Below are positions 1 to 64,000 of a stretch of 64,000 nt of DNA, piece after piece. The DNA comes from Gimesia benthica (GTDB taxonomy: Bacteria; Planctomycetota; Planctomycetia; Planctomycetales; Planctomycetaceae): NCBI RefSeq assembly GCF_009720525.1, contig NZ_CP043930.1, forward strand, positions 992,001 to 1,056,000, read 5' to 3'. How positions within the stretch are numbered: the first letter of the stretch is position 1; every line of letters starts with the position of its first letter. Both the position numbers and the translations under genes were made by a program. The notes under the pieces were generated by a model. It was given only the letters and a program-made list of their open reading frames with translations. It ran no database searches and was not told where the DNA came from.

Positions 1-1011
1 TCTCTGACCCCTGAGCGATTGAGTGGACTATCGACTTCTCCCTCGGGAGAACTCTTATCCCCTGCGACTCTGCTGGAACCCATGGGGTTCTTTACCAGAC
101 CGGTGCTGACGCTGTTTGAAACAGGCGCCAGTTGGAGTGCCCTGGCCTATGCGACGACTCAGCTCTTATGGGCCGTCATTGTCTGGGCCGTTTTTGGAGG
201 CGCGATTACCCGCATTGCAGCGATCCAGTTTGCCCAGGAGGACCATATTGGCTGTCGGGCCGCGTTGGGATTTTCACTGAAACGAATTTTGTCACTGGTT
301 AGCGCCCCCCTGCTCCCCTTCGCTGGAATGGGCTTTTTCTGGGTGCTTTGCCTGCTGATCGGCCTGTTTGGCAACATCCCCGGTGCCGGCGGAGTGATCG
401 TAAGCCTCCTCTGGGGACTTGCCTTCCTGTTTGCCTTTGTGCTGACCCTCATCCTGCTGGTGACACTGGCGGGCTGGCCGCTGATGATGACTACCATCAG
501 CGTGGAAGACAGCGATGGTTTCGATGGCCTGAGCCGGATCTTCAGCTACTTGTTTGGCCGGATCTGGTATTTTCTCTGGCTGACAGTCGTTGTGCTTTGT
601 TACGGGGCTGTCTGTCTGTTTTTTGCTGCGGTTCTGTTGCAGGTGATGTCGTACCTGGCTTTCTGGGGAGTCAGCTGGGGCATGGGCAGCGAACATGCAC
701 AAAAACTCTTTCAGCAGGAGCAGCCGACTCTGGCTGCAACGATATCCATTGGCTGGGGCTCTATCCTGAATCTGCTGTTCTCAGGCTTCGTTATCAGCTT
801 CTTCTGGTCTGGCAGTACCATCGTCTACTTCCTGCTCCGCAAGTGTGACGATGGAACGCCGCTGGATCACGTCTATGTGGCAGATGAAGACCAGGAACAG
901 ACAGACGAGCTTCCACTGGCTGGCGTCGCGAAATCAGGCGAACCCATCATCGAACGTCCTGTGGAACCCGAAGAGTCTCCCACTGACGAAAACCAGACAC
1001 CGTCAGAATAA
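1..1011 (+). CDS. Multi-pass membrane protein, 5' end cut by the window
   Basis: The frame is open from the first base, so the true start probably lies left of the window. A TTG at 19 is the first possible start inside it, and I see no good ribosome site for it. The protein has at least six long hydrophobic stretches, roughly residues 40-70, 93-120, 125-155, 180-215 and 245-275 counted from the TTG. A charged tail rich in Glu, Asp and Pro follows, which I take to be cytoplasmic. I do not recognise the family and see no catalytic motif. It faces fabH, which converges on it 67 bases downstream. Confidence 0.8.
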   Translation, partial: SLTPERLSGLSTSPSGELLSPATLLEPMGFFTRPVLTLFETGASWSALAYATTQLLWAVIVWAVFGGAITRIAAIQFAQEDHIGCRAALGFSLKRILSLVSAPLLPFAGMGFFWVLCLLIGLFGNIPGAGGVIVSLLWGLAFLFAFVLTLILLVTLAGWPLMMTTISVEDSDGFDGLSRIFSYLFGRIWYFLWLTVVVLCYGAVCLFFAAVLLQVMSYLAFWGVSWGMGSEHAQKLFQQEQPTLAATISIGWGSILNLLFSGFVISFFWSGSTIVYFLLRKCDDGTPLDHVYVADEDQEQTDELPLAGVAKSGEPIIERPVEPEESPTDENQTPSE

Positions 1012-1078
1012 GGATTCCGGAACACAGCGTGACGCTGATTAAGCCAGCGGGCAAAATTGAGCGGACTTAAGGTCTGGG

Positions 1079-2227
1079 TTACCAGCGGAACAGACCAGTT
1101 CCCCAGGCCAGACCGGCACCAAAGCCGCTCAGGAGGATTGTATCTCCCCGGTTAATGCGGCCAGCATTGAAGGCTTCATCCAGAACGATGGGAATTGAAC
1201 CGCCGGAGGTGTTACCATAGCGATCAAGGTTATTGTAGACCTTTTCACGGGGAATCCCCAGCTGATCGCAGGCGGAATCAATAATGCGGATGTTGGCCTG
1301 ATGCATTAAAAACAGATCAACATCGTGCACGCTCATACCGGTTTTGGTCAGCATCAGATCGATGGAATCAGCGACAGTACGAACAGCCCACTTAAAGACG
1401 CTGCGGCCGTCCATATTCAGGAAATGCCGCCCTTCTTGAATATCTTCCGCGGTAGCCGGATTACGGGTTCCCCCAGCGGGACGATCCAGAAGCGAACAGC
1501 CACTGCCATCTGATCCGGTCTGATAACAGGTCAATCCCTGATGCGGATCACCTTTGGCCAGGAGCACAGCTCCAGCACCATCACCGAACAGAGGAGCGAC
1601 CCTGCGGTCTTCCGGATTGACAATCCGGCTGTTACAGTCACCACCGATGACCAGAGCCAGTTTGCTGTTACCGGTCGCGACGTACTGAGCTGCGGTCACC
1701 AGTGCATACATGAATCCAGCACAGGCAGCCTGCAGATCAAGGGCAGGTGCATCCAGTCCGAGACGGTCCTGTACCAGGCAGGCTACGGAGGGACACTGAA
1801 AATCGGGAGTGAACGTTCCCACGATCAACAGGTCGATGTCTTCCGGGTTCACGCGGGCAGCACGAATTGCCTTTTGTGCCGCTTCATAGCAGAGATCGCT
1901 GGTTGCAATTCCCTCAGGAGCATGTCGACGCTCCAGAATTCCCGTTCGCTGTTCAATCCATTCCGGGTCAAAACCATACCGTTTCTGCAGGTCCTGATTC
2001 GTTACCACATTGTCGGGTACGTAAGAACCACTGGAAACAATCTGGACCCCCAACAATGAATTAGTTCGTTGACTAATCACCTGGCGACCACGCTTGCTCT
2101 CTATTTTTTTATTCTCAGGTGCCAGATTTATTTGCTGGTCTAATAACCCGGACGCGTCTAGAACTGATTCCAGATCGTTTGAGTTTACCTGATTTTTTGT
2201 TTGAACTTTTAAAGACATCTTGTGCAT
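1079..2227 (-). CDS. fabH: 3-oxoacyl-[acyl-carrier-protein] synthase III (KAS III)
   Basis: KAS III condenses acetyl-CoA with malonyl-ACP to start fatty acid synthesis in the cytoplasm. The Cys-His-Asn triad is visible: Cys169 in QAACAGF, His309 in MHQAN and Asn339 in YGNTSGGS. The C-terminal GFGAGLAWG is also typical. Family members usually begin close to the LLGVQIVSSGSYVPD stretch, which here starts near residue 58, so this protein carries an extra polar N-terminus of about 57 residues. ATG codons at 2227 and 2218 both follow an AGGA; the second has the better spacing. An OleA-type head-to-head condensing enzyme was considered because ole genes are nearby, but the HQAN and GNTSGGS motifs favour FabH. 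Confidence 0.9.
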   Translation of the reverse strand: MHKMSLKVQTKNQVNSNDLESVLDASGLLDQQINLAPENKKIESKRGRQVISQRTNSLLGVQIVSSGSYVPDNVVTNQDLQKRYGFDPEWIEQRTGILERRHAPEGIATSDLCYEAAQKAIRAARVNPEDIDLLIVGTFTPDFQCPSVACLVQDRLGLDAPALDLQAACAGFMYALVTAAQYVATGNSKLALVIGGDCNSRIVNPEDRRVAPLFGDGAGAVLLAKGDPHQGLTCYQTGSDGSGCSLLDRPAGGTRNPATAEDIQEGRHFLNMDGRSVFKWAVRTVADSIDLMLTKTGMSVHDVDLFLMHQANIRIIDSACDQLGIPREKVYNNLDRYGNTSGGSIPIVLDEAFNAGRINRGDTILLSGFGAGLAWGTGLFRW

Positions 2228-2696
2228 GTTCCTGACATCCTTATTCAGTCTCTTTCAAACTCGCAACGCGGGCAGAGTTCGAACTCCATTCAACACGCGT
2301 CCTGTCGTGATGCAGCACAATTTCCATTTAGAACAGAATCTATTCAAAACAAGATTCTGAGACAAATGCAGATGCACTAACTGATTACCAAAACGCTTAC
2401 GCCAAAGTAACCAATGAGTTGTCATGATTGGGTGCAAGCCAGGCAACAACTCCTGTCTCACTTCATAGTCAGCAACATAGCAGACCACAATCGCTGACCG
2501 TTGACCGCAAAGTATAGCGATTCATAAAATTGGAAACTAGCGAAATTTAGAAAAATCCAGCTAAGCTATAATATAGGCAAAATTCTGTGCCCTGAAAATA
2601 AATATAAACCCCTATTTTACCACATTTTGCTCTTATTTCTCTGGCCGGATGAACGTATCTGCTGGCCATGACAGCACCTGGGGAATTCGGCAGAAA
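2228..2696. other. Gene-free spacer upstream of fabH
   Basis: About 470 bases without a supported gene. The part at 2520-2640 is markedly AT-rich and could hold the minus-strand fabH promoter, for example a TATTAT-like element near 2567-2575, but I cannot place a convincing -35/-10 pair. A 77-codon minus-strand frame at 2255-2488 has no family features and is probably chance. Confidence 0.5.
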
Positions 2697-3614
2697 TCAG
2701 GCCACATCTTCACTGGCGGTACAACCGGTGATCTGATAGTGCAGCAGGCTCTCAAACTCCTCATCCAGATCTGAGGCACGTTTGACTTCAATACTCACCC
2801 CGTACGCTCGCTTTTCCAGAACCCGGGTTCGCGTCCCTGTTGCGTTTTCCACCTCACAGCTGATCGATAATACCCCTTCCAGAGGAGGATTCAGGCTCAC
2901 ATGCACCACCTGCAACCGCTGATTTCTCGCAAAACGGACCTGCATCCCTCCCTCAACCGTTTCCCCACCTGCTGTATCAATTGAACGATTCATCCACTGG
3001 GAACAGTTTTCATCATCTAAACGCGTTTCAGAGAGGTCACCTGCACTCTCTCTCCGCTCCAGCAATGCTGCAAACAACGCTTCGTTATCCCCTGCAGATT
3101 CCATCACTGGGCTTTCCAGCAAAGCGACATCTGCAACAGGTGACTCTTCATCTGGAAATGGAAGTAGATCAGACTCCTGCCAATGAACCGCTTCTCGATT
3201 GAGCCACTCCAGAACGCCGGCAAAAGCCATGAAATAGGTCAGTGAAAAGAAATAAATGCCGGGCAACGACAGTCCCGCAGACGGATGCATCGCCAGCATC
3301 CCGATCAACACAGGTAAGACCAGGGCCAGCGTGAGTAAGTGCTTGCGATCCTCAAGCTGAAGAATGAGTCGTTTCCGATGCAGACTGAATAACACCAGGG
3401 CAACAGACGCGGAAAGCAGGCCGCCTGTGACCAGCAAAGGCACAAAACTCGCTTCGATCTGTAACCAGCCGGTGATGCGCAGCACCACCAGCCCGACGGC
3501 AATCAGCAGATTCCCACCGAGAAACAAAAAAGGGAAAAGCCACCTCTGTTGAGATGACTTCCCCCCTGTGGATCGTTCCCTGATCTGAGTTATACTCGGA
3601 TTTGAAATATTCAT
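2697..3614 (-). CDS. Membrane protein of unknown function
   Basis: A 305-residue protein. The first part has four hydrophobic segments, at about residues 27-47, 57-78, 91-108 and 118-138. An acidic region follows, and then a soluble C-terminal region (about 215-300) with alternating hydrophobic residues that suggest beta strands. I do not recognise the family. The ATG at 3614 follows GGAGAA at suitable spacing. It lies 62 bases downstream of metK on the same strand and may be read through from it. Being next to metK does not give it a function. Confidence 0.75.
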   Translation of the reverse strand: MNISNPSITQIRERSTGGKSSQQRWLFPFLFLGGNLLIAVGLVVLRITGWLQIEASFVPLLVTGGLLSASVALVLFSLHRKRLILQLEDRKHLLTLALVLPVLIGMLAMHPSAGLSLPGIYFFSLTYFMAFAGVLEWLNREAVHWQESDLLPFPDEESPVADVALLESPVMESAGDNEALFAALLERRESAGDLSETRLDDENCSQWMNRSIDTAGGETVEGGMQVRFARNQRLQVVHVSLNPPLEGVLSISCEVENATGTRTRVLEKRAYGVSIEVKRASDLDEEFESLLHYQITGCTASEDVA

Positions 3615-3676
3615 GACGAGCGTTCTCCATAAGGCTCGGCGTTGCTGATTTCAGAAAAACAATGATCCGCTGAAAA

Positions 3677-4855
3677 TCAGGAAATGGCAAATTGAGGCTC
3701 GGGAACTTCATTTCCCAGGCCAGCAGCGTCTCTCAGTTCAGCAGCTTTGTCGGTAGCTTCCCAGGTAAAATCGGGATCGTTCCGACCAAAATGTCCGCCC
3801 CAGGTAGTCTTTCTGAAAATGGGACGACGCAGCTGCAGGTGTTCGATGATCCCCTGCGGATTCAGCGGGAAGAGCTCACGAACCAGTTCAGAAATTTTCT
3901 CTTCTGGAATCACGGAAGTTCCCTTGGTGTCCACATACACGCTGGTCGGCTCGACTACACCAATCGCGTAGGAAAGCTGAACTTCACACTCCGTAGCCAG
4001 ACCTGAGGCAACGATGTTCTTGGCAATGTAACGGGCCATGTATGCTGCGGAGCGGTCTACTTTGGTTGAGTCTTTACCACTGAAAGCACCGCCGCCATGA
4101 CGGCCCCAGCCACCATAGGTATCGACAATAATCTTACGACCAGTCAAACCAGCGTCACCGTGAGGTCCGCCGATCACAAACCGTCCGGTCGGATTAATGT
4201 GATACTTGGTTTCATCATTCAAAAAGTCGGCAGGAATGACATCCTTGATGACTTTCTCGATGATAAATTCGCGAATTTCAGCCTGAGTGACCTCATCAGT
4301 GTGCTGGGTTGAAACTACAACCGCGGAAACACCGACAGGTTTGCCGTCTTCGTATTCGACAGTGACCTGGCTTTTGCTGTCCGGCAGCAGCCAGTTCACT
4401 TCACCGTTCTGACGGATTTCAGTCAGTTTATTCAGAATGCGGTGCGACAGAGCAATCGGTACCGGCATGTACTCTTCCGTCTGATTGCAGGCATAACCGA
4501 ACATCAGCCCCTGGTCACCAGCCCCTTCGGCGTCGACGCCCTGGGCAATATCTGCACTTTGCTGATGCAATTTAACCAGTACTTCGCAGGTATCTGCGTT
4601 GAAGCCGATGTCTTCGCTGGTGTAACCGATATCGCGAATGACATCGCGGGCAATTTTCTCGTAATCGACGTTGGCGTTGCTGGTAATTTCACCGGCAAGC
4701 AGAACGAAGTCTGTGGTACACAGAGTTTCACAAGCAACGCGTGAGTAAGGATCTTCAGCAAGCAGTGCATCCAGAATGCCATCGGATACCTGGTCTGAGA
4801 CTTTGTCAGGATGTCCCATACTGACAGATTCACTTGTGAACGAAAATTTAGCCAT
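3677..4855 (-). CDS. metK: S-adenosylmethionine synthase
   Basis: Makes S-adenosylmethionine from methionine and ATP in the cytoplasm. All the signature motifs are present: GHPDK at residues 14-18, [12 protein letters not shown] at 111-122, and the glycine-rich GGGAFSGKD at 254-262 followed by TKVDRSAAY. The length of 392 residues is normal. The ATG at 4855 follows GGTGGAG. I looked for a SAM riboswitch in the 280 bases upstream (4856-5134) and did not find the SAM-I core pattern. The gene sits downstream of waaA on the same strand. Confidence 0.97.
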
Positions 4856-5134
4856 GCGTCACTCCACCCTTAAATTGCATTGTACCTGGTCAGGAAATGG
4901 ATCAAGCTCTCTGAGGCTGATCAAAGCATCTCTCGAGCCACTGTAAGAGATTTCGTCCCATGTCAGCGTACGCAGACAGCGGACGCTACCGTATTTCTGA
5001 GACAGTGCATAATTGTAGAAATTTGCAGAGAACTCAACAAGCGTTTCTTGACTCCCGCTCTGTGATTTACGCAAGGTTTCTTAAAAGAATTCCCTGATTT
5101 TTCTATGCCGGACAGTTCGTCTGCAACCTCTGAA

Positions 5135-6475
5135 TCAAGCAGCCTTTTCGGCAGACTGTGCTGCTTCATTCAGTGACCGCATTAACAGTTCGGCTGTCCG
5201 CAGTGTGGCCCCCCGCTGACTCAGGACGAACTCCTGCGCTCTGCTCCCCTGCTCCCGGGCAGCCTCAGGATTCCTCAACCAGTTCGTAAGCTGTCCTTCG
5301 AGTTCCGCCTGATTCCGAACCACCGTTGCCGCCTCATGCTGCAGCAGAGCAGCAACGATATCCTTAAAATTCCATGTATTGGGACCGAATAACAAGGCCG
5401 CACCGTATCCGGCAGGCTCAATCATATTCTGCCCTCCTCGCTTCGTCAGGCTGCCTCCCACAAAAGCGAAATCGGCCAGTCCCCAACAGGCTTTTAACTC
5501 TCCCAGTGTATCCAACAGACAGATCGGGGGTCTTTCCGAAGTCGAAAAGGGGATGAATCGACCCTGATCTTCGTCAGACTGCTGACTTCGACAAATCAAA
5601 GGCAAGCCGTAACTTCTGACCAGCGCTGCCACTTCCTCAAAACGTTCCTGATGCCGCGGCACGAGGATCAGACGCAGATCCGGATACTGCCGACGGAGTT
5701 CCAGGTAGACATCCAGCGCAATTCGCTCCTCCGGATCCTGAGTACTGCCCGCGATCAGCACCATGTCTCTCTTCTTCAACTGAAAAGTATCTCGTAATTC
5801 CCGGGTCAGCGGATTACCTCGCTCTACTTCAATTCCGTCAAATTTGATGGAGCCAGTCACCTGAATCTGCTCAGACTTTCCGGCCAGCCGCGAAAACCGC
5901 TCTGCATACGCATCAGTCTGAACAGCCATGAGTTCCAGACGATTCAGTAGAGGACCAATCAGAGCTCGCAACCGCCAGTATCCGCGGAAACTCTTTTCAC
6001 TCAAGCGACCATTGATGATGGATACAGGAATCCTCATCCGGTCTGCTGCCAGTACAAAGTTCGGCCAGAGTTCCATTTCAACCAGGATAACCGCCGAGGG
6101 ACGGATCCGCTGCAGGGCTCGTTTTACGGACCAGGAGAAGTCCAGCGGGAAATAGCATACCGTATGGCCGGGAAACTTTTCCCGGGCCACCGCATACCCA
6201 GTGTGGGTAGTCGTCGTGATCACGAATTCCAGTTCCGGATGTTGTTCACGCAGAATTGTCAGCAGTGGTGGAAGCTGCAGCACTTCGCCTACACTGACCG
6301 CATGGAACCAGAAACAGGGACGATCCCCTTCACGTTCGTGTAGCTTACCGAGAAACTTCTGGCTCCAGCCTGAGCGATATTTCTTCAATACCAGAGCACG
6401 GTAGGCCAACACGGGAGAGACTGCGATCAGCAGCAGACCGTAAACCAGGTTCAACAGATACGAAACCAAACGCAC
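5135..6475 (-). CDS. waaA: 3-deoxy-D-manno-octulosonic acid (Kdo) transferase
   Basis: A glycosyltransferase family 30 enzyme that adds Kdo from CMP-Kdo to the lipid A precursor at the inner face of the inner membrane. The N-terminus has one membrane anchor (residues 3-25), then HAVSVGE with the expected catalytic glutamate at position 64. Other family features follow: ITTTTHTGYA, VEMELWPNF, GSIKFD, AGSTQDPEE and FVGGSLTKRGGQNMIEPA. The start is a GTG at 6475 preceded by AAGGGG. The length of 446 is normal. It is 48 bases downstream of secA and probably cotranscribed with it. It implies a lipid A-Kdo outer membrane. Confidence 0.93.
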   Translation of the reverse strand: MRLVSYLLNLVYGLLLIAVSPVLAYRALVLKKYRSGWSQKFLGKLHEREGDRPCFWFHAVSVGEVLQLPPLLTILREQHPELEFVITTTTHTGYAVAREKFPGHTVCYFPLDFSWSVKRALQRIRPSAVILVEMELWPNFVLAADRMRIPVSIINGRLSEKSFRGYWRLRALIGPLLNRLELMAVQTDAYAERFSRLAGKSEQIQVTGSIKFDGIEVERGNPLTRELRDTFQLKKRDMVLIAGSTQDPEERIALDVYLELRRQYPDLRLILVPRHQERFEEVAALVRSYGLPLICRSQQSDEDQGRFIPFSTSERPPICLLDTLGELKACWGLADFAFVGGSLTKRGGQNMIEPAGYGAALLFGPNTWNFKDIVAALLQHEAATVVRNQAELEGQLTNWLRNPEAAREQGSRAQEFVLSQRGATLRTAELLMRSLNEAAQSAEKAA

Positions 6476-6523
6476 GGGAGTCCATTCCCCTTACGAAATT
6501 AACAGGCTGGAAACCGGAGCCGA

Positions 6524-9500
6524 TCAGGCCTGGCCGCAACACTTCTTATATTTTTTCCCACTCCCACAGGGGCAGGGATCATTTCGACCGACTTTGGGCT
6601 GATCGTTTACAATGGGCTCAATCGAACGCTGTTCCGGTTCGGGAGCATTATCCTGCTCGCCTGTCGGATCATCATATTCAAAATCGTCGGTCACCTCTTC
6701 ATGTACCGTTGAAGTGACCTGCCACAAGGACCCAACGAAATCAGGACTCTGCTTTTCCAGACGGAAAATCGCAGATGTGACCTGCTGCCCAATGCGTCCC
6801 CACATTGCGTCAAAGGCCTTCATCCCTTCGCGTCGATATTCGACCTTGGGATCTTTCTGAGCATACCCCACCAGTCCAATCCCGGACCGCAGATGGTCCA
6901 TGTAATACAGGTGATCTTTCCAGGATGTATCCAGAACTTCCAGGATCAAAGAACGCTCAGCCTGGCTTAATTCAGGCCGATAACGCTTGTTGTACGCCTG
7001 GTACAGACGAGTCCGGACTTCATCTGTGGAGAGTGGCTCCAACTCTTCTGTAGTCACATCCAGTTCCAGCTCTTTTTGTGCCCAGGTAGCGAGTTCCTGA
7101 AGAGTGGATTCCTTATGTTCGGCTGGTGTTCCCATGACCTGCAGGTCTTCCGAATAGGCTTCGGAAAGATATTTCTCAATCCGGGTAGAAGCCTCTCCAT
7201 TGACGAAGACCTTTTCGCTTTCAGCGGAGAGAATCTTCTGGATTTCGCTGACCTGCTTCCCCTTCAGTGCTTCCAGATCCAGATCGGAATGGAAACGGGA
7301 ATTGGCCCATTTCACCAGTCCCACGCGGCTGTTGGCTTCGTTCCCGGGTTGCTGATTCCCCAGGAAGTTGTACATGCCCACGGTGACCGGGAAGGTCACT
7401 TCTTTTTCGTGGTAAAGCTCTTTCACTTTCTCCAGAATCTTCGTTTTCGATTCCGTAACACTCAGATTTTTAAACTCCTGGGGATCGACTTCCAGGCCGA
7501 ACTGATAATTCAGGTACCCTGACAGGGAACGAATCCCCCAGTCTTCATCCAGAAAGTTTTCCAGCGGAGTAAAATCGATTCGTTCGATTGCCTTCAAGGC
7601 ATGATCGTAAAGGAACTGATGCAGCCCATCGCGACCGATTTTCTTCAGCTCACGATCATTCAGATTCAGACCATAATGAGCATTCGCCCATTTCGTGAGT
7701 GCCTGCCAGTTCCAGTCATCTTCATATTCTTCCGGTAGATTTTCACTGATCTGTTCGGCGATCAGGTCATCAGCCTGTGAGGCAGCTTCGTCTTTGAGGA
7801 AGCTGACCAGCTGGTCGTAGGTCATATCCCTGACGTCGGAGGCGTCCACCTCGATATGGGCTTCCTGAGTTGACCAGGCTGCAATCGTATCCCAGCGATA
7901 ACTGCTGTCGAGCAGCCGATCAGTTTCTTCATCAACCTGCCGCTGGATCATTTCAATAATCAGCTCACGGCAGTTACACCCATCCAGAATCCGCTGACGA
8001 TAGCCATAGACGTTCTTACGTTGTTCGTCCATCACTTCGTCGTATTCGAGCAGGTGTTTTCGTTGCTCAAAATGCCGTTCTTCTACTTTTTTCTGGGCGC
8101 CTTCGATTCGCTTGGAAACCATCCCGCTTTCGATGGCCTCACCCTCTTCCATGCCCAGACGTGCCAGAATGTTTTTCACCCATTCACCGGCAAACACACG
8201 CATCAGTTTGTCTTCCAGTGAGAGGAAGAACCGGCTGGAACCCGGGTCCCCCTGACGTCCGGAACGACCGCGGAGCTGGAGATCGATACGTCGGGAATCA
8301 TGTCGCTCAGAGCCGATCACATGTAATCCGCCCAGTTGCATCACTTCTTCGCCTTCGACATCCATCCCTTCCCGTTTTTCGATTTCCTTGACCTTGGAGT
8401 CCCATTCTGCCTTAGGGATCTCAATTCGGGAGTCGTATTTCTGGCTCAGTTCTTCCCAGGCGAGATGCTCGGCACTTCCCCCCAGGATGATGTCAGTACC
8501 ACGACCGGCCATGTTGGTGGCAATCGTCACGGCACCTTTTCGACCAGCTTGTGCAATGATTTCTGCTTCACGCTCATGATTCTTGGCGTTAAGCACATTG
8601 TGGGGGATACCGTATTTACTCAAACGATGGCTGACAATTTCAGACTGCTCAATAGACACAGTACCGACCAGGATTGGTCGCCCTGTCGCATGGACCTCGC
8701 GAACTTCATCAGCGATCGCATTCCATTTTTCTTTTTCCGTCTGGTAGATCACATCCGGATGGTTAATTCTCTGCATCGGACGGTTCGTTGGGATCGTGAC
8801 CACATCCAGCTTATAGATTTTCCAGAACTCTTCTGCTTCGGTCATCGCAGTACCGGTCATCCCGGCCAGCTTGTCATACAGCTTGAAGAAGTTCTGCAGG
8901 GTAATTGTGGCCAGAGTCTGTGACTCTTCCTTGATTTTAACCCCTTCTTTGGCTTCGACTGCCTGATGCAGACCATCGCCCCATTGACGACCAGGCATCA
9001 GACGCCCGGTGTTATCGTCCACGATGATGACTTCGCCCTGCTGCACTACATAATTCACATCACGTTTGTAGAGATGATGTGCCTTGAGTGAATTGTCGAT
9101 CAGGTGCGGCCACTCCATATTACCTGCTGTATAGAAGCTTTCTACACCTGCCAGTTCCTCGGCATGTTTCACACCAGCGTCGGTCAGGTGACAGGTATGT
9201 TCTTTTTCTTTGACTTCAAAGTCTTCACCGACCTTCAGTTTCAACGCAACGGAATTTGCCCGTGAATACTTGGTAACATCATCCTGGGCGGGACCTGAAA
9301 TAATCAGAGGCGTACGGGCTTCGTCGATCAGAATGTTATCGATTTCGTCCACGACAGCAAAATTGAGCGGCCCCTGCACTTGCAGCTCTTTGACCGGCTT
9401 CATGTTGTCGCGCAGATAATCGAAACCAAATTCGTTATTCGTCCCGTAGGTGATGTCGCAGGCATAGTGCTTCTGCCGCTCCTCGGGTCCCATCCTCGAC

Positions 9501-10060
9501 TGAATCGCACCAACGGTCAGTCCCAGAGCGATATGAATTGGTCCCATCCACTCCATATCACGGAGTGCCAGGTAATCGTTCACGGTGACGATATGCACTT
9601 TGCCGGAAAGTGCGTTGAGGAATGCAGGCAGGGAGGAAACCAGCGTCTTACCTTCTCCGGTGACCATTTCCGCAATCGTCCCTTTGTGCAGGAAATAACC
9701 ACCAATCATCTGCACCGGATAGTGACGCATATTCAAATTCCGACGGGCCGATTCACGCACCGCAGCGAAGGCATAGGTCAGAATATCGTCCAGCGTTTCA
9801 CCCGCAGCCAGCCTTGCTCTTAATCTGTCGGCGGTTTGTTTCAGTTCCTCATCGGTCAGTTTCATCAGCTCCGGTTCGAAGCTGTCTATTTCTGCCAGCA
9901 TGGAACCGGGAGTGATTTCATCTTTGCCGTCTTTGTCACGCACGAAGCCCAGTTTGCGGATCTGTCGCTCATTAGAAGAGCCAAACAATCCTGTCAGAAA
10001 CCGCTCTAACCATGCCGTAACTGTTGTCAGCCACTCACCCAGTTTGTCAAGGAATTCCAT
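6524..10060 (-). CDS. secA: Preprotein translocase ATPase SecA, extended form
   Basis: The motor that drives proteins through SecYEG. Visible features are the Walker A motif MVTGEGKT (about residues 132-139), DEID at 238-241, the second nucleotide-binding domain with NMAGRGTDI (516-524) and [12 protein letters not shown] (596-607), and a C-terminal zinc motif with cysteines 1163, 1165, 1174 and 1175. At 1178 residues it is far longer than the roughly 900 of E. coli. The extra length sits in the helical wing region, about 783-1027, where four related 40-residue units recur, each with an aromatic-rich first helix and a second helix ending in a basic/aromatic stretch. The zinc tail suggests SecB or ribosome contact as in the family. 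Confidence 0.97.
6980..7714 (-). repeat. Fourfold repeat within the SecA helical wing domain
   Basis: The protein encoded here has four similar units at about residues 783-824, 841-883, 913-952 and 987-1027. They share the pattern L..W/Y(A/L)N...(G/L)L(D/E)....L..L....... KIL/RLY....K.(Y/F). The last unit is the one that leads into the conserved LDTSWKDHL and corresponds to the single unit I recall in ordinary SecA. The alignment was made by eye, so the exact borders are approximate. Confidence 0.6.
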
Positions 10061-10457
10061 TATGTAACCCGAACTCGAATTCTCTAAAATTTAGACGATT
10101 GCTGCTTCCGGGCAGTCAGGGCTCACTGTCATACTGGCAGGGAGCCCATTATCACCCCGCCCGACGTAAATAGAGCGAGGTCTCCTACCGTCGACGGTCC
10201 AGAAGACATTTAATTTTTGTAAGTTCTTCTCTTTCCGAAGTTTATTTATTTTGAAAAATATGGTCAATGGCGGTCTCGCCTTCTGACCAGCGGTTTACTT
10301 CGAATAAAAGAAAGGATTGGTCATACAGAATTGCAACCAATGTGCCAAGTCTGGGGGATTTGTAATATCTACGTCTGGCTAAAATCAACGAATTTCGTAT
10401 AGTTCACAGAGCAAGACCAAGTGCATAACGACACCTAACCCCCTGTGGAGACTGCAC
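10061..10457. other. Divergent spacer between secA and the molybdoenzyme gene
   Basis: About 400 bases with no supported gene. It should carry the promoters for secA (minus) and the gene at 10458 (plus). A hairpin with arms GGGCTC (10119-10124) and GAGCCC (10142-10147), and an inner CTG/CAG pair, sits in the secA leader side; no T-run follows it. Confidence 0.45.
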
Positions 10458-11168
10458 ATGCAGAACAGTCCCGATGAAGAAAAATACCAGGCTGGTCCGC
10501 CACCGCTGCCCCCAGCTCCTGATTTGGACATTATCGTCAGTACAGATACACATCGGACTGAACGAATCCCCGCCGGTCAAAGTCGAACACGCAAATGGCC
10601 GGTCCTGCACGCCACCAGCGTGCCCGCCATAAATCTCGACACCTGGCGAATTGAGATTGGAGGCCTGGTCGACACGCCTCTATCGTACAGTTGGGAAGAA
10701 TATCAACAGTTACCGCGCACCCGAGTCTTTGCGGACTTCCACTGTGTCACTCGCTGGTCCCGTCTGGGAAATCTCTGGGAGGGGGTCTCGGCGCGTGAGA
10801 TCATGCAACGAGCAGGCGTACAACCGACGGCCCGCTATGTCATCGCCACCGGTTATGATGGCGACTGGACGACCAACCTTCCCCTGGCCGACTTCCAGTC
10901 TGAAGATGTACTGCTCTGTGACACGCACGATGGCACACCCCTCGATCCAGATCATGGAGGTCCACTGCGGCTGATCGTCCCCCTGCTCTACGCCTGGAAA
11001 AGTGCCAAGTGGCTCAAACGGATTGATTTCATCGCGGAAGATCAACCGGGCTACTGGGAGCAGTGCGGGTATCACAATCATGGTGATCCCTGGGTGGTCG
11101 ATGAAAACAATCCTGACGGAGAACGTTTTCAGTCGAGAGACCACATTCCCCCGGGGTTTGAAGCGTAA
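10458..11168 (+). CDS. Sulfite-oxidase-like molybdopterin oxidoreductase
   Basis: The protein has the sulfite oxidase molybdopterin-binding fold. Cys96 in ADFHCVTRWS is the expected molybdenum ligand, and HGGPLRLIVP and YAWKSAKWLKRIDF are further family landmarks. At 236 residues it is a short form with no haem domain, no dimerisation domain and no Tat or Sec signal, so it should be cytoplasmic. The N-terminus is proline-rich (residues 13-22). It resembles the YedY/YuiH-like stand-alone domains, whose substrates are mostly unknown. The substrate here is also unknown. The start follows TGTGGAGAC. Confidence 0.85.
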   Translation: MQNSPDEEKYQAGPPPLPPAPDLDIIVSTDTHRTERIPAGQSRTRKWPVLHATSVPAINLDTWRIEIGGLVDTPLSYSWEEYQQLPRTRVFADFHCVTRWSRLGNLWEGVSAREIMQRAGVQPTARYVIATGYDGDWTTNLPLADFQSEDVLLCDTHDGTPLDPDHGGPLRLIVPLLYAWKSAKWLKRIDFIAEDQPGYWEQCGYHNHGDPWVVDENNPDGERFQSRDHIPPGFEA

Positions 11169-11288
11169 CTCAGAGGGCCCCTTTTAAACTCAAACACGCA
11201 GAGCTCCTGCCGTCTGTTGGACTAAAATCATTCTGATCCCCTTCGAGGAAAACACCCGTGCTTCGACCATAAACAGTAGATTGATCAA

Positions 11289-11726
11289 ATGAATCTGAGC
11301 CCTGCCACCGAAAAACAGTACATCACAAACATTTCGAGACTCAGCCGCTTTACGGGCGGTTACTGTCTGTTTTTTGGCACAGTTCTCTTTGTAGTCAGCC
11401 TCGTAATGCACCCTACGATTCTGATTGTCGCGGTACTGCATCTCATCACGGGCCTGCTCTACTTCCTGCTGGCGAAAGGGATTCAACAGAGATCAGAACG
11501 GAGTATTACCGCACTGACGCTTTTTTCTGTCGTCCTGACTGCAGCCAGTTTCACAGCCATTCTATATCTGGTCCTGGAGGACTGGAATATACCGGCACTG
11601 ATTGGACTGACAATCTTCCTGATCATCAATCTGCAGCTCTTCATCGAACTGATCCTCTGGAAACGACTTCGCAGACGACTTTCCAGCAAACAGGAAAGTC
11701 AGTCACAAGATTCACCCCCAAATTAA
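11289..11726 (+). CDS. Small four-helix membrane protein
   Basis: A 145-residue protein with four hydrophobic segments, at about 24-42, 45-65, 75-95 and 102-122. It ends in a basic then polar tail. No motif points to a function and I do not recognise the family. The ribosome site before the ATG at 11289 is weak. It lies 120 bases after the molybdoenzyme gene on the same strand and ends 16 bases before a convergent gene. Confidence 0.65.
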   Translation: MNLSPATEKQYITNISRLSRFTGGYCLFFGTVLFVVSLVMHPTILIVAVLHLITGLLYFLLAKGIQQRSERSITALTLFSVVLTAASFTAILYLVLEDWNIPALIGLTIFLIINLQLFIELILWKRLRRRLSSKQESQSQDSPPN

Positions 11727-11742
11727 TCAGCATCATTGAAAG

Positions 11743-12435
11743 CTACATTTCCCAAGGCCTCAGAGTTGCACAGAGTGCAACTCGCGTTAATTCATCAGGG
11801 CTGAACTCCTGAAACCGATCCAGTTTCAAAAAGGACTGCCTGTCGATACTGGCCAGGGCGACAAAACAGTGCTTGATCATCCAGCCGGTATAATATCCTG
11901 GAACATGACTCTCGCGAGGATCCGCTTCCCGTTCACCATCACACATCTCACAACAATAAGTCTGATCACATTCGAGCAGGTCCTGATCATCCAGGCTGAT
12001 AAATCCATCAGGCCATTCATAAACTTTCCAAGGCAGTGTAATGCGATGATACCCAGACACCGTGAATATTTCATACCTGACGGTGATCAATGAAGCCTTC
12101 TGAATTTCTGCGAAGACCTCTCGCTCCACATCCTGCTTTTTGGCTTGTTTATATATCTTAGAGAGGAATTCCGCATGCCATGCTGAAACGGGGTTTTCCA
12201 ATGTGGCAGCAACGATCGATAAATAATCTCGCTCACGTTCATCGTCTGGAATAATGCCCGACCATCGCTGGAAGTCATCCATTAACGCCGAATCTTGAAA
12301 CAACTCTCCGGCAGCCTGTAAGAAGGAAACCGCTTTTCGGACAAACCGGATTTGTTCTTCATAGCAATTCAATAGAGGACTCTTTACCAGTACAGGTTTA
12401 CCAATCCAGCAGAGTGCAAAACGGTTCCATTTCAT
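11743..12435 (-). CDS. Unknown soluble protein with a cysteine cluster
   Basis: A 230-residue protein without signal or membrane segments. Its most notable feature is a cluster of four cysteines at residues 156, 161, 162 and 165 (ECDQTYCCEMCDGE), which could bind a metal, though the spacing is not a standard zinc ribbon. Tryptophans are frequent. I do not recognise the family. No strong ribosome site is visible before the ATG at 12435. It converges with the small membrane protein gene. Confidence 0.65.
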   Translation of the reverse strand: MKWNRFALCWIGKPVLVKSPLLNCYEEQIRFVRKAVSFLQAAGELFQDSALMDDFQRWSGIIPDDERERDYLSIVAATLENPVSAWHAEFLSKIYKQAKKQDVEREVFAEIQKASLITVRYEIFTVSGYHRITLPWKVYEWPDGFISLDDQDLLECDQTYCCEMCDGEREADPRESHVPGYYTGWMIKHCFVALASIDRQSFLKLDRFQEFSPDELTRVALCATLRPWEM

Positions 12436-12610
12436 CAGCGATAAGGGCTGATCTGAGAAGACACCAGTTTCCCCCAGAGGTTCGTAAGACTATGATCAGT
12501 AAAACATATTCAAACGAGCCCCGTCTGGAACTTGAGTGCGTGCTTTCAAACTCACTCTAAACTCAATGATTACTCAAACCGAAGACATCGACTTTGAAGG
12601 AACTTCCTGC

Positions 12611-13579
12611 ATGCTCCCCTTATCGTACTACCCTCATTACCAGATCAGCTCTCTGTTAATCATGATGGCGAGCCTGTTGTTTGCTGATAACACACAGGCT
12701 GAGGAACTGAATGGTAACGCAGTCATCCGCCATAAAGCAGGTGATTCGGAGATCGTCATTACAACGACCAATCGGTTAGCCGGGGCCATTCATTCTCTGA
12801 CTTGGAATGGGAAAGAATTCATTGACAGTTTCGATCATGGTAGACAACTACAGTCTGCCGCCAGCTTTGACTGCGCCAGACCGGGTGAATTCTGGGCTGA
12901 GTGTTTTAATCCAACCGAAGCTGGCTCTCGCTCAGATGGTGCAGGTCCCTCCTCTTCCAGCAGACTGCTTCGCATCCAGGCTCAGGGAAATCAACTCACA
13001 ACAACGACTCAGATGGCGTACTGGCTGGCCCCCGGGCAAAAGTCATCAGGCAGACCCGCACTCAACGAGAAGGTACTTTCTAATCATCGACTGACGAAAC
13101 AGGTTCGCATCGGCTATCAGCACCTTGATCAGGTGCTCGACTACCGGGTGACGTTTACAATCCCTGCAGAAGAGCAACATCATTACGCTCAGTTTGAAGC
13201 CCTTACCGGTTACATGCCTGCCGAGTTCGAGTCATTCTGGAAACTCGATCCAAAAACAGGAACGCTCAACCCCCTGGACGATGGACCGGGCGAGCAGAGA
13301 TTCCCCGTCATCCTGAGCACCAAAGATCAGCAATACGCTATGGGCGTCTTCTCTCCTGATCAGCCGGCTCCCGGCTTTGAACACGCCGGCTATGGTCGCT
13401 TTCGATTTGCCCCACAGAAAGTGGTAAAATGGAACTGTGTGTTTCGTGTCCACGATCCCCAGGGAGTGGTAGCAGGTTCCTATTCGTACCAGGTCTTCGT
13501 TGTGGTGGGTACTCTCGAAGATGTGCGACGAAATCTAATGGACCTCATTAAAATATCCAGGCAAAAGACCGAGAAATAA
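12611..13579 (+). CDS. Secreted protein of unknown function
   Basis: I chose the ATG at 12611 because GAAGGA lies upstream at good spacing and the resulting N-terminus is a typical signal peptide with a likely cut after TQA, near residue 29. The frame is open upstream to 12536. The mature part begins with strands such as AGAIHSLTWNGKEFID and DHGRQLQSA, which recall sugar-binding or mutarotase-like beta-sandwich proteins, but I see no defined catalytic site. It probably acts in the periplasm or outside the cell. No operon partner. Confidence 0.75.
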   Translation: MLPLSYYPHYQISSLLIMMASLLFADNTQAEELNGNAVIRHKAGDSEIVITTTNRLAGAIHSLTWNGKEFIDSFDHGRQLQSAASFDCARPGEFWAECFNPTEAGSRSDGAGPSSSSRLLRIQAQGNQLTTTTQMAYWLAPGQKSSGRPALNEKVLSNHRLTKQVRIGYQHLDQVLDYRVTFTIPAEEQHHYAQFEALTGYMPAEFESFWKLDPKTGTLNPLDDGPGEQRFPVILSTKDQQYAMGVFSPDQPAPGFEHAGYGRFRFAPQKVVKWNCVFRVHDPQGVVAGSYSYQVFVVVGTLEDVRRNLMDLIKISRQKTEK

Positions 13580-13624
13580 CTTTGAGTGAAGTTGTCCCAA
13601 CACTGGAACGAAAAACATTCGAAA

Positions 13625-14227
13625 TTATTTCGACTCTGATGTCGGAAGTGTTCGATACGCTTGATACCGGTAATACTTGGGGCGATCATCCAGACGGACG
13701 TGGAGCCAGGCCACGCCTGCTCCTGCAGTACTCAACCAGACAGGTTGTTCACTGACTCGCTCCTGCACGACACTGCCGATCGTTTTCCAGAATTCCAGCA
13801 CCTGTGCCTGGGGGGCTCGACGAACAAAATCCGCCAGATGACAGTAATCAAGCTCGGCTGAAACTGGACAGGGAACAACCAAGATCGCATCGCGGCCCAG
13901 ATTCGAAAAACTCACAACAGCTTTATGCGGAACGATTGAGAAATGCTCGGCAAACGCACCACGGTCCACTCGACGATCCAGCACGGGACTGTCAAGCACC
14001 ACAAACTCAAAAGGGCGACTCAGGGTTGAGGCTGTGACTGGAGGCGTCTCCCAGCGGAAAGCTGTGAAAGGTAGCGCTGCCAGCATCTCGGTGAACCAGA
14101 GTCTGAATTCCGTGTCCTCCTGCCACAGTTCCAGTACGTCCGCAAAACCAACAACCTGTGAATCATCCACAATCTGGAAACTCAGCATCCCGGGCTCTGA
14201 CAGCGACTCTTGTTGAAGCTTCCACAT
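13625..14227 (-). CDS. Conserved protein of unknown function
   Basis: A soluble protein of about 200 residues with several tryptophans and a conserved-looking end that includes LSTAGAGVAWLHVRLDDRPK. It may belong to the uncharacterised DUF6940 family, a guess from memory. I chose the ATG at 14227, which follows AGGGAGAA; the frame continues upstream to an ATG at 14308, but that would overlap the divergent gene. It is divergent from the endonuclease V gene, with about 120 bases between the chosen starts. Confidence 0.7.
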   Translation of the reverse strand: MWKLQQESLSEPGMLSFQIVDDSQVVGFADVLELWQEDTEFRLWFTEMLAALPFTAFRWETPPVTASTLSRPFEFVVLDSPVLDRRVDRGAFAEHFSIVPHKAVVSFSNLGRDAILVVPCPVSAELDYCHLADFVRRAPQAQVLEFWKTIGSVVQERVSEQPVWLSTAGAGVAWLHVRLDDRPKYYRYQAYRTLPTSESK

Positions 14228-14350
14228 GATTTGCGGTGTTCTCCCTGACCGTGACTCCTGTCTGGAAATATGATTCGCGACAGGTATGATAGGCTTCGAT
14301 CCAACCATCGCATTGTAAGAGAGTCAGTCTCAATCCGGAAAGAGTTTTCC

Positions 14351-14854
14351 GTGAATCTCGCTTTAGACGTTTATTACCATCCAGACGATTCAGCCACAGT
14401 CGCAGGACTTCTGTTCGACGACTGGGAATCAGACCAGATAACCGAAACGCTCCTCAAATCGATCCCCAAGGTCGCGGAGTATGAACCGGGACAATTCTAT
14501 AAACGCGAACTCCCTTGCCTGCTCGCTTTAATCGCAGACGTGAAACCCGAACTGGAAACCATCGTCATCGATGGTTTCGTCACACTGGGAGCAAATCAGC
14601 GTCCCGGACTTGGGATGTATCTCTATCAGGAACTGAGGGAAGAAATCCCCACCATTGGCGTTGCCAAATCCCGCTTTAATCAGACTCCCGCGGAGACGGA
14701 AATCCTGCGCGGCAACAGCCAGAATCCACTGTTTATCACCGCACTGGGAATTCCACTGACGGAAGCGCAACACAAAATTCAGACCATGCACGGTCCGTAC
14801 CGAATTCCCACTCTGTTAAAGCAGGTCGATCAACTCTGCAGAGTAGAAAGATGA
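14351..14854 (+). CDS. Short endonuclease V-like nuclease
   Basis: Endonuclease V cleaves DNA (or RNA) next to deaminated bases such as inosine. The three expected acidic residues are seen at Asp6 (LALDVYY), Glu53 (FYKRELP) and Asp74 (VIDGFV), followed by PTIGVAKSRF and the late PLFITALGI. I chose a GTG at 14351 because GGAAAGAG precedes it and the protein then starts directly at the first strand, as in a compact family I recall from Bacteroidetes. An ATG at 14270 would add 27 unconserved residues. At 167 residues it is much shorter than E. coli Nfi (about 220), lacking the N-terminal helix. Confidence 0.8.
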   Translation: MNLALDVYYHPDDSATVAGLLFDDWESDQITETLLKSIPKVAEYEPGQFYKRELPCLLALIADVKPELETIVIDGFVTLGANQRPGLGMYLYQELREEIPTIGVAKSRFNQTPAETEILRGNSQNPLFITALGIPLTEAQHKIQTMHGPYRIPTLLKQVDQLCRVER

Positions 14855-14861
14855 ATGGGGT

Positions 14862-16460
14862 TTAAACCTGTGGTGCCGCAGCCAGCACGGCTTCAGAAAC
14901 TCCGGAAGAATACTTCATAAAGTTCTGATTGAATGCGTGCGCCAGTTTTTTCGCGGTCTCCTTGTAGGCAATCTGATCCGCCCAGGAGTTATGAGGCACG
15001 AGCATTTTGGAATCCACATCAGGGCATTTGGTCACGGTCGCGGTTCCGAAGATTGGATCGACTTCGGTCGGAGCGTGATTCAGTGTTCCGGAATGGATCG
15101 CATCAATGATCGCACGCGTGTGCTGCAGACTGATTCGATTACCGACACCATAGGCACCGCCGTTCCAGCCGGTGTTGACCAGCCAGACGTTGGCATTGTA
15201 CTTCCGGATTTTCTCCGCCAGCAGATCCGCATATTTACCGGGATGCCAGACCAGGAACGGCCCACCAAAACAGGGAGAGAAGGTCGCCTCTGGTTCGTTG
15301 ACTCCCATTTCGGTGCCGGCCACTTTCGCAGTGTAACCGCTGATAAAGTGGTACATCGCCTGCTCCGGGGTCAGCTTACTTACAGGAGGCAGTACGCCGA
15401 ACGCATCACAGGTCAGGAAAATCACATCGGTAGGATGATCTGCCACACAGGGGATTTTCGCACTGGGCATGTATTCGATCGGATACGCCCCGCGGGTATT
15501 TTGCGTAAAACTCGTATCATTGAAGTCCACGTGGTGATGCGACTCGTCATAAACCACATTCTCCAGCACCGCCCCATAGCGCAGTGCCTGGAAGATTTCC
15601 GGTTCATTCTCGCGGGACAGATAGATGGCCTTTGCGTAACAGCCTCCCTCAATATTGAAGATGCCGTTATCGGTCCAGCAGTGTTCATCGTCTCCAATCA
15701 GATACCGCTTGGGATCGGCTGAAAGCGTTGTTTTCCCCGTTCCCGACAAACCGAAGAGCACCGAGGATCGCCCCGTCTGTCGATCGGCTGTCGCCGAGCA
15801 GTGCATAGAGAGAATGCCCCGTTTGGGCATCAGGTAGTTCATGACCGTGAAGATGCCTTTTTTCATTTCGCCGGCATACTCGGTCCCCAGAATGACGATC
15901 TCACCATCCTCAATACTTAAATCGACACTGGTTTTGGATGTCATCCCCGTGGTGAATCGATTTGCAGGGAATGTACCTGCATTGTAAATCACGTAGTCCG
16001 GTTTTCCGAAATCCTTCAACTGCTCATCGGTCGGACGAATCAGCATGTTATGCATGAATAGTGCATGATAGGGACGTGAGCAAATCACGCGGACCTTGAT
16101 CTGGTATTCCGGATCCCAGCCGGCAAAGGCATCGATTACGTAGAGATGCGGGCAGATATTCAGATAGTCGGTCGCCCGCTCGCGATTACAGTAGAAGGCA
16201 TGCTGATCCAGTGGGTAATTCACATCACCCCACCAGATATCTTCCTGGGAATTCTTGTGTTTGACGACCCGTTTGTCTTTGGGAGAACGACCTGTCTTCT
16301 CACCGGAGTAGGCAATCAGCGCTCCCGTGTCGGAAATGGATGTTCCCGGCTCATAGCGAATCGCCTCTTCGTACAACATCGAAGGATCAGGGTTCCGCAT
16401 GACCCAATCTACATTGATTCCATGCTCCGACAGATCAAACGACTCCATTTTCATCTCCAT
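14862..16460 (-). CDS. pckA: Phosphoenolpyruvate carboxykinase (ATP)
   Basis: Converts oxaloacetate and ATP to phosphoenolpyruvate and CO2, the entry step of gluconeogenesis. The ATP-type signature is clear: FGLSGTGKTTLS, with the P-loop at residues 237-246, LIGDDEHCW at 254-262, and the substrate site region GRSPKDKRVV. The length of 532 is normal. The ATG at 16460 has a second ATG three codons downstream, so the start could be shifted slightly. It is a single gene, convergent with endonuclease V. Confidence 0.96.
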   Translation of the reverse strand: MEMKMESFDLSEHGINVDWVMRNPDPSMLYEEAIRYEPGTSISDTGALIAYSGEKTGRSPKDKRVVKHKNSQEDIWWGDVNYPLDQHAFYCNRERATDYLNICPHLYVIDAFAGWDPEYQIKVRVICSRPYHALFMHNMLIRPTDEQLKDFGKPDYVIYNAGTFPANRFTTGMTSKTSVDLSIEDGEIVILGTEYAGEMKKGIFTVMNYLMPKRGILSMHCSATADRQTGRSSVLFGLSGTGKTTLSADPKRYLIGDDEHCWTDNGIFNIEGGCYAKAIYLSRENEPEIFQALRYGAVLENVVYDESHHHVDFNDTSFTQNTRGAYPIEYMPSAKIPCVADHPTDVIFLTCDAFGVLPPVSKLTPEQAMYHFISGYTAKVAGTEMGVNEPEATFSPCFGGPFLVWHPGKYADLLAEKIRKYNANVWLVNTGWNGGAYGVGNRISLQHTRAIIDAIHSGTLNHAPTEVDPIFGTATVTKCPDVDSKMLVPHNSWADQIAYKETAKKLAHAFNQNFMKYSSGVSEAVLAAAPQV

Positions 16461-16626
16461 TTTGAGAACTCAAATCACAGCAAACACAGTCTGCCCATCT
16501 CAGCCAGTTCAAATCAGACAACCTAAGGAAGAGGCGCGTCGTAAGTTTAATATCATGCTGCGCTTTCACCAAGAGTGATTCTCACCTGCAGGTCCGGTTT
16601 TCTGAGAAGAAAAGGAGTTCAGAGGC

Positions 16627-17628
16627 CTATCGAGCAGCCAGACGCTTCAGTTCCGGTTCCATCCGCTGCATCGCTTCATCAAAACTGACCAGAGGTGCAT
16701 ATCCGAAGTCAAGTCGGGCACGACTGATATCATAGTAGTGAGAACTGCTTAGTTGAGAGGCGAGAAAGCGGGTCATCGGCGGTTCACCGGGAAGGTGTAA
16801 CGTACGGTACAAAAATTCCAATACGCTGCCGATCCGCTTGGCAGCCTTGACCGAAATCCGCTTTTCCACAGGCGGCAGTCCTGCCAAAGCCAGCAGTTGA
16901 TTGATCCAGGTCCACATCACCACCGGTTCTGGTTCATTGATGAAATAGGCCTGTCCACCAACGGGAGAATCGCAATACAGACGTGCGGCGGCCTGCAGAT
17001 GGGCCGCTGCCGCGTTTTCTACATAGCTCATTGAGATCAGGTTCTCGCCCGTTCCCACCTGCCTTAAGCGACCGGATTTCGCTCGCTGAATCAGTCGGGG
17101 AATCAGATGATTATCACGCGGGCCCCAGATCAGATGCGGTCTCAAAGCAATGGTGGCCAGACCACGCGTCCCATTGGCCGCCAGGACAGCCTGCTCAGCC
17201 AGCATCTTGGTGTGCGGATAATGACAGAGAAAGTTCTGGCTGTAGGGGAGTTTCTCACTGGCATTTTCATGCGCGGAGCCGTCATAGACCACACTCGGGG
17301 AACTCGTATAAATCAGACGCGTCACTCCCTGTGACTGACAGGCTTCCAGAACATTCAACGTGCCCTGAGTGTTAATGCCATAGAAATAATCCCACGGCCC
17401 CCAGATGCCGGAGACGGCTGCCGTATGATAGACCGTCTCAATGCCCGTACAGGCTCGCTCTACTGCAGCAGCGTCGCGAATATCCCCTTGGATGCTTTCT
17501 ACATTCAACTCCTTGAGACGAGGATACTCTCCACGACAAAAAACGCGGACCGTCTCCCCTGCCTCGACCAGCTGTTCGACGATGTATAGCCCCAGGAAGC
17601 CGCCTCCCCCGGTCACGAGGACTTTCAT
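16627..17628 (-). CDS. oleD: 2-alkyl-3-oxoalkanoate reductase, olefin synthesis
   Basis: An NADPH-dependent short-chain reductase that reduces the beta-keto acid made by OleA. It has the Rossmann motif GGGGFLG (7-13), [10 protein letters not shown], and the catalytic Tyr137/Lys141 pair (YPHTK). The late [15 protein letters not shown] and the [14 protein letters not shown] ending match OleD as I know it, better than other 3-beta-HSD relatives. The start overlaps the stop of oleC by four bases, so the two are translationally coupled. OleA and OleB are not in the window. Known planctomycete ole pathways make a long polyunsaturated hydrocarbon. Confidence 0.88.
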
Positions 17629-19286
17629 GTAACCTGCCTTTCGGCCCAGGGAGCCAGCTTTTCACGAAAGATTTTCACATTATGTCTGATATCAACGGGC
17701 AACGATTTATGAAACAGGACCGTTTCAATTGACTGGGTGAGTGCATTCGCCTGCCCCAGTTCGAGCAGTTCCTCTGTCAGTTGTTTGCGCGCTGTCTGAC
17801 TTTGAGGAAAGTCCCCCTGCTCCGGCTCTACGATAATCACCGGACGTTGCTGTGGTTTCCCACCAACGCCCACTAGAGCACTGCGGTAAATCCGCGGATG
17901 CTGATTGAAGATCGCCTCACAACAAATGGTAAACATCGGCCCCTCAGCTGTTTCAACCATATGTGCTTTCCGGCCACAGAACCAGAGCTTTCCATATTCA
18001 TCCCGGTAACCCACATCCCCCATGCGGTGCCAGAACTGTGCTCCATCTGGAATTTTTGCCAGACGCGTCGCTTCGGGACGCAGGAAATATTCACGCGTGG
18101 CCATCGGCCCTTGCACGATGATTTCTCCGATCTCCCCGACTGGAAGTTCTTCCGCCTGCTCAATCGACTCGAGGGGTTCGTTATGAATCCGGATGATTTT
18201 AACCTGCACTCCGGGAAACGGAATTCCCACACAGGTCCCGGCTCCTGTCGCCGTCTGCTTTGAGGTTTCTTCCAGTACCTCACGCCCGCAGATGGAAGCA
18301 ACCGGCAGCGATTCTGTCGCTCCATAGGGAGTATTGATGTCTGCTTCCTCACAGTTCAACGTCTGACGCATCCGCTTAATCACATGAACGGGAACCGGTG
18401 CCCCAGCAGAGAGCACACGTTTTAGAGAAGGCAGTTTAATGTCATGCTCTTCACAGTACCGGCCAATCCGATTCCACATCGCGGGAGAACCAAAGGCCTG
18501 CGTCACCCCCTGATCATTCATCTGACGGATAATTTTCTCCGGATCAACCAGGGCCGGCTTCGTCGGATCCATATCGGGCACAACGGTAGTCACCCCCATA
18601 GCCGAGTTGAAAAGTGCAAACAGCGGGAATCCCGGCAGATCGACTTCACCCGGCTGGATCTGGTAATAATCGCGCAACAAATCTACCTGAGACCAGAACA
18701 TGCCATGCTCATAGGCGACCCCTTTTGGGGGACCCGTGCTTCCGCTGGTGAAGATAATCGCCGCCGGGTCGGTACGGTCGCGTTGAATGATTTCAAATGG
18801 CGTCCATTCTTTGCCCAGTAACCAGTCATAGTCGATCCCCGAAGTCAGAACCGGTTTGCCGACCGTCACGTTCAAGCGAGCTTTGGGAAAGTCCCGCCGC
18901 TTGATCTTGCGAAACAACTGTGCCAGCGGAATCGCAACAAAACCTTCGGGTTCCACTTCGGCCAGACAGCGAATAATATTTTTTCGTCCCATTCCCGGAT
19001 CGATCAGAATGATCACCGCTCCCGCCTTAAACAGCGCAAAAGTGAGTGCGATAAACTCCAGGCTGGGTCGCACCATCAGGGCCATCCGGGTTCCCGGTTT
19101 CACTCCCAACTCAATCAGTCCCCGCGCCAGGCGATCACTTTCCTGATCCAGTTGCTGAAAGGTCAGACTGCTGTAAGTGTATCGCCCCTGCCGGTCCTTA
19201 CCCGCGGGAAAGACCACCGCTTTCTGGTGCGGCCAGGCTTGAGCAGACTGGCGAAGACGATCGGCGATATTAAATTGATCAGACAT
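17625..19286 (-). CDS. oleC: Beta-lactone synthetase (AMP-dependent ligase), olefin synthesis
   Basis: A member of the acyl-adenylate ligase superfamily. The P-loop [11 protein letters not shown] is at residues 179-189, and further motifs are [10 protein letters not shown] and [19 protein letters not shown]. OleC activates beta-hydroxy acids from OleD and closes the beta-lactone ring, which OleB then decarboxylates to an alkene. The identification rests on the overlap with oleD and on OleC-like stretches such as [16 protein letters not shown] and [11 protein letters not shown] plain fatty acyl-CoA ligase is the alternative. It is 39 bases downstream of fhcC on the same strand. Confidence 0.85.
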
Positions 19287-19325
19287 GACAGACAGGTACG
19301 CAGCTTCCGAAACAGGGAAAGTCCT

Positions 19326-20147
19326 TTACTGGCGAACCAGAATTTCTCCCTTCCCCAAGGTCAGAAAATCGCCGCAGTAGCGCCGATATTCACTGCTGAA
19401 ATAGTTCTCCGGAACCGGAAAACCAGTTTGCGCCAAATTACGCAGAAAAAACGAGAGCCATGTCGGCCGATAAAGGCATGAGTAGCGGAATGTGGGTAGC
19501 AGATCCGGCTCTCCCGCTTCTCCCAGCAGCCCGAGTGTCCCTCTTCGCATTCCGGCTCCGGCCAGCGCCCCCATTTTGCCAAAAGTAAAAATGGAACCGG
19601 CAATCATATCAAACCCGGTCGCATCGCCGGCATTACCCCCGATGACAATCGTGCCACGACGCATCCGATGCCCGGCTTCATTACCAACATGGCCATTGAT
19701 CGTGATGGTGCCTCCCCGCATCCCGCGTTTACTGCCGGGATAGGCGGCCCCGAGAAGGTCGCCGGCATTACCTTGAATGCAGAGTGTTCCTCCCTGCATC
19801 TCGGTCGCGGCACAATCGGCGACATCTCCTTCAACGAGAATTTCACCGCCTGTCATCTCCGCCCCCAGATGCATGCCGGCACTGCCTTCCACACGGATGC
19901 GACCTCGCGAGAGACCGGCACCAATGTATTTCAGGCGCGCACAATCACCGGTAAAGACTAATAGATCCGGTTCCGCATCACTCTGCTGGACATCAAAGAA
20001 TTCCCCCACGGTAGCCTGGCGATTGCCTGACAGCACCGGTAGCGCACAGATCTGGCTCAGTGACTGACCACTCACTGATTCATGACTCACCGAGTTTACT
20101 TCGAGAGAGACCGGGCGTGACTGTTTAAGCGTAAACGTGAGGGCCAT
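19326..20147 (-). CDS. fhcC: Formyltransferase/hydrolase complex subunit C (formylmethanofuran dehydrogenase C-like)
   Basis: The central part, about residues 80-215, is built of repeated G-G-x-I/L-x-V/I-x-G-x-x-G units, the GXGXG beta-helix seen in formylmethanofuran dehydrogenase subunit C and in glutamate synthase. The 273-residue length, the YPGSKRGMRGGTI stretch and the RRGTIVIGG units match FhcC/FmdC. In planctomycetes and methylotrophs FhcABCD hydrolyses formyl-methanofuran to formate. No fhcA, B or D is in the window, which is unusual. It sits between a coiled-coil protein (15 bases upstream) and oleC. Confidence 0.85.
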   Translation of the reverse strand: MALTFTLKQSRPVSLEVNSVSHESVSGQSLSQICALPVLSGNRQATVGEFFDVQQSDAEPDLLVFTGDCARLKYIGAGLSRGRIRVEGSAGMHLGAEMTGGEILVEGDVADCAATEMQGGTLCIQGNAGDLLGAAYPGSKRGMRGGTITINGHVGNEAGHRMRRGTIVIGGNAGDATGFDMIAGSIFTFGKMGALAGAGMRRGTLGLLGEAGEPDLLPTFRYSCLYRPTWLSFFLRNLAQTGFPVPENYFSSEYRRYCGDFLTLGKGEILVRQ

Positions 20148-20162
20148 TCGGGATGTTCTATA

Positions 20163-20960
20163 TCAGCTGTTGACGGTTTTCTGGCCCATGTTGGCCAGAC
20201 CTTCGATGAAACGCCGTGCTGACAGATAATCGTTGGGTACCATGTCCCGGATCTGTCCCCGCAGCTGATTCTTCATGACCTGTGCTTCGTCATAAATCTC
20301 CTGTGAGATTTCCGAAGTGGCACCGGTCGAATCACGCAGTTTGAAGAGCTCCTGCATTTTATCGCGAGAATCTTTGTACTCTTCTCCCATCAACGCTTCA
20401 GGCCAGGCAATTTCCCCGGTCGCGGGATTCAACTGACTGGCACTCAGTGTCGTGTCAGTTTGCGTGAAGCCAGGCTCGTAATACACGGGAGTTCCGGTCT
20501 CGCGACGCTTCTCGTTCTCTGCTACCCGTTTCTGACGGGCGGCTTCCTGTTGCGCTTCCCGTTCTTTCTGTTCCGCGGCCCGTTGCTGGTTATAAGCACG
20601 CTGCGCCTTTTGAACTGAAACGTAGGTATCAGCAAGTTTCTTCTGGTTTTCGATATACTTGCTCTGAGCGTCCTGGTAATTCACCAGCGCCTTGGTGTGA
20701 TCCACCTGGGCCTGTCCTCGAGCACGGACCAGATCGGCCATTCCCTGATAACGGGAACCGAGTGCATCCACCGGAGAACCCCAGTTGCCGGTGTAGTATC
20801 CGCCATACCAGGGACTGTAAATCGCCGGGCTGTAGCTGCCGGGCCAGTAGTAAATATTGCTGTTTCTATACCAGGGACCTGCCTTCAGGAAATGACCAGC
20901 AGAAAACAGTGTTATGATTCCCAGTAACAACATGCTCATTTTCAAAGTGACTGTTTTCAT
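20163..20960 (-). CDS. Secreted coiled-coil protein of unknown function
   Basis: The ATG at 20960 follows GAGGTCG and starts a signal peptide (about residues 1-27). A Tyr/Trp/Gly/Ser-rich stretch (30-65) follows, then a long Gln/Ala/Glu/Lys/Arg helix from about 70 to 155 that looks like a coiled coil. The C-terminal part is helical and polar. The composition suggests a periplasmic or surface structural protein. I do not recognise the family. It is 15 bases upstream of fhcC and on the same strand, so it may head that transcript, although a functional link is not evident. Confidence 0.75.
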   Translation of the reverse strand: MKTVTLKMSMLLLGIITLFSAGHFLKAGPWYRNSNIYYWPGSYSPAIYSPWYGGYYTGNWGSPVDALGSRYQGMADLVRARGQAQVDHTKALVNYQDAQSKYIENQKKLADTYVSVQKAQRAYNQQRAAEQKEREAQQEAARQKRVAENEKRRETGTPVYYEPGFTQTDTTLSASQLNPATGEIAWPEALMGEEYKDSRDKMQELFKLRDSTGATSEISQEIYDEAQVMKNQLRGQIRDMVPNDYLSARRFIEGLANMGQKTVNS

Positions 20961-21147
20961 GTTCGACCTCAGAGCGGAATTTGAGTGTAGTTCACGTGAC
21001 TGCCCGAAATCTGATTCGCAGCAGACGGCTTGTGTGATTTCCTGATGAATCCGAGTGGAAATACTTGATTTTTAAACTCGGATCATGATATCAATTATAG
21101 CATAATGTTCTCGAATCTTTTTCGCCAGTCTTTCATCTGAAGGTAAG

Positions 21148-23295
21148 ATGAATTCTTTCTTATCCACAGACCACTGGTACTCGCAACGATCAGCTCCAGG
21201 AACCATGCTCATGCGTCAGTTACTTACTGCAGGACTCACTTTGGCGATCTGTCTGCTCGCGACTCCCCTACTACTTTCAGCCAGCATGGACGTCAACAAA
21301 CTGGTCCAGGAACTGAAAAGCAATAATGAGGACGCTCAGGCACTGGCAGCACACCAGTTGGGCGAATTGGGGCCGAGTGCGAAAGCTGCGGTACCAGCGC
21401 TGATTTCTGTCGTTAAAGAGGGTTCTGTAGCCGCCCGCAGTGAAGCCATCACCGCCCTGGGAAAAATCGGGCCTGATGCCTCAGCTGCCGTTCCTGAACT
21501 GGCCAAAGTTCTGCGTGGTTATTCTGTCATTCTTAAGTACAACACTTTGCAGGCCCTCCGCCAGATTGGTCCCGGGGCCAAACCCGCTCTGAAGCAGATC
21601 ATGCCTCTACTGGAGAGTAACAATTCTTACCTGAAGATTTCCGCCGCCTGGGCTGCTGCGAAAATCGATCCCGAAAATCAGGAAACCTTGAATCAGGTCA
21701 TCCCCATCCTGCTGGAAGGCTTGAATATTTCGATCAACGAAGTCCGCAATGATGCAGCACTGGCACTGGCACAGATTGGTGCCCCCGCAGTCAAACCATT
21801 GCTGACAACACTGAAACACGAACACGAAGCAAACCACAATCAGGAATGCCAGCAGATCTGTGATGTACTGGCCCAGATGGGGGCTGGTGGCGAATCAGCA
21901 ATTCCGACCCTGATCAAAATTCTGGAAAAAGTAGATGATCCCAACCTGGTCTGGCGAGCCGCACACGCCTTGGGAAATATCCGCTCGCAACCTGAGAAAG
22001 TTGTCCCCGCATTAACAGAGGTCCTCACAAATAAATCTGAGATCGTACGAGCGAATGCCGCTATCTCGCTGGGAGACTTTGGTCCTGAAGCCAAATCGGC
22101 TGTCCCTGCATTAACTAAACTGCTGTCAGATCCTGAACTCAATGTCAAACTGGACGCTGCCACTGCTCTGGGTGCCATTGGACCGGATGCAGCCTCTGCC
22201 GTCCCCGAACTGGCTTCTGCGATGCAGGCAGGTCCCGTCTCCCTGACACTCACGAGTGCCTCTGCTCTGGCAGCCATCGGTGATGCATCTGTTCCCGCAT
22301 TGAATAAAATGCTTCAGGACGATTCCCCTTTAAAATTACTGGCAGTTCATGTATTGGGCGAAATCGGTACTGGTGCCGGGGCTTCCATTCCGGAACTGAT
22401 CAAACTGTTAGATTCTACCGATCCTGAAGTAAAAATGTCCGCGATTACCAGTCTGGGAGAAATGGGACCTGCTGCGAAAAAGGCAGAACCTCAACTGCTG
22501 GAAATCCTCAAATCAGCCCAGGATCGCACCCGGAATGCCGCTGTCTTCGCCCTCTCCAAAATGGGCAGCAAAGCAGCTATCCCCGAGATCAAGAAACTCG
22601 CAGCTGAGTCATCTGATGACGAACGGTTACAGCTTGTCTGTGCCTGGGCGCTGGTCCGCAATAACCCCCATGACCCGGAAACGATTAAAACAGCACTCCC
22701 CGGTCTGACCAAAGCACTCACAGATGAGCGTCCCCTGGTCCGCCGAGAAGCCGCTAATGCGATTTCCCTGATGGGACCTGAAGCGAAATCTGCGATTCCT
22801 GCTCTGACAGCGGCGCTGAAAGAAGAAGAGAATCCACGCGTCATTCAGGAACTGATCACAGCCCTGGCCGAAATTGGCCCCGCTGCCGCACCTGCGATCT
22901 CTGCAATTGCCCCCTATCTCAATTCGGGCAATGTCGATCTTCGTCTGGTCGCAACTTATGCGATGGCCCGTTTCGGGAAAGTAGCCAAAGCGGAAGTTCC
23001 TCAGCTGGAGAAAACACTCAAATCCAGCAATAACAATATGGAGAATGCTGTCACCCTCTGGGCATTGACGAAAATTGATCCGACTCCCCAACGGGCTGAG
23101 AAAGCAGCTCCCGTGATGGCCAAAGTCGTAACCGATCATCCGAATCCGGATGCCCGTCTCGAAGCGGCAATCAGTCTGGGTGAATACGGGATCAAAACCC
23201 CGGAAATCAAACAGGCTCTGGAAGCCGCATCCAAGGATCAGGATCCACGCGTCAAAAAAGCAGCCGCAGCAGCTCTCAAAAAACTGAGCAGCTGA
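21148..23295 (+). CDS. Secreted HEAT-repeat protein
   Basis: A signal peptide-like segment (about residues 22-45) is followed by a solenoid made of roughly 15 or more HEAT/PBS-lyase-type repeats of 35-40 residues. They repeat patterns such as A(A/V)PAL, LGEIGP and (R/L)xxAAxAL to the end of the 715 residues. Such proteins usually act as protein-binding scaffolds, and no catalytic part is seen. Two starts are possible: 21148 after GAAGG, or ATGs at 21205/21211 after CAGGA, which place the signal peptide at the very N-terminus. An AT-rich hairpin lies 18 bases beyond the stop. Confidence 0.85.
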   Translation: MNSFLSTDHWYSQRSAPGTMLMRQLLTAGLTLAICLLATPLLLSASMDVNKLVQELKSNNEDAQALAAHQLGELGPSAKAAVPALISVVKEGSVAARSEAITALGKIGPDASAAVPELAKVLRGYSVILKYNTLQALRQIGPGAKPALKQIMPLLESNNSYLKISAAWAAAKIDPENQETLNQVIPILLEGLNISINEVRNDAALALAQIGAPAVKPLLTTLKHEHEANHNQECQQICDVLAQMGAGGESAIPTLIKILEKVDDPNLVWRAAHALGNIRSQPEKVVPALTEVLTNKSEIVRANAAISLGDFGPEAKSAVPALTKLLSDPELNVKLDAATALGAIGPDAASAVPELASAMQAGPVSLTLTSASALAAIGDASVPALNKMLQDDSPLKLLAVHVLGEIGTGAGASIPELIKLLDSTDPEVKMSAITSLGEMGPAAKKAEPQLLEILKSAQDRTRNAAVFALSKMGSKAAIPEIKKLAAESSDDERLQLVCAWALVRNNPHDPETIKTALPGLTKALTDERPLVRREAANAISLMGPEAKSAIPALTAALKEEENPRVIQELITALAEIGPAAAPAISAIAPYLNSGNVDLRLVATYAMARFGKVAKAEVPQLEKTLKSSNNNMENAVTLWALTKIDPTPQRAEKAAPVMAKVVTDHPNPDARLEAAISLGEYGIKTPEIKQALEAASKDQDPRVKKAAAAALKKLSS

Positions 23296-23312
23296 TTCTC
23301 ACAATCTGTTGA

Positions 23313-23348
23313 CATAAATCAACATCTCCGCCGATTTGTTGATTTATG
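23313..23348. terminator. AT-rich hairpin downstream of the HEAT-repeat gene
   Basis: CATAAATCAACA at 23313-23324 and TGTTGATTTATG at 23337-23348 form a perfect 12-bp inverted repeat with a 12-base loop. No T-run follows, so it may be a weak terminator or a protein-binding palindrome. Confidence 0.45.
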
Positions 23349-23600
23349 ACATCAGCAGTAAAGCCTCTGCTCTGGCAGCTGGATTCCAGTGATTTCGATA
23401 TTCAACGAGAGACACTTTCTACAAAGAACCTCTCGCTAAGGGTTTAGACGTAGACTACTCTCCAGTTTCAAAGTCTGCGCGAACCGATTATCGGTGATTG
23501 GGCCTTCAGCAGGTCACTGGCATGGATCTTGCGATTCTCTTACTACTGCAGAGTTAGAGAACCGGAAATCGAGACATCCTTTACCAGTATGGGAGCTGCC

Positions 23601-24866
23601 ATGATCACCGTTGCTGAAATCAACGACATCGAACGCCTGGATCACTTTCGTCTGGCGTGGCACGATCTGCTTGGTAAAACCAGGGGAGCGACCTTCGCTC
23701 ATTCTCCGGAATGGCTGGAACACTACTGGGCACACTTCGGAAAAGGGCTCAAATTACGTGTTCTGTTCGTCACACTGAGAAATAAAATCATCGGTATCGT
23801 GCCACTGGTAGTCAAACCGGTGGCAACACCGCTGGGCACCGTGCGCGTTCTGACCTACCCACTGGACAACTGGGGGACTTTCTATGGACAGATCGGTGGT
23901 AACTCGGCGGCGACAATGGTCTCAGCGATCAGACACATCCGCTCGACTCGACGTGACTGGGACCTGATCGACCTGCGTTATGTTGACCAGGAGGGCCACG
24001 ACCATCGGCGGACAGCCAACGCCTTAAAGTCGGTCGGTTACCAGGGCAGTTCGGCTCCCTGGCGTCGTTTGTCTCTGGTCGACACCAGTGATACCAGTTG
24101 GATCGAGTATCTGGCCAGTCGATCCCCTGAAGCCAGAGAACACATTCAACAGTCAGAGGAAATCACGGCGCGAGACGGACACGTTTCCTTTTACCGCTCA
24201 CGGTTGGAAGATCCACTGGCTCCTGGCTGGAATCCGCGCTGGGATCTCTGGTCTCAGTTTGAGCAGATGGATTTCCGACATGGGAATCAGACACTGATCG
24301 CCGGAGGCGCTCATACTCTCAAACAAAAGCTGGACTTCCTGCGGGATATCCATGGCCCTGCGTCACGCTCCGGAATGGCCCGCATCGATGCCTTGTTCGT
24401 CAATCATCGTGTCGTCGCATTTGCCTACGGCCTGCAACACGCTGCTGGTACCGATTACCTGGCCATCGGTCGTGCTCCTGATACCAATCCGGAAACGGTC
24501 ACGACTCTCATCTCAAATATGATTCAGCAGTCAATCCGGGATGGTGAACCTGCCGTGAACCTGAGTTTATTGGGTCCGTCTGCAGCCAGCATGTGGCAGA
24601 ACAGCGTACGACACAGTTACCGCTGCTCACATTATCCACTGACGGTTCCACGGTCACAATTATTGAGGCTGAATCGCTGGATGAAGCAACCTGTAGCCAG
24701 TCCCAAAGCCAATGGCAGTCCAGCAATGGTCAGTGACAGTCAGGCCTCTCGGGAAATCGAGTCGAGCATCGAGCTGGCTGCGATTGCGCCGGAGGACTGG
24801 CCCGAAGAGAACACTATGCAAGCGGAGCCTGATTCTGAGCGTCCTCCCTTTCGCATTGTCGGCTGA
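23601..24866 (+). CDS. GNAT-type acyltransferase-like protein (CelD/BcsL group)
   Basis: I chose the ATG at 23601, which follows GGGAG at good spacing. The frame is open further upstream to 23529. The N-terminal part (ITVAEINDIERLDHFRLAWHDLL, read in two stretches) and the FAHSPEWLEHYWAHFG region match the acetyltransferase domain often called CelD/cellulose biosynthesis in planctomycetes and proteobacteria. The middle holds a second acyltransferase half with RIDALFVNHRVVAFAYGL. The C-terminus is a polar tail. These enzymes modify polysaccharides or amino groups with acyl chains. The substrate is unknown here. Confidence 0.75.
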   Translation: MITVAEINDIERLDHFRLAWHDLLGKTRGATFAHSPEWLEHYWAHFGKGLKLRVLFVTLRNKIIGIVPLVVKPVATPLGTVRVLTYPLDNWGTFYGQIGGNSAATMVSAIRHIRSTRRDWDLIDLRYVDQEGHDHRRTANALKSVGYQGSSAPWRRLSLVDTSDTSWIEYLASRSPEAREHIQQSEEITARDGHVSFYRSRLEDPLAPGWNPRWDLWSQFEQMDFRHGNQTLIAGGAHTLKQKLDFLRDIHGPASRSGMARIDALFVNHRVVAFAYGLQHAAGTDYLAIGRAPDTNPETVTTLISNMIQQSIRDGEPAVNLSLLGPSAASMWQNSVRHSYRCSHYPLTVPRSQLLRLNRWMKQPVASPKANGSPAMVSDSQASREIESSIELAAIAPEDWPEENTMQAEPDSERPPFRIVG

Positions 24867-24893
24867 TCAACGCTGAATCAGGAAGTCTGAAGA

Positions 24894-26459
24894 TCACTCC
24901 GGATTGGGGGCGAACTTGACAACCATCAGGGTACGGTCGTCACCATCATTCCCCCCTTCGAGGTGTTGCTGCAACTTGGACCAGATCCCACGCATCACTT
25001 CGTCTGCGGTATCTTCAATGTGATTTTCCAGGACCTTCATGATGCCATCAGAGCGGAACATTTTCCGTTCGCTGCTCATAGCTTCGCTGATTCCATCGCT
25101 GAAACCGACAATGATGTCATTCTTGCAGATCGGAATGACGGAATAGTCGTAATCGTTTGATTCCGTGACTCCCAGTAGCATTCCGTGAGAGGTCAGAGTG
25201 GTGATCTTCCCTTTGTGAACCCAGAAGGGCGCCGGATGTCCCGCGTTGGTGTAAGTAAACGTCCGGGCCCGGGTATCGATCACGCCGTATAGCATACTCA
25301 TGAACTGATGTGGCAGCGAAGTATGATACAGCGCTGTGTTAATGCGGCTGATGACATGCTTCGTATCTCGGGCCTGTTCAATTGGCCCTTCTGTCAATGT
25401 GCGTAAAGCACCACGAACGGATGCCATGACCACCGCAGCCGGGATACTGTCTCCCGAAGCGTCTCCCAGCGCGAAACAGGTCACATGCGGAGAGAGGGGA
25501 ATGAATTCACAGAGATCGCCCCCGACTTCGTGATGACTGATCGACTGAACTGCTGCCTGGAACTCGCGATCCCAGTCACGTTCCAGAGCCAGTTCGACAG
25601 GAAACGATTCTGAAATCACCTTCAACTCTTTCTTGAGTCGCAGCTGATTCTGACTTTCTTTGAGTAATACAGCCCGTTCCAGAATGGTACTGACCTGGGC
25701 GCCAATAGATTTCAGAATATGGACATCGCGTTCATTGAGATGTCGGGCCCGTCGATCGAAGGCCCATAGAGTTCCAAAGGGGCCCGTTTCCGACTGCACC
25801 GACACACAGACGCCCGTCAGGCATCCCTCAGGCAACCAGTCGGCCAGTTCCGGATTCTCGTGCCGATTCACAATCAGGGCATCGTGTGCGAACGCTTCCA
25901 GATCAGGGGGGGATTCTTTCAGTTTCCGGCGATGAAAGGGAATCTCAAATGTATGCAGACAATACTGGACGCGGAGCGAGAGTTGATTCGATTCCGAATT
26001 CAACAGGAAAAAGCCCGCAGCCCGAAATCCAGTCAGTTGCAGAGCTGCTTCCAGCAGTTTCTGAAGCGCGTCCTGCAGTCCCTCCTGGCGGGTAACCGAG
26101 AGGCCGACATCCATCAGCGTAGTGACTTCGCGATTCTTCAGCTCAAGCGAGGAGCCCATGGTTTCAATCTTGGAGATTAATCCGCCTACCAATTCAGCCA
26201 GCTTGATTGCCGTCACAAACATGTGATCATTGGCAGTCTCAGAAGGCAGCGTCAGGTAAAGGTATCCCAGGGTCCGCTTGCCGTCTTCAATCGATTCGTA
26301 CCAGCAGTATTTCGCGTTCTGACAGAGTTCCGCTTCCAGAGATTTGCGTTCTCCCGGCTTGGCGGGCGTAAAATGCAACGGCCAGCCGGTGATCTCCGTA
26401 AACTGGTCACAGAGACCATGTATCCAATCCAGAGGTTGCGCGGTGAGTACCTGTTCCAT
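24894..26459 (-). CDS. GAF-domain serine phosphatase of the RsbU/SpoIIE type
   Basis: A PP2C-like phosphatase that would dephosphorylate a Ser/Thr-phosphorylated anti-sigma antagonist. The N-terminal 110 residues are unassigned, a GAF sensor domain covers about 112-265, and a phosphatase domain covers about 300-515. The metal-binding motifs are visible: EVGGDLCEF, LGDASGDSIPAA, GFSDGISEA and DDRTLMVV. The ATG at 26459 follows AGGTG. The ligand for the GAF domain is unknown, and no partner anti-sigma factor or STAS gene is next to it. A short palindrome lies about 105 bases upstream of the start. Confidence 0.88.
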   Translation of the reverse strand: MEQVLTAQPLDWIHGLCDQFTEITGWPLHFTPAKPGERKSLEAELCQNAKYCWYESIEDGKRTLGYLYLTLPSETANDHMFVTAIKLAELVGGLISKIETMGSSLELKNREVTTLMDVGLSVTRQEGLQDALQKLLEAALQLTGFRAAGFFLLNSESNQLSLRVQYCLHTFEIPFHRRKLKESPPDLEAFAHDALIVNRHENPELADWLPEGCLTGVCVSVQSETGPFGTLWAFDRRARHLNERDVHILKSIGAQVSTILERAVLLKESQNQLRLKKELKVISESFPVELALERDWDREFQAAVQSISHHEVGGDLCEFIPLSPHVTCFALGDASGDSIPAAVVMASVRGALRTLTEGPIEQARDTKHVISRINTALYHTSLPHQFMSMLYGVIDTRARTFTYTNAGHPAPFWVHKGKITTLTSHGMLLGVTESNDYDYSVIPICKNDIIVGFSDGISEAMSSERKMFRSDGIMKVLENHIEDTADEVMRGIWSKLQQHLEGGNDGDDRTLMVVKFAPNPE

Positions 26460-26564
26460 TACACCTGATCCAAGACGACGAAACTGAGATGAGTCGTTCG
26501 AGCACGGAATGCTCCTTCGTCTTGTATCGGCCGCTATTCCCTCCTGGCCTTGACGCCTGTCTGA

Positions 26565-26579
26565 CTGTAACGGTTACAG
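26565..26579. promoter_or_regulatory. Palindrome upstream of the phosphatase gene
   Basis: The arms CTGTAAC and GTTACAG flank a single central G. It could be an operator for the minus-strand phosphatase gene that starts at 26459, or chance; no regulator gene is adjacent. Confidence 0.3.
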
Positions 26580-26655
26580 CGGTTAAGCACGCTGAATTCA
26601 CTTCAGAATCAGGAAATCCCCACGTTCGATTGAACTTGAGTCGAGCAATTTCCTG

Positions 26656-28227
26656 TTAGCGGTAGCGTTCGATGATCGCACATCCGCAGGAGTCACTCCA
26701 GACGTTAACCGAAGTACGACACATGTCCAGTACGCGGTCGACAGCGATAATCACGCCTTGCGCTTCCAGTGGAAGTCCCACCGCCTGCAGTACAATCGCC
26801 ATCATCACCAGGCCAGCGTGGGGAATACCGGCAGCCCCGATACTTGCCAGTAACGCGGTAATCGCCACCAGGATTTGCTGCTGGACAGGTAACACTTCGC
26901 CCGAGTAAGCCTGTGCGATAAAGAGGACTGCAACCGCTTCATAGAGCGCCGTTCCATCCATATTAATCGTCGCACCCAGAGGCAGCACGAACGAGCTGAC
27001 CTCATTCGAGACTCCCGCATTTTCCTCAACACAGCTGATCGTCAGTGGCAGTGTTCCATTTGAGGAGGCTGTCGAGAAGGCGGTCATCAACGCCGGGCCC
27101 ATTGCCCGGGCAAATTCCAGGGGAGAACGCCGTGCAATAAATTTCAGGAGACAAGGCAAGATAACAGCCGCATGTATCAATAGAGCTAACAGTACTGCAA
27201 CCATATACCAGCTGAGAGTCTTGAAGATTTCAATCCCCTGAGAAGATACGGCATAAATCATGAAAGCCAGCACACCAATCGGAGCCAGACTGATAATAAA
27301 CATGGTCATCCGCATCATGACTTCAAAGCCGGCCTGAAAAATATCAGTCAGCACTTTCGCATGTTTCCCTCCGACCAGAATGATGAAGATCCCGGACAGG
27401 ATGCTGAATGAAATGATCGAAAGGAATTCCCCTTCCCCCAAAGAGTGGATAATGTTGGTGGGAATCAGCCGATCGACCATATCGATAAAGATAGAACTGA
27501 TCGACTCCTGCCCTGAAGACAACGAGCCACTGCCACCAGGCAATTCAGCGCCAATTCCGGGGCGTATCAGATTCACCACAAAAATCCCGGTAAAAATTGC
27601 CAGCAGACTGGTGGAGAGATAATATAACAGCGTTTTGGAAAACATGGCACCAAACCGGGTGGCATTCCCCAGGCTGGCGATTCCGGTGATCAGGGAAGTC
27701 ACAATCAGAGGAATGGTCACCATCTTCAATAGACGTAAAAACAGATCGCCAACCCATTTGGAAATCGCCATCACTTTTTGACTGATTGTATTCCCGAAGA
27801 GTTCGAATTCCGTCTTCCACTGTGGATACTTCGCGACCAGTTCCTCTCCGTTCGCTGCAGAATAGGTGGTGACCGTAACTTTTTTATCGACGGTACGGGT
27901 ATAAGTCAGATGGACTTCATGTGCGGAGTCGACGATATGAATCATGCGTCCTTTGACTTCAAATGTCTTGGGCTTTTCGAGATCGCCTGCCACAAACTGT
28001 TTTCTGAGCTCCGGGTAGCGTTTCAATAACGCTTCCTCGTCGGGAAATTCCAGCGTTTGTGGAGCCTGTTCCGCTTGCTGCTGCACCACCTTATAGCCGC
28101 CATCCTGCGGACTGACAGTCAGTGTGAGACCGACCAGTGGTTCTTCCCCGGGATTGAATAGAAACCCCAATACGGTCCCAAGGATTAATGCAATCAGAAT
28201 CTGATAATGCAGTGGCAGGCTCTTCAT
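26656..28227 (-). CDS. Dicarboxylate/amino acid:cation symporter with an inserted domain
   Basis: A glutamate/dicarboxylate transporter of the DAACS (SDF) family in the inner membrane. Family signatures are the HP1-like FSTASSNGTLPLT, NMDGT in the seventh helix, ASIGAAGIPHAGLVMM (HP2) and DRVLDMCRTSVNVW in the last helix. Between the first helix (residues 9-25) and the next transmembrane region (from about 150) sits a soluble stretch of about 115 residues that ordinary members lack. It is predicted to be extracytoplasmic or periplasmic by position. The substrate cannot be told from the sequence. It starts with ATG at 28227. Confidence 0.9.
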   Translation of the reverse strand: MKSLPLHYQILIALILGTVLGFLFNPGEEPLVGLTLTVSPQDGGYKVVQQQAEQAPQTLEFPDEEALLKRYPELRKQFVAGDLEKPKTFEVKGRMIHIVDSAHEVHLTYTRTVDKKVTVTTYSAANGEELVAKYPQWKTEFELFGNTISQKVMAISKWVGDLFLRLLKMVTIPLIVTSLITGIASLGNATRFGAMFSKTLLYYLSTSLLAIFTGIFVVNLIRPGIGAELPGGSGSLSSGQESISSIFIDMVDRLIPTNIIHSLGEGEFLSIISFSILSGIFIILVGGKHAKVLTDIFQAGFEVMMRMTMFIISLAPIGVLAFMIYAVSSQGIEIFKTLSWYMVAVLLALLIHAAVILPCLLKFIARRSPLEFARAMGPALMTAFSTASSNGTLPLTISCVEENAGVSNEVSSFVLPLGATINMDGTALYEAVAVLFIAQAYSGEVLPVQQQILVAITALLASIGAAGIPHAGLVMMAIVLQAVGLPLEAQGVIIAVDRVLDMCRTSVNVWSDSCGCAIIERYR

Positions 28228-28406
28228 GAAACACCAATTTCCCTATTTCACGTTACAATGACTCACCAGACCACGTTCAGATTTTTAAGACCGCTCAGCA
28301 GCGCGATCAACAACACACGGACCATGACCAGAGGCTCAGAAGGGATCCTCTGGCTGGTCCGGAAATACCTGATTCAGTGGTTTTCATCCCGATTATTTTG
28401 TCGGGC

Positions 28407-29606
28407 TTAGCTGCGAGCGCAATCGCAGTTGAACGGTAGCCAGGCCCCGTTTTCCTTGCTGCTGGCTACAGACTGCTCAATAAAGAACATTCCTTCCACC
28501 CCATCATAAACGTTGGGATAGATCGTATTTTTCGGTTCGAAGGATTCGCCCGTAATCCGACTGATCATGGCGTCAAAAGCAGAGCGATAGATGTTGGCAA
28601 ATGCTTCGAAGAAAGCTTCCGGGTGCCCTGCCGGCAGACGGCAGGCAGCAGCTCCGCTTTCGTTCATGAATGGAGCATTGGGATCACGGGTGTAAATCGC
28701 GTGTGGCTGACCGTTACGACGGACGATCATCTGGTTAGGCTCTTCCTGTCTCCAGGACAGAGCGCCTTTGGTGCCGTCGATTTCGATGAACAGATCGTTT
28801 TCGCGACCATGCGAAATCTGGCTGGCGGTAACAGTTCCCAGAGCTCCGTTCTGGAACCGGATCACAGCATGACCGTAATCATCCAGCTGACGACCGGGGG
28901 CGAAAATCTTCAGGTTACAGGAGATCTCAGCCGGCAAAAGTCCGGTCATGTAGCGTCCCAGGTTATAGGCATGAGTGGCGATATCACCAAAGGCCCCAGC
29001 AGCTCCGGATTTTGAAGGGTCGGTACGCCAGGCAGCCTGTTTCTGATCTTCTTGCTCAATACGTTTCCGCAACCAGCCCTGAATATAATTCGAACGAACT
29101 GCCTGAATTTCACCAAATTCTCCGTTCAGGATCATTTCCCGAGCCATCCGGACCAGCGGGTATCCGGTGTAATTATGGCTGACGGCAAAAACCACGCCCG
29201 ACTTTTCAACCAGGCCTTTCAGTTCTTCTGCCTGGGCCAGGTCAAAGGTCATTGGTTTATCGCAGATCACATTGAACCCCGCCTCCACAGCTGCCTTAGC
29301 GATGGGGAAATGTGTAAAGTTCGGGGTGGCGATACTGATGAAATCGATCCGCTGATCTTCGGGCAAAGCGGACTCTTTCTCAATCAGTTCTTCAATTGAG
29401 CCGTAAGCCCGTTCGGGAGGAATGTCATAAGCAGGTGCCGATGCTTTCGCTTTCTCCGGATTGGAAGACAAGGCCCCCGCTACCAGTTCGGCCCGGTTAT
29501 CCAGACAGGCAGCAATGGAATGCACACGGCCGATAAACGAACCCTGGCCCCCGCCAACAAGTGCCATTCGTAATTTACGATTGAGTTGACCGTTCATTGT
29601 TTCCAT
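28407..29606 (-). CDS. Gfo/Idh/MocA-family NAD(P)-dependent oxidoreductase
   Basis: The N-terminus has a Rossmann fold (MALVGGGQGSFIG), then ATPNFTHFPIAKAA and the cofactor-site CDKPMTF in place of the usual EKP motif. The C-terminal half follows the family pattern (RSNYIQGWL, GDIATHAYNLGRYM). There is no signal peptide, so it is cytoplasmic, unlike many planctomycete Tat-exported members. Such enzymes oxidise or reduce sugars and inositols. The substrate is unknown. The ATG at 29606 follows GGGGAGG. It is a single gene, divergent from the gene at 30001. Confidence 0.87.
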   Translation of the reverse strand: METMNGQLNRKLRMALVGGGQGSFIGRVHSIAACLDNRAELVAGALSSNPEKAKASAPAYDIPPERAYGSIEELIEKESALPEDQRIDFISIATPNFTHFPIAKAAVEAGFNVICDKPMTFDLAQAEELKGLVEKSGVVFAVSHNYTGYPLVRMAREMILNGEFGEIQAVRSNYIQGWLRKRIEQEDQKQAAWRTDPSKSGAAGAFGDIATHAYNLGRYMTGLLPAEISCNLKIFAPGRQLDDYGHAVIRFQNGALGTVTASQISHGRENDLFIEIDGTKGALSWRQEEPNQMIVRRNGQPHAIYTRDPNAPFMNESGAAACRLPAGHPEAFFEAFANIYRSAFDAMISRITGESFEPKNTIYPNVYDGVEGMFFIEQSVASSKENGAWLPFNCDCARS

Positions 29607-30000
29607 TGAAGCATTCCTCCCCTTGTTGATTCATTCCAGACCCGTGCAATAAGACGAGTTAGAGTTGAGCTGCGAAATGTTGAATCCCACCAGTCGAAGT
29701 GACCAGCTACGTACAAAGCAGCATACTTTTGACGGTTCGGAATTACAACCAAAGTGATTTTCAGGGCGTATTTTCAAGCCAGACCCCGTAAATTTACATC
29801 CCGTTTCCATCTCAGCTTTCACAGCAATCATGTCTGGCAGAATGCGGGACTCTTGGATACAATTTGAGATAACTGTATTTAGTTCAGACCAGAACAGTCG
29901 GTACGCCGAATAATCTGGTACCTGTTTTTGCATTTAATGAGGGACTCGTGCGTCGGGCTGCACCAGAATCCCGAGTTCAAACACACATGGGGAGGCAATT
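29607..30000. other. Divergent intergenic region
   Basis: About 390 bases between two divergent genes, presumably holding both promoters. A 100-codon minus-strand frame at 29631-29933 is present, but it has unusual composition (many Cys and Ser, no pattern) and no ribosome site, so I do not call it. Confidence 0.5.
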
Positions 30001-30504
30001 GTGGTTAAGAAACAATACGGGGAACGTCGCTTTCTGTGGCTGACGGTTGGAGTTATCTGTGGCCTGTGCATGTCCTATTTCTGGCCGCATGAGCCAGCTA
30101 TGGCCGTCGCGACTGACCGGGATGGGGATCGCTTTGCAATTACAACAGTCCCCACACGCAACGGTAACGCGGAAGGTGTATTCGTCCTCGACTTCCTCAC
30201 CGGACGTCTGCAGGGAGCAGTGTTGAACTCTCGCTCTGGAAAGTTCACCCACGCTTACTTCCGGAATCTGGCCGCTGACTTCAACGTCGATCCGACAGCA
30301 AAACCACATTACGTGATTGTTTCCGGTGATGTGAATTTACCCGCCCAGGGACGTGCCCAGTTCGCCGATGGCGGACTGTATGTTGCAGAAATGTCCTCCG
30401 GGATGGTGATCTGCTACGCCTTCTCGTTCGTGTTCAACAATGCCCCTTCTGCGCCGCAGCAGTTGCTGCCGATGGACCGGTTCCAGTTCCGTCAGGCACA
30501 GTAA
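30001..30504 (+). CDS. Membrane-anchored or secreted protein of unknown function
   Basis: The start is a GTG at 30001, right after a strong GGGGAGG. The first 35 residues form a signal peptide or anchor (WLTVGVICGLCMSYFW). The rest is a compact domain of about 130 residues with beta-strand-like stretches such as FAITTVPTRNGNAEGVFVLD and LTGRLQGAVLN. I recall similar small proteins in planctomycetes but not their function. A strong terminator follows, so this is a one-gene unit. Confidence 0.75.
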   Translation: MVKKQYGERRFLWLTVGVICGLCMSYFWPHEPAMAVATDRDGDRFAITTVPTRNGNAEGVFVLDFLTGRLQGAVLNSRSGKFTHAYFRNLAADFNVDPTAKPHYVIVSGDVNLPAQGRAQFADGGLYVAEMSSGMVICYAFSFVFNNAPSAPQQLLPMDRFQFRQAQ

Positions 30505-30531
30505 TCTGAATAACGACGCAATCAGAATACA

Positions 30532-30561
30532 ACGAGAGCCTTTCACCGGCTCTCGTTTTTT
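30532..30561 (+). terminator. Rho-independent terminator
   Basis: ACGAGAGCC at 30532-30540 pairs perfectly with GGCTCTCGT at 30548-30556, with a 7-base loop, and a run of T follows directly. Confidence 0.9.
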
Positions 30562-30594
30562 ATGCGCGTCACACGCTCAGAAGCCTGTTTGCAC

Positions 30595-31767
30595 CTACTC
30601 TCGTTCGCAGACCAGAGCCCGAGATTTGCCATCCAGGCGGGCAATCACCAGAACGCCTGCCGCCTTGCCTTTAAGTGACAGCTTGCGACGAAGTGCTTCG
30701 ATGGGAACCGGAATTCGACGGCATTTGATTTCCAGCTGGCCAAAGTCGGCCGAGCGAAAATACTTTTTCAGGTCACGATCCTGATTCGACAGTTCATCCA
30801 GAATCCGGAAGCGTCTGAAATAGGGAGAGTCTACCGGTTCGGAAGATGTGAGATATTCTTCTTCCGCATCAAGACGGTTCAAATCACATTCCGCCGCTGC
30901 CACATCCAGGAGCCCGGAGCGGACGACTGCCGGATCGGGATCATACAGATATCCCCCCGGTGGAGTGACGCTGCAAAACGCATCCATCGGATGCCCGGCG
31001 ATACTGGCGACTTCACCCGATTTTGAAATCGCGGTCGCTCGAAATTCCGATTCTCCTGCCAGGCTGCCGAACCAGACGGTTGCTTCTTTACACTCCCCAT
31101 TCAGGCTGATCAGTTCGGTCTCGCTCCCGGGAAATTTTCCCGCAAAATTACTGGCCGGGCTGAGTTTGATGGCCCCGCCGGCAAATTCCTGGATCAGTCC
31201 CTGCAATGTTTCCAGATCGGGTCGATAATCTTCAATGCGAATCACTTTCCCGCCGGAGTGGGGTCTACGATCCGGATCAATATGCAGCAGTCCCTCCCGA
31301 TCTTTCACCTCTTCCAGAGGCTGATTGATCACAGTCACCTGGTCCGCTACCTCATAAACTTCACTGTTCCAGCGGGCAAACTGGCACAGAACCGGTTCCA
31401 GATCAACCCCCGTTACCCGGGCATGTTGCGCCAGGGCGACCAGATCCCCGCCCATTCCACAACAGAAATCATAGACAGAACCGGAAAACCGCGCTGCTTT
31501 GTAATTCGAAACCGCTTCAGGCGTGGCCTGTTCCAGGCTCTTTCTGTCGAACCACATCTGATCCGCGCGAGAGAACTTGGCCCGCCCGCGCTCACGCAGT
31601 TCTGCCAGGGTCAAAGCAGCACGCACAACATCTTCGGGATACTGTTCGCGCAGTTGTTTTTGTAACTGAAATTCGGTCCCGGAGTGGGAGGCGATCAGTT
31701 CAAAGATTTCCGGGGACTGCTGTAATTGCCTGAAACATTCAAGCTCAGAGTGGGACTCGCTGGACAT
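30595..31767 (-). CDS. Class I SAM-dependent methyltransferase, THUMP-like
   Basis: A 390-residue protein whose central region (about 95-215) has a SAM-binding fold: YDFCCGMGGDLVALA (motif I) with VTGVDLEP downstream, then DPDRR at about 163-167. The C-terminal part includes AIKLSPASNF and is followed by a THUMP-like end region. It probably methylates RNA or a related substrate, but the target is unknown. The start lies 8 bases downstream of the addA stop, so it is the third gene of the addB-addA operon. Confidence 0.8.
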   Translation of the reverse strand: MSSESHSELECFRQLQQSPEIFELIASHSGTEFQLQKQLREQYPEDVVRAALTLAELRERGRAKFSRADQMWFDRKSLEQATPEAVSNYKAARFSGSVYDFCCGMGGDLVALAQHARVTGVDLEPVLCQFARWNSEVYEVADQVTVINQPLEEVKDREGLLHIDPDRRPHSGGKVIRIEDYRPDLETLQGLIQEFAGGAIKLSPASNFAGKFPGSETELISLNGECKEATVWFGSLAGESEFRATAISKSGEVASIAGHPMDAFCSVTPPGGYLYDPDPAVVRSGLLDVAAAECDLNRLDAEEEYLTSSEPVDSPYFRRFRILDELSNQDRDLKKYFRSADFGQLEIKCRRIPVPIEALRRKLSLKGKAAGVLVIARLDGKSRALVCERE

Positions 31768-31775
31768 GGAACTGG

Positions 31776-34700
31776 TTAACGACTTTCTGCCGCTGCTGAA
31801 GGTTGAAGCAAACTGGAAACAGCTTGTGTCAACCGGCGGGAGATCTGCTCCAGCCGGCCCGCGTCCAGATCACATTCGATATACCGCACGGAGTCCTGAA
31901 CGACTGCCAGACCAATAGAAGCGGGTCTGGCCCCCAGTAGCTGTTCTACGGCCAGTGTATAGACTCCTAATTGGAATTCATACTCTGCGATCAGCTGTTC
32001 TGCGCTCATTCGTGCCATTCGGGAACCGGTTTTATAGTCAAACAGCATCCAGTCCCCCGACTCGGTTTGAACGAGCGCGTCAATGCTGCCTGTGACTGTC
32101 ACCGCCTGATCGTTGTCCGCCTCGGCTCCGGGGGGCCAGTGCAACAGAAAATCGAGTTCCCGATAATGGACCCGCGTCTGTTTCAGAGTCTGACACAACT
32201 CCGAGGCATACCAGGCGGATATCTGGCGTTCTACCAGTGGTTGCAGTTTCTCACGTATCTGAGGTGGCTGTTCTGCGAGGACGGCAGCGACGATCCGCGG
32301 TGCCTGTTCGGGCTTCTCCGGTTCCAGCCGCTCGATGACCGCGTGTGTGATTGTTCCCAGTTGTGTCGCCTCCTCCGCCGACAGCACCTCGTTTAACGGT
32401 ACCTGGTCCACTTCCGGTTCCAGCAGGTGTTGCAGTTCGGCGTCAATTACTTCCAGTTGCGAAACACTCACATGCGACAGCGCCCCCGGTCGTGGAGCAA
32501 TCAGGCCATAAGATTCCGGAAATGGTTCGGGAGCCCCCTGTTCCAGCGCGGCGACGAACTGACTGGGTTTCAATTCTCGCTGTTTCTTCTCTGGTCGCGT
32601 GAGCGGCTGAGGCATCTCGTGATGAACACGAATCGCAGGAATCTGGTCGGGGGCAACATCACCCAGCGTCAGTTTACCCAGATAGGGATCGATCGCGGGG
32701 GCGCCTGTGGTGAGATCAAAATGCCGGGCCAGCAGCTTCATCCAGGGTGATTCAATTTTGCGATCATACGGTAAGCCTGCAGACAGAATCAGGTAATCTG
32801 CCGCCCGGGTTACGGCGACATAGAGCAGACGCACGGTCTCTTCTTCGTCGGCCCGCTGTTCCAGTCCCCGGTGCATTTTAAAAGCAAAATTGTCGGGAGT
32901 CGTTCCCCGTTCGGCGGGCAGGCTGAGCAAGCCTCCCCATTCCGGGTGCAGGAAGGGAGCGGTTCCTCCCGGTGCAGGCTTACGATCCATGTCAGCCAGA
33001 ATCACCACGGGGAATTCTAGCCCTTTTGACTGGTGAATCGTCATCAGGCGGACCACATCACTGGTTTCAGGTAATGTCGCCGCCAGTTCTTCTTTACTCT
33101 CTTCCAGAATGGAATCACGAATTCGCTGCACGAAATCTTTCAGCGTAAACAGGCCGGTCCCTTCAAAATTACGAGCCAGCTCGATCAGCTTCCTCAGGTT
33201 AGCGAGCTTGCGGTCTCCCAGAAACTCGTTCATCAAAGCGGCATCGTAGCCGGTTCGCTCCAGAGCCAGATTCAACAGTTCCACCAGTGAGAGACGATCT
33301 TTTTTTGCTCTCAGTTCCTGTAGGACGCTTTGGGCATAACGTACCTGTCGCTGCTGCTCAGGCCGGAGCTCTTCGGGCGGCTCAACCTGCATCGCACGAG
33401 TCAGATTGTCTGCGTTTCTGACAATTGAATACAGCGTATCATCAGACAGACTGAAGAAAGGAGAGCGTAAAACGCCCAGGAGACTCAGTTCATCATCGGC
33501 GTTATCCAGATACTGGCACAGATTACTCAGATCGTAGATTTCCTGCTGCGCATAAAACGCGCGTCCGCCAACCAGGTAATAGTCCAGATCCTGCTGCTGA
33601 AATGCTTTCTCATACAGGGCCACATTCGACAGAGCCCGAAACAGAATACAGATATCCCCCGGCTCCACGCGTCTCAGTTCGCGTTGGCCGGTCTGATGGT
33701 TTTTGGCCCAGATCCGGGGAGTCTCGTCTTCCAGCAGCTGGCGTACCCGGGCTGCGATCCAGTCCGCTTCCGTCTCGCGGAGTGCCTCGGCCCCCTTGAT
33801 CTCCGGATCGTCGGGAGCAGCGAACAGAAATTCGATCGCCGGCGTTGGAGAATGCTGTTCCCCGTCAAAGGGAGTCAACGGCTCATAATACTGCTCCATT
33901 GCAGAGGCAAACAGGCAGTTCGTGAAATTCAAAATGGCTGGTTGACTGCGGAAATTGACGCTCAGCGGCAAACGGCCTTGCTCCGGAATCTCCTGACGCA
34001 GCTGATGAAAGACTTCGGGATCCGCGCGTCTGAAACGGTAAATCGACTGCTTCGCATCCCCCACCAGGAAGAGCTTGCCTGTGAGAAGTTCTTTTCCACA
34101 CAAGGCACGCACGATTTCGCTCTGAACGGGGTCGGTATCCTGAAATTCATCCACCATCAGGAACTCGATTCCCGCTGCCGCCCTCTGCTTTGCCTGTGGA
34201 TCGCGCCGAAACAGGTCGCGGGTCTGCAACAGCAGGTCGTCAAAGTCCAGTAGCCCCTTTTCCGCTTTACTCTCCTGGTATCGACCGGCAACGAACTCTG
34301 TGACTCTTAAGACTCGCAGACTATATTCAGCCGCCTGTAAAAAGGCAGTTGGATCGGGTGAAAGAATTTCATAAACCTTCGTGAGCGATTTTCTGAGCTC
34401 GGTAAACCCGTCTTTAATCTGCTCATAGACCTCCAGGTCATCCCAGTCTTTCTTCGTCCCTGCTCCCTGTACTTTGGCGTGTTCAATCAAAGTCCCCAGC
34501 AGAACCGCACGGTTGTGTTCTGCTCCTTCCAGTAATTCGGGAAGTCGCGATGTCAGGACCTGAAACCGGTCCCGCATTTTCTTATTCACAGGATCCTGGG
34601 CCGACATCAGTCTGAGCAAAAACCGGGTGCTTTCCGCATTCGCGATTTCCGCCAGTTGCATGGGAATATAAGAATCGACCCAGAATTTTCGCATGCGGCC

Positions 34701-35297
34701 TGCCAGCTGTTCCTCTGACAGATCTGAAAACTGTTCGAATTCAATCCGAAACTGCTGAGGCACCAGGGAGATGAACAGTTCATAAGTTCGTTCCAGTCCA
34801 TAGCGGTAAACCAGTTCCAGGCAATCTTCGTCTTCCTCCTGTAACAGATCGTGAATCGCTTCGCGGACCACCTTGCGTAAAAAGGCGTCACTGGTTCCCT
34901 GTTCCAGAAGCCCGAAGTGGGGATCGAGACGGGCACTGACAGCGTGTGTCCGCAGGATCGATGTACAGAAAGAGTGAATCGTGCTGATCCGTGCAGAGTC
35001 CAGCCCCCGAATGACGGTCTGCCAGTGTCCGACTTCTTCCGGGGGACAACTGCGGAGTTGCTCCAGACAGGTTTCACGAACCCGATCCCGCATCTCACGG
35101 GCCGCCCGTTCGGTGAAGGTAATCGCGACGATATGGCTCAATCGATCGGGAGGACTGCCGGGCTCGATTAACTTGAGAAACCGCTGTGTCAGAACAAACG
35201 TCTTACCGCAACCGGCTCCCGCAGAGAGCGCAATCGAGACATCACGCGGATAGATCGCTGCTGCCTGCTGCTCGGTGTATGTGGGTTGTTGCGACAT
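31776..35297 (-). CDS. addA: AddA-type helicase-nuclease subunit
   Basis: AddAB resects double-strand breaks for RecA. This subunit has a UvrD-type helicase: Walker A SAGAGCGKT (Lys32), a DEFQDTD box and later SKGLEFPVVILAD. A C-terminal PD-(D/E)XK nuclease domain is marked by GSIDALV and MLFDYKTG (Asp near 1087). The length of 1173 fits AddA. It lies 8 bases after addB on the same strand. No recB/recC genes are seen, consistent with the AddAB system of this phylum. Confidence 0.9.
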   Translation of the reverse strand: MSQQPTYTEQQAAAIYPRDVSIALSAGAGCGKTFVLTQRFLKLIEPGSPPDRLSHIVAITFTERAAREMRDRVRETCLEQLRSCPPEEVGHWQTVIRGLDSARISTIHSFCTSILRTHAVSARLDPHFGLLEQGTSDAFLRKVVREAIHDLLQEEDEDCLELVYRYGLERTYELFISLVPQQFRIEFEQFSDLSEEQLAGRMRKFWVDSYIPMQLAEIANAESTRFLLRLMSAQDPVNKKMRDRFQVLTSRLPELLEGAEHNRAVLLGTLIEHAKVQGAGTKKDWDDLEVYEQIKDGFTELRKSLTKVYEILSPDPTAFLQAAEYSLRVLRVTEFVAGRYQESKAEKGLLDFDDLLLQTRDLFRRDPQAKQRAAAGIEFLMVDEFQDTDPVQSEIVRALCGKELLTGKLFLVGDAKQSIYRFRRADPEVFHQLRQEIPEQGRLPLSVNFRSQPAILNFTNCLFASAMEQYYEPLTPFDGEQHSPTPAIEFLFAAPDDPEIKGAEALRETEADWIAARVRQLLEDETPRIWAKNHQTGQRELRRVEPGDICILFRALSNVALYEKAFQQQDLDYYLVGGRAFYAQQEIYDLSNLCQYLDNADDELSLLGVLRSPFFSLSDDTLYSIVRNADNLTRAMQVEPPEELRPEQQRQVRYAQSVLQELRAKKDRLSLVELLNLALERTGYDAALMNEFLGDRKLANLRKLIELARNFEGTGLFTLKDFVQRIRDSILEESKEELAATLPETSDVVRLMTIHQSKGLEFPVVILADMDRKPAPGGTAPFLHPEWGGLLSLPAERGTTPDNFAFKMHRGLEQRADEEETVRLLYVAVTRAADYLILSAGLPYDRKIESPWMKLLARHFDLTTGAPAIDPYLGKLTLGDVAPDQIPAIRVHHEMPQPLTRPEKKQRELKPSQFVAALEQGAPEPFPESYGLIAPRPGALSHVSVSQLEVIDAELQHLLEPEVDQVPLNEVLSAEEATQLGTITHAVIERLEPEKPEQAPRIVAAVLAEQPPQIREKLQPLVERQISAWYASELCQTLKQTRVHYRELDFLLHWPPGAEADNDQAVTVTGSIDALVQTESGDWMLFDYKTGSRMARMSAEQLIAEYEFQLGVYTLAVEQLLGARPASIGLAVVQDSVRYIECDLDAGRLEQISRRLTQAVSSLLQPSAAAESR

Positions 35298-35305
35298 GAT
35301 CTGGG

Positions 35306-38300
35306 TCAGGCTTCCTCTGTTGAATTGGACTCGTCATCGGGGCCCGGGACGTGAAGCAGGTCAATCTCCTTACCGAGACTCTCACGATAGCTTTCCACCT
35401 GCGATATCCGACAAACTGACTGAAACGCCGGATCCAGGTGCGCCACCCCGGGATCAACCTGCACAGGAAAGATCCCCTGCCGAATCAGGTCTGCCAGATG
35501 TGGAACCAGACCATCCAGGGTGGTTTCCAGCAACTCCAGGTCTTCGCCAGACAGAGGGTCGATCTGCTTTCTACGATACGAATGCAGGGGCATCACGAAT
35601 CCGGTCTCCTGAATTTTCCAGTATCCCAGGTGGAACGGTTCGGCATCTGCGTCGATCATTTCCAGCCGCCGTGCTGCGATGAGATACAAGGCCAGCTGCA
35701 GTTTTTTTCCGGAGCGAATCTCCTTCGCTGAGGGTACCGACCGCCCCGTTTTGTAATCGATGATGTTGAAGTATTTCTGTCCCTTGATACTGCCCACATC
35801 GATCCGGTCGATCTGACCACGTATGCGGGTTTCTCTCGCGCCTTCGCCGAGCGTCAGGTATTGATATCGCCTTTGATTAGGATCGGGTTCTCCGGGTACC
35901 TCACCAAAGGGCACCTCCCTGCCGACCACGGCCGGAACACGATCCCAGAGTTCTTCAAACAGACGGGCATAGGACTCAGACTGCTCGGCGAAAAAGCAGC
36001 CCCAGTCTTCCAGGATCTGTTTCTCGATTCTGGTTAACACCTGCTGCAGCCGAGTTCCCACAAAATTCTCGGAGATCCGCTGCTCCAGCAGTTCATGGAA
36101 TAGTTGCTCAACCTGCTCGGCCGAGTACAACTGGTCGCGCCCCCCCTGCTCCTGCAGCTGCTCAATCAGCCTGGTCAGAATGCTGTGTACGTGGATCCCG
36201 CGTTCCAGGTAGTTGGTCCGCAACTCAGGCGGCTCGGGGACTTCAATGCCCAGCACACTCTGAGCAAAGAACTGATAAGGACAGGCCAGGTACAGTTCGA
36301 GCTGGGTGGTGCTGAATTCATATTCCGTGGGGAAACGTGCATGAATGGCCCGTCGACTGGCGGGGGATGACAGTATGCCTTCAAATTCCGTAAAGCCAGG
36401 CTGTTCAAAGCGTGCTACCGCCATTTCGGTAGCCGCGAGAATATTCCTGATCGTTGCCTGTAATTCCGGATCCTGGACGGCATTCAGAAAGACCCCCGGC
36501 CGGTTGTGTTTCAGCTGATCAATGGCCAGCACTCTCAAATCGCGACGGGAGAGTGTCTGCTCAGGACGTGGTAGCGGGTTGAGTTCCCCCGCCTGTTGTA
36601 CCTGCAGAGTTTGAGGATCAAACAGATCAATCAGAGTGGTCAGATAGGGACTGGGAAACAGCGGTTGCCCCGTGGCACTGATTGCCGGATAACTGAGAAT
36701 CAGCTTCCGGGTGAACCGTGTCATTACCTCGTAGAAGAGCAGCATTTCTTCCTGCTGCTGGTTCGCATGCAGTTTGAGTGAAAGCCCCTGCTGGTTCAAT
36801 TCACCCCGGTCTTTTTCACCGTACAGGCAGTCTTCGCGATGTCCCCGCGGGAAACTGGCTTCGCTCAAGCCGCCTACCAGAAGATAGGGGATGTTTAAGT
36901 TTCTCAGCTGCGATGCATCGAGTACTTTAACCCGGCCCGTTTCCTCCGGCTGTAGAGAGATCGTCTGTTGTTCGAGCAGGTCAAGCAGCAGACTGCGAAA
37001 TCCGGACAGGTCCAGGGGCTGAGCTTCTTTCTGATGGAACTGTTCAATCCGTTCGACCTCAGCAACCGCATGAAACAGTAACTGCTGAAATCGTTCCCAG
37101 ACCTGCTTGTCACGTTTTGCCAGTGGATCATGCTCCGGATCCGCGTCGGCCCAGGTTGCTGGCAGACCAAATTCATTAGCGATGGAAATCAGAATTTCAA
37201 TCCAGGTGACAAACAGTTCCCGACCTTCCAGCCGCTGGGTTTCCCGGTGAAGTCGTTGCGCCAGCTTCAAAGCGGTATTCAATTCGCGGGCGGCAGCCTT
37301 TCGCTCGGGACGGTCAGGAAAACGGGCACTGAGCTCCGCCGCTTTGCGACTTTCGTTTTCCAGAGCATGGATCAAATCCACTTTACCAGAGTCAATTTTG
37401 AGCTGCCTCAGCACGCGGGACAACGCACGAACCGCGGCTCCCTCCTGATACTCGGGCCATTGAGGAGCAAAGTAACTCGAATCCAGGACTGACATCAGGC
37501 TGTCAAACGACCAGTTTTCAATTTCGAGTTGCAGGAAGGCAAAGATCGTCCGCACGATGGGAAAACGGGAGAACGCCTGCTCTTGTCCCACAAAATAGGG
37601 GATTCCTGCCGCTTTCAGGGTTTCGTCGATCAGGTCACCATATTCCACTGTGGAGCGGAACGCGAGCGTGATCTCCTCTGGTAACACTCCCTTTCTCAAT
37701 AACCCTTTGATTTCCCCGGCCAGCACCTCCAGTTCATTTCGCTGACCGGCGACCGCGAGCACTTTGAGTTGCCCCGATTCCTGAAAGGGAACGATCTCTC
37801 GCGGATTTGCAAACAGTTGCTGACTGATCTGATTCCGGGCGTTTCCTGCTTCGGGCTGGTCAAAAGAGACGACACTGATCCGGCCCGGCAAACGTTCTTC
37901 CAGAATCCGACGGGCGGTCACCGATTTGGCGAACAGGTCGCCTCGCCGCGATTCCTGTTCGAGCGGAAGCGAAATACAGAGCTTTTCCGTGCGTGTCGCC
38001 AGCACCTCCAGAATTTCATACTGCGTGTGCGTGAAATCGGCAAAGCCGTCCAGGACAATCAGATCGAATTCGCCAAACGGGCCCCACATTCCGTCCTGCA
38101 ACGCGGTGCGCGCGGACCAGAAACGCCCTTCCGAATCGTAACGCCGCATTTCGTGTAACGCGATCTGGTATCGGTTGTAAATCTGGGCGAGTTCCCGGTC
38201 TTTCTGCTCGGAATCGAAACCGATGCGGTCACAGGCAGTCGAGAATTCCTCCGGCCAGATTTCCTCCCGCTTCAGTTCTGAAATAAAACTCGAAATCAGA

Positions 38301-38680
38301 TCCAGAAATCCGGATGAACCCGCAATCGAACTGAAATAATGAATCTGCCCAGCGGCGATCAGGTCATCCACGATGCTCCGCAACAGATACCGTTTGGAAA
38401 TCTCGGGCAGCGTCTGTACCGGTTCGTCCAGCGACTTCAGTATGGTCTCGGCAAAAGCCTCAAACGTATAAACATTCGGAGCAAAACAGATGGGGAGTTG
38501 TGGTCCCGGCAGACGGTCAAGAACCTGCCGACGGGAACGTATTGTGGGGGAAAGCCAGAGCGTGGCCCCGGGACGCTGACGTTCCAGCCCTGCCTGCAGT
38601 GCACGCCGGTACTCATCCAGCAAATGGTCTGTTTTGCCGGAACCAGCGGTTCCTGTCAGGATTTGTACTTCGGGTTGCAT
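35306..38680 (-). CDS. addB: AddB-type nuclease subunit of the AddAB complex
   Basis: The protein starts with a P-loop GTAGSGKT (about residues 10-17) and ends with a PD-(D/E)XK nuclease marked by QIDRID and FNIIDYKTG (Asp near 975), the usual AddB layout. It also has LACPYQFFAQ, a motif that holds the first iron-sulfur cysteine in other AddB proteins. The C-terminal cluster that would supply the other three cysteines is not there: only one cysteine (about 1090) is in that region. It is the first gene of the operon with addA and the methyltransferase gene. Its start is the ATG at 38680 after CAGG. Confidence 0.87.
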   Translation of the reverse strand: MQPEVQILTGTAGSGKTDHLLDEYRRALQAGLERQRPGATLWLSPTIRSRRQVLDRLPGPQLPICFAPNVYTFEAFAETILKSLDEPVQTLPEISKRYLLRSIVDDLIAAGQIHYFSSIAGSSGFLDLISSFISELKREEIWPEEFSTACDRIGFDSEQKDRELAQIYNRYQIALHEMRRYDSEGRFWSARTALQDGMWGPFGEFDLIVLDGFADFTHTQYEILEVLATRTEKLCISLPLEQESRRGDLFAKSVTARRILEERLPGRISVVSFDQPEAGNARNQISQQLFANPREIVPFQESGQLKVLAVAGQRNELEVLAGEIKGLLRKGVLPEEITLAFRSTVEYGDLIDETLKAAGIPYFVGQEQAFSRFPIVRTIFAFLQLEIENWSFDSLMSVLDSSYFAPQWPEYQEGAAVRALSRVLRQLKIDSGKVDLIHALENESRKAAELSARFPDRPERKAAARELNTALKLAQRLHRETQRLEGRELFVTWIEILISIANEFGLPATWADADPEHDPLAKRDKQVWERFQQLLFHAVAEVERIEQFHQKEAQPLDLSGFRSLLLDLLEQQTISLQPEETGRVKVLDASQLRNLNIPYLLVGGLSEASFPRGHREDCLYGEKDRGELNQQGLSLKLHANQQQEEMLLFYEVMTRFTRKLILSYPAISATGQPLFPSPYLTTLIDLFDPQTLQVQQAGELNPLPRPEQTLSRRDLRVLAIDQLKHNRPGVFLNAVQDPELQATIRNILAATEMAVARFEQPGFTEFEGILSSPASRRAIHARFPTEYEFSTTQLELYLACPYQFFAQSVLGIEVPEPPELRTNYLERGIHVHSILTRLIEQLQEQGGRDQLYSAEQVEQLFHELLEQRISENFVGTRLQQVLTRIEKQILEDWGCFFAEQSESYARLFEELWDRVPAVVGREVPFGEVPGEPDPNQRRYQYLTLGEGARETRIRGQIDRIDVGSIKGQKYFNIIDYKTGRSVPSAKEIRSGKKLQLALYLIAARRLEMIDADAEPFHLGYWKIQETGFVMPLHSYRRKQIDPLSGEDLELLETTLDGLVPHLADLIRQGIFPVQVDPGVAHLDPAFQSVCRISQVESYRESLGKEIDLLHVPGPDDESNSTEEA

Positions 38681-38967
38681 CGGAGTTGCCTGGTGGAATC
38701 AAGCTTTCATTTCACAGAGATTTCCCCTGCAATGTATCCTGCTGAACTCCAGAATTCAATTTCAGTCGGTTTTCCCGTGGAATAAGGTTTTCGGGGCAAT
38801 GTATCCAGAGCAAATCTTGCCACTGGTTTCCAGATCGCCTACACTAATAGAGAAGCAAATAAAGATCCGCCGCGTTACGACACCCGACAAAACACATTCC
38901 CCATTCCTGAAATCTTTATTTCTGCCCGGTTTGAGTTGTGTTCTGTAATTCTCATAAGGAATCGTCC

Positions 38968-40407
38968 ATGCCAAAATTCCGCTTGATCAGTTTGTGCCTC
39001 TTACTTGCTCTGATGGTCTCGTCCCCTTTCCAGTCCCTCTCTTACGCAGATGAAAAAGAGAAGGAAAAGGACGAAGATTACTACCAGATGATGAAGCTGT
39101 TTGCAGACACTTACGAGCAGATTGAACGTAATTATGTGAAAGACATTGACCGCAGGGTGCTCCTCGAAGCGGCCATTCGAGGTATGGTTCAGGAACTGGA
39201 TCAATACTCCAGCTACATCAGCCCCGATGATCTCTCCCGCTTCAATCAGGTGGTCGAGCAGGAGTTCGGCGGGATCGGCATCCAGGTGCACATTGACGAT
39301 CAGAACAACCGACTGACCGTGATGACTCCGCTGCCTGGCACCCCCGCTTACAAAGCCGGGATTCGGGCCGGCGACATCATCGATTCGATTGAAGGTAAGT
39401 CCACCAAGGGTTTCACACTCTCCCAGGCGATCAAAATTCTCAAAGGTCGCGAAGGGGAAAAGGTAAAGATGTCCGTAATTCATAGAGGCACCGACAAAGT
39501 AATTCCCGTGACAGTGGAACGGGAAATCATTCATGTCGCTACTGTCCTGGGGGATACCTACAAAGACGATGACGCCTGGGATTATATGTATGACAAGAAA
39601 GCCAAAATTGGTTACATCAGACTCACTCACTTCAGCCGTCATAGTGCAGAAGAACTGCGGTCTGCCATCGAAGATCTGCGCAAGCAGGGTATGAAAGGCC
39701 TAATCCTAGATCTGCGTTTCAATCCGGGCGGTCTGCTTTCGCAGGCGACTGAAATCTCGGACATGTTCATCGAGTCCGGTAAAATTGTCAGTACGGAAGG
39801 CCGCAACAGCCGGAACCGGAAATGGGAAGCCACCTCTAAGGGAACTTTCAAAGACTTTCCAATGGCGATTCTGGTGAATCGCTATTCTGCCTCAGCCAGT
39901 GAAATCGTTTCGGCCTGTTTGCAGGACCACAAACGTGCTGTGATCATTGGTGAGCGTACCTGGGGTAAAGGCAGCGTTCAGAACGTCATCGAACTTGAAG
40001 AGGGCGACAGTGCTCTGAAATTGACTACCGCCAGCTACCATCGTCCCAGTGGGAAGAACATTCACCGTTTTCCAGGAGCCAAAGATACCGATGTCTGGGG
40101 AGTGACTCCGGACGAAGGTTATCGCCTGCGACTGACCGATGATGAGCTGGAAGCGCTGGGTGAATACCGCCGCAAACGGGATATTCTGGATCACACTGCT
40201 AAACTGGATACCGAATTCAAAGACAAGCAGCTGGACCTGGCGCTGGACTACATCAAGGAGCAGCTGAGCGGTAAAAATAAACCAGCTGACAAGGACGCCG
40301 ACAAAAAGGCTGAAAAGAAACCGGAAGCCAAAGAAGAGAAGCCGGCCAAAAAAGCAGCTGCCGCTCCCGGGCCGGCAGGAAATACGCTGGTCATCCGGAC
40401 CACCTGA
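38968..40407 (+). CDS. ctpA: C-terminal processing peptidase, S41 family
   Basis: A periplasmic serine protease. I chose the ATG at 38968 because AAGGA precedes it and it opens a signal peptide ([17 protein letters not shown]). A PDZ domain follows (about residues 100-185, with the [10 protein letters not shown] stretch). The catalytic Ser309 (ASASE region) and Lys334 (TWGKGS) of the Ser-Lys dyad are present. The C-terminal tail is Lys/Ala-rich and charged. The gene ends at 40407 and is followed by a terminator, so it is transcribed separately from tsaD. Confidence 0.94.
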
Positions 40408-40449
40408 TCTCCTCTGACAGTATTCTGACAGAGTTACACTGACACAGCG

Positions 40450-40497
40450 GAAAGCGACTCGCGGAGCCCGTTATCTCCAACAGTCGCTTTCTTTTTT
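40450..40497 (+). terminator. Rho-independent terminator after ctpA
   Basis: GAAAGCGACT at 40450-40459 pairs perfectly with AGTCGCTTTC at 40482-40491. A run of six T follows. The loop contains a further GGAG/CTCC pairing. Confidence 0.9.
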
Positions 40498-40513
40498 CAT
40501 TATCCGAGCTTCC

Positions 40514-41545
40514 ATGAGCCCCACCGACGAATATCTTCTGGCAATCGAATCTTCATGCGATGAGACTGCAGCTGCTGTCATTACCCGCGACATGCGGATT
40601 CTCTCCAATGTCGTTTCCTCTCAAACCGATCTTCATGAAAAGTTTGGGGGCGTGGTGCCGGAAATCGCCTCTCGAGCGCATCTGGAACGAATTCTTCCTG
40701 TGATCGATGATGCCCTGAAGCAGGCTGGAATCGAGTTGCAGCAGTTAACCGCAATTGCCGTCGCGACCGAACCGGGGCTCGTCGGCTCTCTGCTGATTGG
40801 CCTGACCGCGGCCAAAACACTGGCTATGACACTCGATTTACCCCTGATTGCCGTGAATCATATTGAAGGGCATCTCTTTGCCTGCCAGATGCAGGAAGAC
40901 CGCCCGCTGTTCCCAGCGATCGGCCTGGTAGTCAGCGGTGGACACACCAATCTGTATCACTGCTCGGAAACATTCGAATTTGATCTGATTGGTGCCACCA
41001 TCGACGATGCCGCTGGTGAGGCGTTCGATAAAGTAGCAAAAATCCTGGGGCTTTCTTACCCGGGCGGTCCGTCTATTCAGAACGCAGCCACACACGGTGA
41101 TCCGCGCGCGTTCAAATTCCCCCGCACGTTTCTCAAAGACCCGGAACTGCGTTTCAGCTTCAGCGGTTTAAAAACGGCGGTGCTGTATGCGGCACAGGGA
41201 AATCCAGGAGCGAAACAGCAGCCACCACCACTGGATGATCAACGGATTGCCGATCTGGCTGCCAGCTTTCAGGAAACCGTGGTTGATGTGCTGGTCGGTA
41301 AATGTCGGCAGGCAATCGAACGCTACAACTATTCTACACTCTGTGTAGGAGGGGGCGTGGCTGCTAATCGCCTCCTGCGTGAGAGGCTGGCTGAAATGAC
41401 AGAGCAGGCAGGAATCCACCTCAGCGTGGCTCCTCCCGATTTATGCACCGACAATGCTGCCATGGCTGCGATCGCCTGGCATCACCTCGATCAGGGACGC
41501 ATTGCAGATCTTGACCTGGATGTCACTCCAGGGCTGGTTCGTTAA
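40514..41545 (+). CDS. tsaD: tRNA N6-threonylcarbamoyladenosine transferase subunit
   Basis: TsaD, with TsaB and TsaE, makes the t6A37 modification of tRNAs that read ANN codons. The family landmarks are present: [11 protein letters not shown], the HIEGHLF zinc-binding stretch, [49 protein letters not shown] and CTDNAAMAA. The length of 343 is normal. It starts 17 bases after the ctpA terminator and converges with the next gene. Confidence 0.96.
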
Positions 41546-41563
41546 ATCGTTCCGATAACACAT

Positions 41564-42751
41564 TCAGGGCTGCAGAAAACTGAAAGTGAAAATATCGGTA
41601 ACATTCGTGAACTGTGGCGAAACGGAAATCCTGACGTAGCGTCTGTCTGGTGAGACGACGGCAGCTCCCGTCAAGCTGATACCTTCAGGTACGACACGAA
41701 TCACAGGCTGATAGGCAACTCCGCCCACATTCTGCACTCCCGTTACCAGAGGGACCTGTCGTCCCGTCGAGATGCCTGCCTGGCGAGATACTCGAAAGCT
41801 CTGCAAGGATTCCCGGCTTCCATTGATGGCTGGTCGAGAGGAAATAAACCGCCCGGAGGCAGGCTGCAGGCTGCTGTTTTTCTGTGAATTCTGAGGCACT
41901 TCTGATTTCCGATTACGACGCCCCTTCTCCAGGTCGATGCGAATGATTCGATCTTCGCGGGTCAGGGGAACAATCATCGTTTGCACAACAGGGTGGTCCG
42001 AGCCCTGGTAGCGGGTTATCTTCAGCTTGGCCCGCTGACCGACAATATCGCCGGAGACATAACGCACGCGCACTACATAGGTTCCTGGAAAGCCATGTGC
42101 ACATAGATAGTCTTCGTGGCAATTCTCCTGCTTGGGTCCATAGCCATCATTCAGGAGCACGCCTCCCCCTGCCGTCAATGGTGACTCAAACGAGCAGACA
42201 GTGCCCCGAGGCTCTTCCACAATCAGGTCCAGATCACCATCGCCATTCCAGGTAAGTTCCAGCTTGAGGTCTCTCTCCAGAGCCTTTCTGCGGGCCACCT
42301 GCACCCGTTCTGCCTCTGCCTTGCGACCGGCCTGCTTTAACGACTGCTCCAGATTAGCCAGAGCGTTCAAGGCTTTTTCATGCCACTGGTCATAATCCTT
42401 AATCCAGACATGTGTCAGAATTCCTGAGGCTGCCCAGAGAATGCCTTCCGGATCCTTGAGCTTCTCAGCCAGACGTAATCCCATGATGTAAGGCTCGGGG
42501 CGGTCTGGCTGTAAATTTGCGGCCTGCTGGTACAGCTTGAGTGCCTGCTGGTCCGCTTTAAAGCGAGTCAGATAGGCGGCCGAATAGACCATGCTGGGGA
42601 CGTCAGCGGCAGAAAAATCGATACGGGAAAGCAGAACCCGTTCGATCTCAGGTTGCGGTCGCCCGACAATTTCCATCGTCAGTGCGAGGACATCGTACAT
42701 CCAGGGTTGTGACTGATTATGAATCAATGCGGCATTGATGGCTGCGATCAC
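41564..42751 (-). CDS. TPR-like protein with a C-terminal beta domain, start uncertain
   Basis: The N-terminal half is helical and TPR-like (SQPWMYDVLALTMEI, YLTRFKADQQALKLYQQAA). The second half has a beta-sandwich domain with LTWNGDGDLDLIVEEPRG and TYVVRVRYVSGDI, similar to the DUF2135/YfaP type of domain. The first usable start is a GTG at 42751, which has no good ribosome site and begins in the middle of a helix. The frame stays open upstream and reads plausible protein (NPAQFWNDYFSKR) for about 50 codons without ATG, GTG or TTG. It may be a 5'-truncated remnant. Upstream, the preceding gene ends in a strong terminator. Confidence 0.65.
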   Translation of the reverse strand: MIAAINAALIHNQSQPWMYDVLALTMEIVGRPQPEIERVLLSRIDFSAADVPSMVYSAAYLTRFKADQQALKLYQQAANLQPDRPEPYIMGLRLAEKLKDPEGILWAASGILTHVWIKDYDQWHEKALNALANLEQSLKQAGRKAEAERVQVARRKALERDLKLELTWNGDGDLDLIVEEPRGTVCSFESPLTAGGGVLLNDGYGPKQENCHEDYLCAHGFPGTYVVRVRYVSGDIVGQRAKLKITRYQGSDHPVVQTMIVPLTREDRIIRIDLEKGRRNRKSEVPQNSQKNSSLQPASGRFISSRPAINGSRESLQSFRVSRQAGISTGRQVPLVTGVQNVGGVAYQPVIRVVPEGISLTGAAVVSPDRRYVRISVSPQFTNVTDIFTFSFLQP

Positions 42752-42916
42752 ATGCTCGTGTTTACCTGACTGATGCAGGTTGAAGATCAGGTCATTGACC
42801 AGTTCCGGCTTCGGTTTTCGCTTGGAAAAATAATCGTTCCAGAACTGCGCGGGGTTCTTAATATCCCCCGTGAGCGGTGACTTAAACTCCTTGCGCGAAG
42901 TTGATTCAGTACCAGT

Positions 42917-42950
42917 AAAAACGGAGCCCTTCCCTGAAGAAGGACTCCGT
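42917..42950 (-). terminator. Rho-independent terminator after the VWA gene
   Basis: On the minus strand a 12-bp stem with ACGGAGTCCTTC pairs with GAAGGGCTCCGT (one T-G pair), with a 6-base loop and four T behind it. It closes the transcript of the gene at 43000-45741. Confidence 0.9.
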
Positions 42951-42999
42951 TTTGTTAACTTGGATTGACGGGGAGAATCAGGCGAGCCCGATTTCCCTG

Positions 43000-45741
43000 T
43001 TACTGCACCGTTACTGGTTTTTTTTTGAGTTGTTCGATGGTGCTGTTATTGAACTGAAAAGGCTTGTCCTGAACCTGGAACTGTGCCGGCTTGGAATTGG
43101 TTTCAGTTTCTCCCAGAATCCCATCCAGAATGGCTTTCATTTCTCCATCCTGAATTGGTTTAATTTCTGGTTTCTGAGCTGCAGCTTTTCCCTGGGGAGC
43201 AGCTTTCGCTTTGGCTTTCTGTGGAGGAGCGCTGTTCATCATCAGCATCTCAGGAGCAACATTGAAGAAGCCCTGACCACCACCGCCACCGCCGCCGAAG
43301 CCACCTTGGCCGCCACCACCAAAGCCACCACCACCACCAAGTCCACCTTGACCACCACCGAGGCCGCCCTGCTGGCCACCAAAGCCACCCTGGCTGCTAC
43401 CGACTGATGATTGCTGTGTCGAGACTGAGATTACCAGGTCAGCGACCGGATAAACCCGGGTGCTGTAGATTTCCTCAGCCTTGGCACTCGTAGTGATTTT
43501 CATCACTTCGTCTTCGATGACATAAGTCAGACCGATGGGCTTGAGAATAATGTTCAAGGCACTCTTCAGTTTGATACCACTCAGCGAAACGTTGACCGGC
43601 TCATCAACTGTCAAACCATCTTCACCCAGGTCATTCGAGTTAATCAGGATCGTGATGTTGTGCAGTTCCGAGAAGTAAGTCATTACTTCAGACAGTGGGA
43701 TGTCGGGGAAGTTGGCTTCCGTTTCTTTTTGCAGTTCTTCAAAGATACGCTGTTCAGCAGGGCTGTTCTGATGCAGGTCAACTGCGGCCCATTTCTTACG
43801 ACGCTCTGTCAGGCTGGTCCAGACCGGAGCGGATGGCCAGCGAATCGGAGGTTCATCCGGGAACGGAACGTGTGAAAGCTCAACCTGGTACAACGTTTCC
43901 AGAAAGCGGTCAGCTCGCAGCGAACGCATGCGGAAGACTTTATCCAGCTGTCCTGCAGCTTCTGATGTAAACAGGGCTGCTGTTGCAGGACCGTTACCCG
44001 GTTCCATATTCACAGCAACACGGGAGACAGCTTCTGCCTCTTCGTAGGCGTCACTGTTACCATGCTTACCGTCCTGAATCAGCGAACGCACGCGGTCGAT
44101 CAGCTGCTCCAGTTTTTCATCTTCCAGCAGAACCTGGTCGACCAGACGTTTCTGCTGTTCCAGCTGAGCAATCTGCTGCTGCTGGCGAATTCTGCGTGTT
44201 TCAGCGACTTCCATCTGGCTGCGGACATCGACCATCATGTTATTCAGGCGACGTTCCAGCTGCTGACGAAGATCGATATCAATATCAGAGGTTGATTTCA
44301 GGAAATTCAGTGATCGTTTCAGAACTCCCAGAGCACCATCCGGATTATCGGTGGAGATCTGACGTGCCTCTTCGATGGCATTGGAAACCTCGATTTTCAT
44401 CTGGGCTCCCTTGATCTGACGAAGCTGCTCTACTTTGCTGATGGCGTCATCGATTGGCGGCTGAGGATCCGCTTTCTGAGTCGCTGGTGCAGGAGCGTTA
44501 CCGGCAGGCTGTTTTGTATCAGCCTGGGCCAGTTGATCGTTCTGGAATTTCTGAGAGAGCTTCAACAGGGAGTCAGCACGGGAGTTGCCGGGATCAAACT
44601 GCTGCAGCATGTTACCAAGACGAGCAGCCTGTTCCATGTTTCCGCTACGGATCGCCTGAGTCCCGGCGAATTCCAGTTGAGCCATGTGTTCTTCATGTGA
44701 GGTACGGGCCAGATTCATCATCCGCTGGCCAGCGTAAGCAACTCCCAGTTCCTGACCTGACTGATAATTCACCCAGGGAACTGCGAGGAAACTGTTGACG
44801 GCCTGTGATGCGGGTACGTTGAATTTCCAGATACCTTCGAGCTGACGATTGCTCAATTCAACAGTCAGCTTGCCGTTCATCTCGCCGCGAGCCAGGTAGA
44901 TGGTCTCACGATCTGAGCGGACAGGCAGAGCACGCGTTGTGTTGAGGTGCAGTTGTTTGTCAGAGACTCGAATTGATTCCGGATAGAATACTGGAGCCTG
45001 TACGGCCTGGGCCAGTTCTTTGCCGACGATGGTTGGCAGATCCTGTTTTCCTTCGGCCAGGTCGGTCAGGACAATACCGCCGGTGTAAACGGCCAGTGTA
45101 TCCAGCATCTGCAGGTCCTTGCGAGGACCCACGCCGTAGCTATGTACGGGAATGTGATTGCTTGCAAATTGTTGGGTGAGTTGTGCCATTTCCGGGAGAG
45201 AAATCAGACGGGCAGAACTCATGCCATCGCCAATGTAGACGATGGAGCGAGGCTGTGCATTCTGCAGCCCCTGGAAAGCGGTTTTGAGGGCCTGACCGAG
45301 GTTGGTTGCCCCCAGTGGAGCCCGGGTGGCCAATGATTCAACGGCCAGTTTCGCTTCACGGCTCTGAGGACGCACAAATTCGCTCACGAAAGGAGTACAT
45401 TGCACGTCCGCTGCATAAATGGCGACAGTCGCGTCGTTGGGGAGCTCGGTCAGAAAGGCTTTCAGTACATCCAGAGCCTGAACACGATGTTCCCCGACCT
45501 GACTGGCTGAGGTATCGAACAAAACCGCAATCTGCTCACCAGCATGACTGGAGGCCGGCAGACGATCGGCTTTGAATCGCAGGGCGTAATACTGTTCACC
45601 TGCAGTGTTTCGGTAACTGAGGATCTGGCCAATGTTTGAAATTTCCGGAACGGAGTTCTCGGCATACCCCTGTGGAGTACATAGCAGCATCGCAGCGGCT
45701 GCCCAAACAAACATTGTGATTCCAAATCTGGATCGCGACAT
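43000..45741 (-). CDS. Secreted VWA-domain protein with an STN-like domain
   Basis: A 913-residue protein. It has a signal peptide (cut near YAEN), a VWA domain (about 66-240, with the altered MIDAS AVLFDTSAS), a helical and coiled-coil middle (about 340-600), a short STN/secretin-N-like domain (about 690-765: IPLSEVMTYFSELHNITILI, IKLKSALNIIL), and a Gly/Gln-rich stretch before the end. The last domain type is usual in secretins and TonB receptors, where it binds peptides at the outer membrane. I take the protein to be periplasmic or surface-exposed. Its function is unknown. A terminator follows. Confidence 0.82.
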   Translation of the reverse strand: MSRSRFGITMFVWAAAAMLLCTPQGYAENSVPEISNIGQILSYRNTAGEQYYALRFKADRLPASSHAGEQIAVLFDTSASQVGEHRVQALDVLKAFLTELPNDATVAIYAADVQCTPFVSEFVRPQSREAKLAVESLATRAPLGATNLGQALKTAFQGLQNAQPRSIVYIGDGMSSARLISLPEMAQLTQQFASNHIPVHSYGVGPRKDLQMLDTLAVYTGGIVLTDLAEGKQDLPTIVGKELAQAVQAPVFYPESIRVSDKQLHLNTTRALPVRSDRETIYLARGEMNGKLTVELSNRQLEGIWKFNVPASQAVNSFLAVPWVNYQSGQELGVAYAGQRMMNLARTSHEEHMAQLEFAGTQAIRSGNMEQAARLGNMLQQFDPGNSRADSLLKLSQKFQNDQLAQADTKQPAGNAPAPATQKADPQPPIDDAISKVEQLRQIKGAQMKIEVSNAIEEARQISTDNPDGALGVLKRSLNFLKSTSDIDIDLRQQLERRLNNMMVDVRSQMEVAETRRIRQQQQIAQLEQQKRLVDQVLLEDEKLEQLIDRVRSLIQDGKHGNSDAYEEAEAVSRVAVNMEPGNGPATAALFTSEAAGQLDKVFRMRSLRADRFLETLYQVELSHVPFPDEPPIRWPSAPVWTSLTERRKKWAAVDLHQNSPAEQRIFEELQKETEANFPDIPLSEVMTYFSELHNITILINSNDLGEDGLTVDEPVNVSLSGIKLKSALNIILKPIGLTYVIEDEVMKITTSAKAEEIYSTRVYPVADLVISVSTQQSSVGSSQGGFGGQQGGLGGGQGGLGGGGGFGGGGQGGFGGGGGGGQGFFNVAPEMLMMNSAPPQKAKAKAAPQGKAAAQKPEIKPIQDGEMKAILDGILGETETNSKPAQFQVQDKPFQFNNSTIEQLKKKPVTVQ
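43272..43390 (-). repeat. Low-complexity Gly/Gln-rich coding repeat
   Basis: This part of the VWA gene is built of near-repeats of a GGN-type codon pattern, encoding runs of GGFGG, GGLGG and GGQGG. It is likely to vary in length between strains. Confidence 0.75.
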
Positions 45742-46253
45742 GATTTCTCTCTCCCGAGTAACTTAGGTAAGAATGCTCGAACTTAAGCCAGGATTGACGA
45801 TTGCCAATTTGCGCATTCTCCTCAACTGTGCATTCTATATACAGTCTCGGACACCATTGAAGGAAATTCCCCCGATTTTCTCTTAATTCTCCAAATTTGA
45901 TGCGAGTTGAAAAGGCCTCATCGGCATTGACTGAAGTATCCGCGCAATTTGTAGTCCGATTATGGGGAAATTAAGGGTCACAGATCACTTAGCGAACCCG
46001 CCGATTTCACCAACCAGTTCTGTTACAACGGGTTTCATCTACTCAATTGTTCAGACTTCAGTCGTAACTACAGCCCCTGCCATCTCATGCATCAGGGGGA
46101 TTCTGCTCATCTCCTGCCTGGCAAATGGTCGATCTTTGAGAGAGACCTCGGTTCCTGTCACTCCACATTCCAGGTTACTGTCGCTGGAACACACTAAACA
46201 TACTGACAGATCAGTATTATCGGGAGGCATCCCAGCGTCTCCCCGTTCAATCC
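45742..46253. other. Divergent spacer between the VWA gene and the metalloprotease gene
   Basis: About 510 bases. It should contain the two divergent promoters. A plus-strand frame at 45962-46369 overlaps the next gene and has no protein-like pattern, so I do not call it. No riboswitch or repeat was recognised. Confidence 0.45.
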
Positions 46254-48275
46254 ATGAGCTCCCGATTCCCCTTCAAAACCGCAGTCCTGCTGTGCCTTCT
46301 TGTATTGATACTGGGCTGGGGAGTCTTACGCAGTACGATCCGTACCTCCGGGGAAACGGAACTCAGTAAGAATGACATCAGGCAGGTCAAAGCCCGCAAA
46401 CCCGTCATCGTAGATCAACTACCTGTCGACTGGGAACAGCCGGTCGAAATCGTGACGTTCCACAACCGACCGCGGTTTCCTCTCTCGATGCAAAAGGGCG
46501 ACGACTACCTGCTCATTGTCAACAATCTCCAGTGGGATCCAGCCAAAGCAGAAAAAATCAGGCTGTCAATCGTCAGGGATCCTGCACAGCAGACAGCTTC
46601 GGGCTGCTACTTCCAGAACGCTCCGATGTTCTATGAAAAACAGGCAGACCAGGTTCGCCCTGTAGGCGCAGCACCTCGTTCCAGTGAAACGAACCGGGAA
46701 ACCGAGACCCAGACCGACAAACCGGCCCCCGAGGATTCACGCTCTTTCTACCTGTTCGTGACAGATGGAGACCTTTCGGACAAAAAACAATATACCCGTG
46801 TGACAGGCAAGCTGATAAAGCACAGTCCGCGCGTAGCCATCTACCTGGATGAGCAGCAGCAGCCAACAGAGCTGGCAGCCGGGCTGATCGATGAAGTCAT
46901 CAATTTACTGGAAGAACGGGTGCTGGACCATCTGGCGCAACACTGCGGTTCCCTGACCGATGTGGACGAGAACGGCCGGTTCACCGTATTGCTCTCCCCC
47001 TGGCTGGGAAAACTCCAGGGAGGCAAAACTTCGATCAATGGCTTCGTGCGCCCCAGCGATTTTCGAGAGAAGGTCGCTGCCCCATTCAGTAATCACTGTG
47101 ACATGCTGTATCTCAATTCCGCTCTCAAACCAGGTCAGGAACTGTTCGACCTGCTCAGCCACGAGGTCACTCACGCTGTCGTCTCCAGTATTCGCATCAG
47201 ACAGGAACAGTACCTGGGACACATGCTGTTGGATGAAGAGGACTGGCTGAATGAGGGTATTGCCCACATTATGGAGCCTGGGTTTACCAACCGGGATTAC
47301 CGCATCAGTGAATTCTATTGCCAGCCGGAAGCATACCCGCTGATTGTCCCTGACTACTATCGGGCTCGTCTCTGGCGTAACCATGGCTGCCGCGGTGCGG
47401 TGAATCTGTTTCTCAAATGGTGTAATGAACTCGATCCCCGGCAGCGTTTCACCTGGGAATTCACCCATCATCCCCTGACCGGCGTCGACAAACTGGAAGA
47501 CCTGACAGAGGTTTCCTTTGCGGAGCTCTTTCGTCAGTGGTCACTTTCACTGGCCAGTCAGGCACTGCAGAGTCGCTTCGCCTATGCGGGTCTGTCAGAA
47601 CACGCGTCCCCTCTCCATTGTGGCAGGTTCCTGTTGGGAGGTCCTGCCTTACGCACCTGGGATCTCTCAGGCAACGATCAATACACGTTAAAAATCTCAT
47701 CCACCGCATCGGCGTTCATACATCTGAGAGCTGATCAGAAACTGGACGTCCCGACAACGATCAGAGTGCGCGGTTTTCCCGGAATGCAGCTGACACTGGT
47801 CAGAATCCCCCGCAGCGTGCCACAGACATCATTGTCTGCAGAACTCGTTATTACTTCTGATTCGGAGCAAAACGCGACAAATAGCATCGAAATCAGGCTG
47901 CGTTGCCATCACCCGGCACAGTCGGAATTAGCTCTGATTGGCGCCGAGTATGTTGGCCCTGGTCTCTCGCGGTCCGATCGGCGGCCACGACACTTCAATA
48001 CAGAAGACCTGCCGGAAACCTTATCGAGCACGACTGCCAGTCAGATTCAGATTTCCAGACCGGAAACGATCGGCAACGAATCAGGCAATGTCTCTGAATT
48101 TCAATTGAGAGTGCCGATAGCGACACAAAAACGGGACAATACCAGCCAAAGTCTACTGGTCAAAACCGTGGTTCGAACGCAGGCAGGTCAGCAACTGGTA
48201 GTACAGACCAAAATCGATCTGCCTGCCTCTTCAGGCTCGCGTCTGGCAGAAGTAGAAACGGCCCCCCGGCAGTGA
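46254..48275 (+). CDS. Gluzincin metalloprotease-like protein (M30-like)
   Basis: The N-terminus has a signal anchor (LLCLLVLILGWGVL). The central part, about residues 295-345, carries a zinc-metalloprotease HExxH motif in LLSHEVTHAV followed by DWLNEGIAHIME, giving the third zinc ligand in gluzincin style as in peptidase family M30. The C-terminal 250 residues look like beta domains. At 673 residues it is a large periplasmic or surface protease whose substrate is unknown. The ribosome site before the ATG at 46254 is weak. It converges with the gene at 48285. Confidence 0.8.
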   Translation: MSSRFPFKTAVLLCLLVLILGWGVLRSTIRTSGETELSKNDIRQVKARKPVIVDQLPVDWEQPVEIVTFHNRPRFPLSMQKGDDYLLIVNNLQWDPAKAEKIRLSIVRDPAQQTASGCYFQNAPMFYEKQADQVRPVGAAPRSSETNRETETQTDKPAPEDSRSFYLFVTDGDLSDKKQYTRVTGKLIKHSPRVAIYLDEQQQPTELAAGLIDEVINLLEERVLDHLAQHCGSLTDVDENGRFTVLLSPWLGKLQGGKTSINGFVRPSDFREKVAAPFSNHCDMLYLNSALKPGQELFDLLSHEVTHAVVSSIRIRQEQYLGHMLLDEEDWLNEGIAHIMEPGFTNRDYRISEFYCQPEAYPLIVPDYYRARLWRNHGCRGAVNLFLKWCNELDPRQRFTWEFTHHPLTGVDKLEDLTEVSFAELFRQWSLSLASQALQSRFAYAGLSEHASPLHCGRFLLGGPALRTWDLSGNDQYTLKISSTASAFIHLRADQKLDVPTTIRVRGFPGMQLTLVRIPRSVPQTSLSAELVITSDSEQNATNSIEIRLRCHHPAQSELALIGAEYVGPGLSRSDRRPRHFNTEDLPETLSSTTASQIQISRPETIGNESGNVSEFQLRVPIATQKRDNTSQSLLVKTVVRTQAGQQLVVQTKIDLPASSGSRLAEVETAPRQ

Positions 48276-48284
48276 GTTTCACCT

Positions 48285-48773
48285 TTAGAATCCGGTCGCG
48301 TCGTCCTGGTTTTCTCCCGAGTATTTCAGACGGGTGGCGAACAGTTTTTTCAGTCGGGAAACGGGATACATCCGGACGATCTTGTTTTTGTAAGTGATTC
48401 TTCCCTGATCGTCGCGTCCCAGGTGAGTTGCCACATCCGGTTTCGCCAGACCTGCATACAGACCGGCAAAGGTTTCTGGATCAACGCCATTTCCCGCTTC
48501 CAGATCTTCCAGGGCATTCACACCACCGCAAGAGGTCGCGAACGCGTTGAGACCTTTGGTCGCGGTCCGCATGAAGTTTTCCTGCTCCAGGGCTGACTGT
48601 GCTTCTACCAGCTGTTTCACACCCCGTTTGATTTTATCTTCGGTTTCCTCGGTGGGAGTTCCTGAGTTCTGCTGGGCATGCAGCGTTGGACTTTGGAAGC
48701 TCTGAGAAGCTCCCAGAACATAGCCTGCAGCAAGCAGCAGTAAACCCATCGCGATCTGGCTGAACCTGGACAT
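48285..48773 (-). CDS. Small secreted or anchored protein of unknown function
   Basis: The ATG at 48773 follows GGGGAG. A signal peptide or anchor occupies residues 1-24, then a Gln/Thr-rich stretch, a helical part (about 45-80) and a final part with RITYKNKIVRMYPVSRLKKLF. No catalytic motif. I do not recognise it. Confidence 0.7.
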   Translation of the reverse strand: MSRFSQIAMGLLLLAAGYVLGASQSFQSPTLHAQQNSGTPTEETEDKIKRGVKQLVEAQSALEQENFMRTATKGLNAFATSCGGVNALEDLEAGNGVDPETFAGLYAGLAKPDVATHLGRDDQGRITYKNKIVRMYPVSRLKKLFATRLKYSGENQDDATGF

Positions 48774-48984
48774 CAGAGACTCCCCATAAAATCAATTTTT
48801 GTTATGCTTTGTGTGCTGTTAAGCAGATTTTTAAGCTGTTTAAATAATCTGAAGTCTTCAATTTGTCAGATTGAACCTCAGGAAGCAACAGCGGATGCAC
48901 TTATTTACTAATAATTGACAGGCCCAGTCAATAAGAACCCTGAAAAATCAGAGTCTCTCCCCCGATACGACAAGGTCATGCAGA

Positions 48985-49317
48985 ATGACACTCCCCGAAT
49001 TCCAGAACAGTCTGTCCACTCTCGTGATGCAGTTTCAGGTAGCGAATTACGATGCACGCCATCTGTTGCTCGACCGCTCTGACCAGATCCTGGAACTGGC
49101 TGAGCAGACTCCAGCAGGTCTCCCGGACCGACTTTTAACGGAATGGCAGTCCATTTGTGCCGAGGTCAAATCAGTACAGCCCGAGTACAAGAGTCATCAC
49201 AAAACATCGATTCTGTTCGACCGACAAGGCATGGGACAGCCCGGCGTACAAAAGGCCAAAACGCTGATCACCCGCATCGTTGCCCTCACCAGAAGCGTCG
49301 AGCGTCTGGAATCGTGA
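48985..49317 (+). CDS. Small helical protein of unknown function
   Basis: A 110-residue soluble protein, mostly helical by composition, with no motif I recognise. It starts at the ATG at 48985 after AAGG at about 10 bases. It converges with the HPt gene with 8 bases between them. Confidence 0.6.
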   Translation: MTLPEFQNSLSTLVMQFQVANYDARHLLLDRSDQILELAEQTPAGLPDRLLTEWQSICAEVKSVQPEYKSHHKTSILFDRQGMGQPGVQKAKTLITRIVALTRSVERLES

Positions 49318-49325
49318 ACCGGCTC

Positions 49326-49640
49326 TCAGAGTACAATTCGACCTAAATAATGCGAGAGCAGCTCCTTGTGCTGGACGATCATGACCGGATCTCCAGTTTT
49401 GCAGGCCTGCTCCAGTTCCGCTGCAATGCGGGACAGTTCGTCGAATCCGTAACCGGCTCCCGAACCTTTCAACTGATGCGCCAAGACCTGGATCTCCTCC
49501 CGCTGATCGGTAATGCTGGCCTGATTGAGAATCTGCTGTTTCTCAGCGATGCCATCAATAAACATCTCGATCAGTTCCTGGAAATCCTCATCATCACAAA
49601 ACGCGGAGCGAACAGGGGCATTTTCTAAAGCGTCTAACAT
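49326..49640 (-). CDS. Histidine phosphotransfer (HPt) domain protein
   Basis: A small helical protein of about 104 residues with the HPt signature AHQLKGSGAGYGF. The His (residue 55 from the ATG at 49640) is the phosphate carrier in multistep phosphorelays. A TTG at 49670 would extend it by ten residues with no better ribosome site. No histidine kinase or response regulator is adjacent, so its partners are unknown. Confidence 0.82.
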   Translation of the reverse strand: MLDALENAPVRSAFCDDEDFQELIEMFIDGIAEKQQILNQASITDQREEIQVLAHQLKGSGAGYGFDELSRIAAELEQACKTGDPVMIVQHKELLSHYLGRIVL

Positions 49641-50108
49641 AGCTCTGTTCCATTGTAAGTAAGTTGGCAAATCTCTTCGGCCCTGGTAGGCCTATTCCGC
49701 GCCCCATCTCAGGGGTCCGATGTCGCGAAATAACAACTCTCCTTAATTAATAGGTTGAACTTTGGTCCCTGCTGAAAAAATGCTCAATTTATCCAGTTTA
49801 CATATGAAGTACGTCGCTCGAGTGAATTAAATGTCGCGTTTGTATCAGTTTTGCCGATACCTGAATCAACAGGTTCTCAAAAACAGGCTGTAATAGTGCC
49901 GGATTCCCAAACTGCGGCCTGTCGGGAACGCATTGTCCATGCGTTCACAACCCAGGGGTCTGATATTGACTCAATCCTGCATCTTGACTTATACAGCTTT
50001 GGTCAAAGTTCCGACCATTGAGTCTGTTACAGCGATTTCGAGAACAAGTCCTGAGAGCAGCCCGGATTTACTCCCCTTCTCTTACTCCTGAGATTTAATT
50101 CACCAGTC
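49641..50108. other. Gene-free region upstream of the LptF/LptG gene
   Basis: About 470 bases with no supported gene. I see no clear riboswitch. There is a short CGGCC/GGCC-type palindrome near 49680 but no convincing terminator or RNA gene. Confidence 0.4.
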
Positions 50109-51287
50109 ATGCGATTGTTACAGCGCTATATACTTTTTGAGTTGTTGCGCGTTTTCACATTGATGATCACGGTCTTAACCGTCCTGCTGGTCTTTGTTGG
50201 TGCCTTCCAGCAAGCCACCAGCCAGGGACTGGGTGCGCTGCTGGTGTTGAAAATCCTGCCCTTTATCGTTCCCAGCATGCTCCCCTTTACGATCCCTGCC
50301 ACGCTCCTGCTGACGGTCTGTGTGGTTTACGGTCGCATCTCGGGTGACCAGGAAATCACGGCAGCCAAAGCGGCCGGCATCAATGTACTCTCATTGCTCT
50401 GGCCCTCCTTTATCCTGGGGGGATTTCTGAGCCTGAGTTCGCTGCTGCTCAGTGATCAGATCATTCCCTGGGCGGAAAAGAACATCGAGAATACGATCGC
50501 CACCGAGCTGGAAACGATTTTCCTGGAAAAACTGCGTTCCCAAAACCAGATTCATGATCCCAACAGCGGCATTTCCATCACCGTTATGGGGGTCAGGGAC
50601 AAAACGCTGCTCGTGCCGACGTTTCGTTATTCGCCCCCTGGTAAAAAACCGGTCCACCTGCAGGCGGAAGAAGCGACCCTGGAATTCGACCTCACTCACC
50701 AGCAGGTCATCCTCCACTTGGCAAAAGGACACATTGACTTTCCCGGGAAGCCCCGGTTCTACGTCGAGAAGGATTCATTCCCCTTCCCCCTGCCCAGTCA
50801 GACCTCGACGGCCAAGCCGCGCCATATGAGTGTCCGTTCCATTAAATCAGAACTGGGCGACATTGATAACAAAAAGAGTGACTTCGAATTTCAACGCGAT
50901 ATCGAAGTCGGCATGCTGCTGGCACTCGGCGAATTCGAACGCTTCCAGTCTCCCGAAGTCAATGCGGACCTCCCCCAGAATCAGCATGAGGAAAAACGCA
51001 AGAACAAATTGAAGACCGCTCTTTCCAGCCGTTTTGCTCTCAGCTGCAGCTGTTTCTTCTTCGTTCTGGTCGGCTGCCCCTTTTCGATCGCCCAGGCCCG
51101 CAGACAGTTCCTCACGAGCTTCTTCCTGGTCTTTATGCCGATCCTGCTGTTCTACTACCCCATCGTTCTCTTGATGATGAACCTGTCGAAACTGGGCAAA
51201 ATCGAACCGAGCTGGTCACTCTGGCTGGGCAACGCAGGTCTCTTGATCGTCGCGATCCACATGCTGCGAAAAGTGCTGCGGAACTAA
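50109..51287 (+). CDS. LptF/LptG family lipopolysaccharide-export permease
   Basis: The YjgP/YjgQ type permease that, with LptB, pulls LPS from the inner membrane. It has an N-terminal membrane block (residues 1-115), a periplasmic beta-jellyroll-like region (about 130-260), and a C-terminal membrane block with FFVLVGCPFSIAQARRQF and further helices. Its partner could be encoded elsewhere, so LptF and LptG cannot be told apart here. This fits waaA in supporting an LPS outer membrane. At 392 residues it is of normal size. It converges with the hydrolase gene. Confidence 0.9.
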   Translation: MRLLQRYILFELLRVFTLMITVLTVLLVFVGAFQQATSQGLGALLVLKILPFIVPSMLPFTIPATLLLTVCVVYGRISGDQEITAAKAAGINVLSLLWPSFILGGFLSLSSLLLSDQIIPWAEKNIENTIATELETIFLEKLRSQNQIHDPNSGISITVMGVRDKTLLVPTFRYSPPGKKPVHLQAEEATLEFDLTHQQVILHLAKGHIDFPGKPRFYVEKDSFPFPLPSQTSTAKPRHMSVRSIKSELGDIDNKKSDFEFQRDIEVGMLLALGEFERFQSPEVNADLPQNQHEEKRKNKLKTALSSRFALSCSCFFFVLVGCPFSIAQARRQFLTSFFLVFMPILLFYYPIVLLMMNLSKLGKIEPSWSLWLGNAGLLIVAIHMLRKVLRN

Positions 51288-51334
51288 GAAATCGTCCAGC
51301 AGCATTGATTTCGCAGCTGGTTCAAAAGTCTGAC

Positions 51335-52396
51335 TTACTTCTTTTCCCAGTTCGAGAAAAACGTCGTCAGCCGCTGGGTCTCGCCAAAGATATACAAGGC
51401 AGCGGAAATATGCCCCGCATCCAGCCAGACCAGTTCGGGCTGCTTCCCGATTGATTCCCAGAGCGCCACTGAGGTTGACGGAGGCAGAATCTCATCGTGT
51501 TTGGCAGCCACCATCAGCACATCCCGGTCTTTCAACAGGTGTCCGTAAGTATGCGGATCGACGGGTGACATGATTTTCACGAACGACTCAAACGTGCCCC
51601 CGTGTTCCAGCCACTGCTTGCGGAACAACCGGGCATGCGGATGCGGATTCTCCCAGATTCCCAGCGCCAGATTTCCTCCGCCAAGGTAAATCGCGACTTT
51701 GGAAAACCGCGGCTCCGCTTCTGAGGACAAGGCAGACATGATTCCGCCCAGGCTGATCCCGGTCACTCCCAGACGGTCTGCATCAACTTCTTCCCGACTG
51801 GCCAGCCAGGCTGCGGCACGACGGATATCCAGCACGGCCTGAGTCATTCCTGCAGCGGTATGTTCCGGCACGAATGAAATCATGCGTCTGCCACTGAATT
51901 CGCCGGTCCCCCGACGCTGGGCATAGTAAGGCATCTTAATCGTCAGTGCTGCAATCCCCTGTCGGGCGAGCGCGTTAGCTGACATTTCTGACAGTTCAAA
52001 ACCTCCGCCCAGAATATGCAGACAGACACATGCTGGAAAGGGCCCCTCTCCCTCAGGCTGATAGTAATGCCCGTGGACAGTATTGTTTTCTTTCACCTCT
52101 GTCTTCACAGGTGATGGAAAGCTGACATCATACACTTTGACCGGTCCACTCATCCGTTTGAACTGGCACTGGAAAGGAAACGTATGCGGATCGAGGTGAA
52201 ACCGCTCGGGAACCCGATCTTCTTTACTGGTCGTTTCAAAGCGAACCTCCCCCTGCTCTGGAATGTCCACATACAGAGGTTCCATCGGCTTGGATTCAGC
52301 CTGCACAGCAGGTGAGATCAGGGCCAGGCAGCCCAGAACAGCCCAGAGCATACTCCATGCTCGACGATGCAGTTTTAAGGTTTGTGGAATCGGCAT
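51335..52396 (-). CDS. Secreted alpha/beta hydrolase
   Basis: I chose the ATG at 52396 because a signal peptide follows directly, cut near VQAES, and AGGAAG precedes it. The frame is open further to 52531. The catalytic serine is in GVTGISLGG, with a late Asp and the His in DAGHISA, as in the dienelactone-hydrolase/acetyl-xylan-esterase-type fold. The substrate is unknown; a periplasmic esterase is the safest call. Confidence 0.82.
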   Translation of the reverse strand: MPIPQTLKLHRRAWSMLWAVLGCLALISPAVQAESKPMEPLYVDIPEQGEVRFETTSKEDRVPERFHLDPHTFPFQCQFKRMSGPVKVYDVSFPSPVKTEVKENNTVHGHYYQPEGEGPFPACVCLHILGGGFELSEMSANALARQGIAALTIKMPYYAQRRGTGEFSGRRMISFVPEHTAAGMTQAVLDIRRAAAWLASREEVDADRLGVTGISLGGIMSALSSEAEPRFSKVAIYLGGGNLALGIWENPHPHARLFRKQWLEHGGTFESFVKIMSPVDPHTYGHLLKDRDVLMVAAKHDEILPPSTSVALWESIGKQPELVWLDAGHISAALYIFGETQRLTTFFSNWEKK

Positions 52397-52758
52397 TGTC
52401 AGTCTAACTTCCTGATTTATGACATGAAAATACGGGATAGATTCTCCTCCGTGAGAGTCTCGGGAGGCTGTGCCTATTCTACGCCAAAAGCACGGGAAAC
52501 AGTAGACCGATTCTGCCTCAACCGAGGGCACTTGTCCCGGTCATTGGAAAACGTTTTTTTGTCTGGAGATCGAAAATCAAAGCTCGTCACCAGGCTTGGA
52601 ATTTCACTAAATTATTTAATATCAGCGTTTTCGGGAAAGATAGTAAATTGACTCCCGCACCGCTGCTGATAATAATAAGAGTAGATTGGAAAGAAATTCT
52701 TAAAAAGAGTTCATCTTTCCGACAGGATTTGACGTAGTAATTACGTACTCCTGCTTAC

Positions 52759-53112
52759 GGGGGCGATCGGATTCGACTGGTTCGCCGTATGTTAGGGTGG
52801 CGTGCCGTGGTTGATCAGTTGGCCACGTTAAAAGCTGATCACAACATAATTGCAAACAAGCAATTTTCAATGGCTGCTTAATTTAGCAACCCCGGCTTAG
52901 GAATCCCTGTCTGAGGAGTCCGAAGGCTGGTCACAAAATCAGACTGGCATCAGATCAATGTCCGCTCCGTCTGATGCGAGATTCGTGGTGGACTGGTTTC
53001 CGAAAGGCTTTGTTTGTTGTGCCCGAAGAAACGAGACTCAAACGATAAAATACGCACGTAGAGGCTTTAGCTGAGGGTTCACAGGACGCGGGTTCAATTC
53101 CCGCCGCCTCCA
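52759..53112 (+). ncRNA. ssrA: Transfer-messenger RNA (tmRNA)
   Basis: The 5' end GGGGGCG at 52759-52765 pairs with CGCCTCC at 53105-53111 to make the acceptor stem. A T-arm with GCGGG and CCCGC around TTCAATT precedes it. The tag reading frame runs 52834-52881 and encodes ADHNIIANKQFSMAA followed by TAA, so the tag ends in MAA rather than the common LAA. The CCA end is not encoded. It rescues stalled ribosomes together with SmpB. The 3' end is the insertion point of the island. Confidence 0.95.
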
Positions 53113-53116
53113 ATTT

Positions 53117-53151
53117 GGCCAATTTGCGAGAAATCGCAAGTTGGCCTTTTT
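53117..53151 (+). terminator. Terminator of ssrA
   Basis: GGCCAATTTGCGA at 53117-53129 pairs with TCGCAAGTTGGCC at 53134-53146 (one T-G pair) around a short GAAA loop, followed by five T. Confidence 0.9.
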
Positions 53152-53202
53152 CATTGATTTACGGCTAATCCCTTGATTTTCAAAGCTTTCCAGCGTTAAA
53201 TA

Positions 53203-53246
53203 GGTCCAATTAGAGGTCCAATTAAGCGGTTTCCTGGGTCCAATTA
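53203..53246. repeat. Three direct copies of GGTCCAATTA near the island's left end
   Basis: Copies at 53203-53212, 53215-53224 and 53237-53246, between the ssrA terminator and the integrase. They may be arm-type binding sites for the integrase. Confidence 0.6.
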
Positions 53247-53253
53247 GACGTTA

Positions 53254-55133
53254 GTGGATAGAGCTTCGGAGGTCGAAATCAGCCAGCCCAACGGAAAGAT
53301 CACGCGGCGGCACAGCCGTCAGAAATCGGGCCGAAACGGCGAAACCAAGGGGGAACGTTTTTTCCTTCAAGGTAAGCGGTGGCGGTTTCCCCGCGGTCTT
53401 ACCCATCAGGAAGTGCAAACGCGTATTTCGCGGCTTCGGGAGCTATGGAATGACCATGAGCGATTCCAACACGCTCAAGTCTTCATCACCCCAGGAATCG
53501 TGGAAACTCTCCCAGAATTTGCCCTGGAGGATGAAGCGAAGCGTTTCCGGAAATGGCAACTGACTGCAGAAACCTCTGTCAGCGACTCCGAACAGGGGTT
53601 ATCGTCTCACGGGTGGCCACCTTTCGGCAGCAGCGGGCGAAACGGCGGTGTAACTACGGGGGGAGCTGAAGCTGAATGGTCCCCCTGGCCTTATGGATTG
53701 CCGAGCAAATTAAAAAGGGCGTTCAACCCGTCCCACTACCGCCATTGCCCGAACTGCTGAAATCCATCTATCAGGAAGACCGCATTGATTACCGCTTTGG
53801 ACATATCGCCCAGCTGTTTTCGGGGCCTCCTGAGTCGCACCCACCAACGACTGGTGATTTACGCTGGCAGGATGCGTTCAAGCTGCTGAACCGACTGACG
53901 GAAGCCTATCCATCCGTGCCATGGACCATGTCGCAGCGTCAAGTTGAAGAAACGGCCCAGTTCCATGAACAGACAGCCAGAGAGGCAATCGCGACAACAG
54001 CAAAGGTCCGTTCACAGAAGTCCCCCGAAACGAAGATCCCGCTTATTTCAGGAACCTTTCATCAGGCCCTCAAAGAATACTCCAAGTATAGAAAAGCACA
54101 CTTTACCAAAGCTGGTGAGTTTGACGGTAGCGGCCACTACATGCTCGGTATGATTGAGAACTTTCAGAAACGACAACCTAACTTGCCCCTGGCAATACTG
54201 GACTTTACGCATTGCCAGGAAATTTATGACTTCTGGAGAAATCGTCCGCTGAACCTGAGAACAAACAAACCACTTTCCAAAAAGCACTGCTCCAGTCACA
54301 TCGGTGAACTCAAGAGATTCTTTATCTGGCTCCACACCTCAGACAAGTTTGCCTGGCGTCGACCTGAAGATTTTGACCTGATCGAGACCAAGGTCCAAAA
54401 ATTGCCCTCAGACCGACGGTCAATCCATGATATCGAAATTAAGACATTCAGCGTCGATCACCTTAAACTTTTATATAAGCACGCTCTGCCTGCACAGCGA
54501 CTCAAGATAGTATGGTGCCTCAACTGTGCCCATGGTGCGGCAGAAATTGGACGGGTCGAATGGGAAGACTTGTTTCTGAATCAGCCCCATCCATGGACAA
54601 ATGAAGGCCTTAAGATCACCAGCGACAATAATGATTCCTGGTGCGGACTGTTGCGGCCAAAGACAGACGTAGTCGGCTGGTGGTGGTTGTGGCCAGAGAC
54701 AGTTCAATTGATTCAGTGGTGGAAATCAGATCTTCAGCGACGAATTAAACGGGATCTTAAGTCGTCCGAACGAATCATGCTTACGGACAAAGGAGCAAAT
54801 CTGTATCGCGATTCATCCCGAAATGCCCAGTCATCATTTTCAAATGAATGGAGCCGCCTGCGGACACGCGTTGCTAAGGCGGAAGGTAAGGACGCGATAC
54901 CAAAACTTCCCTTTGGTACCCTTCGGGATCAGTTCAGCAACTGGCTCGGCAGTGACCAGAACCGGGCCGTGATCGCCAGCGTCGCATTGGCACATGGAAT
55001 CCCACACAAGGGCGACAAGCTGCTTTATAAGCACTACTCGAATCGCCCCTGGGCCCATCTCTTCGAAGCCCAAAAAGAATATCGTCAGGCTCTTCAGCCG
55101 ATGTTCGACGAAGTCACTACGCCAGCTACCTGA
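53254..55133 (+). pseudogene. Tyrosine recombinase (island integrase), split by a -1 frameshift
   Basis: The N-terminal part starts at a GTG at 53254 and contains the GERFFLQGKRWRFPRG and EVQTRISRLRELWNDHERF stretches seen in planctomycete integrases. It ends in frame at about 53685. The rest is in the -1 frame from 53676 and matches the integrase core: the helical N-domain, NCAHGAAEIGRVEWEDL (the usual arginine is not obvious) and LAHGIPHKGDKLLYKHY near the tyrosine. The switch lies at a run of five C at 53681-53685, where one added C or a -1 slip restores the frame. It may be a pseudogene, a programmed frameshift, or a base error. Confidence 0.75.
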
Positions 55134-55488
55134 CAGTCACTTCAGCAAGTAATTCGAGCTAACCTGGGGCAATCGGTGAATTCTCTCTCCTTTTGCTTCC
55201 TTTCAAGAGAATAATAATGGAACTTTGTCCCACTGAGCTCTAACTTCGAATGGAACATTTACGGTTCATCCCGACGGTAACATGAAGCCGTGGATTCCCA
55301 ATCCCGGACCAAGCCCGCCTCCCGAAGAAAATGGCAATACTCTTAAAAATTACGCATGCCCCCTGCTCTTTAACATGGTCAAATAACTGCAGACCTACCC
55401 GGGGACTTGTGATTGATATCTCGGTGTTCGGCTGGTTCAGTTAAACCCAAGACCATTGAGATTAAGTGACGTACAGAGAATAAAACCA
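55134..55488. other. Region between the integrase and the reverse transcriptase
   Basis: About 355 bases with no supported gene. It should carry what lies downstream of both convergent genes. A hairpin is at 55261-55291 (see the next entry). I looked for group II intron domain V and did not find it. Confidence 0.45.
55261..55291. other. Hairpin downstream of the reverse transcriptase
   Basis: ACGGTTCAT at 55261-55269 pairs with ATGAAGCCGT at 55282-55291 apart from one bulged base, with a 12-base loop. No T-run follows on either strand. It has a faint look of a group II domain V (AGCCGT ... ACGGTT) but the loop is not GAAA and the match is too weak to call. Confidence 0.4.
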
Positions 55489-56811
55489 CTATGTTGCAAC
55501 TTTAGCAACCTCCTGACTTTGCATCCACTCAGCTACATCCTTCTCAGCACGCTTCCCGAACTCCTGACCTCGCGACCATGCTTCATGGGCTTCTTCTGCA
55601 GTCAGAGGTGCCATATTAAGCCCAACGTGGGCGGCAAGCTGGCGAATCTGATCGGCCACAGCCGGAATAGCGGCTTCGTTGATGGCCATGGATTTCTGGA
55701 CCAGCCACTGGCAGCCTGATTGAGACACATCATGTTCCAGTCTGAGTTTGTTCTTTTTCAGTCTGGCCCTGATCTCCAGCAGAGAAGCTTGTAACTTGTC
55801 CCAGGCCGAATGCCCCAGTACTGCGTTCAGGTCGCTGTTATTGAGCTTGAGATTGAAGCCGAGCCATAGTACGTGATCATTGCTGGTGAGGTCATAGATG
55901 GCGTCATGCTGACTTTCTTTGACCTGAAGCCCAGCAGATTGAAGGCGTTGGCAGATGGCCCCGTACGCGTTGACAGCGTCTTGTTTCGTGTCGGCGAAAA
56001 CAGCGATGTCATCAGCATAGCGGACAAGAGTCGTGCCAGGGAATTGTTCGTTCCACCAGCGATCAAAGTAGTGATCGAGATAGACATTTAAACACAATGG
56101 CGACAGGCTTAGTCCTTGTGGAATCCCCCGCTTCCGTTTTCGGTCCAGAAGTTCTTCGATCAACCCTATGACAGGGGACTGGTGGAGACGTGATCGCAGG
56201 ATCTTAAGCAGTCGAGCCTTGGGAACTGATCCGAATGCGTCCTTGACGTCGCAGACGACCATATGGTGCTTCCCCTGATCCACCAATAATTTCGCCGCGG
56301 CGATGCCGTGAGCCAGTGATCGACTGGGACGAAAGCCGATGCTCAGGTCATAGAAATTCGGATCCAGCATCGGTGTAAGCAGCGTGCATAGGTTTCGGGA
56401 AAGGATGCGGCTCGAATCGTCGGGAATCTCGATAGTGCGGAAACCCTCTTTGCCAATTTTGGGAATCTTAGCCTTGCGGTATTTCCCCCGTCGAAAGCTA
56501 CCACTGAGAACTTCTTTCTGCAAATTACGCAGTTGATCCCAGGGAAACCAGTTTGGATCAGCTAATTCTGCAATATCGCCGAGCATTTCATACCGACCAA
56601 TTTTATTGATCGCAACGGCCAGCAGCCTGGGATTAGCAGCAGCCTTTAGCAGGCACTGGCAGTGTTCATGCATTCGTTTTTTCGCGGTGCGAGCCCACTG
56701 GTTGAGGTCTTCGTGGTACGACTTGATGGGGTCAACGAATTCGGATCGGTTACCGAGATAATCTCGTTGAAGGTAATTGTGGCGTAGTCTGGAAACGGAT
56801 TGATAGGGCAT
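55489..56811 (-). CDS. Stand-alone reverse transcriptase, group II-like
   Basis: A 440-residue reverse transcriptase. It has the motif chain of the group II-like enzymes: GFRTIEIPD, IGFRPSRSLAHGI, VVCDVKDAF (Asp188), RGIPQGLSLSPLCLNV (228-243), and the active-site RYADD with Asp267 and Asp268. The QG...SP motif argues against the SQ motif of diversity-generating retroelements. No HNH endonuclease and no maturase-like zinc end are seen, and no intron RNA is found around it. The N-terminal 100 residues are helical and unlike known partners. It may belong to the unassigned group II-like (G2L) or defence RT groups; the function is unknown. Confidence 0.9.
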   Translation of the reverse strand: MPYQSVSRLRHNYLQRDYLGNRSEFVDPIKSYHEDLNQWARTAKKRMHEHCQCLLKAAANPRLLAVAINKIGRYEMLGDIAELADPNWFPWDQLRNLQKEVLSGSFRRGKYRKAKIPKIGKEGFRTIEIPDDSSRILSRNLCTLLTPMLDPNFYDLSIGFRPSRSLAHGIAAAKLLVDQGKHHMVVCDVKDAFGSVPKARLLKILRSRLHQSPVIGLIEELLDRKRKRGIPQGLSLSPLCLNVYLDHYFDRWWNEQFPGTTLVRYADDIAVFADTKQDAVNAYGAICQRLQSAGLQVKESQHDAIYDLTSNDHVLWLGFNLKLNNSDLNAVLGHSAWDKLQASLLEIRARLKKNKLRLEHDVSQSGCQWLVQKSMAINEAAIPAVADQIRQLAAHVGLNMAPLTAEEAHEAWSRGQEFGKRAEKDVAEWMQSQEVAKVAT

Positions 56812-56846
56812 GTGTTGGGCCTTTCATGGAATGAATGAATTAAGAA

Positions 56847-56935
56847 CCGGGGCGGAGCAAGTCTACCCAGCCCCGGCTGAAAAAATGAGGTTACGGCGGT
56901 AGCCGAACTTATTAAGAAAGCGAGCCTTGGCCCGC
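56847..56935 (-). ncRNA. Candidate structured RNA upstream of the reverse transcriptase
   Basis: Three consecutive stem-loops read on the minus strand. Outer arms: GCGGGCC with GGCTCGC (56929-56935/56920-56926), GTTCGGC with GCCGTAAC around TACC (56890-56908), and CCGGGGC with GCCCCGG (56870-56876/56847-56853, 16-base loop). Retrons, and some other defence RTs, carry such a structured RNA just before the RT gene. No a1/a2 pair typical of retrons was found. Confidence 0.35.
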
Positions 56936-57440
56936 CTTCCTGTCTTCAGCTTCCCCTCGACCGGCCTAAACATGCCCAAAATAGTTAAGAGTAGGGATCA
57001 ACACATGGTCTAGAGAAAATGACCGGAAACAGATCCTGGTAGTTTTCATTCATTGGCTATGCGGATCGAGAGTAGATGGAGTCACCTGTGGTGTAATATT
57101 GTTGTTTTATCTTTTCCCTCTCCATCCAGGGAATGAATTGTCCTCCTTCTGTTAGGGTTAAAGTGGTTCCGGGATCAACAGATATTGCCTTTGTTCTTTC
57201 CTGCATCCCCTGTTCAGAAACTGTATTTCTCTTGTGGAACCGAATTCTCGAAAGAGAGCTCGGTGCCCGAGAAATTGTTCGAGTTGGGATGCTGATTTAT
57301 TCCTCGGTAGTCGTGTACTCCCGATGCGGATCTTGTGGATCGGCTTGAATAGGTCAGTGGGAAGGAATTAGGCAGAACTGGAAACATTCGTTTTCATTTC
57401 GCTTCATTGGGGCTCATTTGTTTTCGTGATCTTCTCAATT

Positions 57441-57458
57441 TAAATTCCGGATTTTAAA
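57441..57458. repeat. Left copy of an 18-bp inverted repeat
   Basis: TAAATTCCGGATTTTAAA here is the exact reverse complement of 59773-59790. It lies 16 bases beyond the stop of the RHH gene. Confidence 0.7.
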
Positions 57459-57474
57459 TTGATTCAAAATGATC

Positions 57475-57711
57475 TTACTTCTTTGGTGATTTCTTTCGTG
57501 TCATTTCGCGTTGGTAGAATCGCATTGTATCTTGTTCGGCCCGGTTCATGATCGCATCGTGCATAAAGTCGCTGATGGACATTTCACATTCGGCTGCTGC
57601 CATCTTGATGAGCTTGCGTTCTTTTGCTGACAGTTTGACTTTCAGGTAGACTTCTTTCTCGTTCTCCTGAGTGGTTGCACTTTTCTTCTTTGCCATTGGA
57701 TTCTCATTCAT
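57475..57711 (-). CDS. Ribbon-helix-helix protein
   Basis: A 78-residue basic protein. Residues about 23-60 fit a ribbon-helix-helix fold (VYLKVKLSAKERKLIKMAA, then MSISDFMHDAIMNRAEQ). It is probably a DNA-binding antitoxin, plasmid-type mobilisation accessory or repressor of this island. An inner ATG five codons downstream is also possible. It is divergent from the primase-like gene, so it may regulate the shared promoter region. No toxin gene is adjacent that I recognise. Confidence 0.7.
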   Translation of the reverse strand: MNENPMAKKKSATTQENEKEVYLKVKLSAKERKLIKMAAAECEMSISDFMHDAIMNRAEQDTMRFYQREMTRKKSPKK

Positions 57712-57874
57712 ATATCATTGTTTGTCATGCGGCCAGAACACCCATATGGGGTGTGTTGACCAATTCGTTTTTCATGATACAATTTCAACCTGAGCAGTCA
57801 ACGGCAAAATCACCAGTTCCGTTAGGAAGGCCCAACGAGTGGGCTCACGCACCACTTGTTTCAGGGTTTTCAAT

Positions 57875-58582
57875 ATGACCAGACCTGAGAGCGAATACGA
57901 TTCGCATGCTTCTCACAATAATGGGCCTGCAAGCCAAACCGAAAGGAAGGATAACCGCCTCAACTACAGTGCAAGAAAATTTCTGCAATTTGTTCATGCC
58001 CCTGGGAGCATTATCCAGGTTTTCGTCAAGGAGGTGGACTTCCTACCTAACGGAAACCTCATCGGTTTCTATGACTTGGATCACCTGAATGAGCTTGCGG
58101 AGGATGTGAAGCAACATTCAGGCCAAGCCACTGCAATCTTCTACAGCTTGAACCCAGTCACACCATCTTGCCATAACCGGGCGAAGAACTGCCTGAAACC
58201 AGGCTCAGATACTCAACCAGCAAAGAAATCAGACATTCAGTGTCGACATTTAATGCTGATCGACATTGACCCTGTACGCGATTCAGACTGTTCGGCGACG
58301 GATGTTGAGAAAGAAGTTGCCTACTGGGTCGGGCGGATTGTGTCGCGTGATCTGAGAAAGGCGGGCTGGTCCAGACCGGTTGCGGTCGATTCGGGTATCG
58401 GTAACCAGATCCTGATATTGTGTGGCCTGAATTTACAGAATGCAGTCATTACAGAATCCATGGCCTGCTCTCATAAGGCTGCGAAGACTGGTAGCCCTGG
58501 CTGTGGCTTTTCCGGAAGGATGGTAACGCATTTACGCCGGAACAGATTGAAGTTCCCCAGCAGGTTCCAACAACAAGTATAA
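57875..58582 (+). pseudogene. Truncated primase-like (AEP) gene
   Basis: The sequence has the N-terminal motifs of the archaeo-eukaryotic-type primase family found on many islands: AIFYSLNPVTPSCHNRAKN, DIQCRHLMLIDIDPVRD (the DxD metal motif) and VAVDSGIGNQILILCGLNL. After the last of these the family pattern is lost and the frame runs on with unrelated residues to a stop at 58582. Normal members are far longer. The gene ends two bases before the Mrr gene, so a deletion or insertion at the junction is likely. A GTG at 57839 could also start it. Confidence 0.7.
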
Positions 58583-58584
58583 TT

Positions 58585-59490
58585 TCAATCTTCAATAAAA
58601 TAATCGGAATCAATCCGCTTAATGAAATATGACTGAGCTGTACTCACACCGACATTGAAGTCAATCATAAGCTGAGCGAGACGGTTGCCATCTATCAACA
58701 CAACTTTGGGATCAATTGTCTCAACATATTGATGAGCATCACGGGAGAACGTGCTGGTCGTCAGAAACACGCCTTTCCTGGCCCGTTTACCATGTAAGGC
58801 ACCTACAAACTTCTGAATCTCGGGTCTTCCGACCTGGTTTTCCCATCTTTTGGCCTGCAGATAGACAATATCCAGTCCGAGTTGATCTTCATTTATTACA
58901 CCATCAATACCTTCATCGGCACCGGCAACGGTTAATGAACCTGCGGTATCCTGAGAGCCTCCGTACCCCATGGCAAGCATCAGATCCAGCACAAGCTTTT
59001 CAAAAAAGACCGGAGTCATTCGTTTCACTTGGTAAATTAAATCTGCTGCCAAATCTTCACGTATTTGCTTGTATGCAGTCTGTAATGCTTCTTCTGGTGT
59101 CTCTATCTCAGTCTTCTTCTCGACTGTGGTCTCATCATCATTTTTATCACGTGACTTAAAGTCTCTAAACTCATCAAATTGGAGTAAGAATGATTGATCA
59201 ATTCGATCTACTGAGGAATTTAATACTTCACGACCACGGTCTGTTATTGTGAATTGACCTCGAGTGACCGTTTCCAATAATCCAGCACGCTCCATATAGG
59301 TCTTGGCCCAAGCGACACGGTTATGGAAAACAGTTTGCTGTCCGCTCGGCAACAACTTATGTCGCTCTTCATCAGAGAGCTCAAGATAATCCGCCAAGGT
59401 ATCTTTCAATATGCGAACTGTATGAATTTTTCCATCAGAAATATGTTTTAAAAGCGGTAGCATAATGGTTTGAAAGTCGGGGATTGTCAC
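58585..59490 (-). CDS. Mrr-type restriction endonuclease
   Basis: The N-terminal 90 residues fit the winged-helix Mrr_N domain. The C-terminal part (about 150-275) has the Mrr catalytic core: MGYGGSQDTAG, GADEGIDGVI (Asp), then LDIVYLQAKRW, the D-x(n)-QxK site. These type IV-like enzymes cut methylated DNA and act in phage defence. The length of 301 is normal. The coding sequence is AT-richer than the core genes. It converges with the truncated primase with a 2-base gap. Confidence 0.92.
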   Translation of the reverse strand: MTIPDFQTIMLPLLKHISDGKIHTVRILKDTLADYLELSDEERHKLLPSGQQTVFHNRVAWAKTYMERAGLLETVTRGQFTITDRGREVLNSSVDRIDQSFLLQFDEFRDFKSRDKNDDETTVEKKTEIETPEEALQTAYKQIREDLAADLIYQVKRMTPVFFEKLVLDLMLAMGYGGSQDTAGSLTVAGADEGIDGVINEDQLGLDIVYLQAKRWENQVGRPEIQKFVGALHGKRARKGVFLTTSTFSRDAHQYVETIDPKVVLIDGNRLAQLMIDFNVGVSTAQSYFIKRIDSDYFIED

Positions 59491-60158
59491 GGTTGGCCCA
59501 GTCTACTATTTCGAAAGAGATGCGATTCGACCTTGTTCAATTATCACAGGCATAAGTATTGTCGCTCCACACTCACAATCAAGGTTATGTAGTGCTGTGA
59601 TTCTGCTGCCACGACAACAATATCACTACGTTTATGGCTTTATTCTGAACAATATCCCACTTAGCTGGTCTGAGCACAACAATAAACAGAACGAGACACC
59701 GCAATAATCAAAAATCGACCGCCTGTTTAATCGCCTGCGGGATCTTCAATGTGATTCCCCCCCCTCCATATATTTAAAATCCGGAATTTATATATTTCAC
59801 CAACCAGAAGCCAGGATCAAGTAGATCATGAATCGTTACAACATCGGTAAGCAGATCCTGAAAATGTATAGCCCGACGTCACCACACGGAGACGTTGCAG
59901 AAGTCAGCTGACCGCCCCAGCATCAATTGTGTTGCTGACCAGGAAGCGAGAGCTCTGATTCACAGCCCTACAAAAACCTCTCCAATAATCACAGTCGGTT
60001 TACGGCAACCTCCCTGGCGAGCCATAATCTCCGCCTGAAGCCGGTGGCTGCTCCAGCGGTGCCGGAGGGCCTCCCGGGTAAGCAGATCACGCCCCTGCCC
60101 TTCGGGCCAAGTGATGTTGCTCTAACGACCATCGTTTTTTGCCAGCAACCGGGGACTC
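59491..60158. other. Gene-poor region upstream of Mrr
   Basis: About 670 bases. It holds the right copy of the inverted repeat (59773-59790). A 27-codon frame (59828-59911, MNRYNIGKQI...) and a proline-rich frame near 59990-60165 share the short GGTAAGCAGATC with each other. These look like decayed gene pieces; I cannot support a gene. Confidence 0.45.
59773..59790. repeat. Right copy of the 18-bp inverted repeat
   Basis: TTTAAAATCCGGAATTTA, the exact reverse complement of the copy at 57441-57458. The two flank the RHH gene, the broken primase and Mrr. Confidence 0.7.
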
Positions 60159-60500
60159 ATGGTATACAGTCAGACTAAAGAATCGAAAAAAACCAACAGT
60201 CAGACGACGGCACCAATCTATCCGATCGGCTGTCTGAGGGGTTTAAAAGACAGTGGACATGGCCTCCATCTTGAAGCTGGATGGCTTCCACAAATGCAAG
60301 AAGTTCTTGTTCTAATAGAAGTTACCAACTCCCAGAGTCACGAGTCATTTGTAACCGATATGTTTCTCTTACGTCATTCACAGAACCAACCGAATGAAGT
60401 TTTGGCCCTATACCATTTTGAGCCCTGTATACAAAAACGGAAGGTCCTTAATTTGACTTTTTGTAATCGTCGACGCCGTATTGACGCATTTTTGAAATGA
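60159..60500 (+). CDS. Hypothetical small protein, possibly a gene remnant
   Basis: A 113-residue frame from the ATG at 60159. It has no family pattern I recognise. Its last 60 codons are related in DNA to an inverted, frameshifted stretch at 62110-62320 on the other side of the first paralog, which suggests a real conserved segment (ALYHFEP in both). The start has no good ribosome site. Confidence 0.35.
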   Translation: MVYSQTKESKKTNSQTTAPIYPIGCLRGLKDSGHGLHLEAGWLPQMQEVLVLIEVTNSQSHESFVTDMFLLRHSQNQPNEVLALYHFEPCIQKRKVLNLTFCNRRRRIDAFLK

Positions 60501-60581
60501 TTGTATCCGTTCGATACGGATTTTGTCTGTTTACGAAGACGAACCACACGATCGGCTATGTCTTCCTGAAATTCATTCGGC

Positions 60582-61739
60582 TCATTCATCTCGCCAGGAT
60601 CTGGCAGTTGGATTGAGTAAACTCCCCATTTCAACGAATCGCGATTTATGGATTTCCTGATTATTTTGGCCCCTTTGCCGTACCTGTGGCACACCATTTT
60701 CATGAAACCACTTCACCAGTGGTAACCATTCTTCAGCTCGTTCATTATCTCGAACATGATTCTTCACGAGCGAAAGCATTTTATTCTTATCAGTTTTCGG
60801 AAGTTTGCAGTTGAGGAGCAGCCCATGCTCAGGGGTGCCGTTGTATCCAGGTGGTAGAAATGTCTTGGCTACTACATATTGACCATCATATTCAATTGGG
60901 CAATATCCCAGGCGATACTCGAAGCAGTCGTCGTCCGAGTCGTAATTCTGCTCTCCCAAAATTCCTTCCACATACACTTCGTGCGTGAAATAGATCGAAC
61001 TCCCGCAGGCCCTGAAGAGAACAACGGCAGGTTGATTGTCGTGCAAAGTTGTCAATTCAACCCGTGGTACGTACGCTACAAATCGAACAATATCCATCAG
61101 GTCTGAAACGTGCGTTCTCCATCTGGGAGCGATTCGCTCACAGACCCGCTCTAGAGCATGCGTAGTGAAAACAAGATGCTTCGTGCCCTCCGCAACCTCA
61201 AGAGATGGAGTGTTCAATCCAAAATGAATATTTCCCTGCAAGGTCTTCTGAGAGATCACTCTCTGACAATTCAAAAAAATGATCTTATCTTTTGGCTGAA
61301 TGATAAAGTAATTGTGAGGCATGAACCGGTTCTTAATGCTTTCAGGGATCAGTGAGTAGATAGCCTGCGAAAGTCTATTTTGTTCTTCCTGTAGCCAGGC
61401 GTCCCCAGCATTGGGGTTAAATTCCGCACGTTCCTCGTTCACAATTTCGCATAATGTTTCAAATGTGTGGAAGCCACAATGAGCCACACAATTCCAAGTC
61501 TTTTTGTCGAGGCTGTCAAAGAACTTGGTATCCTCAAAGTTGACTTTCTGGGCAGCAGAGTAAACCGCATCAGTGAATTCAGGGGCTGCCGTACAACCCG
61601 ATGCGACCTTGAATTTCGGGAAGCGACTGCCTCGTTTCCATTGATCCTTGCGAACTGCATCCTGTTTTTGACGCTTACGACGCCTGAGTTCCTTTCGCTT
61701 TTTCTTTTGATGGCGTTTAACTGACTTTGTACCCGGCAT
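60582..61739 (-). CDS. Unknown island protein, paralog A
   Basis: A 385-residue protein of unknown function. It starts with a strongly basic stretch (about residues 7-38, Lys/Arg-rich) that could bind nucleic acid. The conserved middle has FTTHALERVCERIAPRW, and later RLGYCPIEYDGQYVVAK and TFLPPGYNGTPE. The pattern HAxER...ERI recalls the small BECR-fold toxins (RelE/DUF4258 group), but this is only a hint. The ATG at 61739 follows GGAGG. It is the downstream copy of a tandem pair; its leader is duplicated as well. Confidence 0.75.
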   Translation of the reverse strand: MPGTKSVKRHQKKKRKELRRRKRQKQDAVRKDQWKRGSRFPKFKVASGCTAAPEFTDAVYSAAQKVNFEDTKFFDSLDKKTWNCVAHCGFHTFETLCEIVNEERAEFNPNAGDAWLQEEQNRLSQAIYSLIPESIKNRFMPHNYFIIQPKDKIIFLNCQRVISQKTLQGNIHFGLNTPSLEVAEGTKHLVFTTHALERVCERIAPRWRTHVSDLMDIVRFVAYVPRVELTTLHDNQPAVVLFRACGSSIYFTHEVYVEGILGEQNYDSDDDCFEYRLGYCPIEYDGQYVVAKTFLPPGYNGTPEHGLLLNCKLPKTDKNKMLSLVKNHVRDNERAEEWLPLVKWFHENGVPQVRQRGQNNQEIHKSRFVEMGSLLNPTARSWRDE

Positions 61740-62045
61740 TGATTTGCCTCCGCTTCTGTTAATGGATACTTGAAAATCCCTGAGTTGCTCTCTGTCGAAC
61801 GAGCCTGTGAATTGCTCCTGGGACTCACTCTATGCATATCGAACCGGCGTAACACAAACTGGCTTCGGTTAGGGAATCCGTGGCAGCAAAACAAGGGCGA
61901 CTTGAGGATGCTGCCTGAAACGTTAAAAAGCCGCCTGCAGACGAGTCTGCGGCGGCTTTGGAGTTATTAACACTGGAACCAACCCAACCAGACGTGTCGG
62001 CCATATCAGCCTCCTACGGACTGATACTTATCAGTCGCGATCACC
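61740..62045 (-). repeat. Leader copy of the tandem pair, first copy
   Basis: The 300 bases upstream of paralog A are clearly similar to 63577-63882 upstream of paralog B, including the ribosome site region, two hairpins and the stretch TCCTGGGACTCACTCTATGC. Confidence 0.85.
61925..61957 (-). terminator. Terminator-like hairpin upstream of paralog A
   Basis: On the minus strand AGCCGCC with GGCGGCT and an inner GCAGAC/TCTGC pairing form a stem with one bulge, followed by five T. The same hairpin lies upstream of paralog B, where it fits as the terminator of the preceding gene. Confidence 0.75.
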
Positions 62046-62109
62046 TATAATCATTCCCAAAAAACATCGTAAAAGTGTCCATGATTGTCAAAAAGCCTAA
62101 TTAAGATTC

Positions 62110-62320
62110 TTCCATATTTGTATCAGGGCTCAAAATGGTATAGGACCAAAGCTTTAATTTTCTCGTTCTCAAGCCGATGCCAGAAAGAATGCCGGACACA
62201 AATGACTCCTTCCCCTGGTTGGTAAAAATCCCACAAGAACAGAGATCTCTTGTATTTATAGAATTCTTCCCGTGTCAAATTGAAAGCCCATATCCATGTC
62301 CCTGAGATGCCTCACACAGC
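62110..62320 (-). pseudogene. Remnant of a small gene, inverted copy
   Basis: The minus strand at 62124-62150 matches 60401-60427 (plus) in 26 of 27 bases and the similarity extends with lower identity over about 180 bases. One base is missing relative to the other copy, so the reading frame shifts; it is likely decayed. Confidence 0.45.
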
Positions 62321-62415
62321 AGACATCGAATTTGTTTCCGGCGTCTGCTATCTACTTGTCTCACCAAGTAACATGAATATCCAGCTGATGGCAGCTACAG
62401 ATCAAATCAATTGGC

Positions 62416-63576
62416 TCACACGCTCTCGCTAAACCGCTTAACGATGGGCTCAAACACTTTCCGCGTCTCGTCAAGACGCATTTCCAGGATTTCATCGTAG
62501 CTTTGAACCCCCTGTCTTACCTGCGGGATACCGTTTTCATGAAACCATTTCACCAGCGGTATCCATTCTTCAGCCTGGTCGTGATCCCGCACATGATTTT
62601 TAGCGAGTGACAGCAACCTGGTCTTTTCGCTGCTCCCAAGTCCGCTACCGTGAAGAAGGTCATATTCTGGGGTCCCCTTATACCCGGGTGGCAGGAATGT
62701 CTTGGCTACCGCAAATGGACCATCAATTTCGATTGGGCAATACCCAAGACGATACTCAGGCTCGTTACCATGTACATCGAAATTCTGACGCCCAAGAATC
62801 TCGTTTACGTAGATCCCATGAACAGTTGTGTGCGGATTTCCACAAACTGCAAATAACACAATCGCGGGTTGTACTCCATGTAGGTGGGTAGTTTCAAACG
62901 GAGGCACGTCCACTACAAAGCGAACAAAATCCATCAGCTGTACGAACTCGATTTTCCATTTAGGGGCAATCCGCTCACAGATTCGCTCCAGAGCGTGTGT
63001 CGTAAATCCCAGTGCCCGCTTTTCAGCATCAGATTCAAGAAATGGCGTTTGCAAACTGAAATGGATATTTCCTCGAGATGTTGGCTTTGTCATCAGGCCA
63101 TGGCAGTGTAATTGTAATACCTTGTCCCTTGGTTCAATAATGAAGTGGTGATGGGGCATGAACCGATCTTTAATGCTAGCCGGAATCTGGGAATAAACAG
63201 CCTCGGCAAGTTTGGTCTGCGTCACTGCATATAAGCAGTCTAACTTATTTTTTGAAGTTGCCGCAAAGGGCCGCCCCGCTTTCCTCCAAACGTGCTTGAC
63301 ATATTGAAAGCCCATTGTGGCTATCGCCTCCCAAAACTCACGATCGAAGTCGTCAAAATTATTGCAATCATAGAAGTTTACCTTTCGAGCAGCAGCGTAC
63401 ACTGCATCAATGAATTCAGGGTCTGCCGTTAAGGTAGGCTCGACCACAAACTTAGGAAAGCGACAGGCACGCTGCCTTTGAGCCTTGTGAACTGCCTCCT
63501 GCTTCTGACGCTTTCGACGTTTGAGTTGCTTTTCCTTTTTCTTCTTTTGACGTTTAACGAACTTTGTACCTGGCAT
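62416..63576 (-). CDS. Unknown island protein, paralog B
   Basis: A 386-residue homolog of paralog A over nearly its whole length, apart from the C-terminal 30 residues. I chose the ATG at 63576, which is spaced well from CGGAG and matches the start of paralog A (MPGTK). The frame is open upstream into the leader. It has the same basic N-terminus and FTTHALERICERIAP motif, with conserved Cys/His positions. Function unknown. The gene is preceded on the same strand by a terminator hairpin and the end of another gene. Confidence 0.75.
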   Translation of the reverse strand: MPGTKFVKRQKKKKEKQLKRRKRQKQEAVHKAQRQRACRFPKFVVEPTLTADPEFIDAVYAAARKVNFYDCNNFDDFDREFWEAIATMGFQYVKHVWRKAGRPFAATSKNKLDCLYAVTQTKLAEAVYSQIPASIKDRFMPHHHFIIEPRDKVLQLHCHGLMTKPTSRGNIHFSLQTPFLESDAEKRALGFTTHALERICERIAPKWKIEFVQLMDFVRFVVDVPPFETTHLHGVQPAIVLFAVCGNPHTTVHGIYVNEILGRQNFDVHGNEPEYRLGYCPIEIDGPFAVAKTFLPPGYKGTPEYDLLHGSGLGSSEKTRLLSLAKNHVRDHDQAEEWIPLVKWFHENGIPQVRQGVQSYDEILEMRLDETRKVFEPIVKRFSESV

Positions 63577-63882
63577 TGACATGTCTCCGCTTCTGTTAAT
63601 GGATACTTGAGAAATCCCTGAGTTGCCCTCTTCCGAGAAGGCCTGTGAATTGCTCCTGGGACTCACTCTATGCATATCGTACCGGCGTAACACAAACTGG
63701 CTTCTGTGAGGGAATCGCCAACGGTAAATCAAAAGCGACTTGAGACTGTTGCCAGGGACGTGAAAAAGCCGCCTGCAGACGTCTCTGCGGCGGCTTGGGA
63801 GTTATCTAAGCTGGAACCAGGTCAAACCGCCGTGTCGGCTGTATCAGCCTTATACGGGCTGATACGGATCAGCTGTGATCGC
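63577..63882 (-). repeat. Leader copy of the tandem pair, second copy
   Basis: Similar to 61740-62045. The hairpin with TATCAGC and GCTGATA arms (63842-63864 region) is perfect here and one pair shorter in the first copy. The second copy includes the 3' end of the upstream gene. Confidence 0.85.
63763..63795 (-). terminator. Terminator upstream of paralog B
   Basis: AGCCGCC with GGCGGCT around an inner GCAGA/TCTGC stem, followed by five T on the minus strand. It lies about 25 bases beyond the stop of the partial gene at 63822. Confidence 0.8.
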
Positions 63883-64000
63883 TTAAATCCATTGACCAGG
63901 CCCTCAAACGCATCCAGATTGTGTGGACGGTAAAGTGCCATCCACTCAAGCCGGAGCACAGCCACCATGGCTTTAATGATGTTGTCATGCGTGACTTTTC
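63822..64000 (-). CDS. 3' end of an unknown gene, cut by the window
   Basis: The minus strand is open from the window edge to a TGA at 63822-63824 and reads as protein (VTHDNIIKAMVAVLRLEWMA, ALYRPHNLDAFEGLVNGFKR). The terminator at 63763-63795 follows. The family cannot be told. The last codons coincide with the start of the duplicated leader. Confidence 0.45.
   Translation of the reverse strand, partial: KVTHDNIIKAMVAVLRLEWMALYRPHNLDAFEGLVNGFKRSQLIRISPYKADTADTAV

Follow-up and report, generated by a model that had tools for sequence, protein, structure and literature searches.

Reverse transcriptases (RTs) of planctomycetes that resemble those of group II introns and lack a ribozyme carry the name G2L5 (Simon and Zimmerly 2008, cited in PMC4244168, PMC4424553, and PMC8934634). 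The accessible portions of these papers give Gimesia maris and Blastopirellula marina as hosts and describe three sequences, for which they give no supported clade and no function, RNA, or cassette. G2L5 was dropped from one tree as inconsistent, and a conserved maturase domain is stated for G2L3-5, in the accessible text of PMC4244168, which also gives YIDD as the active site of the G2L4 RT; the available part of a 2015 review lists the role of G2L5 as unknown (PMC4424553). According to the accessible description of myRT, two Gimesia maris members of G2L5 fall into different classes, and one Gimesia maris member is without the maturase (GIIM) domain and 33% identical to the group II RT YP_552148.1 (PMC8934634). 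Among the defence-associated RTs, DRT10 (UG17) and DRT9 combine an RT with a structured noncoding RNA (ncRNA) and are found in islands, and the template of DRT9 is a poly-U tract (PMC12632851, accessible part).

The RT gene considered here lies in an island of Gimesia benthica, within a 64,000-nucleotide stretch that was analysed as a whole and is called the window. A sequence-only reading had described it as a stand-alone group II-like RT with all catalytic motifs and no endonuclease, maturase end, or intron, preceded by three hairpins, situated near an Mrr gene, and a candidate for an undescribed system. The RT stands behind a gene of the ribbon-helix-helix (RHH) type and a structured leader in five genomes, and RT and leader are therefore probably an enzyme-plus-RNA unit rather than a broken intron. 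The features of the window locus are as follows.

52759..53112, plus strand: tmRNA (ssrA), the presumed integration site
53254..55133, plus strand: tyrosine-recombinase-like gene, recognised by eye, with no Pfam match above cut-off
55489..56811, minus strand: stand-alone RT gene with YADD, 440 aa, RT domain at residues 116-321
56812..57474, minus strand: noncoding leader between the RHH gene and the RT, a candidate ncRNA
56845-56878, minus strand: hairpin HP3, 9 + 5 pairs with a 4-nt loop, ending 33 nt before the RT start
56879..56889, minus strand: U-rich linker between HP2 and HP3, a putative template
56890-56908, minus strand: hairpin HP2 with a GGCU(A)CCGCC apical motif, its outer pairs covarying
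56914-56940, minus strand: hairpin HP1, present in the window and, with a bulge, in genome G414 only
57435..57462, minus strand: near-palindrome, 12 nt 3' of the stop codon of the RHH gene
57475..57711, minus strand: small RHH-type (NikA-like) gene, 78 aa
57839..58582, plus strand: open reading frame (ORF) sharing 467 nt with an 871-aa frame of genome G415, primase-like by eye, with no family match
58585..59490, minus strand: Mrr-type restriction endonuclease gene (Pfam), an island neighbour

The RT frame is intact, its translation contains the active site YADD, and Pfam places RVT_1 over residues 116-321 (3.2e-28) and no further family at E ≤ 0.001. The GIIM maturase domain has no Pfam match in the protein and no endonuclease domain was found in it, as the sequence-only reading had said. 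The catalytic motifs are kept among homologues at 44-55% identity, and the C-terminal part of the protein is common to its RT lineage. An AlphaFold2 model built with one relative in the alignment reached a mean pLDDT of 36.5 and was discarded.

Four close homologues are 92% (G414, from the same genus as the window genome), 55% (G744, from another family), 44% (G428, from the same family as the window genome), and 44% (G912) identical to the window RT, and between G428 and G912 the identity is 62%. In our genome samples, which overlap, RT relatives occur at E ≤ 1e-25 in eight of 392 genomes of the phylum and in 11 of 170 genomes of the family (three of the 11 carrying the subfamily), and at E ≤ 1e-45 with alignment A2 in 16 of 397 genomes of the class, the window genome being counted each time; in the family of G744, alignment A4 finds them at E ≤ 1e-60 in two of 241 genomes, G744 included. 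The window genome itself holds four weaker RT matches and no close paralogue. No relative was found in the viral contigs scanned, and a collection of genome contigs had no match to the single RT protein, and alignment A2 retrieved the G428 record alone from it. Among the 20 plasmid matches listed, which are annotated as group II RTs or carry no annotation, identity to the window RT is at most 32.5%, on plasmid 2 of Polaromonas sp. JS666; the leader has no match on plasmids. The protein YP_552148.1, named above, is presumably also one of Polaromonas sp. JS666.

The relationship of these RTs was placed in a tree of 48 rows, which is midpoint-rooted, has two long-branched rows, and contains no labelled UG, DGR, or G2L4 rows. 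The five RTs form one clade (100/100) inside a planctomycete lineage of 21 rows (99/94), the neighbouring clade (91/79) consists of group II, RT-Cas1, and small-RT rows, and four retron-like rows make up a separate clade (100/100). The group II labels come from TIGR04416 matches and record annotation, with an intron detected in locus L012 only, and TIGR04416 at E ≤ 1e-20 matches 28 of the 33 rows of alignment A7, lineage rows among them. A profile made from 15 rows of alignment A3 gives lineage rows, including rows outside the training set, at least 304 bits and the best other RT 204.7 bits. The best matches of A3 in a PDB profile search are group II RTs (GsI-IIC, 189.5 bits; LtrA, 125.1 bits), which bears out the term group II-like and would also suit a decayed or unrecognised group II intron; the NCBIfam model group_II_RT_mat gives the window RT 141.9 bits against a cut-off of 300. 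Such an intron is highly improbable, given the missing GIIM match, the position of the RT outside the group II and RT-Cas1 rows, and the Rfam searches, in which no group II intron RNA was found in the 64-kb window at gathering score and lax filters over 54900-58600 produced a single unrelated match (E 3.4). Of 13 comparison loci, one (L012) did yield intron parts in the same kind of search, which is thus able to detect group II introns.

On the window RT, retron_St85 reaches 54 bits against a cut-off of 235, the Drt9 model 47.9 bits, and RT_UG17 79.2 bits; an affinity to UG17/UG26 was set aside as unspecific, since another group II-like RT of the same genome scores 147.9 bits on RT_UG17. At the window locus, neither a fusion of the RT to Cas1 nor a repeat array adjoining it was found. 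No direct repeats of at least 25 nt were found in 53100-62100 in a search that gapped or poorly matching pairs could escape, and hence no template/variable repeat pair of the kind that marks a DGR. As a separate observation, retron_St85-like RTs (E ≤ 1e-35) are present in 93 of 148 genomes of the class, that of the window genome lying at 2489475-2490332, and exceed the curated cut-off in 0 of 148.

Some RTs of the planctomycete lineage carry RNase H (Pfam, 3.3e-35 in L024). RT-RNase H fusions lie at 1421-3331 of L024, 9095-10984 of L029, and 8522-10420 of L030, and in L062, where the RT frame is on the minus strand; ribonuclease HI was found in four of 15 rows of A3 and one of 33 rows of A7, was seen by eye only in L026-L028, and has no Pfam match in L007. 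A partner protein of about 500 aa and of no known family is encoded upstream of the fusions in L024, L029, L030, and L062. Its profile, built from seven loci and run on 32, also found the partner in L028, L032, L056, L058, L060, L061, L062, and L063 and weakly in L035 and L059, on the strand opposite the RT in L060 and L059, and had no match in L031, L033, L057, the window, L022, L023, L055, and L076. A ParB-like gene was recognised by eye in L029, L030, and L032, the RT of L032 showing no RNase H. In the tree, the RT-RNase H and partner loci are represented by rows L007, L009, L015, L016, L019, and L049. The five subfamily RTs have neither RNase H nor the partner. Another RT of this lineage in the window genome (1217225-1218100; L031 9297-10139) has YVDN in place of YADD and, judged by this motif, is probably inactive.

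The order RHH-type gene, noncoding leader, RT, all in one orientation, is the same in all five subfamily loci. The noncoding stretch measures 663 nt in the window, 689 nt in G414, 698 nt in G428, 628 nt in G912, and 536 nt in G744, where no ATG is present and the count runs to a CTG codon placed by homology. The RHH protein matches the NikA-like family of Pfam above cut-off in the window and below it in G428, G744, and G415, a further genome of the window genome's genus; the small upstream protein of G912 has no Pfam match and aligns at 36% with its G428 counterpart. The RHH proteins of G428 and G744 are 66% alike, those of window/G414 and G744 only 38% over 39 aa. The core of the near-palindrome at the end of the RHH gene is similar in G414, G428, G744, and G912 and overlaps the RHH stop codon in the last three, and without gaps its symmetric positions pair at 13 of 14 places in the window, 15 of 15 in G428, 12 of 15 in G744, and 9 of 16 in G912.

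The three hairpins noted in the sequence-only reading do stand directly upstream of the RT. The 111 nt of 56830-56940 have a folding energy of -48.5 kcal/mol (z -5.1), which 0 of 200 shuffled sequences reach, and five of 2378 windows of 110 nt between 52 and 64 kb, a count over overlapping windows on both strands that includes 56830-56940 itself, are as stable. The Mrr gene has another very stable fold some 500 nt upstream of it, at 59991-60110 on the minus strand (-50.4 kcal/mol per 110 nt). Between HP2 and HP3, the linker contains U6 in the window and U10 in G744 and is A/U-rich in G428 and G912.

The conservation on which the sequence-only reading depends extends to G744 for HP2 and HP3 and not for HP1. 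Window and G414 differ at 0 of 77 positions of the HP2/HP3 stretch, and G744 keeps both hairpins with changes. In G414, one arm of HP1 is lengthened by an insertion of 2 nt; no counterpart was seen in G744, and HP1 is not part of the conserved core. HP3 aligns in the window, G414, and G744 only, and G428 and G912 have a different long hairpin in its place. For HP2, four distinct lineages were aligned by hand with the loop as anchor; six of seven pairs are standard in all four and the seventh in two, and four pairs have compensatory changes on both sides. The GGCU(A)CCGCC apex of HP2 occurs once in each of the five leaders, a count that is no independent test because the motif was chosen from these same leaders. 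A covariance model of HP2-HP3 from the window, G414, and G744 (R1), run over 473 kb from 27 sources, has no matches at E < 1e-3 apart from the three leaders on which it was built, and matches one place in the window genome below E 0.1; it misses the leaders of G428 and G912, so that hairpin homology in these two is argued from position, the leader-derived motif, and the hand alignment. A GGCUCCGCC hairpin was tried as a marker of the whole lineage and rejected, as 20 of its 25 matches in the 473 kb lie outside the five leaders, several of them in GC-rich loci or inside coding sequence. The 125-nt leaders have z values of -4.1 (window), -2.7 (G414), -5.5 (G744), -2.2 (G428), and -2.5 (G912), and windows of equal stability in their own loci number 2 of 994, 4 of 844, 67 of 994, 9 of 544, and 542 of 944, respectively, so stability alone is commonplace in the G744 and G912 loci.

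Hairpins at this position could also act in cis, as an attenuator, a protein-binding site, or a translational control element in a 5' UTR, with the RT copying some other RNA. In favour of regulation, each of the five loci has 32-41 nt between the end of its last hairpin and the start of the RT, HP3 resembles a terminator in being rich in GC and in the UUCUU that comes after it, and a near-palindrome marks the end of the RHH-type gene upstream. A consensus terminator scan, however, listed neither HP3 nor HP2, and the leaders of the window and G744 can be aligned by eye through much of a noncoding stretch of 536-663 nt, which is longer than a usual attenuator. We consider regulation in cis rather unlikely and nevertheless a serious rival to an RT-RNA defence unit.

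The window RT is intact and under purifying selection. In comparison with G414, dN/dS is 0.19 over codons 236-440, and codons 1-235 hold six changes. Divergence between the two is 10.8% in the 3' half of the RT gene and the DNA downstream, 0.9% in its 5' half, 0% in the hairpin stretch, and 3.9% in the chromosome left of ssrA. Mutagenesis of the DGR type in the 3' half was considered and rejected, the substitutions being without A bias and mostly at third positions. In G428 (L023 9759-10058), a scrap resembling the C-terminus of a window-type RT (41 residues at 63%) lies behind a different RT. From these patterns, RT alleles seem to have been exchanged at the island site.

The surroundings of the RT are those of an integrative element. 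At four of the five loci (window, G414, G428, and G744), the RT and the tmRNA are 2.4 to 3.9 kb apart, with recombinase-type genes between the two; for G912, no tmRNA was found in the 19 kb of L076, and a short repeat search with the tmRNA tail gave no convincing attR. The recombinase of G428 is a Pfam Phage_integrase, and that of the window, G414, and G744 belongs to a long family without a Pfam match that is tyrosine recombinase-like by eye and is split into two overlapping frames in the window and read as one frame in G414. In G428 and G744, the integrase, HTH_17 (xis-like), and RHH-type genes adjoin the RT. The genome G415 has an RHH gene at 83% and the beginning of the leader, here 72% identical, has no RT match at E ≤ 1e-25, and shows the order integrase (Phage_integrase, 2.9e-10), HTH_17 gene, RHH gene, and an 871-aa open frame. 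We take this frame to be primase-like by eye, from its motifs; it has no primase match in Pfam or PDB sequences. A 467-nt piece of it recurs in the window at 57929-58395 (84%) in inverted orientation, and this piece and the G415 layout make an int-xis-RHH-(RT)-primase-like element the most likely carrier of the RT. Eight residues in the upstream part of the G415 frame equal motif A of the G744 RT, a resemblance that weakly suggests a deleted RT.

Apart from the Mrr gene, which the sequence-only reading had reported, inspection of the island by eye shows ORFs that look like DUF262 and type I restriction genes. Next to the five RTs, no gene could be recognised as an effector. An ORF of about 280 aa with a CPWCF motif, plasmid Rep-like by eye, is common to the islands of window/G414, G744, and G912 (L022 15085-15915, where it has no Pfam match; L076 11636-12445; L055 13141-13578, shorter; window from about 63825 to the end).

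An RT in such a setting might serve the mobile element itself and not defence, helping an integrative plasmid-like element to replicate, spread, stay intact, or control its copy number. This would fit the integrase, HTH_17, and RHH-type genes that adjoin the RT in G428 and G744 or the primase-like frame in G415, the ssrA position of four of five loci, and the shared Rep-like ORF. Against it, G415 keeps integrase, HTH_17, RHH, and primase-like frame without an RT, so the element does not need one, and the window genome has no second copy of the subfamily and thus no sign of retrotransposition. Element maintenance is unlikely on this evidence, and we still count it as a serious rival. A domesticated group II-like RT could alternatively act in DNA repair, as the G2L4 RT does, whose role in double-strand-break repair is published in the literature accessible in part. 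The window RT shares with it a stand-alone form and a group II-like profile. A general repair enzyme would not be expected to have a conserved structured leader, though, and an island location, a patchy presence (11 of the 170 family genomes, three with the subfamily), and YADD where G2L4 has YIDD (PMC4244168, accessible text) likewise speak against this role, which we regard as improbable.

The reading that we favour, tentatively and with somewhat less than even confidence, is that the RT and the 3' leader form one RT-RNA unit that copies part of the leader and is used against phages or rival elements. We infer that the leader is transcribed, and it would yield a structured RNA of HP2, the U-rich linker, and HP3, perhaps with upstream parts. 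The RT would bind this RNA and copy part of it into cDNA, the copied part probably being the U-rich linker. The unit would be carried by the int-xis-RHH-primase-like element, usually at ssrA, and would most likely serve element or host against phages or rival elements, like the ncRNA-templated DRT9 and DRT10 (PMC12632851, accessible part). It draws on the intact RT with its catalytic motifs, the constant gene order of the cassette, the pairing of HP2, the specificity of R1 for its three leaders, the similar spacing of the last hairpin, the hairpin stretch that is unchanged between window and G414, and the contents of the island. Speaking against it are the two leaders that R1 misses, the weaker z values in G428 and G912, the low likeness of the window and G744 RHH proteins, the want of a recognised effector gene, and the RT-free element of G415.

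A broader proposal, which is possible and on balance doubtful, is a planctomycete class of RNA-templated RT systems that would comprise the RT-RNase H/partner loci and compact forms, the latter using cDNA from the inter-hairpin linker as a weapon against phages or other elements. Its compact form, put forward with similar hesitation as a part of this class, would consist of the RHH-type gene, a structured ncRNA, and the RT on int-xis-primase-like elements at ssrA, and its cDNA might be a poly-A or repeat product. With its conserved leader and cassette, one branch of the group II-like RTs of planctomycetes becomes an RT-RNA unit that can be tested, and a second lead comes from the RT-RNase H fusions of the same lineage, to which a partner gene is linked. 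Should the leader be the template, a planctomycete branch would be added to the ncRNA-templated RT systems outside the well-studied UG families.

Among known systems, retrons are set apart by the tree, in which the retron-like rows cluster away from the window RT. The group II intron RTs GsI-IIC and LtrA are the closest solved structures by profile, and the window RT differs from such RTs in its separate clade and in having no intron RNA found and no maturase match. The loci with RT-RNase H and the partner of about 500 aa (L024-L030, L034, and L062) belong to the same lineage, and for one (L027) the setting is likewise an ssrA island, with the tmRNA 7.4 kb away; they have RNase H and partner, and the subfamily has neither. 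DRT10 (UG17) differs from the window RT, which has no SLATT gene among the neighbour ORFs scanned with Pfam (a sub-threshold SLATT_4 match, E 0.08, falls inside the G428 integrase) and which scores lower on the UG17 model than another RT of its genome. With DRT9, the window locus shares a U-rich stretch, its linker recalling the poly-U template described in the accessible part of PMC12632851. G2L5, known here by description only, is likewise planctomycete, group II-like, and without a ribozyme, as none was found for the window RT, and the absence of GIIM sets the window RT against the maturase domain stated for G2L3-5 (PMC4244168, accessible text). The RTs themselves are not an entirely undescribed kind, since planctomycete group II-like RTs already have this name; the accessible literature gives G2L5 no function, RNA, or stable clade. 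In mostly openly accessible literature on G2L5, Gimesia RTs, planctomycete RT-RNase H, and RTs in ssrA islands, a description of the cassette or leader was not recognised. Judged by description, the window RT subfamily may be G2L5 material.
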